This document shows, piece after piece, positions 1 through 64,000 of a stretch of DNA of 64,000 bases (its first letter is position 1; the number at the start of each line of letters is the position of its first letter). The stretch lies in assembly GCF_016906305.1 (NCBI RefSeq), contig NZ_JADDOL010000010.1, forward strand, positions 1 to 64,000, given 5' to 3'. The DNA comes from Alloalcanivorax marinus (GTDB lineage: Bacteria; Pseudomonadota; Gammaproteobacteria; Pseudomonadales; Alcanivoracaceae). The position numbers were made by a program, and so were the translations under genes. The notes beneath the pieces are model-generated. The model saw only the letters and a list, made by a program, of their open reading frames with translations, did no database searches and was not told where the DNA came from.

Positions 1-150
1 TTGACTTGTTCAAAGCCGATGTCTATTGAGACATCCAACTCCGAACAGGTCCCACGCGTTTGCTTGCCTGATTGTTAAAGAACGTTTGGAAGCGCTTGGC
101 TTCCCGACCCGGCCGCTGCTGCTTGGCTGCGTCCGCCGTCGTTGTGGGAG
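1..150 (-). other. 5' leader of an rRNA operon (16S gene beyond left edge)
   Basis: Read on the minus strand, this stretch runs from a strong promoter toward the left edge and holds a boxA antitermination element, CGTTCTTTAACA, at 73-84, followed by AATCAGGCAAGC, the usual arrangement just ahead of a bacterial 16S rRNA gene. A perfect 7-bp inverted repeat (GATGTCT/AGACATC, about 19-36) lies further downstream and could belong to the processing stem around the 16S precursor. No 16S sequence is inside the window. From memory, msrQ also adjoins an rRNA operon in Pseudomonas aeruginosa, which fits. Confidence 0.8.
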
Positions 151-153
151 CGC

Positions 154-181
154 ATTCTAGGGATTTGCGGAGAGCCGTCAA
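154..181 (-). promoter_or_regulatory. rRNA operon promoter
   Basis: The minus strand carries TTGACG (176-181), a 16-bp spacer and TAGAAT (154-159), followed by a GC-rich discriminator (GCGCTCCC), typical of stringently controlled rRNA promoters. The A/T-rich stretch just upstream (about 183-240) could act as an UP element. It drives the leader described for 1-150. Confidence 0.8.
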
Positions 182-262
182 CACTTTTTTCATCACGGAT
201 TCATCAAATGGTCAGAACTTGATCATGACGATGAAAAAAGCATCTTTCCAGGCCCAAACCGC

Positions 263-862
263 TCATTTTCCAGGCAAAAACCGTCCGCGCAGCCGGTAGG
301 CCACCAGCACCAGCGCCACCGCCAGAAACGCCAGTGATTCACCGAAACCGGATTTCTGCACCCAGAACTGATGAACCAGCGCCAACGGCAGGGCCAGAAA
401 GATCAGCCTGTGCAATTTCACCCACCGCTGCCCCATCCTGCGGCGCGCCTTGCGGGTGCTGGTCAGCGCCAGCGGCCACAGCGCCAGCCAGGCAGCGGCG
501 CCGACGATGATATAGGGGCGCTTGCTCAGTTCGGTGGCCAGCCGCCCCGGATCCCAGCCCAGAATCAGCGTGGCCCAGGCCAGGAAGTGCAGACTGGCGT
601 AGATAAACATCCACAATCCGAAGGTGCGTCGCCAGATCACCAGGGCGGGAACATTGAGCAAGCGCGCCGCCGGGCGCATGGTCAGGCACACCAGCAACAG
701 CACCAGAGCCCACCAGCCCAGGGCATTGACCAGCGCCGCCACCGGATCCGGGCCGCTGGCGCCGGTGAGGCCCTGCCACAGCACCCAGGCCAGGGGCAGC
801 GCCCCCAGGGGCCAGGCGATCCAGGTCCAGGCCTTCGGGCTCCTGCCCTTACCCGCCGCCAT
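263..862 (-). CDS. msrQ: MsrQ, haem-binding membrane subunit of the MsrPQ methionine sulfoxide reductase
   Basis: MsrQ is an inner-membrane b-type cytochrome that passes electrons from the respiratory chain to periplasmic MsrP. The 199-residue protein has about six hydrophobic segments and the family signature RRTFGLWMF near residues 78-86. Histidines at 92, 151 and 164 sit where the haem ligands of E. coli MsrQ (YedZ) lie. Its ATG overlaps the msrP stop by one base (TGATG), so the two are translationally coupled. Length is normal for the family. It is the last gene before the divergent-facing rRNA leader; no clear terminator was seen. Confidence 0.93.
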   Translation of the reverse strand: MAAGKGRSPKAWTWIAWPLGALPLAWVLWQGLTGASGPDPVAALVNALGWWALVLLLVCLTMRPAARLLNVPALVIWRRTFGLWMFIYASLHFLAWATLILGWDPGRLATELSKRPYIIVGAAAWLALWPLALTSTRKARRRMGQRWVKLHRLIFLALPLALVHQFWVQKSGFGESLAFLAVALVLVAYRLRGRFLPGK

Positions 863-1857
863 CAGTAGTTCTTTCTCAGGTCCATGCCCTTGTACAGGCC
901 GGCCACCTGATCGTAGCCATTGAACAGCTCGGTGGGTTGCCAGTTCGGATTGAACAGGGAGTTGGGCAGGCGCCGCTCCCGGGACTGGGACCAGCGCGGG
1001 TGATCCACTTCCGGGTTCACGTTGGCGTAGAAACCGTATTCCCTCGGCGCCAGCAGATTCCAGGTGGTCTCCGGGCGCTTCTCGGTGAATTCGATGCGCA
1101 CGATCGATTTGATCGACTTGAAGCCGTACTTCCAGGGCACCACCAGCCGCATCGGCGCGCCGTTCTGGTTGGGCAACGTGCGCCCGTACAGGCCGATGGC
1201 CATCAGGGTCAGCGGATGCATGGCCTCGTCCAGGCGCAGGCCTTCCCGGTAGGGAAAATCGATGCCGGTGAACGGCGAGTCCACGCCGGGCATCTGCTTG
1301 GGATCGGCCAGGGTGGTGAAGGCCACGTAGCGGGCCTTGCTGGTGGGCTGCAGTTTCTTGAGCAGCGACGCCATCGGGATCCCCACCCAGGGAATCACCA
1401 TGGACCAGGCCTCCACGCAGCGCAGCCGGTAGATACGCTCTTCCACCGGCAGCCCCTTGAGCAGATCTTCCAGGTCGAAGGTGCCGGTGCGCTCGGCGGC
1501 GCCGGCCACGGTGACCTGCCAGGGGTGGGTTTTCAGGCCACCGGCGTGGGCCGCCGGGTCGTCCTTGCCGGTGCCGAACTCGTAGAAGTTGTTGTAGTGG
1601 GTGACGTCGTCGAAGGGAGTGAGCTTCTCGTCGGTGCGCGGCTCACCGGCTTTGGCGCCGGACACCTGCTGGCGCAACCAGGCCGGGCGCGAGCCGTCCT
1701 CGGCGGCCGGGTCCACGGTGCGCGCCCAGGCCGGGGTGGCGGCGAACAGGCCGGCCAGCCCGCCCAGAATCATCAGCTCACGGCGCTTGAGATAAACGGA
1801 TTCCGGGGTGATTTCGGAGCTTTTCGGGTCATTTCGGTGGCGTTTTCGAATCAGCAC
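862..1857 (-). CDS. msrP: MsrP, periplasmic molybdopterin methionine sulfoxide reductase
   Basis: MsrP reduces methionine sulfoxide in periplasmic proteins using a molybdopterin cofactor. The 331-residue product has a twin-arginine export signal (arginines 25-26 in [11 protein letters not shown], then a hydrophobic stretch ending at AWA, about residue 45) and the cofactor-ligand cysteine at 147 in [11 protein letters not shown]. Translation starts at a GTG, with AGGAG eight bases upstream supporting that choice. It lies 68 bp behind pssA with no terminator in between, so some co-transcription with pssA is possible. The msrP-msrQ pair is standard in proteobacteria. Confidence 0.94.
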
Positions 1858-1925
1858 GGTTCGATCTCCTGTTCGGCCACTCGGCGGGAGCGGCGAATCC
1901 GTTAGAGAGGCGAACCGCGCTTTTG

Positions 1926-2726
1926 TTACACGGACTTCTTGCGCAGCCGCCAGAGATTCAGCAGCAGACCGGTGACCACATAGACCACGGCCACGGTCAG
2001 CAGCACCAGCGGCGGGTCCAGGAATACGATGGCGAATGCCACGATCACGCCCAGCAGCACCTTGAAGGGCACCCGCCCAATATGAAACTCCTTGAACGAG
2101 TGGTAGCGCACCGAGGACACCATCAGCAGACCGGCGCCGGCTACCGTGAAGGCTACCAGCCAGGAGATGTCGTTTCCGTCAACGCCACGGCTGGCGCCCA
2201 GCCACACCAGGGTGGCCACCAGGCCAGCGCCGGTGGGGCTGGGCAGCCCGATAAAGAAGCGCTTGTCGGTGCTCTCCGCCTGCACATTGAAACGGGCCAG
2301 CCGCAGGGCGGCACAGGCCAGGTAGATGAAGGCGGCCATCCAGCCGAACTTGCCCAGCTCGGACAGGCCCCAGGAGTAGGCCACCAACCCCGGCGCCACG
2401 CCGAAGGCCACGCAGTCCGACAGCGAGTCGTACTCCGCGCCGAACTTGCTCTGGGTGTTGGTGAGGCGCGCCACGCCACCATCCAGACCATCGAGAATAC
2501 CGGCCACGATAATGCCCACCGCGGCCGCCTCGAACAGGCCGTTCATGGCCGCGACGATGGCGTAGAAGCCGGCGAACAGGGCGCCGGTGGTGAACAGGTT
2601 GGGCAGCAGGTACACCCCCTTGTGGCGGGCGCCGGTGCGTTCGGCTTCCACCACCTCGAAGGCGTCGGGCGCGCGGTCACCGGTCTCGGGGGAACGGTCC
2701 TGGGGACGGTCTTGATGCTCGGCCAT
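1926..2726 (-). CDS. pssA: CDP-diacylglycerol-serine O-phosphatidyltransferase
   Basis: Integral membrane enzyme that makes phosphatidylserine, precursor of phosphatidylethanolamine, from CDP-diacylglycerol and serine. The CDP-alcohol phosphatidyltransferase signature DGx2ARx8Gx3Dx3D is complete at residues 82-104 of 266. Several hydrophobic segments follow. The first ~30 residues are hydrophilic and charged and precede the conserved start of the domain. It lies behind ilvC, separated by a hairpin terminator, as in pseudomonads. TAGACT just downstream of that hairpin could be a weak -10 for pssA, but no good -35 accompanies it. Confidence 0.92.
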
Positions 2727-2776
2727 GGTTGCTCACGGTTATGGGCGTTGCCGCTAGTCTACCCCAGGCACCGGAC

Positions 2777-2807
2777 GCAAAAAACGCGCCCGGGGGCGCG
2801 TTTTTGC
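2777..2807 (-). terminator. Rho-independent terminator after ilvC
   Basis: GCAAAAAACGCGCC, a CGGG loop and GGCGCGTTTTTGC form a strong GC stem flanked by A and T runs, so it can terminate on either strand. On the minus strand it lies about 30 bp past the ilvC stop and before pssA. Confidence 0.8.
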
Positions 2808-2838
2808 AAAGCTTGAGGCCGCCAAGGGGCGGCGCGCT

Positions 2839-4864
<2,026 letters not shown>

Positions 4865-4873
4865 ACCGGCGGC

Positions 4874-5668
4874 TCAGGACGGATCGGTGAACAGATTGCT
4901 GCTGGACGGGTCCGCCAGGGACTGCAGGATGGCGCGGCTGACCAGGGTGCATTTGACCCCGTTGACCATCCGGTAGGCGCCGTCGTAGGGCGGGAACCAG
5001 AAGGCGCGGATCTTGCGCTCCACGTCGTCGCCGTCGCGCACCTCTTTCATCGCTTCCATCTCCGCCCGGCTCACATAGCGACCGCCGTGGTTGGGGGTGG
5101 TGGGCAACGGCGACGAGTCCGCCAGCAGGCGCTCGGTGACCGCCTGGAAGCCCGCCAGCAGCTGCGGCTGGGACTTGGCTTCCAGGCTGCGCGCGGTTTC
5201 GTGGTCCCGGTCCACCGGGAAGGTGCGCACCTCGATGATCGCGCCGGTATCAATGTCCTCGTCCACATAGTGGGCGGTCACCGCCCACTCGGGCCGGTCC
5301 TCGAGAATCGCCAGGTTATAGCCGGCGGTGCCCTTGTACTCCGGCAGCGGCGCCGGGTGGAAATTCACCACGCCCCGCGCGCAGCGCTCCAGCAGCGGCC
5401 GGCGGATCTTCTGCCAGTAGAGCATGGACAGGCCCAGGTCCACTTGTAGATCGCCGGCGGCCACCTTCGCCTCCATGTTGTCCCGGTCGAGAATCGGCAC
5501 GCCGGCGGCGCGGGCCACGTCGCTGGTGGGCGACACGGACAGATGACTGTCGGTGATCACCCCCACCACCTGAACGTCGTCGCGGGCCAGCAGCCAGCGC
5601 AGCGCCTCGGCGGCCACCGGCTTGCGGCCCATGAACAGTACCCGGATTCTGGAAGCGTCATGGGTCAT
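4874..5668 (-). CDS. Formyltransferase-family protein, probably modifies an amino sugar
   Basis: The 264-residue protein has the N10-formyltetrahydrofolate transferase fold shared by Fmt, PurN and sugar N-formyltransferases. The catalytic Asn and His are in VVNFHPAPLPEYKG and the Asp in DEDIDTGAII. It is shorter than methionyl-tRNA formyltransferase and lacks its C-terminal domain. As last gene of the polysaccharide operon, overlapping the sugar transferase by 4 bp (ATGA), it probably N-formylates an amino sugar of the glycan or its precursor. No aminotransferase or dehydratase that would make a 4-amino sugar is in the operon, so the substrate is open. Confidence 0.82.
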   Translation of the reverse strand: MTHDASRIRVLFMGRKPVAAEALRWLLARDDVQVVGVITDSHLSVSPTSDVARAAGVPILDRDNMEAKVAAGDLQVDLGLSMLYWQKIRRPLLERCARGVVNFHPAPLPEYKGTAGYNLAILEDRPEWAVTAHYVDEDIDTGAIIEVRTFPVDRDHETARSLEAKSQPQLLAGFQAVTERLLADSSPLPTTPNHGGRYVSRAEMEAMKEVRDGDDVERKIRAFWFPPYDGAYRMVNGVKCTLVSRAILQSLADPSSSNLFTDPS

Positions 5669-6264
5669 GGTTCATCGTTCCCCTGAAAATAATCGGTGGT
5701 GGCGTGCCCGTCCTTGGCGACGCCGTCCCGTTTGAGGACGGCGCCCACGGTGCGCGCCAGGATACGCAGGTCCAGCCACAGGCTGCGATGGTCCACGTAC
5801 CACACGTCGAGATCGAATTTTTCCTGCCAGGAGATGTTGTTGCGGCCGTTCACCTGGGCCCAGCCGGTGACCCCGGGGCGCACCTCATGGCGGCGGCGCT
5901 GGTGGGCGTTGTACAGCGGCAGATAGCTCATCAGCAGCGGACGCGGGCCCACCAGGCTCATGTCGCCACGCAGCACGTTGATCAGTTCCGGCAGTTCGTC
6001 CAGGCTGCTGTCACGCAGAAAGCGGCCGAACGGCACCAGCCGTTCCGCGTCCGGCAGCAACTCCCCGTTGCCGTCGCGAGCGTCGGTCATGGTGCGGAAC
6101 TTCATCATCTGGAAGGGCTTGCCGTGCAGCCCGGGGCGGGTCTGGCGAAACAGCACCGGCGCCCCCAGCTTGACCCGCACCAGCGCGGCCAGCGCCAGCA
6201 GCACCGGCGACAGCACCAGCAGGGCGCCGCCGGCGACCACCACATCCAGCGAACGTTTAATCAT
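5665..6264 (-). CDS. Initiating sugar (undecaprenyl-phosphate phosphosugar) transferase
   Basis: Small monotopic phosphoglycosyl transferase of the WcaJ/PglC type, which loads the first sugar phosphate onto undecaprenyl phosphate at the inner membrane. The 199-residue protein begins MIKRSLDVVVAGGALL with one membrane segment at about 8-34, then has KFRTM, the DELPELINVLRGDMSLVGPRP region and the PGVTGWAQVNGR motif. The ATG at 6264 was chosen because upstream in-frame sequence belongs to the preceding glycosyltransferase gene, which it overlaps by 8 bp. It is likely the first enzyme on the lipid carrier in this pathway; the donor sugar cannot be told from sequence. Confidence 0.9.
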   Translation of the reverse strand: MIKRSLDVVVAGGALLVLSPVLLALAALVRVKLGAPVLFRQTRPGLHGKPFQMMKFRTMTDARDGNGELLPDAERLVPFGRFLRDSSLDELPELINVLRGDMSLVGPRPLLMSYLPLYNAHQRRRHEVRPGVTGWAQVNGRNNISWQEKFDLDVWYVDHRSLWLDLRILARTVGAVLKRDGVAKDGHATTDYFQGNDEP

Positions 6265-7522
6265 GGCCGCTCTCCTCCGCCGGCCGCGCCGGCGCCCGGC
6301 CTTCCACCAGCCAGCCCACGAAGTCACGGCCCAGGGCGTCCCGGTCAAAGCGACGCCGCGCCAATGCCAGGGCCGCCTCGCCGCGGGCGGCCAGGGCGGC
6401 GCGGTCGTCGGCGGCGGCTTCCAGAGCGTCGGCGAAGGCCGCCGGGTCGTCCGGCGGCACCGCGAACCCGCAACCGCTGGCCTCGATCATGGACGCCAAC
6501 CAGCCCGGGTAGTTGTTCAGCACCGGCAGGCCGGCGGAAATATAGTCAAAAAACTTGTTCGGCGAGGTGCCGTAGTAGAAGGCCGGCACATTGGCGAGAA
6601 TCTGCATGCCCAGATCGGCGGCGGCCATCAGCCCGGCCAGATCCGCCTTGCCCACCGGGTCATGGAACACCATGGCGCCGCCCTGGGCGGCATCCAGCTT
6701 TTCCCGGCGCGCCCGCTCCAGCAGGGCCGGCTTGCGCATGCCCTGCCCTACCAGCACCAGCTTGATGTCGTGGCGGCCCCGGCGGCGCAGTTCGGCGGCG
6801 GCGTCCAGCACCGCGTCCAGCCCGTTGGCCAGACCATGGGTGCCGGTGAAAATCGCCATCAGGTCCGCTTCGCCCACGCCCTCCGGTCGCCAGGGCGAGC
6901 CGGCGTTGCCGAAAATGCGGAAGTCACAGCCATTGGGAATCATGGCGATGCGCTCGTCGGCGATGCCGCGCCGGCGGATGCCTTCCGCCATGCCCGGCGA
7001 CAGCGCCACCAGCCGCTGGGCGGAATGGTAGGAGGTCCACTCCAGCCCGCTCATCAGCGTCAGCACCAGGGGATTGCGGATCACCCCCATGGCCTTGGGC
7101 AGCTCCGGCCACAGATCACGCACCTCGAACACGAACGTCTTGCCGCGCAGCCAGCGCGCCACGATGCCCGGCAGGCCCGCGGTCAGCGGCGTGCTGGTGG
7201 CGAACACCACGTCGTAACGGCGGGTCAGCGCCACCGCCACGCTGCGCAGCGCGAACAGGAGAAACAGCCCGGCCCGCTTCAGGAAGCTGTCGGCGTTGGC
7301 ATAGGCCAGATCGAACTCCAGCACCTGGATGCCATCCACCGTGCCTTCCCGGCGCCCCCGCCGGAACGGCCCGTCCAGGCCGGTTTGCCCGCCGTGGTAG
7401 GAGCCGCACACCATGGTCACCTGATGGCCGGCGTCGATCAGCCGCCGGGCCATCTCGTAGGACCGGGTGCCGGCGGACCCGCTGGGGGTGGAAAAATGCT
7501 GGTGAAAATACAGAACCTTCAT
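6257..7522 (-). CDS. Glycosyltransferase family 4, WbuB-like
   Basis: Cytoplasmic GT-B glycosyltransferase that adds a sugar to the lipid-linked intermediate. The 421-residue protein begins MKVLYFHQHFSTPSGSAGTR, has the DLWPELPKAMG stretch typical of WbuB-type enzymes in the N-terminal lobe, and an acceptor/donor region NKFFDYISAGLPVL in the C-terminal lobe. The ATG at 7522 overlaps the heparinase-like gene stop by 4 bp (ATGA). WbuB enzymes are often assigned an N-acetylated amino-sugar donor, which would fit the UDP-ManNAc/ManNAcA enzymes here, but donor and linkage are inference. Confidence 0.88.
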   Translation of the reverse strand: MKVLYFHQHFSTPSGSAGTRSYEMARRLIDAGHQVTMVCGSYHGGQTGLDGPFRRGRREGTVDGIQVLEFDLAYANADSFLKRAGLFLLFALRSVAVALTRRYDVVFATSTPLTAGLPGIVARWLRGKTFVFEVRDLWPELPKAMGVIRNPLVLTLMSGLEWTSYHSAQRLVALSPGMAEGIRRRGIADERIAMIPNGCDFRIFGNAGSPWRPEGVGEADLMAIFTGTHGLANGLDAVLDAAAELRRRGRHDIKLVLVGQGMRKPALLERARREKLDAAQGGAMVFHDPVGKADLAGLMAAADLGMQILANVPAFYYGTSPNKFFDYISAGLPVLNNYPGWLASMIEASGCGFAVPPDDPAAFADALEAAADDRAALAARGEAALALARRRFDRDALGRDFVGWLVEGRAPARPAEESGHD

Positions 7523-9396
7523 TCCGGAAACGCCCACTCCGTGGTCAAGGTGCCCGCCTCGCCGATTTCGATTTCCAGCACCGGCAGCGGGCTTTTGCGA
7601 CTGTAATAACGGGACTCCCAGCCTTCCACCAGGCGCCGCTCCCGGATCGGCACGGTGGCGCTGACCGTCAGGGTTCGCGGACCGCACACCAGGGTCTCAT
7701 CATCCTGCCAGCGCCACTCGCCCGGGGGCAGGCGCCAGCGCAGCACCGCCCGCGCGCGGAAGCCGGCCACCCGGTCCTGCACGGTCAGGCGGTTCGGCGC
7801 CACCCGTACCTGGCGGTGGTGCTCCGCCCCCCGCCAGTCCCGATAGCCGGCGGCCATGGTCACGCAGCCGGACCCGGCGTCGTCCGGCCCCGCCACCGCT
7901 TCCGCGCTTGGCCAGGCGCCAAACAGAAAACGGCCCAGGCGCGGCATCTGGTCGCGGTCGTCGAACTGCACGGTATTGTGCGCGGCGACGCCGGGAAAAT
8001 ACCGGTTCCAGTCCGGCCCGTCATCCGCCGGCGGGTTATAGCTATAGGTGCCGGCGTCACGCAGCAGGTTCTTGCCGTGCAACCACAGGTCCAAATGGAG
8101 CAGATCGCTCTGCGCCGGCCGGAAACGGAAACGGGGATAGCGGAGCAGCGCCAGCACCCCGCCGGTGCGCGCCACCAGATAGCCGCCGTCCGCGTAGCGG
8201 GCGCTGCGGCCCCACGGCTGGTGGCGGGCCGGTAGCGGCAGATCCAGCCAGGCCAGCACCTCGTCCGCCGCCGGGCAATCGGTGTAGGCACGGGCGTCGG
8301 CGAACAGCGCGGTGGCCAGTTGCACGGACGGGCGAAAATCCCGGTAGTCGCTGTCGGTGAGCGGCAGGAAACGGGCGCCGTCGTTGGCGCCCAGATTGGG
8401 CGCATCGCCGTTGAGCGGGTCGGTCAGATTGCCGAGCCAGGCGGTGGCGGCCCGGGCGCGCCGCAGAAAGCGGTCGGAAAACGGCCGGCGCCCCAGCGCC
8501 CGGCGCCAGCGCTCGGCCATGCTCAGGGTATCCAGCAACACGCGATGGTAGGTCACCGAGTGCTGGCTGAAACTGCCGTCCTCACCGATCAGGCGCGCCG
8601 CCCGGTTTTCCAGCCAGCGCCGCCCGCGCCGCTCCCAGGCGGCGCCGCCCGGCAGCCCCAGGTCCGCCAGCCAGCTGCCGCCCACGAACAGGGCGGCGGC
8701 CTCGGAGGTGCCGTGATTGTTGTCCTGGGCCAGGGCGTAATGAAGCGTGGGCGCGATGCGGGTCAGGTGCGCCGAGATCAGCGCCGCCAGGCCCGGCTCC
8801 GGTGTCTCCACCTGCCCCAGCAGCAGCGCCGCCATGGCCAGATGCAGCACCCGGATCGACGCCTCCTGGCCGCACTTCCAGTTGGGCCCCAGCCAGGGCG
8901 GATTGGCCCGGGCCGCGTCCGTCAGCCAGTGGTTGAGTCGCGCCAGGGCTTCCTCGCGCCGTTCCTGGTCCGGCGCCGCCAGCGCCTGCTGGGCGGCGGC
9001 CAGCACCCAGTCGTAGCGGGACGCTTCCCAGACACCCTTGATGTCGCCCACGCCCGCGTCGAAATCACCGATCCGCCACCAGGGCCGGCGCGGATCCGGC
9101 ACCGCCTGGCCGCTGATCAGGCTGCGCGACCAATCCGGCGGCGCGGCCATGGCTCCCTCCCAGGGCGCCACCCGCAGACCAAACGCCTCCGGCCACGCAT
9201 ACCAGCCCTCCCGCGGCGTGCGCTCCGGACGCAACCGCTCCGGCACCCGGAAAAACGGCCCGGACACCGCCGCCGGCGGCCGCCGCACCGCCCGGTTCAG
9301 CCCGACGCGCAGGCTGAGCCGGTACAGCAGTACCCGGGCGATATTGACGGGCCCAAGGCGCCAGGCGGTACGCAAAAGCAGTGCCGGAGGGCTCAC
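7519..9396 (-). CDS. Heparinase II/III family protein
   Basis: The 625-residue protein has an N-terminal alpha/alpha barrel and a C-terminal heparinase II/III-like beta domain. Residues in lyase active-site positions are present: Asn226-Asn227-His228 (NNHGTSEAAAL), Tyr283 (VTYHRVLLD) and His473 (AAHNTVQFD). No signal peptide is evident, unlike secreted lyases. I chose the GTG at 9396, which overlaps the sulfotransferase stop by 4 bp (GTGA) and has GGATGGGG upstream; an ATG at 9423 is the alternative. Relatives are common in polysaccharide operons. It may cleave, proofread or modify the glycan made here; the true activity is unknown. Confidence 0.88.
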   Translation of the reverse strand: MSPPALLLRTAWRLGPVNIARVLLYRLSLRVGLNRAVRRPPAAVSGPFFRVPERLRPERTPREGWYAWPEAFGLRVAPWEGAMAAPPDWSRSLISGQAVPDPRRPWWRIGDFDAGVGDIKGVWEASRYDWVLAAAQQALAAPDQERREEALARLNHWLTDAARANPPWLGPNWKCGQEASIRVLHLAMAALLLGQVETPEPGLAALISAHLTRIAPTLHYALAQDNNHGTSEAAALFVGGSWLADLGLPGGAAWERRGRRWLENRAARLIGEDGSFSQHSVTYHRVLLDTLSMAERWRRALGRRPFSDRFLRRARAATAWLGNLTDPLNGDAPNLGANDGARFLPLTDSDYRDFRPSVQLATALFADARAYTDCPAADEVLAWLDLPLPARHQPWGRSARYADGGYLVARTGGVLALLRYPRFRFRPAQSDLLHLDLWLHGKNLLRDAGTYSYNPPADDGPDWNRYFPGVAAHNTVQFDDRDQMPRLGRFLFGAWPSAEAVAGPDDAGSGCVTMAAGYRDWRGAEHHRQVRVAPNRLTVQDRVAGFRARAVLRWRLPPGEWRWQDDETLVCGPRTLTVSATVPIRERRLVEGWESRYYSRKSPLPVLEIEIGEAGTLTTEWAFPE

Positions 9397-10361
9397 CGAT
9401 ACCCCATCCTTTGGTTCAACCAACCGGCGTAACGATCAAACTCAGCCAGATCCGCACTACTGAGTTGTTCCCTCCAGCGCTCGTCGAATCTGATCCGGGT
9501 GATGCCCTCACGATCCAGGCGCGCGGGGTTACCGCTGATGTTGTGTTTTCCATCCTTGCTTTCCATCGCCTGGTCAGCGCATTGTTCTGGCAAGCCGACG
9601 AATTCACAAAGACGCCTCAGCGTCGCGACGGGTTCGGTGGCCAGATCTTCGTATCGCAAAGTCAGTGTGTGTTCAGATTTGATCGTCAACAACATCCCGA
9701 GCCTGTAAAACAGGCGGCGACGCCATTCACGCGCGTAGTGAGCGACAGACCGGGGTATGCGGCGTTGATAGGACGCCACGATGGCGCGACCGTCACGGAC
9801 CAGGTGAACCACACGAAGGGATTGCCCTTCTCCCATCGCTGACTGAGTCATATAGAGCGCTTTCATTCGCAACGGTGATTTCGACGAATCCACAATCACC
9901 CTGGAGCCGGTCTGCTCTTCCAGCGCCAGAAAAACACGCCAGCTACGCAGGGTTGCCAGCCAGGCGTCAGCGACATGGGAGTTGAACCGCGCGACTCGGA
10001 ACAGACGCGAGGATCCCAGCAACAACAGTAGCGGCAGCAAAAAGCCTGCATAAAACCTCTGGCCGAGATTTCCCAAATGCGTTTTGTAATCGGCCCAGAA
10101 AGAGCGCCGACTTTCGCCCTCACGTCCTTCTCTGGTTCTCAAACGATCACACACCGGGCCCCACAACGAGCATTCGTTGATGTCCGCGCCACAGGTGCAA
10201 ATCTGTTCCGCGTCGTCGGAGGAAGCCCAGCGGGCAATTCGCTCGATTTCGCCCGTGGAGATTGCTCCCTCCATGTTGCCGACCAGAGTATCCAGCAAGG
10301 TTGTGCCCGAATGACCATGGGCAACGATGTACAAAATAGTCGCGTGATTGGTGCTGGCCAA
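9393..10361 (-). CDS. Sulfotransferase family protein
   Basis: Transfers sulfate from PAPS to a hydroxyl or amine. The 322-residue protein has the 5'-phosphosulfate loop HGHSGTTLLDTL at 15-26 and the 3'-phosphate motif RDGRAIVASY in the second half. A cysteine-rich stretch, Cys55, 57, 64 and 71 (ICTCGADINECSLW), resembles one seen in sulfotransferases of polysaccharide clusters. Translation likely starts at TTG (10361), because GGGAGG lies five bases upstream. Its GC is lower than that of flanking housekeeping genes. In this operon it most likely sulfates the glycan or its lipid-linked repeat, giving a sulfated surface polymer. Confidence 0.87.
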   Translation of the reverse strand: MASTNHATILYIVAHGHSGTTLLDTLVGNMEGAISTGEIERIARWASSDDAEQICTCGADINECSLWGPVCDRLRTREGREGESRRSFWADYKTHLGNLGQRFYAGFLLPLLLLLGSSRLFRVARFNSHVADAWLATLRSWRVFLALEEQTGSRVIVDSSKSPLRMKALYMTQSAMGEGQSLRVVHLVRDGRAIVASYQRRIPRSVAHYAREWRRRLFYRLGMLLTIKSEHTLTLRYEDLATEPVATLRRLCEFVGLPEQCADQAMESKDGKHNISGNPARLDREGITRIRFDERWREQLSSADLAEFDRYAGWLNQRMGYR

Positions 10362-10382
10362 GGTGGCCTCCCATCATTGGAT

Positions 10383-11696
10383 TCAGCAACCCCCCGGCTT
10401 GACGCCGAGGGCGGGTAACGGATTGGGTAGCGGCAAGGTCCAGACTCCCAGGCGTCGCCAGACGTACCAGACCGCCAATAGATTCTGGGCCACCAGAGTG
10501 ATGGCCAAGGCGAGAGCGGCGCCAAAGGCGCCAAAACCAGGAATCAGTACGAGGAACAGTGTCAGGCTCAAGGTGGCACAGATCAAGCTGATGTTACGCA
10601 TAAGCTTTTCATGTCCCGACATATTAAGAACGAAGCCCACCGAGCCACAAAGGACGTTCACCAACTGCGCCAGGGCGATAAGTCGCAACAGCGACGCGGC
10701 GCCGGCAAACCCCTCGCCAAGCCATGTCAGGACCCATTCGGGAACGAGCATTAGCACAACCAACAGAGGCGCCGCCAGTAATGTGCCGAACAGCGCCCCT
10801 TGTCGGGCCAGACGACCAAGTCCCGTCAAGTCGCCGCGATGATACAGCGCCGCGAAACGAGGGGGGAAAACCGCATTAAGCGCGACCAGAACAAAGCTGA
10901 CGGCGGTTCCCAGTTGCTGGGCGGCCCGGAACAATCCCAACTCTGCACTGGCGAGCAACCAACCTGCCAATAGCACACCGAGGACCGACTGCATTAGCAT
11001 CGCCAGGTTGGTGAAAAAGAACGCCTGACCGGTAGCGAAGAAAGCACGTGGCGTCAGGGCGGCCGGCCCGGCCTTTCTCTCCGCCCCGCCCCGCACCCAG
11101 ACCATTAGAGGCCAGAACGCCAACATCAGTAACCCCCAAGCGGCCAGTGCGTAGGCGCCGCCAAGGGCCGTTAAACCTTGGCGTGGCCACCATGCTTGCA
11201 AACTCCACAGCACCACTACCGTTGCAAGCGCAATGCCTCCGTTTTCCAACAAAGAGGCCAGCGCCGGTCTGTGCAGCCCTTTAAACAGTCCCGCCAGCAC
11301 GAAAGCAAGTGTAAAAGGGGGCAGTGCCAAGGCGATCCCTGGAAGGACCTGGTCCAGACCAGGAGCATCGAAAAAGAAGGTGAGTGGTGTTCGCAGTAAA
11401 ACCAGGCTCAGCGCCGCAACAACACTGGCAATCGATGCGGTCTGTAGAGCCCAGCGCAAATAGCGGCGAAGATGCGGGTCACCAGGATCACGTCCCGCAT
11501 ATCTCATCAGCGCCCCGCCTAGCCCGTATCGGGCCAGCGTGGCAAGACCGAGCAGCAGACTCTGCGCGAGAGCCAACACGCCAACACCAGCAGGCCCGTA
11601 CCATCTTCCAACCAGCGCCATGAGCAACAATGAGCCCAGCACCGCCGCGCCACGAGCGACAAATGTACGAATCAGTGCGGGGCCGAGACGACTCAT
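10383..11696 (-). CDS. Wzx-type oligosaccharide flippase (MOP superfamily)
   Basis: Multi-spanning inner-membrane protein of 437 residues with about twelve hydrophobic segments and the MATE/Wzx-type start RTFVARGAAVLGSLLLMALV. It probably flips the undecaprenyl-linked repeat unit to the periplasm. The ATG at 11696 (MSRLGPALIRTF) lies 25 bp after the wecC stop; an in-frame start further upstream would overlap wecC. No Wzy polymerase or chain-length regulator accompanies it. The gene belongs to the lower-GC middle part of the operon. Confidence 0.87.
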   Translation of the reverse strand: MSRLGPALIRTFVARGAAVLGSLLLMALVGRWYGPAGVGVLALAQSLLLGLATLARYGLGGALMRYAGRDPGDPHLRRYLRWALQTASIASVVAALSLVLLRTPLTFFFDAPGLDQVLPGIALALPPFTLAFVLAGLFKGLHRPALASLLENGGIALATVVVLWSLQAWWPRQGLTALGGAYALAAWGLLMLAFWPLMVWVRGGAERKAGPAALTPRAFFATGQAFFFTNLAMLMQSVLGVLLAGWLLASAELGLFRAAQQLGTAVSFVLVALNAVFPPRFAALYHRGDLTGLGRLARQGALFGTLLAAPLLVVLMLVPEWVLTWLGEGFAGAASLLRLIALAQLVNVLCGSVGFVLNMSGHEKLMRNISLICATLSLTLFLVLIPGFGAFGAALALAITLVAQNLLAVWYVWRRLGVWTLPLPNPLPALGVKPGGC

Positions 11697-11721
11697 CGTC
11701 GAAACACCATTCAAACGGCGA

Positions 11722-13020
11722 TTATGCAGAGGGGCTGGACCAAAGGCCGCAGGTATCAATTACCGTACGCCCTTCAAGAGCGGCACGATCAATGGCGACG
11801 AAAGAACGATGCGCCACCAACGCCACCAGGATGTCCGCATCAGCGAGCGCGGCCTCAATATTGACCAACTGTGCTCTCATACCACTCAAAGTGTCCGGCA
11901 ACGCTTTGATGTTGGGCTCGACCGCGAGCACCTTCCCGGGATGGTCGCAAGCGACTTTTTCGACGATATCCAGAGCCGGGCTCTCGCGCAGATCATCGAT
12001 ATCCGGTTTGAAAGCCAACCCGAAAAACGCAATTGACAGATCGGCGGCACGAGCATCGGGCCGGCATTGTAATGCCCCCGCCACGGCCACTTTAATTTTT
12101 TCCACCACCCAGTCCGGCTTGCCGCTATTGACGTTGCGAGCCGCCCGGATCAAACGCGCCTGATCAGGAGTCTGACTGACGATGAACCACGGATCGACCG
12201 CGATACAGTGCCCCCCCACTCCTGGGCCGGGTTGCAGAATATTCACTCGGGGGTGGCGATTAGCGAGCTTTATCAATTCCCAGACGTTGATATCGAGCCG
12301 TTCGGCGATGATCGATAGCTCATTCGCGAAAGCGATGTTCACATCCCTGAAGGCATTCTCTGTGAGCTTGGCCATTTCCGCCGTGCGGGCGGTCGTCAAA
12401 AGGCATTCACCGCGAACAAAATGTTGATACAAATCCCGTGCCGCACGCGCACAGGCCGGCGTCATACCTCCGATGATACGATCATTCTCAATCAACTCAT
12501 GCATGATGCGTCCGGGAAGAACCCTTTCCGGACAATGCGCCACCCGGATGTCCGCGGCTTCTCCGGCATTCTGCGGAAAGCTAAGATCCGGTCTCGCCCC
12601 GGCCAGCCATTCCGCCAATTGCTCCGTCGCGCCAACCGGAGAGGTGGACTCGAGAATCACAAGATCACCGCGTTTCAGAACCGGTGCCACCGACTCCGCC
12701 GCAGCTTGAATGTAACTCAGATCAGGGTCAGGCACCGCGTCCGGATCGGCTTGGCGTTTAAACGGCGTGGGTACGGCGATCAGAAACGCGTCCGCCTGTT
12801 CTGGCTCTGTCGTGGCACGGAGGTAACCTTCCTTGACAGCCGCATGTACGGCGATATCCAGCTCTGGTTCGACGATATGAATTTCTCCGCGGTTGATGGT
12901 CTCCACCGCCTTCCGGTTCACATCCACACCGACTACATTGACGCGACGACCGGCGAAGACGGCCGCGGTCGGCAAGCCAATGTATCCGAGCCCCACCACA
13001 CACACCGTATTGAATATCAT
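11722..13020 (-). CDS. wecC: UDP-N-acetyl-D-mannosamine dehydrogenase
   Basis: Oxidises UDP-ManNAc to UDP-ManNAcA with two NAD+. The 432-residue protein has the Rossmann motif VVGLGYIGLPTA near the N-terminus and the catalytic cysteine at 272 in GPGVGGHCIAVDPW, plus the C-terminal UDP-binding domain (FGLAFKPDIDDLRESPA). The ATG at 13020 has GAGGA ten bases upstream; a TTG nine bases earlier is too close to that site. WecB in the same operon makes the substrate, so an N-acetylmannosaminuronic acid residue is predicted in the product. A run of seven G lies in the coding strand just before the catalytic Cys codon. Confidence 0.93.
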   Translation of the reverse strand: MIFNTVCVVGLGYIGLPTAAVFAGRRVNVVGVDVNRKAVETINRGEIHIVEPELDIAVHAAVKEGYLRATTEPEQADAFLIAVPTPFKRQADPDAVPDPDLSYIQAAAESVAPVLKRGDLVILESTSPVGATEQLAEWLAGARPDLSFPQNAGEAADIRVAHCPERVLPGRIMHELIENDRIIGGMTPACARAARDLYQHFVRGECLLTTARTAEMAKLTENAFRDVNIAFANELSIIAERLDINVWELIKLANRHPRVNILQPGPGVGGHCIAVDPWFIVSQTPDQARLIRAARNVNSGKPDWVVEKIKVAVAGALQCRPDARAADLSIAFFGLAFKPDIDDLRESPALDIVEKVACDHPGKVLAVEPNIKALPDTLSGMRAQLVNIEAALADADILVALVAHRSFVAIDRAALEGRTVIDTCGLWSSPSA

Positions 13021-13038
13021 CGAAGTCAAATCCTCACT

Positions 13039-15153
13039 TTATCCAAGCTGAACTTGCTGCGCAGCTTCCAATGTCACACGCGACACCTCAAACAATTCCT
13101 GAACAGGAACAGGTGCCTCTCCTCCCTGCTGCACCGCCCGCATAAATGCGGATGCACAGGCTTTTTGGCCCTTATCCTGTCGCCACAGCTTCTGGCCGCC
13201 GATTCCGGACCAGCCGAAAGCACGGAGCTTACGAAAATTATCAAGGCTCAAAATCCGGCCATTGGAAAAAACCTCGATCCTCTCTTTCGGATAGCGCGCG
13301 TGCCCGTTGGTAACATAATGCAGCGTACCGATAGAGCCATTCTCAAACGTCAAGGTAAGAACGACATTGTCTCCATCGCCACCACGTGCGACTACCCCGT
13401 CTATCGGCGCGCCGGCGAGATGCCGCATCAGGTCGATAAAATGACACCCCTCGCCGACCAGCCGCCCGCCACCCATCCGCGGATCACGCGTCCAATGACC
13501 ATCGGGCAATTCGCCGGCATTGACGGTACATATCAGGGTACAGGGCGCACTTTGCCCGGCCAGGAGCTTCTTCATCGTCTGAATATGGGGAGCGAATCGC
13601 CGGTTGAAGCCCACCATAAGCTGGCGAGGCTCTCCATCGGCCAGGCCGGCATTCCATACCGACTCGATATCGGCCAGTTGCTCCATGGTCAAAGCCAAGG
13701 GCTTTTCGACAAAGACGTGCTTCCCGGCGCTCAGGGCTCTCGTAACCAGCTCCGCATGACTGTCGTGGCGTGTCGCCACCACCACAACGTTAGTCGCGGG
13801 ATCATGCAGCAATCGTTCGATATCGGAAGAAGCGGAGGCGAAACCAGACGTTTTGCCGTGGATCACACTACTGAGACCGCCGGAATTCACCAACGATGAG
13901 AACTGCGCACCCGCCTCACGAAAAGCCGGAATCAGAACCCGTGATGCATAATTTCCCGCCCCGATAAAACCGACCACCGGTTGACCTGGCTGAAAACTCG
14001 GTGACGGTTTCAATGAAACAGTAGTCTCGGCGCGCTCTCCGACCGTGCTCGGGTCGTATTCCAGCAACAATCCTAATGCTGAGCGGGCCTCGGTGAGCGT
14101 GCGGTAGGCTTCCGCCGCCTGTTCAAAAGGGAACCGGTGACTGATTAGCGGCGAAACGTCCAGTCGCCCTTCGGCCAGCATCGCCAGCACCGCTTCAAAA
14201 TTCCGCTGTTCTGTCCACCGCACCAGCCCATAGGGATAGTCCTGGCCTTTCTCTTCATAATCCGAATCGTAGCGCCCGGGGCCATAGGAACAGGAGACTT
14301 GAAAGGAGAGCTCTTTCTCGTAGAAATCAGCCCGATTAAGCTCCAGGCCGGTCACACCGACGAGAACAATGCGCCCCCGTTGACGGCACATGCGGGCCGC
14401 CTGCGTAACAGGGTCGCTGGAGCGGGAAGAGGCGGTAATCAGTACGCCATCCACGCCACGGCCATCGCTAACGCGCAATCCCGCGCGAACCGGATCATCG
14501 ATCGTCGGATTGCAAATCTCCGCACCGAATTGACGGGCAAGAGTCAGCTTCTCATCATCCAGGTCCACCGCCAGAACCCGACAACCTTGTGCGCGAAGTA
14601 GCTGTACGGTCAGCAATCCGATCAAGCCGGCCCCGATCACCACGAAGATTTCGCCCAGGGTTGGGACGGCCAGACGCATTCCCTGGAGCCCGATACTCGC
14701 AACCACCGTGAAGGCGGCCTGTTCGTCGGTCACCGAATCCGGGATTCGAGCGCACAGTCGTCTTCCAACTCTGACGAGATCGGCGTGCGGTCCGTTCGAA
14801 ACAATACGGTCACCTGGACGGATATCTTCGATACCACTGCCTACCGAGGTGACCAGTCCCACGTTGCTGTAGCCTAAAGGCAGGGGTTCGCCAAGCTTGG
14901 AGCGTACCGCCTCCACGGTGGCGGCGATGCCATCGGTGGCCGCCTTCTCCAGCACCATTCTGACTTTCTCGGGCTGCTGGCGAGCCTTTTCCAGGTAGGA
15001 AGCGCGCCCGAAATCGACGAGCATGCGTTCGGTGCCGGCGGAAATCAGTGAACAACGCGTTTCGCTGATCACGGTGCCAGCCTTCAGGGACGGCGCCGGA
15101 GCCTCCGTCACCTGGGTGCCGCCCTTGTTGAGGTCCTGGAGAATCTGCTTCAT
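13039..15153 (-). CDS. Bi-domain oxidoreductase: MDR/alcohol-dehydrogenase-like plus Gfo/Idh/MocA
   Basis: A 704-residue fusion. Residues about 1-365 form a medium-chain dehydrogenase/reductase (VVIGAGLIGLLTVQLLRAQG cofactor loop); residues about 390-704 form a Gfo/Idh/MocA oxidoreductase (VGFIGAGNYASRV cofactor loop, EKPLALT motif). The usual zinc-binding cysteines of alcohol dehydrogenases are not evident in the first half. Such fusions occur beside heparinase-like genes in polysaccharide clusters, and I infer a two-step redox change on a nucleotide sugar or glycan. It overlaps the upstream glycosyltransferase by 4 bp and lies 18 bp before wecC. Substrate unknown. Confidence 0.85.
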   Translation of the reverse strand: MKQILQDLNKGGTQVTEAPAPSLKAGTVISETRCSLISAGTERMLVDFGRASYLEKARQQPEKVRMVLEKAATDGIAATVEAVRSKLGEPLPLGYSNVGLVTSVGSGIEDIRPGDRIVSNGPHADLVRVGRRLCARIPDSVTDEQAAFTVVASIGLQGMRLAVPTLGEIFVVIGAGLIGLLTVQLLRAQGCRVLAVDLDDEKLTLARQFGAEICNPTIDDPVRAGLRVSDGRGVDGVLITASSRSSDPVTQAARMCRQRGRIVLVGVTGLELNRADFYEKELSFQVSCSYGPGRYDSDYEEKGQDYPYGLVRWTEQRNFEAVLAMLAEGRLDVSPLISHRFPFEQAAEAYRTLTEARSALGLLLEYDPSTVGERAETTVSLKPSPSFQPGQPVVGFIGAGNYASRVLIPAFREAGAQFSSLVNSGGLSSVIHGKTSGFASASSDIERLLHDPATNVVVVATRHDSHAELVTRALSAGKHVFVEKPLALTMEQLADIESVWNAGLADGEPRQLMVGFNRRFAPHIQTMKKLLAGQSAPCTLICTVNAGELPDGHWTRDPRMGGGRLVGEGCHFIDLMRHLAGAPIDGVVARGGDGDNVVLTLTFENGSIGTLHYVTNGHARYPKERIEVFSNGRILSLDNFRKLRAFGWSGIGGQKLWRQDKGQKACASAFMRAVQQGGEAPVPVQELFEVSRVTLEAAQQVQLG

Positions 15154-16271
15154 GGCGTATCGGGCTCCTGAGGCAATCGAGCGGCGTGCAGGTCGCCCGC
15201 CAACTTTGCCTGTTCATCCGTGTAAGCGTATACGGACATTGGCAGGGCGCGACTGTTGGCCGCCCATTGAGAGATTGCTTCCGGAGCCAGCCCGGCAATC
15301 GCGGCCACCGCTTGATCCGGTTTAACGCAATCAAGAACGAGACCGATGCGCAAGGAGGCAACCGCTTGCCCGTCATTACTACCAGCCCGGGTAATGAGCG
15401 GGCGCCCAAAAGCGCAGGCCTCATAAAACCGATTGGTTCGCGCCCAGCGAAGATTCCAATCATCATCCTGGATGGGGGCATAACATGCCCAAACCATATC
15501 CACGGAGCCGTACAACCGAGGCAGGTCGGCCGGAGACTGATAGGAGCCTTCCACTTCAATATTGCCGCGCGCTTTCAACTCGTTAAGGACGCCTTCCGGC
15601 AACATGCTGTACCCCGCCACCCGGATGTGGACCCGCTCACCCAATCCATCGGCGATTGCCATCAGCGCATGGGCTGACCAAACACACCGGAGCAACCCGA
15701 AATAACCGATACGGAGAAGGTCACGCGACAACGGCACCGCTGGCACGGATTCGGGTGTGAAATCGATCTTGTTTTCAATGATGTGGTGGGGAAAAGTCTC
15801 TCCCAACCATTGGCGATAGTAGATCCCGTAGAAATCCGGCGCGGTGAACACCGCCCCGCGGGCATATCGCACCAGCCAGCGATCCAGCGTGCGAAAGAGC
15901 TTTCCCGACAAGCGTGGATCGGTCTGGATATCCCTCACGTCACCGATTTCGAGAAAACAAGGCAGACTACGCCCCATCAGGGCCAAGCGCGTCAGCATCA
16001 ACGTGTCGAGACCGAAACAGTACACCGCATCCGCACCCCGCAGGCGTCGCTTTAGTAGCGCGCGCGCACGCAGATATACCCACAAGCGGTAAAGATAACG
16101 GCCGTGGGGAATGCGGCCGATAATCTCTGTCGGACAATCGGCTGGCCGCCCCTTGTGATAAGGGCGCTCGAAAGCCAGGGCGGTAACCTGCATGCCCTCG
16201 GCTTTCAGCATTGATATACGTTTGGCGTATCGCGGGTGACCGGTAACCGGCAATAAACAGACGACGTTCAT
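15150..16271 (-). CDS. Glycosyltransferase, GT-B fold
   Basis: The 373-residue protein begins [19 protein letters not shown] and has the two Rossmann-like lobes of GT-B enzymes; RIGYFGLLR opens the C-terminal lobe and [16 protein letters not shown] matches the donor-binding helix region of GT4-like enzymes. It is probably a cytoplasmic transferase that extends the lipid-linked repeat. It overlaps wecB and the oxidoreductase gene by 4 bp on either side (ATGA), so it is an integral operon member. Its GC is clearly lower than flanking chromosomal genes (31 of 60 bases in 15781-15840). Donor and linkage cannot be assigned. Confidence 0.8.
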
Positions 16272-17392
16272 AAGTCCGCCAGAAAGTCGGCGATGCGGCG
16301 GGCGGCCTGGCCATCGCCGTAGGGGTTATGGGCCAGGCTCATGGCCCGCCAGGCGGCGGCGTCGGTGAGCAGGCGGTCGGTCTCATCGAAGATCGCCGTC
16401 TCGTCGGTGCCCACCAGCTTCACGGTGCCGGCGTCCAGGGCGTCCGGCCGCTCGGTGGTGTCGCGCATCACCAGCACCGGTTTGCCCAGGGATGGGGCCT
16501 CTTCCTGGATGCCGCCGGAGTCGGTGAGGATGACCCGGGCGTTGCTCATCAGCCAGACGAACGGCAGGTAGTCCTGGGGCGCGATCAGATGCACGTTGTC
16601 GCGCCGGCCCAGCAAGCGCTTCACCGGCTCCTGCACATTGGGGTTCAGGTGCACCGGGTAAACGAAATCGGTGCCGGGATGGGCGTCCGCCAGCCGCGCC
16701 ACCGCCCGGCAGATGCGTTCGAAACCGCCGCCGAAGCTTTCCCGCCGGTGGCCGGTGATCAGCACCATCGGTCGCGCCAGCCCGAACGGCAGTCGCTCGC
16801 CCAGTTCCGCGCGGAGCGCTTCGTCCTGGTCCAGGCGCGCCTTCACCCACAGCAGCGCGTCGATGACGGTATTGCCGGTGGTCAGAATGGACGCCGGCGC
16901 CACGCCCTCGGCCAGCAGCGCGTCACGGGCGGTGTGGGTGGGGGCGAAGTGAGCCCGGGCCAGCACGCCGGTGAGTTTGCGGTTGGCCTCTTCCGGCCAA
17001 GGGGACAGCAGGTTGCCGGTGCGCAGCCCCGCTTCCACATGGCCCACCGGGATCTTCTCGTAGAACGCCGCCAGGGTGGCGGCCAGGGTGGTGGTGGTGT
17101 CGCCGTGCACCAGCACCATGTCCGGTTGCTCGGCGCGCAGCACCGGGCCCAGACCGAGCAGGATGCGGGAGGTGATCTGATGCAGGTCCTGGCCCGGCGC
17201 CATGATGTCCAGATCATGGTCCGGCCGGATGTGGAACAGGGACAGCACCTGGTCCAGCATCTCGCGATGCTGGGCGGTGACGCAGACCCGGCTTTCAAAG
17301 CGGTCGTCCGCCGCCAGCGCCTTCACCACCGGCGCCATCTTGATCGCTTCCGGTCGGGTGCCGAACACGCAGAGAATCTGTTTTACGCCCAC
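16268..17392 (-). CDS. wecB: UDP-N-acetylglucosamine 2-epimerase (non-hydrolysing)
   Basis: Converts UDP-GlcNAc to UDP-ManNAc, the substrate of WecC. The 374-residue protein starts with the family signature [20 protein letters not shown], has [11 protein letters not shown] in the centre and [17 protein letters not shown] in the C-terminal lobe. The start is a GTG at 17392 with AGGA eight bases upstream; no ATG fits ahead of the conserved sequence. It is the first gene of the polysaccharide operon and overlaps the next gene by 4 bp. It has high GC like the chromosome. Confidence 0.95.
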
Positions 17393-17431
17393 TGACTGAA
17401 TCCTTTTGTCTCCCCCCGCGCGGGAGGATGC

Positions 17432-17437
17432 ATTGTA
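17432..17437 (-). promoter_or_regulatory. Possible -10 box for the polysaccharide operon
   Basis: TACAAT on the minus strand lies about 40 bases upstream of the wecB GTG and directly downstream of the ilvIH hairpin. No good -35 is visible at the right distance, so the promoter is either weak or activator-dependent. Some read-through from ilvIH is also possible. Confidence 0.4.
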
Positions 17438-17446
17438 GCCAGATAC

Positions 17447-17475
17447 GACGAACCCCGCACGGGGCAGGGTTCGTC
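17447..17475 (-). terminator. Hairpin after ilvH, imperfect terminator
   Basis: A perfect 9-bp inverted repeat, GACGAACCC / GGGTTCGTC with an 11-base loop, lies about 50 bp past the ilvH stop. No U-run follows, so it may terminate poorly or act as a processing or stabilising stem, allowing partial read-through into wecB. Confidence 0.5.
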
Positions 17476-17522
17476 GAAGGCTGGCACGCCCGGCGGACCG
17501 GGCGGGGTACGCCGGAAAGGGC

Positions 17523-18014
17523 TCAGAGACTGAGCACCTTCTCGCCACGGGAAATACCGGACACCCCGGAGCGCACCACTTCCAGCACCTGGGTCTCGCC
17601 GATGGCGGCGATGAACGCCTCCAGCTTGTCCGTGGTACCGGTGAGCTGCACCGTGTAGACGGTGGCCGTGACGTCCACGATCTGGCCACGGAAGATGTCC
17701 ACCGTGCGTTTCACCTCGGCGCGCTGGGCGCCGGTGGCTTTCACCTTCATGAGCATGATTTCACGCTCGATGTGGGCGCCTTCGGTGAGATCCACCAGTT
17801 TCACCACCTCGATCAGCTTGTTGAGGTGCTTGGTGATCTGCTCGATCTTCTTCTCGTCGCCGGTGGTGGTCATGGTCAGGCGCGACAGGGTCTCGTCCTC
17901 GGTGGGCGCCACCGTCAGGGTCTCGATGTTGTAGCCGCGCTGGGAGAACAGACCCACCACCCGGGACAGGGCGCCGGGCTCGTTTTCCATCAGAATCGAA
18001 ATGATACGTCGCAT
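17523..18014 (-). CDS. ilvH: Acetolactate synthase small (regulatory) subunit
   Basis: Binds valine and confers feedback inhibition on the IlvI catalytic subunit. The 163-residue protein starts [19 protein letters not shown] with the ACT domain in the first ~80 residues (glycine-rich turn GYNIETLTV), then the C-terminal IlvN-type domain. The ATG at 18014 overlaps the ilvI stop by one base (TGATG), tying the two subunits' translation together. Length is exactly typical of IlvH. Confidence 0.95.
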
Positions 18015-19738
18015 CAGGTCCGCTCCGTCTTGCTCAGCCACATGTCACGCATGGACCCGTCGGCGATATGCATCGGGTACACGTGCTCGGTGGGATCCAC
18101 ATAGATGTCCATGAACACCAGGCGGTCCTTCAGCGCGAAGGCTTCCTCCATGGCGCCGTCCAGATCCTCCAACTTCTCCACCAGCATGCCCACGTGACCG
18201 TAGGACTCGGCCAGCTTGACGAAGTCCGGCAGCGATTCCATGTAGGACTGGCTGTGACGGCCGCCGTACTGCATGTCCTGCCACTGACGGACCATGCCCA
18301 GGGCCTGGTTGTTGATGTTGATGATCTTGATCGGCAGACCGTACTGCAGACAGGTGGACAGCTCCTGAATGTTCATCTGGATGGAGCCTTCACCGGTGAC
18401 ACAGGCCACCACCGCGTCCGGGTGGGCGAACTGCACGCCCATGGCCGCCGGCAGGCCGAAGCCCATGGTCCCCAGGCCGCCGGAGTTGATCCACTGGCGC
18501 GGGCGATCGTAGAGATAGTGCTGGGCGGCGAACATCTGATGCTGGCCCACGTCGGAGGTGACATAGGCCTCCCCCTTGGTGGCCTTGTAGAGCGCCTGCA
18601 CCACCTGCTGAGGCTTCATCGGGCCCTGCTCATTGGTTTCGTAACGCAGGCCGTGCACTTTCCGCCAGCCGGCGATTTCCTGCCACCAGCGCTCCAGGCT
18701 CTTGGTATCGGTGCCCACCTCGCCCTGCTCGTCGAGCATGGTCAGCATCTCTTCCAGGACCTGTTTGACCGGACCGACGATGGGAATGTGCGCGGCCACG
18801 TTCTTGGAGATGCTGGCCGGGTCGATGTCGATATGGATGATCTTGGCGCCGGGGCAGAATTTCCGAGCGTCGTTGGTGACGCGGTCGTCCAGGCGGGCAC
18901 CGGCGACCAGAATCACGTCCGCGTTGTGCATCGCCATGTTGGCTTCGTAGGTGCCGTGCATGCCCAGCATGCCCAGGAACTGCTCATCGGAGCCCGGGTA
19001 GGCGCCCAGCCCCATCAGCGTATTGGTCACCGGGAAGTTGAGCTTGCGCGCCAGGGCGGTGAGCGCCTGGCTGGCTTCGCCCTGCACCACGCCGCCACCG
19101 GCGTAGAGCACCGGGCGCTTGGCCTTGAGCAGCTCGTCCACGGCCTTGCGGATCTGACCGGAATGCCCGCGGGTCACCGGCGCGTAGGAACGCATCTTCA
19201 CCTTCTTCGGATACTCATAGGGGAAGGTGTTGTGCGGCGCCGTGTGGTCCTTGGGAATGTCCACCAGTACCGGGCCGGGCCGGCCGGTGTTGGCGATATA
19301 GAACGCCTTTTTGATCATCTCCGGAATCTGACGCGGGTCGCGCACCATGAAGCTGTGCTTCACGATCGGCCGGGACAGGCCCACCATGTCGGTTTCCTGG
19401 AAGGCGTCGTCGCCGATCCAGTCGGAACGGACCTGGCCGGACAACACCACCATCGGGATGGAATCCATGAAGGCGGTGGCGATGCCGGTAATGGCATTGG
19501 TCGCGCCGGGACCGGAGGTCACCAGCACCACGCCGGGCTTGCCGGTGGACCGGGCGTAGCCGTCGGCGGCGTGGGTGGCCGCCTGCTCATGGCGCACCAG
19601 AATATGATTGACCGTGTCCTGCTGGAACAGCGCGTCGTAAATGTGCAGTACAGCCCCTCCGGGATAGCCGAAGATGTACTCCACCCCCTCGTCCTGCAGA
19701 GCGCGGACCACCATTTCCGCGCCGGATAACATTTCCAC
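18014..19738 (-). CDS. ilvI: Acetolactate synthase large (catalytic) subunit
   Basis: Thiamine-diphosphate enzyme for the first common step of branched-chain amino acid synthesis. The 574-residue protein has the N-terminal PYR domain with catalytic Glu in [17 protein letters not shown], the FAD-binding centre and the C-terminal TPP motif region [14 protein letters not shown] leading to [14 protein letters not shown]. The start is a GTG with GAGGT seven bases upstream; an ATG two codons later is possible. It is preceded by a roughly 320-nt transcribed leader. It forms an operon with ilvH. Confidence 0.96.
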
Positions 19739-20056
19739 GTTGGTTACCTCGAATCACAAATAGCATTCACTCCGCCGGCGGACGGCGGAACGGGAGTGTT
19801 GCCTGGGTACGTCAGGTACCCCATAACCTGCGGGGAGAACGCCGTACTTGGGCGTTCCGGGTCCGCGTGGAGGTGGCCGACGGCGGACACAGGTCGGGAA
19901 GCTCGGAGGGGAGCGCCTGGCCGCGCCCGAACCTCGAGAGATTCCACTGGCGGGACAAGCGTGCAGTAGATGCTGCGTTAGGACGCCGCGGTAACGACGC
20001 CCCGGGTCCCGGCCACACAGGCGCCGGTAAGCGTCTGCGGGTTCCGATCTCCGGAA
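19739..20056 (-). promoter_or_regulatory. Long structured 5' leader of ilvIH
   Basis: The ilvI promoter lies over 300 bases upstream of the start codon, and no gene is recognised between. Near the ilvI end are perfect inverted repeats: GAACGCC/GGCGTTC (19837-19857), GGGTAC/GTACCC (19805-19821) and a TCCGCCGGCGGA palindrome (about 19770-19782). An open frame of 26 codons starting at a minus-strand ATG near 19824 ends within the ilvI ribosome-binding site, but it has no run of Leu, Val or Ile codons. The leader may regulate ilvIH; the mechanism is unknown. Confidence 0.45.
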
Positions 20057-20063
20057 AGGGCTT

Positions 20064-20092
20064 AATATTGTCAGAAATGCGGCCGTTTTCAA
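20064..20092 (-). promoter_or_regulatory. ilvIH promoter
   Basis: The minus strand has TTGAAA (20087-20092), a 17-bp spacer and AATATT (20064-20069), a good sigma-70 match in an otherwise GC-rich region. It reads toward ilvI. The DUF4124 gene diverges from the same gap. Confidence 0.6.
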
Positions 20093-20184
20093 ACCCCCGC
20101 GGGGCGCTTCGGTTGCACAATAACGGGACCCGGGGGCATGCTTCTCCGGGCATCCGAAGGGGTTTTCGAGGGGACCGATTCACC

Positions 20185-20655
20185 ATGAACACCGTCCGTG
20201 CATTGCTCGCCGCCGTCCTGGTGGTGCTGGCCGCGCCGGCCCTGGGGGCCAAATACTACAAATGGGTGGACGAAAACGGCGTCACCCACTACGACACCCA
20301 ACCGCCGCGGGGCACCTCCGCCGAGGAGGTGCGCACCCACCGCTCAGCCAGCTCCGACCAGCCCGAAGCCCTGGAACGCCTGCGTGAACAGCGCGAAGCG
20401 GCGGCCCGCGCCGACGAGGCGGCCCGGCAACAACAGGCCCGTCAGCAGCGCGCGGCGGAGCAGCCCGACCAGGCCCGCCAGGAAGAGTGCGAGCAGTATC
20501 GCCGCAATCTGGAGACCCTGCAGAACAAGCCGGTGGTGCGGGTCAAGAACCCGGACAGCGGCGAAATGGAAGTGATCGACCAGGAACGCCGCGCGCAAAT
20601 GCTGGAGCGCACCCGCGCCGCGGTGGCGTTCTGCGACGGTCGCCCGGCACCGTAA
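20185..20655 (+). CDS. DUF4124 domain protein, exported
   Basis: The 156-residue protein has a signal peptide (MNTVRALLAAVLVVLAAPALGA) directly followed by the DUF4124 motif YYKWVDENGVTHYDTQPP, so the domain lies outside the inner membrane. Residues about 55-115 are rich in Ala, Arg, Gln and Glu and probably form a coiled coil. Two cysteines, in QEECEQY and AFCDG, could form a disulfide. The function of DUF4124 proteins is not established. It lies 6 bp before the sterol-desaturase-like gene, so the two likely share a transcript. Confidence 0.85.
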   Translation: MNTVRALLAAVLVVLAAPALGAKYYKWVDENGVTHYDTQPPRGTSAEEVRTHRSASSDQPEALERLREQREAAARADEAARQQQARQQRAAEQPDQARQEECEQYRRNLETLQNKPVVRVKNPDSGEMEVIDQERRAQMLERTRAAVAFCDGRPAP

Positions 20656-20661
20656 ACCGCC

Positions 20662-21795
20662 ATGAGCCGATATCTGCGCGAGCGCTTCGAAGACGTGGAT
20701 CTGACCCCCGGCCAGGGTCGGATCAGCGCCACCCTGGCGGTGGCCCTGGGCAGCCTGGCGCTGCTGGCCAGCTTCTGCTTCCTGTTTCCCCAATGGTTCA
20801 CCACCCCGGAATTCCGCGGCTTCTACAACGCCGGCCTGCTGCGCGGGATACTGTTCGCGGGCATCGGGGTGGCCTTCGTGTCCGGCCTGGTCAGCGTCTG
20901 GCGGCATCCGGATACCCGCTACGGCCTGGCGGGCATGGTGCTGGCCTGCATGGCCGCCCTGCTCGGCTCCGGGCGCCTCAATGTGCCGGCGGTGGAGGGG
21001 CGCAGCCTGTACGCCGGGCTCGATTATTTCGTGCTCACCCTGCTGGTGCTGGCGCTGGTGTTCATACCCCTGGAGCGACTGTATCCCAAGGATCGGCGCC
21101 AGCGCGTGCTGCGCCGGGGCTGGATCACCGATATGAAGTATTTCCTGTTCAGCCACGTGGGCGTGCAGCTGATCAGCTTCTTCACCGTGATCCCGATCCA
21201 GGTGTTCCTGCACGACCATGTGCACGCGGGCTTCCAGCAATGGGTGGCGGCGCAGCCGTTATGGCTGCAATTCATCGAAATCCTGGTGGTGGTGGACCTG
21301 GCCAGCTACTGGATACACCGGGCCTTCCATGAAGTGCCCTGGCTGTGGAAGTTCCATGCCGTGCACCATTCCAGCGAGCAACTGGACTGGATGGCGTCGT
21401 CCCGGCTGCACCTGGTGGAGATCATCGCCAACCGTTTCGCCGGCTACCTGCCGATTTTTCTGTTCGGCTTCGCGCCGTCGGCGGTGTACGCCTACCTGGT
21501 GTTCATTTCCTTCCATGCCATTTTCATCCACGCCAATGTGCGTTTCCGCTTCCCCGGGGTGCGCTGGGTGATCGCCACGCCGGAATTCCACCACTGGCAT
21601 CATTCCTCCGAAGACGACGCGGTGGACAAGAATTACGCCGCCTTTCTGCCGGTCTACGACAAGCTGTTCGGCACCCTGTTCATGCCGGACCGGCTGGCCG
21701 CCCGCTACGGCACCCGGGCCAGCACGCAAGTGCCGGAAGGCGTGGTGCGGCAGTTCTCGTTCCCGTTCCGCCGCGACAAAGCGCCCCGGCCCTGA
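20662..21795 (+). CDS. Sterol desaturase/fatty acid hydroxylase superfamily protein
   Basis: Membrane di-iron enzyme, 377 residues, with four or more hydrophobic segments before the catalytic domain and histidine clusters HRAFH, HAVHH and HHWHH that bind the two irons. The superfamily hydroxylates or desaturates lipids; the substrate here is unknown. An N-terminal membrane part of about 140 residues precedes the conserved domain. The last ~40 residues are hydrophilic. It follows the DUF4124 gene by 6 bp and ends at a terminator it shares with clpB. Confidence 0.88.
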   Translation: MSRYLRERFEDVDLTPGQGRISATLAVALGSLALLASFCFLFPQWFTTPEFRGFYNAGLLRGILFAGIGVAFVSGLVSVWRHPDTRYGLAGMVLACMAALLGSGRLNVPAVEGRSLYAGLDYFVLTLLVLALVFIPLERLYPKDRRQRVLRRGWITDMKYFLFSHVGVQLISFFTVIPIQVFLHDHVHAGFQQWVAAQPLWLQFIEILVVVDLASYWIHRAFHEVPWLWKFHAVHHSSEQLDWMASSRLHLVEIIANRFAGYLPIFLFGFAPSAVYAYLVFISFHAIFIHANVRFRFPGVRWVIATPEFHHWHHSSEDDAVDKNYAAFLPVYDKLFGTLFMPDRLAARYGTRASTQVPEGVVRQFSFPFRRDKAPRP

Positions 21796-21821
21796 TCCCC
21801 GCTTGCTGTGCGGGAGCGACC

Positions 21822-21848
21822 AAAAAAAAGGGCCGGATAATCCGGCCC
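21822..21848 (-). terminator. Rho-independent terminator of clpB
   Basis: The stem GGGCCGGA/TCCGGCCC with a TAA loop (21830-21848) is followed on the minus strand by eight U (21822-21829). It ends clpB transcription and may help end the convergent sterol-desaturase-like transcript. Confidence 0.85.
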
Positions 21849-21873
21849 TCTTCGCACCCGGGGGGCGATGGCG

Positions 21874-24480
<2,607 letters not shown>

Positions 24481-24558
24481 TCGACTGCTCCTCTTGCGCG
24501 CCGGGGCGGCCCCGCGATCGGCGACCGGCCCTCGGCCGACTGTTCAAAAACTGATCTT

Positions 24559-24587
24559 AAAATGCGGTCTTACGTGAAGGTTTCAAG
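24559..24587 (-). promoter_or_regulatory. Sigma-32 (heat-shock) promoter of clpB
   Basis: The minus strand has CTTGAAA (24581-24587), 14 bases and CGCATTTT (24559-24566), against a consensus of CTTGAAA and CCCCATnT spaced about 13-15. The -35 is perfect. It lies about 80 bp ahead of clpB. Confidence 0.75.
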
Positions 24588-24625
24588 AGGCAGGACGGCA
24601 GGATATTGATCGGGGTCAAAAACGA

Positions 24626-25375
24626 TCAGGCGGGCGCCAGCCAGATCAGACTGGCGAAGCGGCCGGTCTGACCTTCGGCCCGGTAGGAATAGAAATGGCG
24701 AAGATCCGACGCGGTGCAATGGTCACCGCCGGCCACGTCCTGCACGCCGGCGGCGTTGAGGGCCAGGGTGGCGGCGTGGGTCAGGGAAAAGCGCCAATGA
24801 CCGGGCTGGCTGTCGCGCCGGAAGGCACCGCCGTACTCCGGCCCCAGATTGAGAAACGCCCGGTGCACGTCCTCCCCCACCTGGTAGGCGCGGGCGGATA
24901 TCGCCGGGCCCAGCCAGGCGGCCAGCGGCTCGCCGTCCGGGGCCAGGGTGCGCACCGCCCGGCCCAGTATGCCGGCGTGCAGACCGCGCCAGCCGGCGTG
25001 CACCGCCGCCACCGCGCTGCCGTCGGCGCGCGCCAGCAGCACCGGCAGGCAATCCGCGGTGAGCACCGCGCAGGGCCAGCCGGAGTGCCCGGTCCAGACG
25101 CCGTCGGCCCGGTTGTCCGGGTCGCCGGCGGCGATCAGGCGGTCGCCGTGCACCTGGTTCAGCCAGGCCGGTGGATGGTCCGTGCCCAGCAGCTTGTGCA
25201 CATGGCGGCGGGCCTGCTCCACCCGGGCCGCCTCGTCACCGCAGTTCATGCCCAGATTGAACCCGTGCCAGGGCGGCGGCGAATGGCGGCCCAGCCGGGT
25301 GGTGACCAGAGTGCGTACCCGCGGGTGGGGGCGCCACTCCGGGTGCAGCCACTGGCTGATGTCGGGCAGGGTCAT
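24626..25375 (-). CDS. pgeF: Peptidoglycan editing factor / multicopper-polyphenol oxidoreductase fold (YfiH)
   Basis: The 249-residue protein belongs to the laccase-domain DUF152 family. Metal-binding motifs are present: NQVHGD, ADCLPVLL and AVHAGWRG supply the conserved His, Cys and His. E. coli YfiH removes wrongly incorporated serine from peptidoglycan precursors; other members show purine nucleoside phosphorylase activity, so either role is possible. It overlaps rluD by 4 bp (ATGA) and precedes clpB, a common gene order in pseudomonads. Confidence 0.92.
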   Translation of the reverse strand: MTLPDISQWLHPEWRPHPRVRTLVTTRLGRHSPPPWHGFNLGMNCGDEAARVEQARRHVHKLLGTDHPPAWLNQVHGDRLIAAGDPDNRADGVWTGHSGWPCAVLTADCLPVLLARADGSAVAAVHAGWRGLHAGILGRAVRTLAPDGEPLAAWLGPAISARAYQVGEDVHRAFLNLGPEYGGAFRRDSQPGHWRFSLTHAATLALNAAGVQDVAGGDHCTASDLRHFYSYRAEGQTGRFASLIWLAPA

Positions 25376-26343
25376 GGGGTCTCCCGATCCGCCTCCAGGG
25401 CCTGGATCAGTGCTTGGAAATCCGCCGGCAGGGGCGCCTCGAACTCCAGGTATTCGCCGCTGGCCGGGTGCACCAGCCCCAGTTTGCGGGCGTGCAGGGC
25501 CTGGCGGGGGAAGCGGCGCAGGGCCTCGCGCAATTGTTCGCTGGCGCCGGCGGGCAGCTTGAGACGCCCACCGTACAACGGATCGCCCACCAGCGGATAG
25601 CGGCGATGGGCCAGGTGCACGCGGATCTGGTGGGTGCGGCCGGTTTCCAGACGCACCTGAACCCGGGTGTGCGCCCGGTAGCGGTCCAGCACCCGGTAGT
25701 GCGTAACCGCGTTCTTGCCACCGTGCTCCAGCACCGCCTGCCGTTTCCGGTCCACCGGATGGCGGCCCATGGGGGCATCGACAGTGCCGCCGCCGGTCAT
25801 CACCCCCACCGCCACCGCCTCGTACTCCCGGTACAGGCTCTTGTCCTGGAGCTGGGCCACCAGGCCGGTGTGCGCCTCCACCGAGCGTGCCACCACCATC
25901 AGGCCGGTGGTGTCCCGGTCCAGCCGGTGCACGATGCCCGCCCGGGGCAGGCTGGAAAGACGCTCGTCCAGATGCAGCAGGCCGTTGAGCAGGGTGCCGT
26001 CGGCGTGGCCGGCGGCCGGGTGCACCACCAGACCCGACGGCTTGTTGATGACGATCAGGTCCTCATCCTGGTAGACCACCGGCAGTTCGATGGCCTGGGG
26101 GCGGTCCTCGATCTCCGGCGCCAGCTCCACCGCCAGGGTCAGCGCCTCGCCGCCGAGCAGCTTGTCCTTGGGTTTGGCCGGGCGCCCGTTCACGGTAAGC
26201 GCGCCGTCCTTGATCCAGCCCTGCAGGCGCGATCGGGAGAAGCCGTCGAACAGTTCCGCGGCGGCCTGATCCAGCCTCGACCCGGCGTACTGCTCGCCCA
26301 CCTGCTCGGTGCGCTGAATTTTCTCGCCGCCAAGATGTCCCAT
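25372..26343 (-). CDS. rluD: 23S rRNA pseudouridine synthase D
   Basis: Makes pseudouridines 1911, 1915 and 1917 in helix 69 of 23S rRNA (family knowledge). The 323-residue protein has an N-terminal S4 RNA-binding domain (GSRLDQAAAELFDGFSRSR, about 20-85) and the RluA catalytic domain with the nucleophilic Asp in HRLDRDTTGLM. The ATG at 26343 (MGHLGGEK) was chosen because further upstream the frame runs through the divergent bamD gene. rluD-pgeF-clpB run in one direction and are probably co-transcribed. Confidence 0.94.
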   Translation of the reverse strand: MGHLGGEKIQRTEQVGEQYAGSRLDQAAAELFDGFSRSRLQGWIKDGALTVNGRPAKPKDKLLGGEALTLAVELAPEIEDRPQAIELPVVYQDEDLIVINKPSGLVVHPAAGHADGTLLNGLLHLDERLSSLPRAGIVHRLDRDTTGLMVVARSVEAHTGLVAQLQDKSLYREYEAVAVGVMTGGGTVDAPMGRHPVDRKRQAVLEHGGKNAVTHYRVLDRYRAHTRVQVRLETGRTHQIRVHLAHRRYPLVGDPLYGGRLKLPAGASEQLREALRRFPRQALHARKLGLVHPASGEYLEFEAPLPADFQALIQALEADRETP

Positions 26344-26400
26344 AGTCCGACCTGTGATTACAATAGGCGCACCATTGTACCCCGTCGTACCGAGGAAAAA

Positions 26401-27219
26401 ATGCCGAGACTGATATGGCCGCTGCTGGCCGCCCTGTTGTTGGGCGCCTGCGCCAGCAAGCCGGAGGAAAGCCCGGAACGCACCGAGGCCGCCCAGTATC
26501 GCGAGGCGCAGAGCGCCATGGACGCCAACAACTACCTGACCGCCATCGACCGGCTCAAGGAACTGGAGGCCCGCTTTCCCTATGGTCGCTACGCCGAGCA
26601 GGCGCAGCTGGACCTGATCTACGCCCACTTCCGGTCCCAGGAATACCCGGAAACGGTGGTCGCCGCCCAGCGCTTCATGCGCAGCTACCCGGCCCATCCG
26701 AGCCTGGACTACGCGCTGTACATGCGCGGGCTGGCCAATTTCTACATGGAGCGCAGCTTCTTCGACTCCTTCATGACCACGGACAAATCCGCCCGCGACC
26801 TGACCAGCGCCACCGATGCCTTCGAGGACTTCGAGCGGCTGGTGACGCGCTTCCCGGACAGCGATTACGCCCCGGACGCGCGCACCCGCATGGTCTTCAT
26901 CCGCAATGAAATGGCCCGCCACGAGCTGCACGTGGCCCGCTACTATGCCCGCCGTGGCGCCTACATCGCCGCCATCAACCGGGCCCAGTACGTGGTGCAG
27001 CATTATCAGCGCACGCCGCTGGTGCCGGAGGCGCTGGCGGTGATGACCGCCGGTTACGAACGTCTGGATCAGCCCGAGCTGGCCGCCAAGAGTCGGCGGG
27101 TGCTGCAGGAAAACTACCCGGACAGCGAGTATCTGGACGACGACGGCCAGGTGGATCTGGCCTGGTGGCCCCGCGAGGGCAAGGGCCTGATGAGCCTGCT
27201 GACCTTCGACCTGCTCTGA
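26401..27219 (+). CDS. bamD: Outer membrane protein assembly factor BamD (lipoprotein)
   Basis: Essential lipoprotein of the BAM complex that inserts outer-membrane barrels. The 272-residue precursor has a short signal with lipobox LLGAC (lipidated Cys at about 17) and then TPR-like helical repeats (for example YLTAIDRLKELEARFPYGRY). GAGG upstream of the ATG at 26401 serves as ribosome-binding site. It is divergent from rluD, and its TGA abuts the nadE stop with no base between. TACAAT at 26359-26364 may be the -10. Confidence 0.95.
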   Translation: MPRLIWPLLAALLLGACASKPEESPERTEAAQYREAQSAMDANNYLTAIDRLKELEARFPYGRYAEQAQLDLIYAHFRSQEYPETVVAAQRFMRSYPAHPSLDYALYMRGLANFYMERSFFDSFMTTDKSARDLTSATDAFEDFERLVTRFPDSDYAPDARTRMVFIRNEMARHELHVARYYARRGAYIAAINRAQYVVQHYQRTPLVPEALAVMTAGYERLDQPELAAKSRRVLQENYPDSEYLDDDGQVDLAWWPREGKGLMSLLTFDLL

Positions 27220-28845
27220 TCAGTCCCCGGGCCGCCAGCCGTTGGTGATCGGGTAACGCCGGTCCTTGCCAAAGGCGCGGCGGCTCACCCGGGGGCCCAC
27301 CGCCGCCTGGCGGCGCTTGTACTCGTTGCGGTCGGTGAGCTTGACCACCCGGTACACGGTCTCCCGGTCGAAGCCATCGCGAATCACCGCTTCGGCGCTC
27401 ATGTCCTGCTCCACATAGCGCTCCAGGATGGCGTCCAGCTCGTCGTAGCCGGGCAGTGAATCCGCGTCCACCTGATCCGGGGCCAGCTCCGCCGACGGCG
27501 GCCGGGTAATCACTCGCTCCGGAATGATCTCGCTGCCGGCCTTCTGATTGCGCCAACGGGCGATGCGGTACACCGAGGTCTTGAACACGTCCTTGAGCAC
27601 CGAGAAGCCGCCGGCCATGTCGCCGTACAGGGTGGCGTAGCCCACCGCCATCTCGCTCTTGTTGCCGGTGGTGAGCACCACCGAGCCACCCTTGTTGGAC
27701 AACGCCATCAGCAGCACGCCGCGGCAGCGGGCCTGCAGGTTTTCCTCGGTGGTATCGGTGGCCAGCCCGGCGAACGGTTCCTCGAGAATCTCCATGAACC
27801 CGTTGAAGGCGGATTCGATGGGCAATACCCGGTAGTGCACCCGCAGGGCACGGGCCTGCTGTTCGGCGTCTTCCATGCTCATCTGCGCGGTATAGCGGAA
27901 CGGCATCATCACCGCTTCCACCCGTTCCGGACCCAGCGCGTCCACCGCCACCGCCAGGGTCAGCGCCGAATCGATGCCGCCTGACAGGCCCAGCAGCGCG
28001 CCCTTGAAACCGTTTTTGTTCACGTAGTCGCGGGTCGCCAGCACCAGGGCCCGGTACAGGCTTTCGTCCGCTTCCGGCAACGGCAGCATTTCGCCGCGCA
28101 GCTTCAGGCCGCCGCTTTCGTGGGCCAGGTCCACCGGCACCAGCGCCTCCTCGAAGCTGGCGCCCTGCACCTGCAGCCGGCCGTCGCCGTCGACCACGAA
28201 GGACGACCCGTCGAACACCAGTTCGTCCTGGCCGCCGATCAGATTGCAGTACAGCACCGGCAGGCCGGTTTCCCGGGCGCGCGCCTGCACCTGCTCGATG
28301 CGTTCGTCCTGCTTGCCGGCCCGGAACGGCGAGGCGTTCAGGTTGAGCACGCAGGTGGCGCCGGCCTCGGCGGCCCGCGCTGCCGGCTGCGGGAACCAGA
28401 TGTCCTCGCAGATGGTGAGCGCCAGCCGCTCGCCGCCCAGCTCGAACACGCAGGGCTGGTCGCCGGCCTGGAAATAGCGCTTCTCGTCGAACACCCGGTA
28501 ATTGGGCAGGCATTGCTTGAAGTACTCGTGACGGGGCCGGCTGTCGCCGGGGAACAGCACGCCGGCGGCATTGCGGCGCACGCCGTTGCGCACCGCCGGA
28601 TAGCCGATCACCACCGGCACCTCGATCTCCGCGCCGATGGCGGCCAACGCCTCGTCGATGCGGGTATTGAGGCTGGGGCGCAGCAGCAGATCTTCCGGGG
28701 GATACCCGGTCAGCATCAACTCGGGGAACACCACCAGCTCCGCGCCCAGCAGATTGCGTGCTTCCCGGGTGGCGCTCACCACCGCCCGCGCGTTGCCTTC
28801 GATGTCGCCGACCAGCGGGTTCCGCTGGGCCATTACGAGTCGCAT
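27220..28845 (-). CDS. nadE: Glutamine-dependent NAD+ synthetase
   Basis: Last step of NAD synthesis, using glutamine-derived ammonia. The 541-residue enzyme joins an N-terminal nitrilase-type glutaminase domain (about 1-260; Glu in FPELMLTGYPPEDL, Lys in FKQCLPNY, Cys in LYCNLIGGQD) to a C-terminal synthetase with P-loop LSGGIDSAL. The ATG at 28845 has AGGCGG four bases upstream. It is monocistronic and converges on bamD, with no room for a terminator between the two stops. Confidence 0.95.
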   Translation of the reverse strand: MRLVMAQRNPLVGDIEGNARAVVSATREARNLLGAELVVFPELMLTGYPPEDLLLRPSLNTRIDEALAAIGAEIEVPVVIGYPAVRNGVRRNAAGVLFPGDSRPRHEYFKQCLPNYRVFDEKRYFQAGDQPCVFELGGERLALTICEDIWFPQPAARAAEAGATCVLNLNASPFRAGKQDERIEQVQARARETGLPVLYCNLIGGQDELVFDGSSFVVDGDGRLQVQGASFEEALVPVDLAHESGGLKLRGEMLPLPEADESLYRALVLATRDYVNKNGFKGALLGLSGGIDSALTLAVAVDALGPERVEAVMMPFRYTAQMSMEDAEQQARALRVHYRVLPIESAFNGFMEILEEPFAGLATDTTEENLQARCRGVLLMALSNKGGSVVLTTGNKSEMAVGYATLYGDMAGGFSVLKDVFKTSVYRIARWRNQKAGSEIIPERVITRPPSAELAPDQVDADSLPGYDELDAILERYVEQDMSAEAVIRDGFDRETVYRVVKLTDRNEYKRRQAAVGPRVSRRAFGKDRRYPITNGWRPGD

Positions 28846-28937
28846 AGTACCGCCTTTTCTCCGTGGAGCGGTGATTGTACTCTGTAGCCGCCCGCCCTTC
28901 ACAGATGAGAGCCGGTCGGGTATCAGGGGAGATCCAT

Positions 28938-29201
28938 ATGGGGTTGATTCGGCTGCTGATTCTGGCGGCGGTGGTGTATATCGGCTGGCTGCTGGTCAAG
29001 CGCCTGCTGCGCGCGTCCGGCGGTGGCGGTCCGGGCGGCAACGGACGGCGCCGCGCCGACGCGCCGCCACGCAGCGAGCGCATGGTCAAATGCCGGCAAT
29101 GCGGCGTGCACGTGCCGGAAGGCGAGGCCTTTTCGCATCGGCATTTGACGTTCTGCAGCCAGGAGCACCAGCGGCTGTATCTGGAACGGCATGAACGCTA
29201 A
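28938..29201 (+). CDS. PP0621-family small membrane-anchored protein
   Basis: The 87-residue protein has one N-terminal membrane helix (LIRLLILAAVVYIGWLLVKRLL), a glycine/arginine-rich linker and a C-terminal Cys/His motif (CRQCGVHVPEG, then FCSQEH) that looks like a small zinc-binding knuckle. The ATG at 28938 has AGGGGAG upstream. It overlaps pilS by 11 bp, so its expression is tied to the pilus regulators. Proteins of this type precede pilS in several gammaproteobacteria; the role is unknown. Confidence 0.85.
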   Translation: MGLIRLLILAAVVYIGWLLVKRLLRASGGGGPGGNGRRRADAPPRSERMVKCRQCGVHVPEGEAFSHRHLTFCSQEHQRLYLERHER

Positions 29202-30738
29202 CTGGACGCCCGCGCGCATCTACAATCTCTACCGCATCGTCATCGCCGTGGTGCTGCTGGCGTCGTTCTATCTGAGCGACCGGATGATCGGGCAGCACCT
29301 GCCGTGGCTGTTCGAAACCACCGTCACCGCTTATCTGATTCTGACCCTGGCGTCTTCCGCCGCCGATTACGCCCACACCCTGCGCAAGCCCGCCTGGACC
29401 CAACCGCTGGCCCTGGTCATCGATGTGCTGGTGCTGGGTTTGGTGGTGCATTCCAATGGCGGCCTGGAGGGCGGCCTGGCGGTATTGCTGCTGGTCAACG
29501 TGGCCGCCGGCAACATTCTGCTGCGTGGCCGCCTGGGCTTTCTGATCGCCGCGCTGGCCACCCTCACCGCCATGTTCGAGCAGTTCTATTTCGCCACCCA
29601 GACCGGTGACCGGGACCCCTTCCAACTGACCGAGGCAGGCCTGCTGGGTATTGCCTTCTTCATGGTGTCACTGATCATCCAGCAGATCGCCAGCCGCCTG
29701 GAGCGCAGTGAAGTAATCGCCGCCCGGCAACGGGTGGCGATCCAGCGTCTGGAAGCCTTGAATCAGCAGATCGTGGCGCGCATGCGCACCGGGGTGATGG
29801 TGTTCGACGACGACCACCGGGTGCTGCAATCGAATCCCTCGGCGGACGGCTACTTCGCCCGGGCCATGGCTGGCCAGCACCTGCCCAAGGCTCTGGTGGA
29901 GCACCACCAGCGCTGGCGGGGCGCGCCCCATCTGGTACCGGCGCCCCTGCGCCTGTCCCGGCAGTCGCCGGAGGTGAACGCCCGCTTCGCCGATCTGGAT
30001 ACCGGCCACGAGGCCCTGACCCTGGTGTTCCTGGAGGACACCGCGCGCATCGCCCAGGAAGCCCAGCAGTTGAATCTGGCGTCCCTGGGGCGCCTGTCCG
30101 CCACCCTGGCCCATGAAATCCGTAACCCCCTGAGCGCCATCAGCCAGGCCGCCGAACTGCTCGACGAGGACGGCGCCAGCGCCGAGGACGCCCGCCTGCT
30201 GACCATCATCCGCAACCATGTGCAGAGGGTGAACGGCATTATCAGCGACGTGCTGGACCTGTCCCGGCGCCCCCGGGGGCAAGCCGCCCGCTTCCCCGTG
30301 GCCACCGCCCTGGCGGAACTCGCCGCCGGCTGGCACCAGCGCGGCATCGCCGGCGACCGGCTGCGGGTCGAGCACGGCGACGACACCCTGGAGATCCGCT
30401 TCGACCGCAGCCAGTTCCTGCAGGTGGTGGACAACCTGATCGGCAACGCCTTCGCCCACGGCGGCGAAACCTGCCAGGTCATCGTCACCTACGGCCAGCA
30501 CCCGCGAACCGGCCTGCCCTGGGTGGCGGTGCGCGATGACGGGCCGGGGGTGTCGGAGGCCGCCGCCGCTCATCTGTTCGAACCCTTCTACACCACCAGC
30601 GACCGGGGCAACGGGCTGGGGCTGTATGTCTGCCGCCAGCTGTGCGAGGCCAACCAGGCCACCCTGGACCATGAGCCCGCCCGCCCGGGGGCGCGCTTTG
30701 TGATAACCTGTGCCCACCCGGATCGGCAGTTTCAATAA
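29191..30738 (+). CDS. pilS: PilS, sensor histidine kinase of type IV pilus genes
   Basis: Inner-membrane sensor that phosphorylates PilR to control pilin expression. The 515-residue protein has six hydrophobic segments in the first ~180 residues, a PAS-like region (about 195-290), the phospho-acceptor His308 in ATLAHEIRNPLSAI and an HATPase domain with NLIGNAFAHGG and GNGLGLYVCRQL. It overlaps the PP0621-type gene at its start and ends 2 bp before pilR. In Pseudomonas aeruginosa PilS senses the major pilin in the membrane. Confidence 0.94.
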   Translation: MNANWTPARIYNLYRIVIAVVLLASFYLSDRMIGQHLPWLFETTVTAYLILTLASSAADYAHTLRKPAWTQPLALVIDVLVLGLVVHSNGGLEGGLAVLLLVNVAAGNILLRGRLGFLIAALATLTAMFEQFYFATQTGDRDPFQLTEAGLLGIAFFMVSLIIQQIASRLERSEVIAARQRVAIQRLEALNQQIVARMRTGVMVFDDDHRVLQSNPSADGYFARAMAGQHLPKALVEHHQRWRGAPHLVPAPLRLSRQSPEVNARFADLDTGHEALTLVFLEDTARIAQEAQQLNLASLGRLSATLAHEIRNPLSAISQAAELLDEDGASAEDARLLTIIRNHVQRVNGIISDVLDLSRRPRGQAARFPVATALAELAAGWHQRGIAGDRLRVEHGDDTLEIRFDRSQFLQVVDNLIGNAFAHGGETCQVIVTYGQHPRTGLPWVAVRDDGPGVSEAAAAHLFEPFYTTSDRGNGLGLYVCRQLCEANQATLDHEPARPGARFVITCAHPDRQFQ

Positions 30739-30740
30739 CG

Positions 30741-32132
30741 ATGAAAAAGAACACGCCTCGCGTTTTGGTAGTGGATGACGAAGCGGACCTGCGGGAACTG
30801 CTCGTCATCACCTTGGGAAGAATGAAGCTGGATGCCACCGCCGCGGCCTCGCTGGACGAGGGCCGGCGCCTGCTCGACGGCGGCGCCTTCGACCTGTGTC
30901 TCACCGACATGAATCTGGGCGACGGCACCGGCCTTGAACTGATCCGCCACGCCGCCGCCCGGGCCCCGCGGATGCCGGTGGCGGTGATCACCGCCTACGG
31001 CAATATGGAAGTGGCCACCGAGGCCATGAAACTGGGCGCCTACGACTTCATCGCCAAACCGGTGGCCCTGGACCGGCTGCGTCAGTTGATCGAGGACGGC
31101 CTGGGCATCAGCCGCGCCGCCGACGACGAGGACGGCGATCACGGAGAAGACGGCCTGATCGGCCAGGGCCCCGCCATGCGCGGCCTGAAGGAGCAGATTC
31201 GCAAGTTGGCGCGCAGCCAGGCGCCGATCTACATCAGCGGCGAGTCCGGCAGCGGCAAGGAACGGGTGGCCCGGCTGATCCACGCTTTGGGCCCACGCCG
31301 GGAAAAGCCGTTCGTGGCGGTCAACTGCGGCGCCATTCCCTCCGAATTGATGGAAAGCGAGTTCTTCGGCCACCGCAAGGGCAGCTTCACCGGCGCCGTG
31401 GAGGACCGCAAGGGCCTGTTCCGCGAGGCCGACGGCGGCACCCTGTTCCTCGACGAAGTGGCCGACCTGCCCCTGCACATGCAGGTGAAACTGCTGCGCG
31501 CCATCCAGGAGAAAACCGTGCGCCCGGTGGGCGAGTCGCGGGAGGTGGCGGTCAACCTGCGCATTCTCTGCGCCACCCACCGGGACCTGGGCGCGGAAAT
31601 GACCGCCGGCCGCTTTCGCCAGGACCTCTACTACCGACTCAATGTGATCGAGGCCCATGTGCCACCGCTGCGCGAGCGCCCCGAGGATGTACCCGCCCTG
31701 GTGGAACATGTGCTCAAGCGCCTCGGCGAGGCCTGGGAAACGTCGCCGCCGGCGGTCAGCGATGCCGCCATGGCGGCCCTTGCCGACTACGACTTCCCGG
31801 GCAATGTGCGTGAACTGGAAAACATTCTGGAGCGCGCCATGACCCTGTGCGAGGACCGGCGCATCGAACCGGAGCACCTGCATTTGCCGGACGGCGGCGG
31901 CGCGGCGGTGGAGCAAGGCGGGCCGGTGGCGGGCCGCCACCCTCAGCTACCGCTGGAGGAGTACCTGCAGGAAATCGAGAAGCAGGAAATTCTGCGCGCC
32001 CTGGACGCCACCCACTGGAATCGCACCGCCGCCGCCAAGAAACTCGGCATGACGTTTCGCTCCCTGCGCTACCGGCTGAAAAAGCTGGAGCTGGATCAGG
32101 ACGACGAAGCCGACGACGGCTCGAACGCGTAA
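30741..32132 (+). CDS. pilR: PilR, sigma-54-dependent response regulator
   Basis: The 463-residue NtrC-type activator has a receiver domain with phospho-acceptor Asp56, an AAA+ domain with Walker A GESGSGKE at 167-174 and the sigma-54-contact loop GSFTGA at 214-219 (Ser in place of the usual Ala), and a Fis-type helix-turn-helix at the C-terminus (RTAAAKKLGMTFRSLRYRL). It activates the major pilin gene from a sigma-54 promoter in pseudomonads; no pilA is in the window. Its last 37 bp overlap the end of convergent thiO. Confidence 0.94.
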   Translation: MKKNTPRVLVVDDEADLRELLVITLGRMKLDATAAASLDEGRRLLDGGAFDLCLTDMNLGDGTGLELIRHAAARAPRMPVAVITAYGNMEVATEAMKLGAYDFIAKPVALDRLRQLIEDGLGISRAADDEDGDHGEDGLIGQGPAMRGLKEQIRKLARSQAPIYISGESGSGKERVARLIHALGPRREKPFVAVNCGAIPSELMESEFFGHRKGSFTGAVEDRKGLFREADGGTLFLDEVADLPLHMQVKLLRAIQEKTVRPVGESREVAVNLRILCATHRDLGAEMTAGRFRQDLYYRLNVIEAHVPPLRERPEDVPALVEHVLKRLGEAWETSPPAVSDAAMAALADYDFPGNVRELENILERAMTLCEDRRIEPEHLHLPDGGGAAVEQGGPVAGRHPQLPLEEYLQEIEKQEILRALDATHWNRTAAAKKLGMTFRSLRYRLKKLELDQDDEADDGSNA

Positions 32133-33181
32133 TCCGCCGGGTCCAGCAAGGGGCTTTCCCCGCACATCAGCTGCGCCAGCAGCTCGGCGCTGGCCGGCGC
32201 CGACACCAGCCCATTGCGGTGATGACCCACGGCGGCGAACACGCCCCGGGTCCCAGGCACCTCGCCCAGCCAGGGCCAGTCCCGCGCGCTGCCGGGGCGC
32301 ACCCCGGCCCAGTGATGGTCCGGCCGGCGCGCCGCCAGCATCGGCAAAATCCCCGCCGCCATGGTTTCCAGCGTTCGCCGGCCTTCCGCCGTGGGCGAGG
32401 TGGAGGCATCGCCCTTGCGCAACGTGGAGCCCGCCAGCACCGCCCCGTCGGCACGGGGAATCAGATAACCCTGCTCGGTGAGGATAGTCGACGGCACCTG
32501 GCCCGGCGCCAGTCGATACAGCAGCATTTCCCCCTTGGCGGGAAACAGCGGCACCGTTACCCCCAAAGCGTCGAGCAGATCCGGGCTCCAGGCGCCGGCG
32601 CTGATCAGCAGGGTCGAGGCCCGCCGCCGCTCGCCGTTGTCGAGCCGCACCTCTCCACCCCGCTCACCGGGCCACACCGCCGTGGCCCGGGCCTCGATCC
32701 GGGTCACGCCACGTTCCCGCAACCCGGCATGCAACGCTTTCAGCATGCGTGGATTGCGGATGTTTCCGATCTCCGGGAACCACAGCCCCTGGCCGGCGCG
32801 ACCATCCGGCAGATGCGCGCTCAGGGGGGCGGCCAGGCAGCGCTGATCGTGGGCCCGCGCCCAGGCCAGGCCGCGCTCCGCCTCGGCGCCATCCGCTTCC
32901 ACCCACAGCCCGCTTTCGCACAGATCCGACGGATCCAGACCGTTGCCCGCCAGTCTTCGCACCAGCTCACGATAGCGCCGCGGGCCGTCCAGGGTGAGCC
33001 GGTTCATCGGTTCCGGATAACGCCAGTGATAGAGCGGCGACAGAATGCCACCGCCGGCCCAGGACGCCGGCGGGTGCCGCCGCGGCACGTCCAGCAGCGT
33101 CACCCGGCGCCCCCGGTCCGCCAGCTCCAGGGCGCTGAGCGAGCCGACGATGCCGCCGCCAATGATCAGGACGTCGTCCAT
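32096..33181 (-). CDS. thiO: Glycine oxidase ThiO-like FAD-dependent oxidoreductase
   Basis: FAD enzyme of the D-amino-acid oxidase family that oxidises glycine to iminoglycine for the thiazole half of thiamine. The 361-residue protein begins MDDVLIIGGGIVGSLSALEL, the dinucleotide-binding loop, and ends the catalytic domain with VFAAVGHHRNGLVSAP. The ATG at 33181 has GGTGGA upstream; another in-frame ATG at 33211 is possible but lacks a site. It overlaps pilR at the 3' end. A related oxidase function cannot be excluded because no other thiamine gene is nearby. Confidence 0.85.
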   Translation of the reverse strand: MDDVLIIGGGIVGSLSALELADRGRRVTLLDVPRRHPPASWAGGGILSPLYHWRYPEPMNRLTLDGPRRYRELVRRLAGNGLDPSDLCESGLWVEADGAEAERGLAWARAHDQRCLAAPLSAHLPDGRAGQGLWFPEIGNIRNPRMLKALHAGLRERGVTRIEARATAVWPGERGGEVRLDNGERRRASTLLISAGAWSPDLLDALGVTVPLFPAKGEMLLYRLAPGQVPSTILTEQGYLIPRADGAVLAGSTLRKGDASTSPTAEGRRTLETMAAGILPMLAARRPDHHWAGVRPGSARDWPWLGEVPGTRGVFAAVGHHRNGLVSAPASAELLAQLMCGESPLLDPADYAFEPSSASSS

Positions 33182-33388
33182 CGGGGCGTCCACCGTTAGT
33201 ACATCGACCATAGTGCTGTGTGGTGTTTGGCTGACAGAAAGGGAAGCAACGGTAACACAGGGCGCCCGCCGGCGGGCACGTAAACTGAAACCGGATATTG
33301 GGCAAACCGCCCTCGCCTTGCGACGGATCAAGAACCGGCAGGATGCCGACCCGGGCGCACGGCGAAGCCACAGCCGGGAGGCAACGAC

Positions 33389-33883
33389 ATGGAAGTCAAA
33401 GGATTCACGCTGGTGGAGTGTCTGACCGCCATGCTGGTGGCGGCCATTCTGGTCGGCGCCGGGCATTACATGGGCGCCGAGTGGATGCCCGCTCAGCGGG
33501 TGGTCGCCGCCAGCAACGGCGTACTGGGCTTGATGCACCGGGCCCGGGCGGAGGCGTTTACCCGGGGGCCGCTGCTGCTTTGCGACGGCCACAGCCGTTG
33601 TGAGCGCTTCGATACCACCGACCGGCTGCTGCTGGCCACCGACCGGGACGACGACGGCCACGTCACCGACGGCGAGGTACTGGAACGGCTGCGTCTGCCC
33701 CCCGGCACCACCCTGGAATGGCGGCGCTTCCGGGGCGAGGCGCTACGCTACGGTCGCCGTGGCAACCTCTACTACCAGAATGGCCATTTCCTGATCTGCA
33801 ACCGTCGCCAGGCCCGCCGCATCGTGATGACGGTGATGGGCACCGCGCGCATCGAACCGGACGACGGCGGTCGCTGCCCGTGA
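33389..33883 (+). CDS. fimT: Type IV pilus pseudopilin, FimT/GspH-like
   Basis: The 164-residue protein has a very short leader and a prepilin cleavage site, MEVKG|FTLVECLTAML, followed by the hydrophobic helix of class III signals, so it is processed by PilD and assembled or stays in the membrane. A Cys replaces the usual small residue after Glu5 of the mature N-terminus (FTLVEC). Two further cysteine pairs (LLCDGHSRC, LICNRR) could form disulfides. GGGAGG precedes the ATG. It stands alone on the plus strand, converging on pilE, in the position of fimT next to the minor pilin operon. Confidence 0.82.
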   Translation: MEVKGFTLVECLTAMLVAAILVGAGHYMGAEWMPAQRVVAASNGVLGLMHRARAEAFTRGPLLLCDGHSRCERFDTTDRLLLATDRDDDGHVTDGEVLERLRLPPGTTLEWRRFRGEALRYGRRGNLYYQNGHFLICNRRQARRIVMTVMGTARIEPDDGGRCP

Positions 33884-33887
33884 CCGG

Positions 33888-34319
33888 TCAGCGTTTTCCC
33901 CAGGCCGGCGAGGAGCCCAGCGTACAGGTACTGCCCTTGCTGAAGCAGGTACGCCCCTCGCTGTCCAGCCTCAGCTGGCCGTCTCCGCTCTGCGGCCCCT
34001 TCGGCGTGGCCACCACGTTGTAGCGCTGGTTGTTGTCGGTCACGTTGACGACCACGGTGTAGTAGTCGTTATTGGCCAGATCCGGCGCCAGGCTGCCCAG
34101 GGCGCCGCCGGCGTCCTTGTAGGAAAAACGGCGCGCCCGGTAACTCTCCAGGGACGCGGCCAGATCCATCAGCTTGCCCTGGTACTCGGAGCGTCGGGTT
34201 TCGCGCACCTGGTTGGTGTACGAGGGGTAGGCGATGGCAGCCAGAATCGCCACGATCACCACCACGATCATCAGCTCGATCAGCGTGAAACCCCGGCTGC
34301 GTGCGGCGGCCTGTGTCAT
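33888..34319 (-). CDS. pilE: Minor type IV pilin PilE
   Basis: The 143-residue prepilin has the cleavage site ARSRG|FTLIELMIVVVIV and a compact C-terminal domain ending in a disulfide loop (TCFSKGSTC). In Pseudomonas aeruginosa PilE joins PilVWX and FimU in the priming complex at the pilus tip. It overlaps pilY1 by 4 bp (ATGA) and is the last gene of the operon. The ATG at 34319 was chosen since further upstream the frame lies inside pilY1. Confidence 0.9.
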   Translation of the reverse strand: MTQAAARSRGFTLIELMIVVVIVAILAAIAYPSYTNQVRETRRSEYQGKLMDLAASLESYRARRFSYKDAGGALGSLAPDLANNDYYTVVVNVTDNNQRYNVVATPKGPQSGDGQLRLDSEGRTCFSKGSTCTLGSSPAWGKR

Positions 34320-37282
34320 TGTTCCGTCTCCTGAGCCGGCGGGAAGTATTCGTTGGCGTCGTTCTTCTTCATCGGGTACCAGCGCTGCTTGCGGAACATG
34401 GCGTACTGCAGGTCGACGCCGCCAGGGCACTCCAGACCGGTGCAGAACTGAACCTCGCCATCGCCGGGGCCACTGCCGTCACCGCCACCGCCACCGCCAC
34501 TTCCTTCGAAAATGGGAATGATGCTGGGCGGAATGGTGGAGGAATCCAGTTCCTCGCCATCCCAGCTACCGCCATCGCCGTCACCACCGGAGACGTCGCC
34601 ATCGTTGGTGAACGAGCGCGCCTCGCCGGTGAGCAGATCCGCCCGGTAAGCGTAGGCGTTGCCGTAGCGGACCACGCAGGGATCCGCGTCCTGATCCACA
34701 TCCGAGGGTTTGTAGGTGGTGAACATGACACTGCCCTGGAAAATGGTCGGTGACGACATGACCTTTTCGCCGGACCGGCGGAACGCTACCCGCCAGCCAT
34801 CGCCGGAGCCGTCCAGGGTGGGCGGGCTGGTGCCGGCCACATTGGGCAGGTCACTGAGCGTGACCACATTGGCGGGCTGGCTGGTGCCGCGGAAATTATG
34901 GTCGGCGACCAGGAAGAAGCCTTCGTCGGTGTTTTCGTCCAGAGGGTGGGCCCGGTAGCCGGACCCGATGGCCACATAGAGCGTTTCGCTCAGGCCGCTG
35001 CGCTGGTAGCCCACCGCCGGGGCCTCGTAGAAGCGACGGTGATCCTGGGCGCCGGTCCCACCCAGGCTGGCGAGCCGCACCACGCCCTCCACCAGATCCG
35101 AGTCGCTGTCGCCGGTGTTGTCCAGATTGATGCGGAACAGCTGGCCGCCCAGGTCACCGAAATAGAGGAAGTCGGCCAGCCCGTCCAGGTTCAGGTCCAC
35201 CACCGCGATACCCCCGGGCACGCCCCACTTCATGTCCGACACCTGGTGGGTGGCGTTGTCCGAGCCCACCGACCACAGCAGGTCCCCGTTCATGGCATCC
35301 ACCATGTACACGGCATTGCCCAGATCATCCTTGTTGGCGCGGCTGCCGGCGGTGTCGTGGTCGTCCGGGCTGTAGCCGCCACCGAATACCAGCACCGGTT
35401 TGATGGTATCGCCCACCTTCACCCGGGTCAGGGTCGGCGTGGACCAGCTCTGCCCCAGCCGGGCGAAGCCGCTGTCCGGGTCGGCGTCGTCGCTGTCGGC
35501 CATCCAACCGCCGCGGATACGCCATTCCAATCTGGGGTTATCGATGTCGGAGACGTCCAGGGCATAGTAATTGCTGCCGCCCCGGCGCATGCCGCCGTAG
35601 ATATACACATCGTCGGCATCACCGTTGCTCTTGGCGGTACGGTAGGCCACCCAACTGCCATCCATCCCGTACAGGCTGCGGATATTGTCCTCACTGAGCG
35701 GCGGCGAGCGCACCAGGTCATAGGCCTGCTTGAGCATCTCGTCCGGCATGAAGGCGAACTTCTCGTCACCATTGTCGGTATCAATGGCGTGCAGCATGCC
35801 GCCGTTGGTGGAGACGAACACATAATTGGTCTGGTCGTCGGCATCGGTGCCGTCGCTGTCCACCTCGTAGTTCACCAGCAGCGGCACGCTGTGCATGGGG
35901 TCCGCCCACAGGGTCAGCAGCGCGGCATAGACCTCTTCCTTGGTGTCGTAAGCCGGCACCGCGCCGTGATCGGGAATGCCGAAATCGCTTTCGTCCATAT
36001 CCTCGAGGCGATCTTCGTCCAGGGTGTAGGAGCCGTTGCCGTTCACGTTGCCGATTACCAGCTTGCGGCCGGAAAGCTCCGCCCGGGCACCGCCCTTGCG
36101 CACATCCGGGCCATCCGGCTCGCCGTCGGTCCAGTAGCTTTTCGAGGTCTCACGGAAATAACCGGTATCCGAATCCACCGCCCGGTTGCCGTTGGCGTCC
36201 ACCACCTTGCCATCGTCCAGCCGGTAACGCTTCAGGTTGCCGGGCCAGACCGAGGTCTTCTCCGGCTTGAACATGGCGTAGTAGAGCTGGTCCAGGTGCT
36301 CCAGCCGGTTGTTCTGGTTCACCGATACGCCCGGGGAAGTAATGGTCTGGGAATCCTCGGCGATCAGATTGAGAATGTCGTTGAACTCAGCGGCCAGTTC
36401 GTCGGCGTTGTCCGCCAGGCGCACGGTGTCGGTGCCGCCATTACTGGCCACGTTATTCATATTGGTGACCTGGCTTGAGCCGGCGCCCACGCCGAACGCC
36501 ACCTGCCAGGTACGCACCGACCGGCCCTTGCTGTTGCGGTCATCGTCCATCAACCAGCGGGCCAGATCCGCCTGGCAGGAGTAGGAGCCGTTGCACCAGC
36601 CACCCGCCAGGTTGCGCACGCTGGAGTAATCGGAATCCTGGGTGGGGTCCCCGTCGGTCATCACGATGATGTGGTTGGTCTCGCACTGGTTGTCCATGTT
36701 CATGGGCGAGCTGTACTGCGAGGCGGTGTAGCACTGATTGCCGTAACAGGTGATATTCACGGAGCGACGGGGATCATTCTGCAACGCTTCTCCGCGCTTG
36801 GCGTAATCGGACGGGGAAAGGCCCATCATGTAGCGGGCCATTTCCGAGTACGCCTCCATGGTGGGCGTATTGGACGTGCCCTGCAGTCCGTTGACCAGGT
36901 TCTTCACTTCCTGCCGCGCCGTGGTATCCATATCACTGACCGGATAGAAGACATAGCCGCCGTAGCCATTGCTGTCGTAGCCGCCGTTGAACTTGCCGAC
37001 ACCGATACGCACGCCGTCGCTGAGGCCGTCCACCACCTGGGTAAACGCCTGCTTCAACTGATACATCTTGGTATCGGATCGGGAACAATCCCGGCTGCCC
37101 CGGGGCCGGTCGCACATACTCCCGGAGGTATCGATCAGGAACAGCACATTGGCGGTCTGTTCGTTGGACTCGTTGCTGGCGTCGGCCTGGGCGAAATAGA
37201 TTTCCGTGTCATCCGCGTAGAGGCAGGTGGGCGCCATCAGGACGGCACCGAACAAACACAAGAAGGCCACGATTCTGTTCAT
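34316..37282 (-). CDS. pilY1: PilY1, type IV pilus tip adhesin
   Basis: The 988-residue secreted protein has a signal peptide, an N-terminal von Willebrand A domain with MIDAS DTSGSM at 51-56, and a C-terminal PilY1-type beta-propeller with an EF-hand-like calcium loop DLNLDGLAD at 696-704. A Gly/Asp-rich low-complexity linker precedes the last ~45 residues. PilY1 sits at the pilus tip, helps prime assembly and mediates surface sensing and adhesion. The ATG at 37282 has GGGGGAG upstream; an ATG at 37297 overlapping the pilX stop is an alternative. It is smaller than the ~1160-residue P. aeruginosa protein. Confidence 0.93.
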   Translation of the reverse strand: MNRIVAFLCLFGAVLMAPTCLYADDTEIYFAQADASNESNEQTANVLFLIDTSGSMCDRPRGSRDCSRSDTKMYQLKQAFTQVVDGLSDGVRIGVGKFNGGYDSNGYGGYVFYPVSDMDTTARQEVKNLVNGLQGTSNTPTMEAYSEMARYMMGLSPSDYAKRGEALQNDPRRSVNITCYGNQCYTASQYSSPMNMDNQCETNHIIVMTDGDPTQDSDYSSVRNLAGGWCNGSYSCQADLARWLMDDDRNSKGRSVRTWQVAFGVGAGSSQVTNMNNVASNGGTDTVRLADNADELAAEFNDILNLIAEDSQTITSPGVSVNQNNRLEHLDQLYYAMFKPEKTSVWPGNLKRYRLDDGKVVDANGNRAVDSDTGYFRETSKSYWTDGEPDGPDVRKGGARAELSGRKLVIGNVNGNGSYTLDEDRLEDMDESDFGIPDHGAVPAYDTKEEVYAALLTLWADPMHSVPLLVNYEVDSDGTDADDQTNYVFVSTNGGMLHAIDTDNGDEKFAFMPDEMLKQAYDLVRSPPLSEDNIRSLYGMDGSWVAYRTAKSNGDADDVYIYGGMRRGGSNYYALDVSDIDNPRLEWRIRGGWMADSDDADPDSGFARLGQSWSTPTLTRVKVGDTIKPVLVFGGGYSPDDHDTAGSRANKDDLGNAVYMVDAMNGDLLWSVGSDNATHQVSDMKWGVPGGIAVVDLNLDGLADFLYFGDLGGQLFRINLDNTGDSDSDLVEGVVRLASLGGTGAQDHRRFYEAPAVGYQRSGLSETLYVAIGSGYRAHPLDENTDEGFFLVADHNFRGTSQPANVVTLSDLPNVAGTSPPTLDGSGDGWRVAFRRSGEKVMSSPTIFQGSVMFTTYKPSDVDQDADPCVVRYGNAYAYRADLLTGEARSFTNDGDVSGGDGDGGSWDGEELDSSTIPPSIIPIFEGSGGGGGGDGSGPGDGEVQFCTGLECPGGVDLQYAMFRKQRWYPMKKNDANEYFPPAQETEQ

Positions 37283-37293
37283 GCTCCCCCCGA

Positions 37294-37839
37294 TCATTCC
37301 TGACCAATGTTGTTGAAGTCCGAGGACGCCACCATGCCGCGCTTCAGCGCCTGCTGAAGATGGTGGTCATCCACCTCGAACTGTTCGATTTCCGAGTCGC
37401 CCATGATTTCGAAGGTATAGTCGACGATCATGCTACCGGAACCGGTCATGCTGACCTGCCCGCCGGACACCGGCTGCATGCCTTTTTGCCGGGTGCGGGA
37501 ACCGGCCTGAACCAGCCCTCGGGAATCCATGCGATCGTTGTTCTGGCACGCCGAGAGGCTGACGCCGGAGGCGGTCAGACAACGCTGCATCACCTGCCCA
37601 TTCAAAAACGGCTGCAACTCCGCGCTGCTCATGGTGTACAGATAACCGAAGGCGTCTTCCACGGCGGATTCCGCGCCCTCGAAGGACATGGCGTCCACCT
37701 GGGTGCCGGTGGAAATCTTGGAGCTGAACATGCTGGTCTTCATGGCGGTGATGCCCATCAGGGACACGATCACCAGGATCATCAGCGCCACCAGCAGCGC
37801 CACGCCGCGCTGGCGGCGGGCGGTATCCAGGTATTTCAT
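37294..37839 (-). CDS. pilX: Minor pilin-like protein PilX
   Basis: The 181-residue protein has the PilX-type N-terminus QRGVALLVALMILVIVSLMGI, with cleavage after Gly12 and without the glutamate at position 5 of most pilins, and a C-terminal domain with a Cys pair (RCLTASGVSLSAC). It joins the minor pilin priming complex. It overlaps pilW by 4 bp (ATGA) and its stop overlaps an alternative pilY1 start. Confidence 0.9.
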   Translation of the reverse strand: MKYLDTARRQRGVALLVALMILVIVSLMGITAMKTSMFSSKISTGTQVDAMSFEGAESAVEDAFGYLYTMSSAELQPFLNGQVMQRCLTASGVSLSACQNNDRMDSRGLVQAGSRTRQKGMQPVSGGQVSMTGSGSMIVDYTFEIMGDSEIEQFEVDDHHLQQALKRGMVASSDFNNIGQE

Positions 37840-38585
37840 ATCTCATTCCAGCGGTAGTTGCGGATCGCCACGGTGGTCTGGAACTGGCGGCGCAGCGTGC
37901 GACCGGCCTCCACCGTTTCCTCGTGGTCAAGCAGGTAGAAGGTCTGTTCCTGCTCGGTGCCGTCCATGCTGTTCAGGGGTTTTTCCAGCAGCATCGCCAC
38001 CTTCACCGCCACCACCGGCGAGGTACCGATGTCGTCGGCGGTGACGTAACGGGCGGGGAACGCCACACTGTCCACCGTCTGGTCGATGCCGTAGAGCACC
38101 TGAAAGCTGCGCACGCCCTGCAGCAGGATCACGTCGTCGGCGGCCAGATTGCCCCGGCATTTCAGGTTGCCGTCATCGTCCACCCAGTAGCTGTTGATGA
38201 TCTCGGTGATCGCCGTCGGCGTCAGGGTCTTGCCGGTGCAGTCCGCATCGCCGTGGTAACTGATGGTGAGCCGATCGCTGCCGGCACCGCCTTCCGCCGC
38301 CACCGGCATATTGTCGAAGGCGCTGGTGACGATGCCGGCCAGTTCGGTGGCCGCCACCTGATCGCTCATATAGCCGGTCAGCTTCAGGTCCTGGCTGATA
38401 AAGCGCATGGCCAGCTGACCCTGTTCCTGGGCCTCGCTCATCGCCTGCTGCAAGGCGAAGGTGCGCTGGTTGGTGGAGAACAGGGACACGGCGGCGGCGG
38501 TGATCAGCAGGCCGAGCACCATGGCCACCATCAATTCGATCAGGCTGAAGCCGTGCATCCCCTGGCGTTTCCCTTGCGCTTTCAT
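37836..38585 (-). CDS. pilW: Minor pilin PilW
   Basis: The 249-residue prepilin has the cleavage site GMHG|FSLIELMVAMVLGLL and a large soluble domain, typical of PilW. The ATG at 38585 (MKAQGKRQ) overlaps the pilV stop by 4 bp (ATGA) and gives a normal short leader. Cysteines in ADCTG and LKCRG may pair. It is part of the fimU-pilV-pilW-pilX-pilY1-pilE operon. Confidence 0.91.
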   Translation of the reverse strand: MKAQGKRQGMHGFSLIELMVAMVLGLLITAAAVSLFSTNQRTFALQQAMSEAQEQGQLAMRFISQDLKLTGYMSDQVAATELAGIVTSAFDNMPVAAEGGAGSDRLTISYHGDADCTGKTLTPTAITEIINSYWVDDDGNLKCRGNLAADDVILLQGVRSFQVLYGIDQTVDSVAFPARYVTADDIGTSPVVAVKVAMLLEKPLNSMDGTEQEQTFYLLDHEETVEAGRTLRRQFQTTVAIRNYRWNEI

Positions 38586-39097
38586 CGCGCCACCTCCATC
38601 ACCACGCACTGGCTGCCTTCATCGGCGTTGACCTCACCGTTGCGCACGCACTCGCCAATGTCCTGTTCGCGCCAGGCCACCACCACGCATTGGGTGGGGC
38701 CGGAGGCGGCGGCACAGGGTTGCATGCGGATACGACCGGCGGGCAGCAGCACCCCCGCCTGCCACTCCAATTGTTCGATGTCCCAGGACGCCATGTCGTC
38801 GCTGTCGCAGGCCGCGTCGAAGCAATCAGAGGGCGGCGCGTCACCGAAGGCGGCGGTATCGCCGCTCCATTGATCCGGGTCCATGTAGGTGTCGCGGGCG
38901 GCGCCGTTGGCCAGCACCCGCTCCAGGGCGTCGCGGGCCAGGGCGGTGGCCTGGGAGCGGGTCTGGGCGGTTTCCGCGCCTTTCAGGGCGCTCAACTGCA
39001 GCCCCGCGTAGCCCAGCACGCCGATGGCGAGCACCAGCAAGGCAACCAGGATTTCCACCATGCCCACCCCGGTTTGGTATCGCATACCACTGTCCAT
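38582..39097 (-). CDS. pilV: Minor pilin PilV
   Basis: The 171-residue prepilin has the cleavage site TGVG|MVEILVALLVLAIGVLG, as in PilV proteins. The start at 39097 is set by a near-perfect Shine-Dalgarno AAGGAGGT nine bases upstream; an earlier in-frame ATG at 39124 would place that site inside the gene. Several cysteines (DCFDAAC, QPCAA, QCVV, GEC, QCVV) suggest disulfides. It lies 19 bp after fimU. Confidence 0.9.
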   Translation of the reverse strand: MDSGMRYQTGVGMVEILVALLVLAIGVLGYAGLQLSALKGAETAQTRSQATALARDALERVLANGAARDTYMDPDQWSGDTAAFGDAPPSDCFDAACDSDDMASWDIEQLEWQAGVLLPAGRIRMQPCAAASGPTQCVVVAWREQDIGECVRNGEVNADEGSQCVVMEVAR

Positions 39098-39116
39098 TCC
39101 CCCTGGACCTCCTTGC

Positions 39117-39581
39117 TTACCCACAGGTGATCACCGCATTGTCGATCACGCCGAAGCGGCCGACCCGGATGCGCCGGCCACTTTCCCCGCTGCGATCATC
39201 ACAGACTTCAAATTCCACTTCCGAGGCGATCAGGCCGGAGGGCAGGAATTCGATCTCGTCGTCCGCCGAGGTCACGGTGACCGTGCCGGCGGGCAGGAAA
39301 CGCTGATCGCCTTCGCTATCGTCGCCGTCGTAGAACACTTCCCAGCCGTCGTTCCAGGAACTGCCCAGATGACGCAGCACCACCGGCTTGCGCCGGTTCA
39401 CGGCCTGGGCGCGGGCGGTGTTGATGGCGGTGACCAGGTCAGCGGCACTGGATCGCAGAGCGTTATTGGCGGTGACCGACTGAAACGACGGCACCGCGAT
39501 GGCCAGCAGCACCGCCGCCAGACCGATCGCCAGCATCAGTTCGATGATGGTGAAGCCCCGCTGTTCAGGTAGGTCGATCAC
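39117..39581 (-). CDS. fimU: Minor pilin FimU (GspH/FimT family)
   Basis: First gene of the minor pilin operon. The prepilin has the cleavage site EQRG|FTIIELMLAIGLAAVLL and a GspH-type C-terminal domain with two cysteines (EVCDDRSG, VITCG). I prefer the GTG at 39581, which has GGAG seven bases upstream and gives a short nine-residue leader; the ATG at 39602 has no ribosome-binding site but would be the first choice by codon. Product about 154 residues. Its place ahead of pilV matches FimU. Confidence 0.85.
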   Translation of the reverse strand: MIDLPEQRGFTIIELMLAIGLAAVLLAIAVPSFQSVTANNALRSSAADLVTAINTARAQAVNRRKPVVLRHLGSSWNDGWEVFYDGDDSEGDQRFLPAGTVTVTSADDEIEFLPSGLIASEVEFEVCDDRSGESGRRIRVGRFGVIDNAVITCG

Positions 39582-39614
39582 CCCGACACTCCGTTCCCGC
39601 ATTATGGTGATGAC

Positions 39615-39642
39615 ACTGTATCAATTGTAAAACCGCGGGCAA
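39615..39642 (-). promoter_or_regulatory. Promoter of the minor pilin operon
   Basis: The minus strand has TTGCCC (39637-39642), a 16-bp spacer and TACAGT (39615-39620) just ahead of fimU. The ispH stop lies about 115 bp upstream and no clear terminator is seen in between, so read-through from ispH is also possible. No sigma-54 pattern is visible here. Confidence 0.5.
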
Positions 39643-39757
39643 CGGGACTTGGACGAGCGGTGCGTTCACCGCTCCGAGCGGCGGAAACCGTGAGCGTAAG
39701 GTGATCCAGTTCATGGTTTGGGGCGGATTTCCCCGAGGGTGGGACGCCCCGGGGGCC

Positions 39758-40693
39758 TCAGCCTCGCAGGGCGCGGGGCATGGAAAAGCGGATATTTTCC
39801 TCACGGCCGGGGATTTCATGGGCCTCCTGGCCGCCCAGATCACGCAGACGGGCGACGACCTGATGAACCAGTTCTTCCGGAGCACTGGCCCCCGCGGTAA
39901 CGCCCACGGACCGTTTTCCGTCCAGCCAGGCGGGATCGATCATGGTGGGATCGTCCAGCAGATGGGCCTGGGTGCCGCAGCGCTCGGCCAGTTCGCGCAG
40001 GCGGTTGGAGTTGGAGCTGTTCACCGACCCCACCACCAGCACCAGGTCGCACTCCAGCGCCAGCTGGCGCACCGCGTCCTGCCGGTTGGTGGTGGCGTAG
40101 CAGATGTCCTCGCGCTTGGGCCCGAGAATATTGGGGAAACGCGCGCGCAGGGCATCGATGATGCGGGCGGTGTCGTCCACGCTGAGGGTGGTCTGGGTGA
40201 CGAACGCCAGATTGTCCGGGTCGGTCACGGCCAGGTCGGCCACATCCTTTTCGTCCTCGACAAGGTACATGCGGCCGCCCCGGGAGGTGTCGTACTGGCC
40301 CATGGTGCCTTCCACTTCCGGGTGGCCCTCGTGGCCGATCAGGATCGCTTCGCGCCCCTCGCGCGCGTAGCGGATCACCTCCATATGCACCTTGGTAACC
40401 AGCGGACAGGTGGCGTCGAACACCCGCAGGCCGCGGCGTTCGGCCTCGTCCTGCACCGCCTTGGAGACCCCGTGGGCGCTGAAAATCACGATGGCGTCAT
40501 CGGGCACTTCGTGGAGTTCCTCCACGAACACCGCGCCGCGTTCGCGCAGGCCATCCACCACATAGCGGTTGTGCACCACCTCATGGCGCACGTGCACCGG
40601 CGGCCCGAACACGTCCAGGGCGCGGTTGACGATTTCGATGGCACGGTCCACGCCGGCGCAGAAGCCGCGGGGATTGGCGAGACGGATTTCCAT
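39758..40693 (-). CDS. ispH: 4-hydroxy-3-methylbut-2-enyl diphosphate reductase
   Basis: Last enzyme of the MEP isoprenoid pathway, giving IPP and DMAPP. The 311-residue protein has the three cysteines that hold the iron-sulfur cluster, in [18 protein letters not shown] and [10 protein letters not shown], and the catalytic Glu region [10 protein letters not shown]. It ends the ribF-ileS-lspA-fkpB-ispH gene run, the order also found in E. coli. A 99-bp gap with no recognised feature separates it from fkpB. Confidence 0.96.
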
Positions 40694-40792
40694 AGAAACG
40701 GCCTGATTGGGAGACGTTTAGCGCTTGCCGGGACAGGGAGCAGCGATGCCCACATTGTCTCCGATCCGCCGGCGGGAAGCCAAGCGGAGCGA

Positions 40793-41263
40793 CTATGAAC
40801 TGAATTTCACCGCCTGTTCGGGGGCGTCGTGCTCAACGGCCACGATTTCCACCTGAAAGGTGAGCTCGCGGCCGGCCAGGGGGTGATTGAAATCCACCGT
40901 CACCCAGTCCTGATCCAGGCCGGTGACCACGCCGGGCAGCTCGGCGCCGGCGGCGTCGGCGAAGTTCATCACCGTGCCCGGCTCCAGCTCCTCGGCGGCG
41001 AAGGTAGCCCGCTTGAAATGCTGCACATTCTGCTCGTTGTACTCGCCGAAACCGGACTCGGCGTCGATAAAGACACTGCGCTTGTCACCCGGGCGCAGGC
41101 CCAGGATGGCCTTTTCGAAGCCCGGCAGCAGCGACCCATCGCCCCAGGCGAAGGTGGCCGGCTTGCCGTCGAAGGTGCTGTCCAGCTCGGTGCCGTCCAT
41201 CAGATGCACCGAGAAATGCAGCGTGACGCGGGTTTGCGGGCCGACCCGCAGGTCGTCAGTCAT
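40793..41263 (-). CDS. fkpB: FKBP-type peptidyl-prolyl isomerase (SlpA/FkpB)
   Basis: The 156-residue protein has the FKBP fold split by the chaperone IF domain as in SlyD/SlpA: FSVHLMDGTELDSTF and LPGFEKAILGLRPGDKR form the FKBP part, and residues about 75-130 the insert. It catalyses proline isomerisation in the cytoplasm; the substrate is unknown. It lacks the His-rich tail of SlyD, supporting FkpB. It overlaps lspA by 8 bp. Confidence 0.92.
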   Translation of the reverse strand: MTDDLRVGPQTRVTLHFSVHLMDGTELDSTFDGKPATFAWGDGSLLPGFEKAILGLRPGDKRSVFIDAESGFGEYNEQNVQHFKRATFAAEELEPGTVMNFADAAGAELPGVVTGLDQDWVTVDFNHPLAGRELTFQVEIVAVEHDAPEQAVKFSS

Positions 41264-41798
41264 GGGCGCGACGCCCTCCCAGCAACATGTCGAGAATGAT
41301 CAGTATGGCACCCAAGGTGATGGCGCTGTCGGCGATATTAAAGGCCGGGAAGTGATAATTTCCCCAATAGAAATCGAGAAAATCCACCACATGGCCGAGC
41401 ACCACCCGGTCGTAGAGGTTGCCCAACGCGCCACCAAGAATCAGCGCCAGGGCCGCGCCCTGCATGCGCTCGGTGCGGAGTTTGCGCAGCCAGCCCAGGA
41501 TCAGCACCGCGGCGATCAGGGCCACCACGGCGAAGAACCAGCGCTGCCAGCCGCCGGCACCGGCCAGAAAACTGAAGGCGGCGCCGGTGTTGTAGGCCAG
41601 GGTCAGATTGAACACCGGCAGGATCTCCAGGCGCTCGTACAGCTCGAAACGGGCCACGATCCAATGCTTGGTGAGCTGATCCAGCGCGATCACCAGTACC
41701 GTCAGCCACAGCCAGTTGAGCTGGCCGGGCAGGCCCCGGGCCGTGGCCACGGCGGAGCCGGCTCCCTGGGGGTCACGCCCTCCCTGGGGGTCACGCAT
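41256..41798 (-). CDS. lspA: Lipoprotein signal peptidase (signal peptidase II)
   Basis: Inner-membrane aspartyl protease that removes signal peptides from diacylglyceryl-prolipoproteins. The 180-residue protein has four membrane segments and the catalytic Asp motifs [15 protein letters not shown] and FNIADSAI. The start at 41798 overlaps the ileS stop by 8 bp. The first 14 codons carry an 18-bp tandem duplication that repeats RDPQG; this tail precedes the conserved domain and is probably tolerated. Confidence 0.94.
41760..41795. repeat. 18-bp tandem duplication at the ileS-lspA junction
   Basis: Two adjacent 18-base units (41760-41777 and 41778-41795) match at 17 of 18 positions. The right-hand unit contains the ileS stop codon. 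On the coding strand they encode the repeated RDPQG at the start of LspA. The length is a multiple of three, so the frame is kept. Confidence 0.9.
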
Positions 41799-44604
41799 AG
41801 TCGCGCTCCTCGCCCGGGCCTTCCACATTGGTCACGCAGCGGCCACAGATGTCCGGGTGCGCCGGGTCCACGCCCACGTCCTCGCGGTGGTGCCAGCAAC
41901 GGGCGCATTTGGTGTGCGGCGACGGCGCCACCTTCACCTTGAGCCCGGCCACGGCGCTGTCCTCCAGGTCCGCCGGCGCCTCGGCCAGCGGCGCCAGGGT
42001 GGCGGTGGAGGTAATGGTCACGAAGCGCAGCTCGTCGCCGAGCCGGGTCAGTTGCTCCCGCAGCGCATCGTCCACGTAAAGCGTGGCGTCGGCGGCCAGA
42101 TTGGCGCGCAACTCCTTGCGGTTGCGCGCTTCCTCGATGGCCTTGTTGACCGCCTGCTTCACCGCCTGCACCCGTTCCCAGAACGCCAGATCCATGTCCG
42201 CGTCCGCCGGCAGGCCGAACAGGCCGTCGAACCAGGTGGTCAGGAACACGGAGTCGGCCCTGTCGCCGGGCAGATGCTCGTGGATTTCCTCGGCGGTGAA
42301 GCTGAGGATCGGCGCCATCCAGCGCACCAGCGCCTGGGCGATCAGGTACAGGGCGGTCTGGCAGGAGCGGCGCGCCACCGAGTCCTCGCGGGTGGTGTAC
42401 TGGCGGTCCTTGATGATGTCCAGATAGAAGCCGCCCAGCTCATTGGCGCAGAAATTGTGCAGCCGCTGGTAGACCTGATGGAACTGGTAACCGTTGTACA
42501 GCTCGCGCAGTTCGTCCTGCAGCTGGGCGGCGCGGGCCACCGCCCAGCGGTCCAGGGCCAGCATGCTGTCCGGCGCCACCGCGTTGGCCACCGGATCAAA
42601 GCCGTTCAGGTTGGACAGCAGGAAGCGGGCGGTATTGCGGATCCGCCGGTAGCTGTCCGCCACCTGCTTGAAGATGTTCTTGGATACCGTCATTTCGCCA
42701 CGGTAGTCCGTGGAGGCGATCCACAGGCGCAGGATGTCGGCGCCCAGTTCGTTCCACACTTCCTGCGGAGCGATCACGTTGCCCAGGGACTTGGACATCT
42801 TGCGGCCCTGCTCGTCCACGGTGAAACCGTGGGTGAGCACGCCCTTGTAGGGGGCGGCGTCGCGGATCGCGGTGCCGGTGAGCAGCGACGACTGGAACCA
42901 GCCCCGGTGCTGGTCGGAGCCTTCCAGGTAAAGGTCCGCCGGCACGGTCAGTTCCGGGCGCTGTTCCAGCACCGAGAAATGGGTGGTGCCGGAATCAAAC
43001 CACACATCCAGCACATCGGTGACCTTGCTGTAGCGTTCGGCGTCGTCGCCCAGCAGTTCCGCCGGGTCGAGCTGGAACCAGGCCTCGATGCCTTCCTTCT
43101 CCACCCGTTGCGCGACTTCCTCGATCAGGCGCGGGGTCTCCGGGTGCGGTTCGGAGGTGGCCTTGTCCACGAACAGGGCGATCGGCACGCCCCAGGTACG
43201 CTGCCGCGAAATGCACCAGTCCGGACGGTCGCGCAGCATGCCTTCCATGCGCGCCTGGCCCCAGTCCGGGGTCCAGGTCACCTGCTTCACTTCCTCCCGG
43301 GCGCGGGCCAGCAGGCCGCTTTCGCCCAGGCCGATGAACCACTGGGCGGTGGCGCGGAAGATGATCGGCGTCTTGTGCCGCCAGCAGTGCGGGTAGCTGT
43401 GGGTGATGCTCTGCTTGGCGATCAGCACGTCGTGTTCCTTGAGCGCCTCGATCACCGGGCCGTTGGCCTTGTTCACGTGCAGGCCGCCGACCACCGGCAG
43501 ATCGTCGCGGAACACGCCGTTGTCCTGCACCGGGCTGTCCACTTCCAGGCCATAGCGCTTGCCCACCGCGAAGTCGTCCTCACCGTGGCCCGGCGCGGTG
43601 TGCACGCAGCCAGTGCCGGCGTCCACGGTGACGTGCTCGCCCAGCACCACCGGCACCACGCGGTCCAGGAACGGATGATTCAGGGACAGGTTTTCCAGCA
43701 CCTGGCCCTGGAACGGCGACGAACGGTCCACGTTTTCCAGGCCATAGCGCTCGGTGACCGTGTCCGCCAGCGCTTCCGCCACCACCAGCTGCCGGGGGCG
43801 GCCGTCCTGCTCGCCGCTGAGCAGCACGTAGTCCACCTCCGGGTGCACCGCCACCGCCTGGTTGGCGGGCAGGGTCCAGGGGGTGGTGGTCCAGATCACC
43901 AGCGCCGGGGCGCTGGCGGTGACGCCGGTGCGCGCGGTGAAGTCCGCCGGGTCCACGGCGGCGAAGGCCACGTCGATGGCCGGCGATTTCTTGTCCTGGT
44001 ATTCCACTTCCGCTTCCGCCAGGGCGGAGGCGCAGTCCAGGCACCAGTGCACCGGCTTGAAGCCCTTGGTCAGCAGGCCCTTGTCCACGATCTTGCCGAG
44101 CGCGCGGATGATGTTCGCCTCGGTGTCGAAGTTCATGGTCAGGTAGGGGTTGTCCCAGTCGCCGAACACGCCCAGGCGGATGAAGTCCTGCTTCTGCCCT
44201 TCCAGCTGCTCGGCGGCGTAGGCCCGGCACTCCTCGCGGAACGTGCGCGCGTCCACCTTGTGGCCGGCCTTGCCCACCTTCTGCTCCACCTTGTGCTCGA
44301 TGGGCAGGCCGTGGCAGTCCCAGCCCGGTACGTAGGGCGCGTCGAAGCCTTCGAAGCCGCGCGCCTTGACGATCATGTCCTTGAGCACCTTGTTGATGGA
44401 GTGGCCGATATGGATCGAGCCATTGGCGTAGGGCGGGCCATCATGGAGCACGAACTTGGGCCGGCCGGCGGCGGTCTCGCGAATCTTCCGGTACAGATCC
44501 TGCTGGCGCCATTGCGCCAGCCGCTCCGGTTCACGGGTGGCCAGACCGGCTTTCATGGGAAAGTCGGTGTGGGGAAGATTCAGCGTCGCCTTGTAGTCCG
44601 TCAT
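41791..44604 (-). CDS. ileS: Isoleucyl-tRNA synthetase
   Basis: Class I aminoacyl-tRNA synthetase of 937 residues. The HIGH motif appears in [11 protein letters not shown], the KMSKS loop in [10 protein letters not shown], and the C-terminal zinc site in CARCWHH and DICGRCV, typical of the bacterial (mupirocin-sensitive type) enzyme. The editing domain lies between the two signature motifs. Its ATG overlaps the ribF stop by 4 bp (ATGA). Confidence 0.98.
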
Positions 44605-45539
44605 AGTCCGTCGTCTTGTGCAAAAAAGGCTTTTACCTGCTCCAGGTCCCGCCGCATGGCGGCCTTGAGGTGGTCCAGGCTGTCAAAGTTCGTTTCCGGG
44701 CGCACGAAATGGTGAAAATCCACGCTCAGGTGGTCGTCGTACAGGTCGCCGCTGTAGTCCAGCAGGTGCACTTCCAGGCGGTTCTCGCGGCCGTTCACCG
44801 CCGGCCGCGTGCCCAGGTTGGCGGCGCCGGGATGGTGCTCCAGCCCGGCGCCGCTGACGCGCACCGCGAACACGCCCTGCAGCGGCGACACCGGCCGCTT
44901 CAGGGCCAGGTTCACGGTCGGCATGTCCAGGGTACGGCCGATCTTGTCGCCGTGGCGTACCCGCCCGCTGATGCGGTAGGGGCGGCCCAGCAGCCGCTCC
45001 GCCAGCACGAAGTCCCCGGCCTCCAGGGCGGCGCGTACCCGCGTGCTGGAGACCCGCTCGCCGTCCACCTGACAGGTGGGCGTGTCGGTGACCGCGAAGC
45101 CGAAGCGCTCGCCGGCCCGGGCCAGGTACTCGAAGTCACCGTCCCGGCCACAGCCGAAGCGGAAGTCGTCGCCCACCACCAGATAATCGATGCCCAGCCC
45201 GGCCACCAGCAGATCGCGCACGAACGCCTCGGCGGTGAGGCTGCGAAAACCCTCGGTGAAACGGGCACAGAGTACCTGATCGACGCCCTGGTCGCGCAGC
45301 GCGATCAGCTTGTCGCGCAGGCTCATCAAGCGCGCCGGGGCCTGCTCGGGGGTAAAGAACTCCTGGGGCTGGGGTTCGAACAGCATCACCGTGGCGAGCT
45401 TGTCACGGGCACGGGCCTCTTCGATCACCTGCGCCAGGATGCGCTGGTGCCCCAGGTGCACGCCATCGAAATTGCCGATGGTGGCCACGCAGCCCCGGTG
45501 CGCCGGCCTCAGATTGTGAATGCCGCGAATCAGTCGCAT
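44601..45539 (-). CDS. ribF: Bifunctional riboflavin kinase/FAD synthetase
   Basis: Makes FMN and FAD from riboflavin. The 312-residue protein has the N-terminal FAD synthetase nucleotidyltransferase ([28 protein letters not shown]) and the C-terminal flavokinase ([11 protein letters not shown]). The ATG at 45539 ([12 protein letters not shown]) was chosen over an earlier in-frame start because it fits the family N-terminus and has GAGGG upstream. It precedes ileS, as in E. coli, and follows murJ. Confidence 0.95.
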
Positions 45540-45609
45540 CCCGCCCTCATAGCCTTCCCGGCCGCGTCCAGCCCGCCGGTCCGGGAGAAAAGAGGGCCGA
45601 TTATAGAAA

Positions 45610-47184
45610 TCATCGGCGCAGGTGGCGAGGTCTGAGGCCAAGAATCAGCAGCACCAGCAGATAAATCAGCATGCCGGCCACCACGATCAGCCCCAGCCAG
45701 AGTATCCGCTCGGTCAAGGCCCCTTGCAGCCAGACCCCGGCGAAGCGGGCCAGGAAGTGGATCGCCGCCGCCATGGCGGCCCCGGCCAGCAGCAGCCGCA
45801 GCCAATGACGGCCCCAGCCCTCCAGCGGCTGGAACACGCCGGTCCGGCGCAGCCCGAGATACAGCAGCCCGGCATTGAGCCAGGCGGACAGTGAGGTGGC
45901 CAGGGCCAGGCCGGCGTGCTGCAGCGGCCAGACCAGCAGCAGGTTGAACACCATGTTGGCGACCATGGCGATGACGCCGATCTTCACCGGCGTTTTGGTG
46001 TCCTGACGGGCGAAATAGCCCGGCGCCAGCACCTTGATCAACATGAAAGCCACCAGCCCGGCGCTGTAGGCCCGCAGCGATTCCGCCGAGCGCAGCACGT
46101 CGTTGGCGGTGAACTCACCGTGCCGGAACAGGGTGGCCAGCAGCGGCTCGGCGATCACCGCCAGGGCCAGGGCGGCGGGCACGCCGATCAGCAGCACCAG
46201 GCGCAGGGCCCAGTCCAGGGTGCGGCGGAAGGCCTGCGGATCGTCGCCGGCGTGCTTGCCGGACAGGCTCGGCAGAATCACCGTGCCGATGGCGATGGCG
46301 AACACCCCCAGCGGCAGTTCCGTGAGCCGGTCGGAGTAGTACAGCCAGGTCACCGAGCCGGTCTGCAGCAGCGAAGCCAGCACCGTGTCCAGCAGCAGAT
46401 TGATCTGACTCACCGACACGCCGAACAGGGCCGGCGCCATCAGCCGCAGAATGCGGCGCACGCCCGGATCGCGCCAGGCCATGCGCGGCACCGGCATCAG
46501 GCTCAGGCGGGCCAGAAACGGCAGCTGGAACAGCAACTGGACGATCCCGGCGATCAGCACCCCCCAGGCCAGCGCCACCGCCATGCGGCCTTCGGCGAAG
46601 TGCGGGGCCAGATAAAGGGCGCTGCCGATCAGGCTCAGGTTGAGCAGCACCGGCGTGAACGCCGGCACCGCGAAGCGGTTCCAGGTATTAAGGATGGAGC
46701 CGGCGAAGGCGGTCAGGGCGATAAAGAACAGGTACGGAAAGGTCAGCCGCAGCATCTCCACCGCCAGCGCCCTTTTATGGGGGTCGTCGCCGAACCCGGG
46801 CGCGAACACCCAGATCAGCAGCGGCGCGCCCAGCACGCCCAGCAGGGTGACCAGGGCCAGGGTGCCGCCCAGGGTGCCGGCCACCCGGTCGATCAGCTGT
46901 CGGGTGGCGGCCAGGCTGCCCTCGTCCCGGGCGCGGGTGCGGTATTCGCTGAGCACCGGCACGAACGCCTGGTTGAAGGCGCCCTCGGCGAACAGGCGGC
47001 GCAGAAAGTTGGGAATGCGGAAGGCCACGAAAAAGGCATCGGTGCCGGCGGAAGCGCCCAGCAGGCGGGCCAGCACCACGTCACGGACCAGGCCCAGCAC
47101 CCGCGAGAGCAGCGTCATGGCGCTGACCACCAGGGTGGAGGCCAGCAAACCGCCTTTTTTACCTTTCGTCGCCTGCTCGTCCAT
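45610..47184 (-). CDS. murJ: Lipid II flippase MurJ
   Basis: MOP-family flippase moving lipid II across the inner membrane for peptidoglycan synthesis. The 524-residue protein has about 14 hydrophobic segments and the MurJ N-terminus (SRVLGLVRDVVLARLLGA; TDAFFVAFRIPNFLRRLFAE). The ATG at 47184 has GGAG eight bases upstream. It is the first gene of murJ-ribF-ileS-lspA-fkpB-ispH and is divergent from rpsT; a 70-bp gap precedes ribF. Confidence 0.95.
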   Translation of the reverse strand: MDEQATKGKKGGLLASTLVVSAMTLLSRVLGLVRDVVLARLLGASAGTDAFFVAFRIPNFLRRLFAEGAFNQAFVPVLSEYRTRARDEGSLAATRQLIDRVAGTLGGTLALVTLLGVLGAPLLIWVFAPGFGDDPHKRALAVEMLRLTFPYLFFIALTAFAGSILNTWNRFAVPAFTPVLLNLSLIGSALYLAPHFAEGRMAVALAWGVLIAGIVQLLFQLPFLARLSLMPVPRMAWRDPGVRRILRLMAPALFGVSVSQINLLLDTVLASLLQTGSVTWLYYSDRLTELPLGVFAIAIGTVILPSLSGKHAGDDPQAFRRTLDWALRLVLLIGVPAALALAVIAEPLLATLFRHGEFTANDVLRSAESLRAYSAGLVAFMLIKVLAPGYFARQDTKTPVKIGVIAMVANMVFNLLLVWPLQHAGLALATSLSAWLNAGLLYLGLRRTGVFQPLEGWGRHWLRLLLAGAAMAAAIHFLARFAGVWLQGALTERILWLGLIVVAGMLIYLLVLLILGLRPRHLRR

Positions 47185-47302
47185 TCCCGGGTCTCCGTGA
47201 AACCGGCCAAGGGTACCCAAAGCACCGGCCGCCCGCCAGCGGCGGGGCCATGGCGCGCCAATCGGGCCGCGGACGACCGGGACCCCGGCCGGACACCGGC
47301 TG

Positions 47303-47347
47303 AATAAACGGTTTATTATTGACTTCTCAGGTACGGATCGGCATCAT
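47303..47347 (+). promoter_or_regulatory. Probable rpsT promoter with upstream palindrome
   Basis: TTGACT (47319-47324), a 17-bp spacer and a weak CATCAT (47342-47347) read toward rpsT. An A/T-rich palindrome AATAAAC-G-GTTTATT (47303-47317) lies immediately upstream of the -35 and could be an UP element or operator. The murJ gene diverges from the same gap. Confidence 0.45.
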
Positions 47348-47457
47348 TGCGCACCTTCAAACCGGCCCACGGGCACTCGTGCGTCCCGGTTTCACCGAAT
47401 CAAGCAGATTGATACGGCCTTTTCGGGGCCGGTCAGAGACAAGACAGGAGCAGGACC

Positions 47458-47724
47458 TTGGCTAACTCACCGCAAGCACGCAAACGCGCGCGTCAGGCGG
47501 AAACGCGTCGTCAGCACAACGCCGCGATGCGTTCCATGGTGCGTACGTACCTCAAGAAGGTAAATGCGGCCATTGCGTCCGGCGACCAAGGCGCCGCCCA
47601 GGAAGCCTTCCAGAAGGCGACCTCGGTGCTGGACAAGGCCACCCGCAAAGGCAAGTTTCACCCGAACAAGGCCGCGCGCCACAAGAGCCGCCTGAACGCC
47701 AAGATCAAGGCCATGGCGGCCTGA
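47458..47724 (+). CDS. rpsT: 30S ribosomal protein S20
   Basis: The 88-residue basic protein starts [17 protein letters not shown] and binds the bottom of 16S rRNA in the 30S subunit. Translation begins at TTG, with AGGAG seven bases upstream. E. coli rpsT also uses UUG, where the weak start takes part in autoregulation, so the same may apply here. It is monocistronic, ending at a strong terminator. Confidence 0.97.
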
Positions 47725-47743
47725 TCCCCCGGCGCACGCGCTC

Positions 47744-47772
47744 AAAAAAACCGGCCTCTGGCCGGTTTTTTT
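47744..47772 (+). terminator. Bidirectional terminator between rpsT and proB
   Basis: Seven A, the stem CCGGCC/GGCCGG with a TCT loop, then seven T. It can end rpsT transcription on the plus strand and proB transcription on the minus strand. Confidence 0.88.
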
Positions 47773-47818
47773 ATGTCTGACGTCTGGCACGCTGTCGCGC
47801 TCCAGAGCCCCCCCCCTT

Positions 47819-50123
<2,305 letters not shown>

Positions 50124-50140
50124 CTAGCGCGCCGAGCCAT

Positions 50141-50178
50141 AAAAAAGCCCCGCGGGCCGGGCCTCGCGGGGCTTTTTT
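50141..50178 (-). terminator. Terminator between rpmA and obgE
   Basis: AAAAAAGCCCCGCG and CGCGGGGCTTTTTT form a 14-bp stem with a ten-base loop and a final U-run on the minus strand. It would let rplU-rpmA be expressed above obgE-proB. Confidence 0.88.
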
Positions 50179-50193
50179 GTGATCCCGGAGGGA

Positions 50194-50454
50194 TCAGGCC
50201 ACGGGCTCGATCACCACGTACTTGCGACCCAGCGGGCCCTTGGTCTCGAACTTCACGCGACCGGCTTCGGTGGCGAAGATGGTGTGGTCCTTGCCCATGC
50301 CGGTGTTCACACCGGAATGGAAGCGGGTGCCACGCTGGCGGATGATGATCTCGCCGGCTTTGACTTCCTGACCGCCGAAGCGCTTCACGCCAAGGCGTTT
50401 ACTTTCGGAGTCGCGGCCGTTACGAGTACTACCACCGGCTTTTTTATGTGCCAT
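50194..50454 (-). CDS. rpmA: 50S ribosomal protein L27
   Basis: The 86-residue protein starts [20 protein letters not shown], the flexible N-terminal arm that reaches the peptidyl-transferase centre, and continues with the L27 beta domain ([17 protein letters not shown]). No N-terminal extension needing proteolytic removal is present. It follows rplU by 27 bp. Confidence 0.97.
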
Positions 50455-50481
50455 GTCTCAATCCTCTTGCTGCGTTGCGGA

Positions 50482-50793
50482 TCAGCCCTGGATCCCGGTG
50501 ATTTTCACCGCCGTGTACCACTGGCGATGGCCTTGCTGCTTGCGGGAGTGCTTGCGGCGACGGAACTTGACGATCTTCACCTTCTTGTGGCGGCCTTGCT
50601 CAACCACCTCGGCGGACACCTTGGCGCCGTCCAGCAGGGGCTGGCCCACCTTCACGTCGTCGCCGTCGGCAACCAGCAGCACCTGATCGAATTCCACGGT
50701 CTCGCCGGTGGCCACTTCGATCTTCTCCACGCGCAGGGTATCACCCTCTTCAACGCGGTACTGCTTGCCACCCGTCTTGATGACTGCGTACAT
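50482..50793 (-). CDS. rplU: 50S ribosomal protein L21
   Basis: The 103-residue protein starts [20 protein letters not shown] and ends in the L21 signature region [17 protein letters not shown] that contacts 23S rRNA. First gene of the rplU-rpmA-obgE-proB group, with its own promoter in the gap to ispB. Confidence 0.97.
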
Positions 50794-50888
50794 CTTGCTT
50801 GCTCCGGATAGATCCTCGCGGGCGGGCTCGCTGTGTTGGGCGAGAGCCGCTTTCGGTGCCCGGCGGATGATGAAAAACAGGGTCGCGA

Positions 50889-50917
50889 AGTGTACGCCAA
50901 CCCGGCGCCGCGCTCAA
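50889..50917 (-). promoter_or_regulatory. rplU promoter
   Basis: The minus strand has TTGAGC (50912-50917), a 17-bp spacer and TACACT (50889-50894), about 95 bp ahead of rplU. The resulting leader of nearly 90 bases could carry control signals; none was recognised. Confidence 0.65.
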
Positions 50918-50953
50918 GCCCATTTACCGCGGCTTCACGGGCGATGGCTTTTC

Positions 50954-50981
50954 TTGACTGACCGGGCCCCGCTGCTAGCAT
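50954..50981 (+). promoter_or_regulatory. ispB promoter
   Basis: TTGACT (50954-50959), a 16-bp spacer and TAGCAT (50976-50981) lie 38 bases ahead of the ispB ATG. The promoter is back-to-back with the rplU promoter. Confidence 0.65.
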
Positions 50982-51019
50982 TGCCCGCTGTTCACGCCCC
51001 CTTTTTTGGATAGCGCTCC

Positions 51020-51991
51020 ATGGATTTCAAGGCCATCAGTTCCGTCGTCGCGGACGACTTCGAGGCGGTGAACCGCTTCATCACCCATCACCTGGACACG
51101 GAAGTTCCGCTGATCCGCGAAGTGGGCGAATACATCGTCGATTCCGGCGGCAAACGGCTGCGCCCCCTGGTCGGCCTGCTCAGTGCCCGGGCCTCCGGCT
51201 ATGCCGGGGAGCAGCACGTGGACGTGGCGGCGGTGATCGAATTTTTGCATACCGCCACCCTGTTGCACGATGACGTGGTGGACGAATCCAGCCTGCGCCG
51301 GGGGCGGCCCACGGTGAACGCGGTGTGGGGCAACTCCGCCAGCGTGCTGGTGGGCGACTTCCTGATTTCCCGCGCGCTGCAGCTGATGGTGGCCCTGGAG
51401 GACCAGCGCCTGCTGGAGATTCTCTCGCAGAGCACCAATACCATCTCCGAGGGTGAGGTGCTGCAGCTGATCAATACCCGCGACCCGGACACCACCGAAG
51501 ACAGCTACATGCGGGTGATCCACCATAAGACCGCCAAGATGTTCGAGGCGGCGGCGGAGACCGGCGCGGTACTCGGCGCCCGCACCGAACCCGACCGCTG
51601 CGCGGATTTCGCCACCTTCGGCCTGCATCTGGGCATCGCCTTCCAGCTGATCGACGACGTGCTGGACTACCAGGGCGACGTGAGCGCGCTGGGCAAGAAC
51701 GTGGGCGACGACCTGGCCGAGGGCAAACCCACCCTGCCGCTGATCTACGCCATCCAGCACGGTGCGCCGCAGCACGCCGACCTGATCAAGAACGCCATTC
51801 GCACCGGCGGCCTGGACCACCTGCGCGAAATCGTCGAGATCGTGCACGACTGCGGCGGGCTGCGCTATACCATCGACCGCGCCGACGAACACACCGCCCG
51901 CGCCCTGGAAGCACTGGCGCCGGTGCCCGGTTCACGTTACAAGGAAGCACTGCAACGTTTGGCGGAGGAATCCCTGCGCCGCACCTATTGA
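51020..51991 (+). CDS. ispB: Octaprenyl-type polyprenyl diphosphate synthase
   Basis: Builds the long isoprenoid side chain of ubiquinone from farnesyl diphosphate and IPP. The 323-residue protein has both aspartate-rich motifs, LLHDDVVDES and QLIDDVLDYQG, that bind magnesium and diphosphate. Chain length cannot be read with certainty; the gene's position opposite rplU is that of ispB in E. coli and pseudomonads. It uses products of IspH made elsewhere in the window. Confidence 0.94.
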   Translation: MDFKAISSVVADDFEAVNRFITHHLDTEVPLIREVGEYIVDSGGKRLRPLVGLLSARASGYAGEQHVDVAAVIEFLHTATLLHDDVVDESSLRRGRPTVNAVWGNSASVLVGDFLISRALQLMVALEDQRLLEILSQSTNTISEGEVLQLINTRDPDTTEDSYMRVIHHKTAKMFEAAAETGAVLGARTEPDRCADFATFGLHLGIAFQLIDDVLDYQGDVSALGKNVGDDLAEGKPTLPLIYAIQHGAPQHADLIKNAIRTGGLDHLREIVEIVHDCGGLRYTIDRADEHTARALEALAPVPGSRYKEALQRLAEESLRRTY

Positions 51992-52025
51992 GGCTCCTGT
52001 TCCACCACCTGTTATGGAGAATGGC

Positions 52026-52619
52026 ATGAAACAGCTTCTCGTCCTGGTCGCCGCGGCGCTGCTGGTCACCGGTTGCGCGCTCAGCCCGCAGCGGATCCAG
52101 ATCGAACCCAAACCCCAGGTCACGCCGGCCAACTTCGGCCAGAACAGCCCGGTGCAGGTGATCGCGGTGGATTCCCGGTCGCAGAAGGCGTTCGGCTCCC
52201 GCGGCGGCGTCTATAAGGACACGGCACTGGTGATGCCCGCCAACGATGTGCGCGAAGCCATCGAGGAAGCGGTGCGCGGCGGCCTGCAGAGCCTGGGCTA
52301 TAACGCCTTCAACCCGGGCGGCGACGCCACCACCCTGGAAGTGCGCCTGGAGAAGCTGGACTACGTGCCGGAGGAAGGCTCGGTGGTCAACCGGGTCAAT
52401 CTGGATCTGGTGCTGCAGGCCGAGGCACGGCGCGGCGATACCACCCACACCGGCACCTACAAGAGCAGCACCCAGCACGACCTGCCGTTCACGCCCAACG
52501 CGGAGCGCAACCAGGCCATGGTCAACGAGATTCTCAGCCGCTCCATCGAGCGCCTGCTGAATGACCGGGAAATGCTCGACTTCCTGGCCGGCGACGACTC
52601 TCCCCTGCCCTCTCCGTAA
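52026..52619 (+). CDS. YajG-family lipoprotein
   Basis: The 197-residue precursor has a lipoprotein signal with lipobox LVTGC (Cys at 17) and a soluble domain resembling the YajG/DUF4136-like fold (VMPANDVREAIEEAVRGGLQSLGY). No Asp follows the Cys, so sorting to the outer membrane is expected. The ATG at 52026 has GGAG six bases upstream; an earlier in-frame ATG at 52014 is less well placed. Function unknown. Confidence 0.83.
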   Translation: MKQLLVLVAAALLVTGCALSPQRIQIEPKPQVTPANFGQNSPVQVIAVDSRSQKAFGSRGGVYKDTALVMPANDVREAIEEAVRGGLQSLGYNAFNPGGDATTLEVRLEKLDYVPEEGSVVNRVNLDLVLQAEARRGDTTHTGTYKSSTQHDLPFTPNAERNQAMVNEILSRSIERLLNDREMLDFLAGDDSPLPSP

Positions 52620-52637
52620 GCCGCCCGGGTCGACGAC

Positions 52638-52826
52638 TCAGGGATTTTCCGGATGCGCCGACACGGTCGGCGTCTCCGGGTCCGGCCAGGTCACCGTGAA
52701 CACCAGTGGCTGGCAGCACACGTGGCAGTCCTCCACGTATTCCTGATCGCCCTGGGACGGGTCCACCAGCGCCTCGAAGTATTCCCAGCAGTGCGGGCAT
52801 TGCACCGCCACCGGAATCAGTTCCAT
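52638..52826 (-). CDS. CPXCG-motif cysteine-rich zinc-binding protein
   Basis: The 62-residue protein has two Cys pairs, AVQCPHCWEYF and DCHVCCQPL, giving a probable four-Cys zinc ribbon; the first pair is CPHC, a variant of the CPXCG family pattern. The ATG at 52826 has GAGGAG nine bases upstream. It follows the HIT-like gene by 13 bp on the same strand. Role unknown. Confidence 0.85.
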   Translation of the reverse strand: MELIPVAVQCPHCWEYFEALVDPSQGDQEYVEDCHVCCQPLVFTVTWPDPETPTVSAHPENP

Positions 52827-52839
52827 CAATCGGGTCTCC

Positions 52840-53241
52840 TCACGGCCGGTCCGCCGGCAGCCGGATTCGCGCCAGCCAGTCCGGTGCCGTCTCCAGGGGG
52901 CGCGGCGTGCCCTGCCCCCACACCGGCCCCGGCCAGCATTCGTCTCCCTCGAAACGGGCGATCACGTGCACGTGCAGCTGCGGCACCAGATTGCCGAGGG
53001 CGCCCAGGTTGATCTTGTCGGCGCCGGTGACCCGCTCCAGCTCCGCGGCCAGATGATTCACCGTGGCCAGCAGCCGCGCCTGGTCGCCGTCGGGCAGATG
53101 GTGCCACTCGCGCAGGCCGTCCCGCTTGGGCACCACGATCAGCCAGGGGAAGCGGCCGTCGCGCATCCAGCGCAGCCAGCACAGGTCGGTTTCGCCCAGC
53201 GCGCCGGTGTCGGCGGCGAGACGGGGATGCAGAGAAGCCAT
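52840..53241 (-). CDS. HIT-domain protein
   Basis: The 133-residue protein has the histidine-triad fold: GALGNLVPQLHVHVIARF carries the active-site strand. Aligned with Hint proteins, the triad reads Q-x-H-x-H: the first His is Gln, while the likely nucleophilic His is kept. Related proteins hydrolyse nucleoside phosphoramidates or dinucleotides; the substrate is unknown. The ATG at 53241 (MASLHPRLAADTGALGET) fits the family start. Likely co-transcribed with the CPXCG gene. Confidence 0.87.
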   Translation of the reverse strand: MASLHPRLAADTGALGETDLCWLRWMRDGRFPWLIVVPKRDGLREWHHLPDGDQARLLATVNHLAAELERVTGADKINLGALGNLVPQLHVHVIARFEGDECWPGPVWGQGTPRPLETAPDWLARIRLPADRP

Positions 53242-53453
53242 AGATCGATCGTCCACCAGATATCCGCAAAAACAGCGCCGCCGCACGGCTGGGCAAGACC
53301 GTCGGCGTCCCGTAACATGATACGCAAAAATTAGCGTCCATTCGGCGCCGGGCGCCGTCGCCGGACGCACACTACACGATAAAACACCCGACGAAAAAAG
53401 GAACGCCGGTTCGTGACCAGGGAGGGCTGTTCACCTTGCAAAGGGGGAAGGTC

Positions 53454-53843
53454 ATGGAATGGGTCGCGATCATCACCGCGGTGGCGGTGCTGCAATGCGC
53501 GCTGTTCAGCTTCGTGGTGGGCCGCGCCCGGGTCAAATACCAGATCCGCGCGCCGGCCATCCAGGGCCATGAACTGTTCGAGCGCTGCCAGCGCGCCCAC
53601 GGCAATACGGTGGAGCAGCTGGCGCTGTTTCTGCCCGGCCTGTGGCTGTTCGGCTGGTATCTGGAACCGCGCGCCGCCGCCGCCCTGGGCCTGTTGTTCG
53701 TGGTCGGGCGTCAGCTCTATTTCAACGCCTATCTGGAGCAACCGCGCCAGCGCGGGCGCGGCTTCCTGCTCGGCTTTCTGGCCACCCTGACGCTTTTGCT
53801 CGGCGGGCTGGGCGGCGCGCTGGCTCAGCTGATCTACCGGTAG
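53454..53843 (+). CDS. MAPEG-family membrane protein
   Basis: The 129-residue protein has four hydrophobic segments and the MAPEG signature RAHGNTVEQLALFLPGLW at about 45-62. The family includes membrane glutathione transferases and eicosanoid enzymes; bacterial members are mostly uncharacterised. The ATG at 53454 has GGGGGAAGG upstream. Its last 10 bp overlap the end of the convergent AraC-type gene. Confidence 0.88.
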   Translation: MEWVAIITAVAVLQCALFSFVVGRARVKYQIRAPAIQGHELFERCQRAHGNTVEQLALFLPGLWLFGWYLEPRAAAALGLLFVVGRQLYFNAYLEQPRQRGRGFLLGFLATLTLLLGGLGGALAQLIYR

Positions 53844-54847
53844 TCGGAGGGGCTGCGGCCGGTCCAGCGCCGGAACGCCCGGGCGAAGTTGGAGGCATCG
53901 GAATAGCCCAGGGCCAGGGCGATCTCGTCCACCGAACGCGGGCTCTGAGTCAGATATTCCACCGCCAGCCCCTTGCGCAGGTCGTCCAGCAGGGTCTGAT
54001 AGCTGGTGCCCAGCTGTTGCAGCTTGCGCTTCAGGGTCCGCGACGACATGTGCAGCTCCGAGGCCACGTCCTCGACGCCGGGGAAGCCGCCGGAGCCGGC
54101 CAGCATGATGCGCCTTACCTGGCCCAGCAGCGCCGGCGGCGCCTTGATCTGTTCCATCTCCTGCTCGCACTGGGCGGCGGCCATCTGCGCCAGGCGCGGG
54201 TCGGCGAAACGCAGCCGGCGCTGCAGACGCTCCACCGGAAAGCGCATCTGGCTGTTGGCGCAGTCGAAGTACACCGGCACCGGAATCAGCCCGCGCAGCC
54301 GGGAAAAGTAATCCGGCTCCGGGTAGGAAAAGCGCAGTTCGCCCAGAATCTCCACATCGGGGACCAGCTGCATGGCCATGAAGTGGAAACTGGAGAACAG
54401 GCTCTCCACCACCAGCGGCGCCAGTTCCCCCAGTGCCAGCATTTCATTGACCTGCAGCACCGCCCACTCCCCCTCGGTGAAGCTTTCCAGCTGAATGATG
54501 GTGCTGCGCGTGCGGAAAAACTTCACCGCCAGCTCGATGGCATCCCCCAGGGTGTCGCTGCTCATCGCCGCATAGCCCAGGAAGCCGTGGGAGGACAGCG
54601 TCATGGACGCGCCCAGTTCCCAGCCCATCCAGGGCTCCTCGGTGAGCGCCAGGGCGCGGCGCGCGAAGCGGTCGAACACGGCGGCGGTGAGGCGCGCCTT
54701 GGGGTCCCGCCAGCACCCGGCTTCGATGGGCAGCCCGGCCAGCGCCCGCTCCTCGCTGACGCCCCGCTTTTCAAGAAACTCCAGCATCAACGCCAGGTAT
54801 TCGGCGGAGATGGTGTAGTCCTCCGCGCTCATTTTGAGAATCGTCAT
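53834..54847 (-). CDS. AraC-family transcriptional regulator (OruR/ArgR-like domain architecture)
   Basis: The 337-residue protein has a ~210-residue N-terminal ligand domain of the type in OruR-like regulators (SSHGFLGYAAMSSDTLGDAI) and two C-terminal helix-turn-helix motifs (VEDVASELHMSSRTLKRKL; SVDEIALALGYSDASNFARAF). The ATG at 54847 has AGGG nine bases upstream. Its target is not evident; the neighbours are the MAPEG gene (convergent) and the small 66-residue ORF (divergent). Such regulators often control fatty-acid or amino-acid use. Confidence 0.9.
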   Translation of the reverse strand: MTILKMSAEDYTISAEYLALMLEFLEKRGVSEERALAGLPIEAGCWRDPKARLTAAVFDRFARRALALTEEPWMGWELGASMTLSSHGFLGYAAMSSDTLGDAIELAVKFFRTRSTIIQLESFTEGEWAVLQVNEMLALGELAPLVVESLFSSFHFMAMQLVPDVEILGELRFSYPEPDYFSRLRGLIPVPVYFDCANSQMRFPVERLQRRLRFADPRLAQMAAAQCEQEMEQIKAPPALLGQVRRIMLAGSGGFPGVEDVASELHMSSRTLKRKLQQLGTSYQTLLDDLRKGLAVEYLTQSPRSVDEIALALGYSDASNFARAFRRWTGRSPSDYR

Positions 54848-55089
54848 ACTTATTATCCCTTGGCCCAAAATGACCAGCCCGGCGTCACCTTACCCATACC
54901 TTTCCCATCAAGGCAAGGGCCGCAGCGCCCTGCCCGGCCCGTCGGCGGCCAGCGGTGGGCGGCGGCGACCGCTCACCGGGGTGACGCTGCGGGTCACATC
55001 CTGCCGAGGCACGCCCCGGCCCGCCGCCCCACGCCGGCGGGCCCCGTTCAAGCCATTGATCTTCAAGGATCTTTTCCGCGATACCAGGA
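54848..55089. other. Gene-free stretch upstream of the AraC gene
   Basis: No gene with a ribosome-binding site was found here. The start region of the AraC-type gene (GATAAT close to its ATG on the minus strand) and a GC-rich stretch with short inverted repeats (for example GGGGTGACGCTGCGGGTCAC) lie in it. The right end leads into a sigma-54-like promoter. Confidence 0.5.
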
Positions 55090-55105
55090 TGGCACGATTA
55101 TCGCT
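55090..55105 (+). promoter_or_regulatory. Sigma-54-like promoter ahead of the 66-residue ORF
   Basis: TGGCACG, four bases, TCGCT against the -24/-12 consensus TGGCACG-N4-TTGCW: one mismatch, with the GG and GC spaced exactly as required. Transcription would begin near 55116, about 37 bases ahead of the ATG at 55153. No enhancer site was identified. Confidence 0.6.
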
Positions 55106-55152
55106 TTGGGGACTGTCGCTCAGGCGAAACAGCGCCGGCGGGGGATCGGACC

Positions 55153-55353
55153 ATGAGCAAAATCATCAGACTGGAACAACGGTGCCCGGAAACGGCACTG
55201 GACAACCTCAACAGGCTCACCGGGCTGGACTTTCAGAGCTGGCCGGAGTCGTTGCTGGAGATCGGAGAGGACGTGGCCGCCGACAATCTGGAGGCTTCGT
55301 CCGAGCGCGAGGGGGGAAAGGCGCCGGCACCCGTGGCCGGCTATGGCCGCTAG
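55153..55353 (+). CDS. Small hypothetical protein
   Basis: A 66-residue ORF, MSKIIRLEQRCPETALDN at its start, with no recognised domain, one Cys and no membrane segment; the C-terminal half is charged and low in hydrophobics. It has a GGGG-rich site upstream and a sigma-54-like promoter at the right distance, which are the main reasons to call it a gene. It stands between the divergent AraC-type gene and the convergent unknown gene at 55419. It could be an Alcanivorax-type orphan protein or a chance ORF. Confidence 0.5.
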   Translation: MSKIIRLEQRCPETALDNLNRLTGLDFQSWPESLLEIGEDVAADNLEASSEREGGKAPAPVAGYGR

Positions 55354-55418
55354 CCAGGCGCCAGACAGGGGCGGACCCGTGGGGGAAAACCGGGTCCGCC
55401 CCGGGGACCGGTGGCCGG

Positions 55419-55799
55419 TCAATAATTGGAAATCAGCTTGTCCTGGGGACGCAGGGCGGTGCCCCGGCGCTGCATGTACAGCTCCTCGATCACATAGCGC
55501 GTGCCCGGATCCGATAGACGCAGGGATAGCTGGACCTGTTCCACGCTGTCCGTGAAACGCAACCGTACCAATCCGGACAGCAGCGCGCTGCCATCGCCGC
55601 CGACCTCGGCGGCGTCCACCAGCACTGCGGGGTGGTTACTGGCGTCCAGGTAGCGGACCACCAACTGCAGCGTACCGGGCTGGCCGGACACCCGGACCCA
55701 GGCGGCCACGTTGAATTCCGCGTCCCATTGACGGGCGCGAGCGGGACGTGCGCTCGCCCAGATGCGGTTCGGCACCTTGGCGATCACCTTTTCGATCAT
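55419..55799 (-). CDS. Hypothetical protein, possible beta-rich domain
   Basis: A 126-residue protein (MIEKVIAKVPNRIWASAR) not recognised. Alternating hydrophobic stretches (FNVAAWVRVSG; LQLVVRYLD; LRFTDSVEQVQLSLRLS) suggest a beta-sandwich. No signal peptide or cysteines are seen. The frame stays open upstream to 56021 across a GC-rich tandem repeat, which would add a low-complexity Arg/Gly/Ser/Leu tail; I prefer the ATG at 55799 because the repeat does not look like conserved coding. Stop is 66 bp from the convergent small ORF. Confidence 0.55.
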   Translation of the reverse strand: MIEKVIAKVPNRIWASARPARARQWDAEFNVAAWVRVSGQPGTLQLVVRYLDASNHPAVLVDAAEVGGDGSALLSGLVRLRFTDSVEQVQLSLRLSDPGTRYVIEELYMQRRGTALRPQDKLISNY

Positions 55800-55837
55800 A
55801 AAGACGTCTCGATTCGGAACTTCGTATTGGACGGCAG

Positions 55838-55916
55838 CGGCGCCCCGTGGAGCGCCCGCGGCGCCTAAGGAGCGCCCGCGGCGTCCCAAGGAGCGCCCGC
55901 GGCGCCCCAAAGAGTG
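55838..55916. repeat. GC-rich 20/21-bp tandem repeat
   Basis: Three nearly identical units (55849-55868, 20 bp; 55869-55889 and 55890-55910, 21 bp each) of the form GGAGCGCCCGCGGCGyCCCAA, plus partial copies on both sides. It lies between the start of the unknown minus-strand gene and the phasin-like gene. Each unit contains the self-complementary core CCGCGG. Unit differences are few, so the array is probably young. Confidence 0.9.
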
Positions 55917-56090
55917 TACGGCCCGACCGTCGGTTCCCGCCACGTCCGACTTGGCGCCGGGCCTGAGCGGCTCGTCACAGCCTGCGGACACCGCTGCTGT
56001 CGGATTGTTTGACAAACCCAACCGGACCGGGGCGAGCCGGCGCTTATTATGCCCGCCATCGAAGCGACGGATGTGAAGGAGGATACTCGC

Positions 56091-56516
56091 ATGTCTGACT
56101 CAACCTTTCTGAACCGCGCCCGCCAATGGGGCGACAAACTCTACCTGGCCGGCCTGGGAGCCTACAGCAAGGCCGGTGAGAACACGGAAGCGCTGTACGC
56201 CCGCTGGGTGGAAACCGGCGGCGACGCCTATGGCGACGAGGCCGAGGGCAAGTCCCGGCTGCTGCTGGCCGGTCGCGGCCTGGTGGAAGACACCCGCGCC
56301 CTGCTCAGCGAGGCGCCGCGCAAGCGCCACGCGCTGTACGAAGAGTGTGTCGAAACCGGCAAGCAGGTCCGCGGTGAAGACGCGGAAGACAGCAATGAAT
56401 TCATCCTGGCCGGCGCCGGCGCGGTGGCGTCCGTGCGCGAGCGCGGCCGCCGCCTGTTCGACGGCTGGGTCAGCGCCGGTGAACAACTGAGTGCCGGCAA
56501 GCAGCAGGACGCCTGA
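56091..56516 (+). CDS. Phasin-like protein made of three repeats
   Basis: The 141-residue acidic helical protein carries three copies of a motif seen at the N-terminus of polyhydroxyalkanoate-granule phasins: LAGLG at 19-23 with LYARWVETG at 35-43; LAGRG at 59-63 with LYEECVETG at 82-90; LAGAG at 106-110 with LFDGWVSAG at 122-130. It has no signal peptide. The ATG at 56091 has GGAGGA seven bases upstream. It probably coats an intracellular storage granule or lipid inclusion, but no PHA synthase is near, so the target is inferred. A terminator follows at once. Confidence 0.75.
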   Translation: MSDSTFLNRARQWGDKLYLAGLGAYSKAGENTEALYARWVETGGDAYGDEAEGKSRLLLAGRGLVEDTRALLSEAPRKRHALYEECVETGKQVRGEDAEDSNEFILAGAGAVASVRERGRRLFDGWVSAGEQLSAGKQQDA

Positions 56517-56547
56517 TTCCTGTTTTTTCTGCCTGCTCTCCTTTGAC

Positions 56548-56573
56548 GGGACCCTGATCGGGTCCCTTTTTTT
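56548..56573 (+). terminator. Terminator after the phasin-like gene
   Basis: GGGACCC and GGGTCCC with a five-base loop, followed by seven T. It lies about 30 bp past the stop, making the phasin-like gene monocistronic. Confidence 0.88.
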
Positions 56574-56626
56574 ATTTCCGCCACGGCGCTAGGCTGATCC
56601 GGCTTCCCATCGCCAGCGAGCAAACC

Positions 56627-57949
56627 ATGGCCAAACGCCGCGACCGGGCCGCCTCCACCGGCGGCCGATTCTGGAAATTGACGGGCATGACCACCTCCAT
56701 CGCCACCCGCGTGGCCGGCCAGCAGGTGCGCGGCTGGTTTCAGTCGGACCAGGACCGTCAGGCCAGCCGCGAGGAACTGATGCGCCACATCGGCCGGGAG
56801 GTCGCCGCTACCCTCGGGCAGATGAAAGGCGCGGTCATGAAGGTGGGGCAGATCGCGTCGCAAATGCAGGACGTGCTGCCCCGGGAAATCAGTGAGCAAC
56901 TGGCGGTGCTGCAGAACGCCTCCGCACCCATGCCCTTCCATGTGATCCGGCGACAGCTGGAGAAGGAGTTGGGCGCCCCGGTGACGGAGCGTTTCGCGGA
57001 CTTCCAGGAAACCCCGTTCGCCGCCGCCTCCATCGGCCAGGTACACCGGGCCATCACCCTGGACGGCGAGCCGGTGGTGGTGAAGGTGCAGTACCCGGCG
57101 GTGAAAAGCTCCATCGACTCGGACATGAAGCACCTCAAGCGCATTCTCAAGCTGGGCAGCCTGCTGCGGGTGGACGAGCGCGCCCTGGACGCGGTGTTTC
57201 GCGAGATCCGCCAGCAACTGGACGAGGAACTGGATTACCACCGCGAGGCGGAGAATCTGCGCCTGTTCCGCGATTTCCACCGCCCCGATACCGATGTGGT
57301 GATCCCGAAGGTGTTCGAGGCCCTGTCCGGCGCCACCGTGCTGACCCTGAGCCTGGAAGAAGGCACCCCGCTGGACCAGGTCAATGACGACAACGGCTTC
57401 GACCAGGACCTGCGCAACCGGCTGGGGGAACGTCTGTTCGACCTGCTCGCCCGGCAGATCTTCCAACTGCACGCCGTGCACTGCGACCCGCACCCGGGCA
57501 ACTTCGCGTTCCGCCCCGACGGCGGCATCGTGTTCTACGATTTCGGCGCCGTGAAGCGGCTGCCGGAGGAAGACGTGGCGTTGATGGCCACGCTGACCGA
57601 CGCGGCGCTGCAACAGGACTGGGCGAGACTGGATCAGGCGTTGCTGGAGATCGGCGCCCGGCGCGCCGATACCCGGGTCGCCGACAGCTTCTATGACGCC
57701 TGGGTGCCGGTGCTGCTGCAGGGCGTCGCCGATACCCCCTACGACTTCGCCACCGCCCGGGTGCACCAGGAGGTGGTGAAGAAAGCCCGGGCCACGCCCT
57801 GGGAGGACATGCTCAAGTTCCAGCCCAGCTCCAGGACGCTGCTGGTGCAGCGCGTGGTGGGCGGTCATTACTGGACCTTGAAGAACCTGGGCGTGGCCAG
57901 CGCCCTGCGGCCACGGCTGCGGCGTATCCTCGAAGAGCGGGCCGCCTGA
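56627..57949 (+). CDS. ABC1/AarF (UbiB-type) atypical kinase
   Basis: The 440-residue protein has the ADCK/UbiB signatures: KxGQ at 72-75 (MKVGQIASQ), the Ala-rich loop AAASIGQVH in place of a glycine-rich loop, VVVKVQYP, HCDPHPGN and DFGAVKRL. The family acts as ATPase/kinase-like factors in ubiquinone and lipid metabolism. It lacks the C-terminal transmembrane pair of UbiB, and it is not in a ubi operon, so it is a UbiB paralogue rather than UbiB itself. Confidence 0.88.
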   Translation: MAKRRDRAASTGGRFWKLTGMTTSIATRVAGQQVRGWFQSDQDRQASREELMRHIGREVAATLGQMKGAVMKVGQIASQMQDVLPREISEQLAVLQNASAPMPFHVIRRQLEKELGAPVTERFADFQETPFAAASIGQVHRAITLDGEPVVVKVQYPAVKSSIDSDMKHLKRILKLGSLLRVDERALDAVFREIRQQLDEELDYHREAENLRLFRDFHRPDTDVVIPKVFEALSGATVLTLSLEEGTPLDQVNDDNGFDQDLRNRLGERLFDLLARQIFQLHAVHCDPHPGNFAFRPDGGIVFYDFGAVKRLPEEDVALMATLTDAALQQDWARLDQALLEIGARRADTRVADSFYDAWVPVLLQGVADTPYDFATARVHQEVVKKARATPWEDMLKFQPSSRTLLVQRVVGGHYWTLKNLGVASALRPRLRRILEERAA

Positions 57950-57981
57950 GCGGCCCGGCGAACACCGTGGCCCAACCAAAA

Positions 57982-58003
57982 GCGCCGGCGAAAACGCCGG
58001 CGC
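57982..58003 (-). terminator. Hairpin terminator of the outer-membrane barrel gene
   Basis: A perfect 9-bp stem GCGCCGGCG/CGCCGGCGC with a four-base loop. On the minus strand it is followed by a short U-tract (TTTTGGTT). It lies 28 bp past the stop of the barrel gene and may also serve the convergent ABC1 gene weakly. Confidence 0.6.
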
Positions 58004-58030
58004 GGTCGGTGGGTCGGAACGGTCGCGGGG

Positions 58031-58582
58031 TCAGAACGCGGACCGCAGGCCCACGCTGATGCCGGAAATCTCCTCATCGTCCTGATCGTAGTAGCGCATG
58101 TATTCCAGGTTGGCGCCGAACGTATCGGTCAGATTGAAGTCCAGGCCGGCACCGTAGGATTCGCCCTCGTAGTGCTCGTCCTCGTCCACGGAATAATCAA
58201 TGCCGGCCAGGGTGCCCTGGGCTTTGACGGTGCCTTTCATCTTGCTATAGCCACCGACCACATAGGGGTGCACCGTTTCGGACAGCGGCGCGGACAGCTT
58301 CAGATAGGCGCCGTACATGTGGTCCAGATCGAAATCGAGAATGCCCTGGGAGTCATCGTTGACGCCCATGCCACCGCGGGCTTCCACCCCGAGGTAGTCG
58401 TTGAACTCGAAGCCGGCACGCACCACCGCCGTGTCCAGTTTGAGGGTATCGGTGTCGTACTGGTCGTTATCGTACTGCACCTGGGTGTAGTTGGCGCCGA
58501 TGTACGGCCCCGCCGCGAAGGCACCACCGGCGACCAGCGAACAGGACAACACCATCACCTTGCCGAGAATTCTGACCTTCAT
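58031..58582 (-). CDS. Outer-membrane beta-barrel protein
   Basis: The 183-residue precursor has a signal peptide (about 1-23, ending GGAFA) and alternating beta strands (GPYIGANYTQVQY; YGAYLKLSAPL; HPYVVGGYSKM; GAGLDFNLTD) ending in a C-terminal Phe, the BAM recognition pattern. It is acidic in its loops and of the OmpA-like/OMP_b-brl small barrel type. AAGGAG precedes the ATG at 58582. It is divergent from the hybrid kinase and could be its target, but this is only position-based. Substrate unknown. Confidence 0.87.
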   Translation of the reverse strand: MKVRILGKVMVLSCSLVAGGAFAAGPYIGANYTQVQYDNDQYDTDTLKLDTAVVRAGFEFNDYLGVEARGGMGVNDDSQGILDFDLDHMYGAYLKLSAPLSETVHPYVVGGYSKMKGTVKAQGTLAGIDYSVDEDEHYEGESYGAGLDFNLTDTFGANLEYMRYYDQDDEEISGISVGLRSAF

Positions 58583-58654
58583 TTGCGTCTCCTTTTGCTT
58601 GAGCGGTCCGGAAGATTTGACCGGAAGGGGTTGGCGTTGCTCCGCAAGGCCCGT

Positions 58655-58683
58655 TAAATACGGTAAAAGGAGCGTGACAAGAA
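58655..58683 (-). promoter_or_regulatory. Promoter of the outer-membrane barrel gene
   Basis: The minus strand has TTCTTG (58678-58683), a 17-bp spacer and TATTTA (58655-58660), about 70 bp ahead of the ATG at 58582. The hybrid kinase gene reads away from the same gap. Confidence 0.5.
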
Positions 58684-58716
58684 TCACATTCGTACTGCGC
58701 CAGGGGGAAAGGGACC

Positions 58717-61137
<2,421 letters not shown>

Positions 61138-62461
61138 AGCGACGCAGGTCATTGAGCGAACCGCAGCGCCGGGCGGCGCGGCAGTACGGCAGGTAGCGGG
61201 CCATGATGGCGTCGCCGCTGTTCCAGCGCGACGGCGGCTCCGGGTTGAGCCAGAACACCTGCCGGGCACGGCGGGCGATGTCCGCCAGATGCCGTTCGCC
61301 GGCGGGCAGATCGTTGTTGCGGGCGTCACCGAGGATGATCAGCGTGGTCTGCCGGTCGATTTCGCCCCGGCAGGCCGCCTCCAGCTCCTTGAACATGGTG
61401 CCGTAGTCGGTGCCGCTGCCGGACACCCGGTCCAGAATGCGCCCCACCGCCACATCCGGCGGGTAGCGCTCGAAGTCGTCGGTGACCTCGTCGAAGCGGG
61501 CGGCGAAGGCGAAACTGCGCACCCTGGGCAGCACGTCGGTCATGGCATAGAGAAACTGCAGCAGAAAGCGGGCCGCGTCGCGCACCGAGCTGGACACGTC
61601 GCACACCACCAACACCTTGGCGCGGGTGCGCCGCCGCTGACGCCAGTGCAGCTGCACCGGCACCGCGTTATAGCGCAGGCTGGCGGCCAGGGTGCGGCGC
61701 GCGTCCAGGGCCCCGCGCCGGGCTTTCTTCTGGCGGCGCTGGTGGGAGCGGGCCAGCCGCCGCGCCATCCGTCGCACCAGCATCTGCACCTGCTGGAATT
61801 CGCGCAGTTCGCGGAACGGGGCCGCCTGCATGCTGTGCTCGCGGAGCGCGCGGCCATGGGCGCGGCCGTGCAGATCGTACTGACGGCGAACATGGGCCAT
61901 GGCCCGCTCGCGTACCCGGCCGCGCCAGTCGCGCAGCGCCTCGGCGCGCTCCCCGTCGCCGGGCCGGGCGGAGGCATCCAGGCGCAGAATCTCGTCGTCC
62001 ACCGCCCCCATGCCCATGTTCATCAGCAGACGGCGGGCGAACAGCCCCTGCTGGGTGATCACCTGCATGGCGGTGAAGTCGATCTCGGCGGCGGCCTGGG
62101 CCAGGGTCTGCTCCAGGCCAGTGTCGCTTTGCGCCACCAGCTCGGCGGCCGGCCCCGACAGGGCCTCCGGGTCGGGCGCCGCCGCCGTGGCCTGCCCGGC
62201 GTGGTCCGCATCGGAGCCGTCGTCCTGCTCCGGGTCCGCGCTTTCGAAACGGAAAAAGGCCGCGAAGCAGCGGTCGAAGTCCGGCCGCTCCGCCTGGCTC
62301 TTCACCAGCGTCAGCGCCAGGGTTTCGCGGAAGCGGTCCCGGTCGCCGTAGCCCACCAGGGCGGCGGCGCGAAACGCCTCCTCCGCCTCCACCGGAGAGA
62401 CGCGCACCCCGGCGCCCCGCAGGGCACGCACGAACTCATGCAGGCGCCGGCCGGCCATGGC

Positions 62462-63391
62462 TCAGCGGGCGCGCCGGGCGCGGAACCAGTGGGGCAGCAG
62501 TTCGCGGGCCAGCTCCGCGTCCTGCTCGTTCTTGAGCACCAGCGTCAGGGTCTGCTCCACCAGCTCCGGCTCCAGGCTGTCCGCGTGCAGCAGCACCAGG
62601 GCGCGGGCCCAGTCCAGGGTTTCCGACACCGCCGGCAGCTTTTTCATGTCCTGCTCGCGCAGATGCTGGATGAAGTCCACCAGCTGGTCGCGCAGCTGGT
62701 CGTCCAGCTCCGGCACCCGCTCCGCCAGAATGCGCCGCTCCAGCGTCGCGTCCGGATAGGGAATGTACAGATGCAGGCAGCGGCGCTTGAGGGCGTCGGA
62801 CAGCTCACGCTGGTCGTTGCTGGTCAGGAACACCAGCGGCTGATGGCGGGCGCGGACCGTGCCCAGTTCGGGAATCGAAATCTGGAAATCCGACAGCAGC
62901 TCCAGCAGAAACGCCTCGAACTCCTGGTCGGCCTTGTCGATCTCGTCGATCAGCAGCACCACCGGCTCGTCGGCGCGCAGCGCCCGCAGCAGCGGCCGGG
63001 GCTCCAGGAAGGTGTCGCTGTAGAAGGCCTCGCCCAGGTCACCCAGCCGGCGCATGCTCTCTTCCAGGCTGTCGGTGTCCGCCAGGGTGCCACTGAGCTT
63101 GTCCCGCAGCAGCTGGGTGTAGAGCAGTTGCTTGCCGTACTTCCACTCGTACAGGGCCCGGCTCTCGTCCAGGCCCTCGTAGCACTGCAGCCGGATCAGC
63201 GGCGCTTCCAGAAAGGCGGCGGCGGCCTTGGCCAGCTCGGTCTTGCCGACCCCCGGCGGGCCCTCGACCAGCACCGGTTTGTGCAGCTGGGCGGCCAGGT
63301 ATACCGCCAGGGCGGTGCGCGCGTCGCAGATGTAGCCCTGGCGGGCGAAGCTCTGCGTCACGTCGTCGACGGAATCGATGCGTGTTTTCAT
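62462..63391 (-). CDS. MoxR-family AAA+ ATPase
   Basis: The 309-residue ATPase has Walker A EGPPGVGKTELA, Walker B VLLIDEIDKAD and sensor region FLTSNDQRELSDALKRRCL, typical of MoxR chaperones that act with a VWA partner. The ATG at 63391 (MKTRIDSVDDV) was chosen; the ribosome-binding site is weak. It is 25 bp downstream of the monooxygenase-fold gene and 3 bp ahead of the CoxE-like gene. Confidence 0.92.
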   Translation of the reverse strand: MKTRIDSVDDVTQSFARQGYICDARTALAVYLAAQLHKPVLVEGPPGVGKTELAKAAAAFLEAPLIRLQCYEGLDESRALYEWKYGKQLLYTQLLRDKLSGTLADTDSLEESMRRLGDLGEAFYSDTFLEPRPLLRALRADEPVVLLIDEIDKADQEFEAFLLELLSDFQISIPELGTVRARHQPLVFLTSNDQRELSDALKRRCLHLYIPYPDATLERRILAERVPELDDQLRDQLVDFIQHLREQDMKKLPAVSETLDWARALVLLHADSLEPELVEQTLTLVLKNEQDAELARELLPHWFRARRAR

Positions 63392-63416
63392 GGCAGGAAC
63401 CTGTTCAGAGCGGAGG

Positions 63417-63767
63417 TCAGTGCAGAACGGTGCCATCCGCCAGGGCGGAGGGCACCGGCCCGGCGGGCGGCTCCTCGCCATCCTCGGTGACGTCGAAGCG
63501 CAGGGAGTGCACCTCGCCGTCGATCATGTCCGGAATGCGGTCGAGAAAGTCGTCCAGGTGCTCGGAATCGAAATGGCGCTCCAGGGCGTCCAGGTCGGTC
63601 CACTGCTGCCAGAGCATGATCACCCGCGGGGCGTCCGCCTTCACATAGACCTCGTAGGACAGACAGCCCTGCTCGTCCCGTGCCTGCTGCGCCAGCTCCT
63701 GCGCCAGGGCCACGGCGCTCTCTCGCAAATTGTCGCGAACCGGAATCAAACCTTTGACAATGACCAT
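63417..63767 (-). CDS. Antibiotic biosynthesis monooxygenase (ABM) fold protein
   Basis: The 116-residue protein has the dimeric alpha/beta barrel ABM fold: MVIVKGLIPV at the start, ARDEQGCLSYEVYVKAD and the aromatic/His stretch HFDSEHLDDFLDRIP. Members such as YgiN act on quinols or degrade reactive compounds without cofactor; many are uncharacterised. The last ~20 residues are proline-rich and variable. It is codirectional with moxR and shares its transcript possibly; it follows the nitroreductase gene by 63 bp. Confidence 0.85.
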   Translation of the reverse strand: MVIVKGLIPVRDNLRESAVALAQELAQQARDEQGCLSYEVYVKADAPRVIMLWQQWTDLDALERHFDSEHLDDFLDRIPDMIDGEVHSLRFDVTEDGEEPPAGPVPSALADGTVLH

Positions 63768-63830
63768 ACTGCTCGGAAGGGTGAAAAGTGAACCCGGCAG
63801 TATAGCACGGATCGGCCCTGCTGGCGCCGC

Positions 63831-64000
63831 TCACAGGGTGGATCGGAAGGCCACGGAGTCGCCCAGGGGCGCCCGCCCCACCCGGGTGCGGTTGGCGGCC
63901 ACCGCCTCGTCCTCGTAGCCAAAGCTGATGCCCACCAGGATCGCCGTGGAATCCGGCTCACCAAAGACCTCACGCACGTCGTTGGGGTAATAGCGCATGC
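63831..64000 (-). CDS. Nitroreductase-family protein, C-terminal part (cut by window edge)
   Basis: On the minus strand, the frame ending at TGA (63831-63833) reads back to the window edge as 56 codons including YPNDVREVFG and ILVGISFGYEDEAVAANR, ending VGRAPLGDSVAFRSTL. This is the C-terminal end typical of FMN-dependent nitroreductases, where LVGISFGYED precedes the R-R-P motif-like arginine region. The N-terminal three quarters are outside the window. Upstream of the monooxygenase-fold gene in the same direction; a joint role in quinone or nitro compound reduction is only a guess. Confidence 0.8.
   Translation of the reverse strand, partial: MRYYPNDVREVFGEPDSTAILVGISFGYEDEAVAANRTRVGRAPLGDSVAFRSTL

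Follow-up and report, generated by a model that had tools for sequence, protein, structure and literature searches.

PF05597 is a family of PHA-granule proteins. Its members of the PhaF and PhaI type, which are also described by TIGR01837, have a single granule-binding region of the form LAGxGA...LF..LV..G. Neutral-lipid droplets have coat proteins as well, such as TadA/MLDS in Rhodococcus. To our knowledge, how Gram-negative oil degraders keep their wax-ester or fat droplets apart, and which proteins are bound to these droplets, is poorly known. Among the matches listed from the open-access literature, no title concerned Alcanivorax droplet proteins or phasins on such bodies.

According to a review of phasins (PMC5658603, as excerpted), PhaF carries a zipper in its C-terminal part; by our reading, the zipper falls in the C-terminal half of the PF05597 profile. 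The same source describes PhaP of Aeromonas hydrophila, whose crystal structure is a tetramer of separate chains. PhaP is amphipathic and all-helical, as our protein is predicted to be, and is thought to open on hydrophobic surfaces (PMC5658603).

We analyzed a 64,000-nucleotide stretch of the genome of Alloalcanivorax marinus (the window), which encodes a phasin-like protein with three such units in one chain. A sequence-only reading had proposed that a granule-binding helix was triplicated here and that the protein, in an oil-degrading marine bacterium, could coat wax-ester or triacylglycerol bodies instead of PHA. The lineage (Alcanivorax/Alloalcanivorax) agrees with an oil degrader, and the nearest named relative is 90% identical.

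A gene with three repeated units

The gene lies at 56091..56516 on the + strand. As the sequence-only reading had stated, its ATG is at 56091 and its stop codon ends at 56516, which gives 141 amino acids plus the stop. A Shine-Dalgarno-like GGAGG stands upstream of the ATG (56078..56082, +); a sigma-70 scan found no promoter-like site. This is a real gene, because 44 of the 46 genomes of the family contain a homolog and because dN/dS relative to the nearest relative is about 0.24. Conservation and dN/dS rule out a spurious ORF.

Each unit corresponds to one predicted helix. Unit 1 (56094..56243, +; helix at residues 2-51) has the motif LAGLGAYSKAGENTEALYARWVETG at residues 19-43. Unit 2 (56256..56390, +; helix at residues 56-100) has the motif LAGRGLVEDTRALLSEAPRKRHALYEECVETG at residues 59-90, which includes 7 extra residues. 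Unit 3 (56397..56510, +; helix at residues 103-140) has the motif LAGAGAVASVRERGRRLFDGWVSAG at residues 106-130. The three LAGxG... copies are thus present as first noticed. The gap between the LY/LF and [WC]V elements is two residues, not three. The corrected pattern, LAGxG...L[YF]xx[WC]VxxG, occurs three times in the protein and not even once in 20,000 shuffled versions of it. Among the 549 stop-to-stop frames of at least 60 amino acids in the window, only the phasin ORF bears it.

Comparisons between the units agree with this. The three pairwise scores were reached by 0, 0, and 1 of 2000 shuffles, and profile-profile comparisons gave E = 6.5e-7, 5.2e-10, and 1.6e-6 (each E is for a single comparison). 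The shuffles and the unit-unit comparisons rule out a chance or low-complexity origin of the repeats.

Two units match the phasin family and the middle one has diverged

The whole protein scores 35.6 bits against PF05597 and passes its gathering score (28.8 bits) via two short stretches. Unit 1 matches positions 5-46 of the profile and unit 3 matches positions 16-53, so both fall in the N-terminal part of the profile, and the C-terminal half, with the zipper region, is unmatched. The protein falls short of TIGR01837 (PHA_granule_1; 39.7 bits versus a cut-off of 94.7). When searched alone against PF05597, unit 1 (E = 6.3e-5) and unit 3 (E = 1.8e-3) are hits, so two of the three repeats do match a phasin profile. 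No match to unit 2 was found in Pfam or NCBIfam. The units of the homolog from Alcanivorax profundi follow the same pattern, with 30.8 and 30.1 bits to PF05597 for units 1 and 3. In an alignment of 30 of the 45 places found, all 30 members match PF05597 at E ≤ 1. The LAG/LGA positions of units 1 and 3 are invariant or nearly so across the family.

The best reading of unit 2 is that of a phasin unit that has diverged, because a three-unit relative from another family of the order (genome G070) has a middle unit that lacks the insertion and resembles both unit 2 and unit 3 of the Alcanivoracaceae. The G070 middle unit scores 66 against unit 2 and 72 against unit 3, and 0 of 200 shuffles reach either score. 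The order of the units is kept between the families: unit 1 is nearest to unit 1 and unit 3 is nearest to unit 3. The proposed triplication therefore stands as three phasin-like units, of which the middle one has its 7 extra residues and lacks a phasin-profile match.

The protein also differs from other phasins at its end. The basic Lys/Ala (AAKP) tail is absent, as the sequence-only reading had said: the net charge is -5 and the last motif ends 11 residues before the end of the protein. More than the tail is missing, however, because the protein has no counterpart of the profile's whole C-terminal half. Nor is a Lys/Ala tail a general trait of phasins, because the full-length phasin on contig C10 of the same genome ends acidic. 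Unlike the three-unit protein, the C10 phasin covers nearly the whole PF05597 profile (112.5 bits, positions 8-124).

A search of PDB sequences with the three-unit protein returned no PhaP-type chain among its matches. As for descriptions of repeated phasins in the literature, nearly all of the matches listed concern genome phasing or repeats.

Predicted structure

AlphaFold2 predicts three long helices, one per unit, with a mean pLDDT of 87.1 and pTM of 0.59; two of the five models were much weaker (69.5 and 63.5). The best hit to this model was at E = 2.4 with Foldseek and at Z = 2.9 among 144 chains with VIA-align, values that have no bearing on whether the fold is new or different. A match in the PDB to a designed PPR protein (E = 1.3e-6) was set aside as chance helix likeness; its stretches score 8.0, 8.0, and 9.8 bits.

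For the protein of the window itself, amphipathicity exceeds that of shuffles in helices 1 and 3 but not in helix 2. Across 31 homologs, whole-helix amphipathicity exceeded that of shuffles in 26 for helix 1, in none for helix 2, and in 2 for helix 3. When the best stretch of 18 residues is taken, helix 1 is equalled by 346 and helix 2 by 459 of 2000 shuffles. We did not use amphipathicity as proof of surface binding, as it is too unclear relative to shuffles.

Distribution of the three-unit phasin

The three-unit phasin is nearly universal in its own family and narrow in its range. Homologs (E ≤ 0.001) were found in 44 of 46 family genomes, including its own, and in all 41 genomes of good quality. 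The two genomes without a homolog are 64% and 89% complete. A scan of a genome collection gave 35 loci, of which 31 are homologs in Alcanivorax, Alloalcanivorax, other Alcanivoracaceae, or gammaproteobacterial records (two of these come from one MAG). The other four are single-unit phasins of Ketobacter, Pseudomonadales, or Gammaproteobacteria. We aligned the window's protein with the 30 distinct sequences from the 31 loci, with one duplicate dropped. Of these 31 sequences, 30 contain three relaxed motifs and one contains two.

Across the order, 94 of 390 genomes match the profile at E ≤ 0.001. Outside the family, most of the places among the matches listed span about one unit, and only three genomes there matched over positions 1 to 142: G070 (E = 8.9e-43), G080 (2.6e-13), and G144 (0.001). 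In G070, three units score 43, 26, and 47 bits against a profile of the unit, and among the relatives from other families its protein seems to be the only one that clearly has three. By the unit profile, G080 has two units and G144 has one; they score 20.3 and 14.1 bits against PF05597, both under the cut-off. A class-wide scan found matches at E ≤ 1e-5 in 4 of 369 genomes: the organism's own, G080, and two others that match over a single unit.

In its own genome, the three-unit protein (on contig C2) is accompanied by two single-unit phasins. These three proteins are over the PF05597 cut-off: the full-length phasin on C10, the three-unit protein, and a short phasin on C56.

Two-unit relatives with an acyl-CoA-binding domain

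Scanning the multi-unit relatives, we found five fusions in which two phasin units are joined to an acyl-CoA-binding domain (PF00887); more may exist. These are L094 from G141 (3051-3839, PF00887 E = 1.1e-7), L095 from G192 (2607-3344, E = 1.9e-18), L106 from G343 (1349-2098, E = 1.2e-17), L093 from G360 (2242-2886, E = 1.2e-18), and L112 from G290 (1003-1743, E = 9.7e-21). All five pass the cut-off for PF00887 and four of the five reach the cut-off for PF05597, L094 exactly; the one under it, L093, is cut by the end of its contig. The five genomes belong to one family, which includes Ketobacter. The family also includes G271, which has a 1,400-base stretch that is identical to a Ketobacter MAG record. 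In another member of this family, G073, the related protein (L091) has a Lys/Ala-rich tail instead of the acyl-CoA-binding domain and is under the phasin cut-off (18.0 bits).

An alignment of L091 and four of the five fusions (L093 was left out) matches the three-unit alignment with a probability of 97.9% (E = 4.8e-13). The two are colinear over the start, unit 1, and the last unit, and the middle unit falls in a gap. Like the three-unit protein, which begins with MGELK, the fusions have a short M[G/T]KL-type start. They differ in that the middle unit is absent and that a Lys/Ala-rich linker and the acyl-CoA-binding domain have been added. No fusion of a phasin to an acyl-CoA-binding domain appeared by title among the literature matches listed (the search term also catches "phasing").

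WS/DGAT uses acyl-CoA as its substrate, and a phasin that binds granules and has an acyl-CoA-binding domain would thus fit a neutral-lipid droplet. PHA synthesis also uses hydroxyacyl-CoA. The genomes with fusions contain 4 (G141), 6 (G192), 2 (G343), 7 (G360), and 5 (G290) matches to WS/DGAT. PhaC_N is partial (profile positions 118-173) and over the cut-off in G141, G192, and G290, and is not found in G343 or G360. G080, the looser two-unit relative, has a full PhaC_N match.

Genes for wax esters, triacylglycerols, and PHA

WS/DGAT was found in all 46 family genomes. There is one match in the organism's own genome, on a different contig from the phasin. In G070, WS/DGAT gave two matches and PhaC_N gave none. 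This co-occurrence says little by itself, because WS/DGAT is common in the order: it was found in 13 of 15 genomes outside the family, which were chosen for their phasin hits and not at random.

The answer for phaC depends on the model. In the organism's own genome, no match to PF07167 (PhaC_N) was found, and across the family PhaC_N is found (E ≤ 0.001) in 5 of 46 genomes, always as a partial match, and over the cut-off in just one. We dropped the conclusion that the genome lacks phaC, which came from the PF07167 search, as all 46 genomes have a match to TIGR01836 (PhaC-like). The best match per genome ranges from 96.7 to 329 bits (in G020 and G041 this match is a fragment), and none of the 46 passes the cut-off of 365 bits. 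The genome's own match (204 bits) has a synthase-type GYCMGG box and the Asp and His, and it resembles solved PHA synthases (E = 2.5e-21). It is on contig C6 and the phasin gene is on C2, so the phasin gene is not in a pha cluster with phaC. We examined ten PhaC-like loci, two of which (L041 and L052) are the same, so that nine genes from nine genomes are represented. The Cys box GYC[MF]GG is present in all ten, the Asp motif in ten, and the His motif in nine. PHA stays in contention because no family genome is without a PhaC-like match and because the nine genes examined have the synthase-type Cys box. The PhaC-like enzyme with a GYCMGG box at L048:2674-3912 is under the cut-offs of PF07167, TIGR01836, TIGR01838, and TIGR01839.

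Published accounts, as excerpted, disagree as to whether Alcanivorax produces PHA. A. borkumensis SK2 and A. dieselolei KS 293 are described as having phaC2 and atfA1 and as forming inclusion bodies on pyruvate, with no PHB (PMC5174103). The other account states that Alcanivorax sp. 24 has phaC and a phasin and that PHA has been proven in other Alcanivorax (PMC7187450). Overall, the genome does not decide between neutral lipid and PHA.

Conserved gene neighborhood

In all 31 named homologous loci of the Alcanivoracaceae, the gene order is a 66-aa ORF (+), a 126-aa protein (-), the phasin (+), and an ABC1-type kinase (+). The kinase (56627..57949, +) is an ABC1/UbiB-like atypical kinase family protein with KxGQ and DPHPGN motifs that scores below the UbiB equivalog cut-off. 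Between the phasin and kinase genes is an intrinsic-terminator-like hairpin followed by a T run (56548..56566, +). The stretch scanned has 2 such sites, with a mean of 1.0 in shuffles. Because of the hairpin, an operon of phasin and kinase is unsupported, which weakens the kinase as an operon partner.

The 126-aa protein is divergently encoded (55422..55799, -), and the stretch tested had no match in Pfam. Its model is a beta jelly-roll (pLDDT 91, pTM 0.86) whose nearest folds in the PDB are chains of CBM22-bearing xylanases (E = 9e-4, TM 0.50-0.55 of the query). No family match was found in Pfam or NCBIfam for the 66-aa ORF (55153..55350, +), which has a recurring core of LNRLTGLDF...PES. In G070, a kinase that is 54% identical lies beside the phasin, and a protein related to the 126-aa one (34% identical) is about 2 kb away. 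Other neighbors in the window include an AraC-type regulator and an outer-membrane barrel (by Pfam) as well as ispB-like, histidine-kinase-like, and vWA-like proteins (by reading of the translations alone). The 126-aa protein and the phasin start divergently, and between their starts is a 21-bp tandem repeat with 3.8 copies (55837-55914).

A probable coat for neutral-lipid droplets

We propose, with a probability of about 0.55, that the protein is a concatenated phasin without a zipper and that it coats intracellular hydrophobic inclusions, which are most likely droplets of wax ester/triacylglycerol from the genome's WS/DGAT and not PHA granules. This proposal follows from co-occurrence and domain logic, and the earlier suggestion of wax-ester or triacylglycerol bodies instead of PHA is plausible. 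In the free state, three phasin-type helices in one chain, with neither the zipper-bearing C-terminal half nor a basic tail, would pack together. On contact with a droplet, the helices would open and spread over its surface, turning inward the small residues of LAGxGA along with the aromatic positions (LY/LF and W). Ordinary phasins owe their avidity to an oligomer driven by the zipper; here three binding helices in cis could take its place, in which case the protein would act as a monomer. If so, phasins can trade oligomerization for repeats in one chain, and the three-unit phasin would do the same job as TadA/MLDS. A candidate found nearly family-wide, along with relatives that bear acyl-CoA-binding domains, makes the question of a droplet coat testable.

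Against this proposal, every family genome has a PhaC-like match and the organism's own copy resembles PHA synthases. Also, three of the five fusion genomes have partial PhaC_N matches over the cut-off and G080 has a full one, and the two single-unit phasins of the organism's own genome could serve droplets instead. The protein might thus be an ordinary PHA phasin on the granules of the PhaC-like enzyme, with extra units that merely alter avidity. PF05597 membership, the Cys box, Asp, and His of the organism's own enzyme, and the reports of phaC, a phasin, and PHA in Alcanivorax (PMC7187450, as excerpted) all fit this. We nevertheless consider it rather unlikely: the PhaC-like proteins fall below the TIGR01836 cut-off in all 46 genomes, PhaC_N is over its cut-off in one, two strains are described as having no PHB (PMC5174103, as excerpted), and two-unit relatives carry an acyl-CoA-binding domain.

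Another explanation, which we think is unlikely, is that a phasin descendant works away from inclusions as a soluble stress-related, chaperone-like, or nucleoid-associated helical protein. Chaperone-like and stress activities of phasins have been reviewed (PMC5658603, as excerpted), helix 2 is not more amphipathic than shuffles in any of the 31 homologs, and unit 2 has lost its similarity to the phasin profile. However, the near-invariant LAG/LGA positions in units 1 and 3 argue against this, as do the negative net charge and absence of a basic DNA-binding tail, and the fusions of the relatives point to acyl-CoA or lipid metabolism. The kinase gene 3' of the phasin gene, in all 31 named loci and in G070, suggests by analogy to fibrillin and ABC1K on plastoglobules, where ABC1K kinases are reported to occur, that the protein might partner with the kinase on quinone- or isoprenoid-rich lipid particles. 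We find this quite improbable. Besides the hairpin between the two genes, general synteny may explain their order, because other neighbors are kept too, and no ABC1 match lies beside the two-unit relatives within stretches of about 3-11 kb.

Returning to the droplet coat, the fusions allow a broader and more tentative proposal, whose odds we put somewhat short of even. A branch of phasins with two or three units, an MG[E/K]L-type start, and no zipper half may have left PHA to become the droplet coat of Gram-negative producers of wax esters and triacylglycerols. In the form from the Ketobacter family, which has its own acyl-CoA-binding domain, the coat itself would keep acyl-CoA at the surface of the droplet for use by WS/DGAT.

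Other phasin-like proteins

The short phasin of the organism's own genome (L050:6113-6457, -) has a weak PhaE-like match at its C terminus (TIGR01834 and PF09712, both under the cut-off). Its gene adjoins that of an AraC-type regulator which is 32% identical to the one in the window. In other families, three single-unit phasins (L123:1223-1681, L125:1277-1810, and L128:1351-1935) have extra residues between the LAGLGA and LF/LV parts, which recall the 7-residue insertion in unit 2. The MGELK-type protein of G144 (L090:5682-6080) has a middle part of Lys/Asp/Ala helical repeats, with a period near 11 by eye, like lipid-binding helices.
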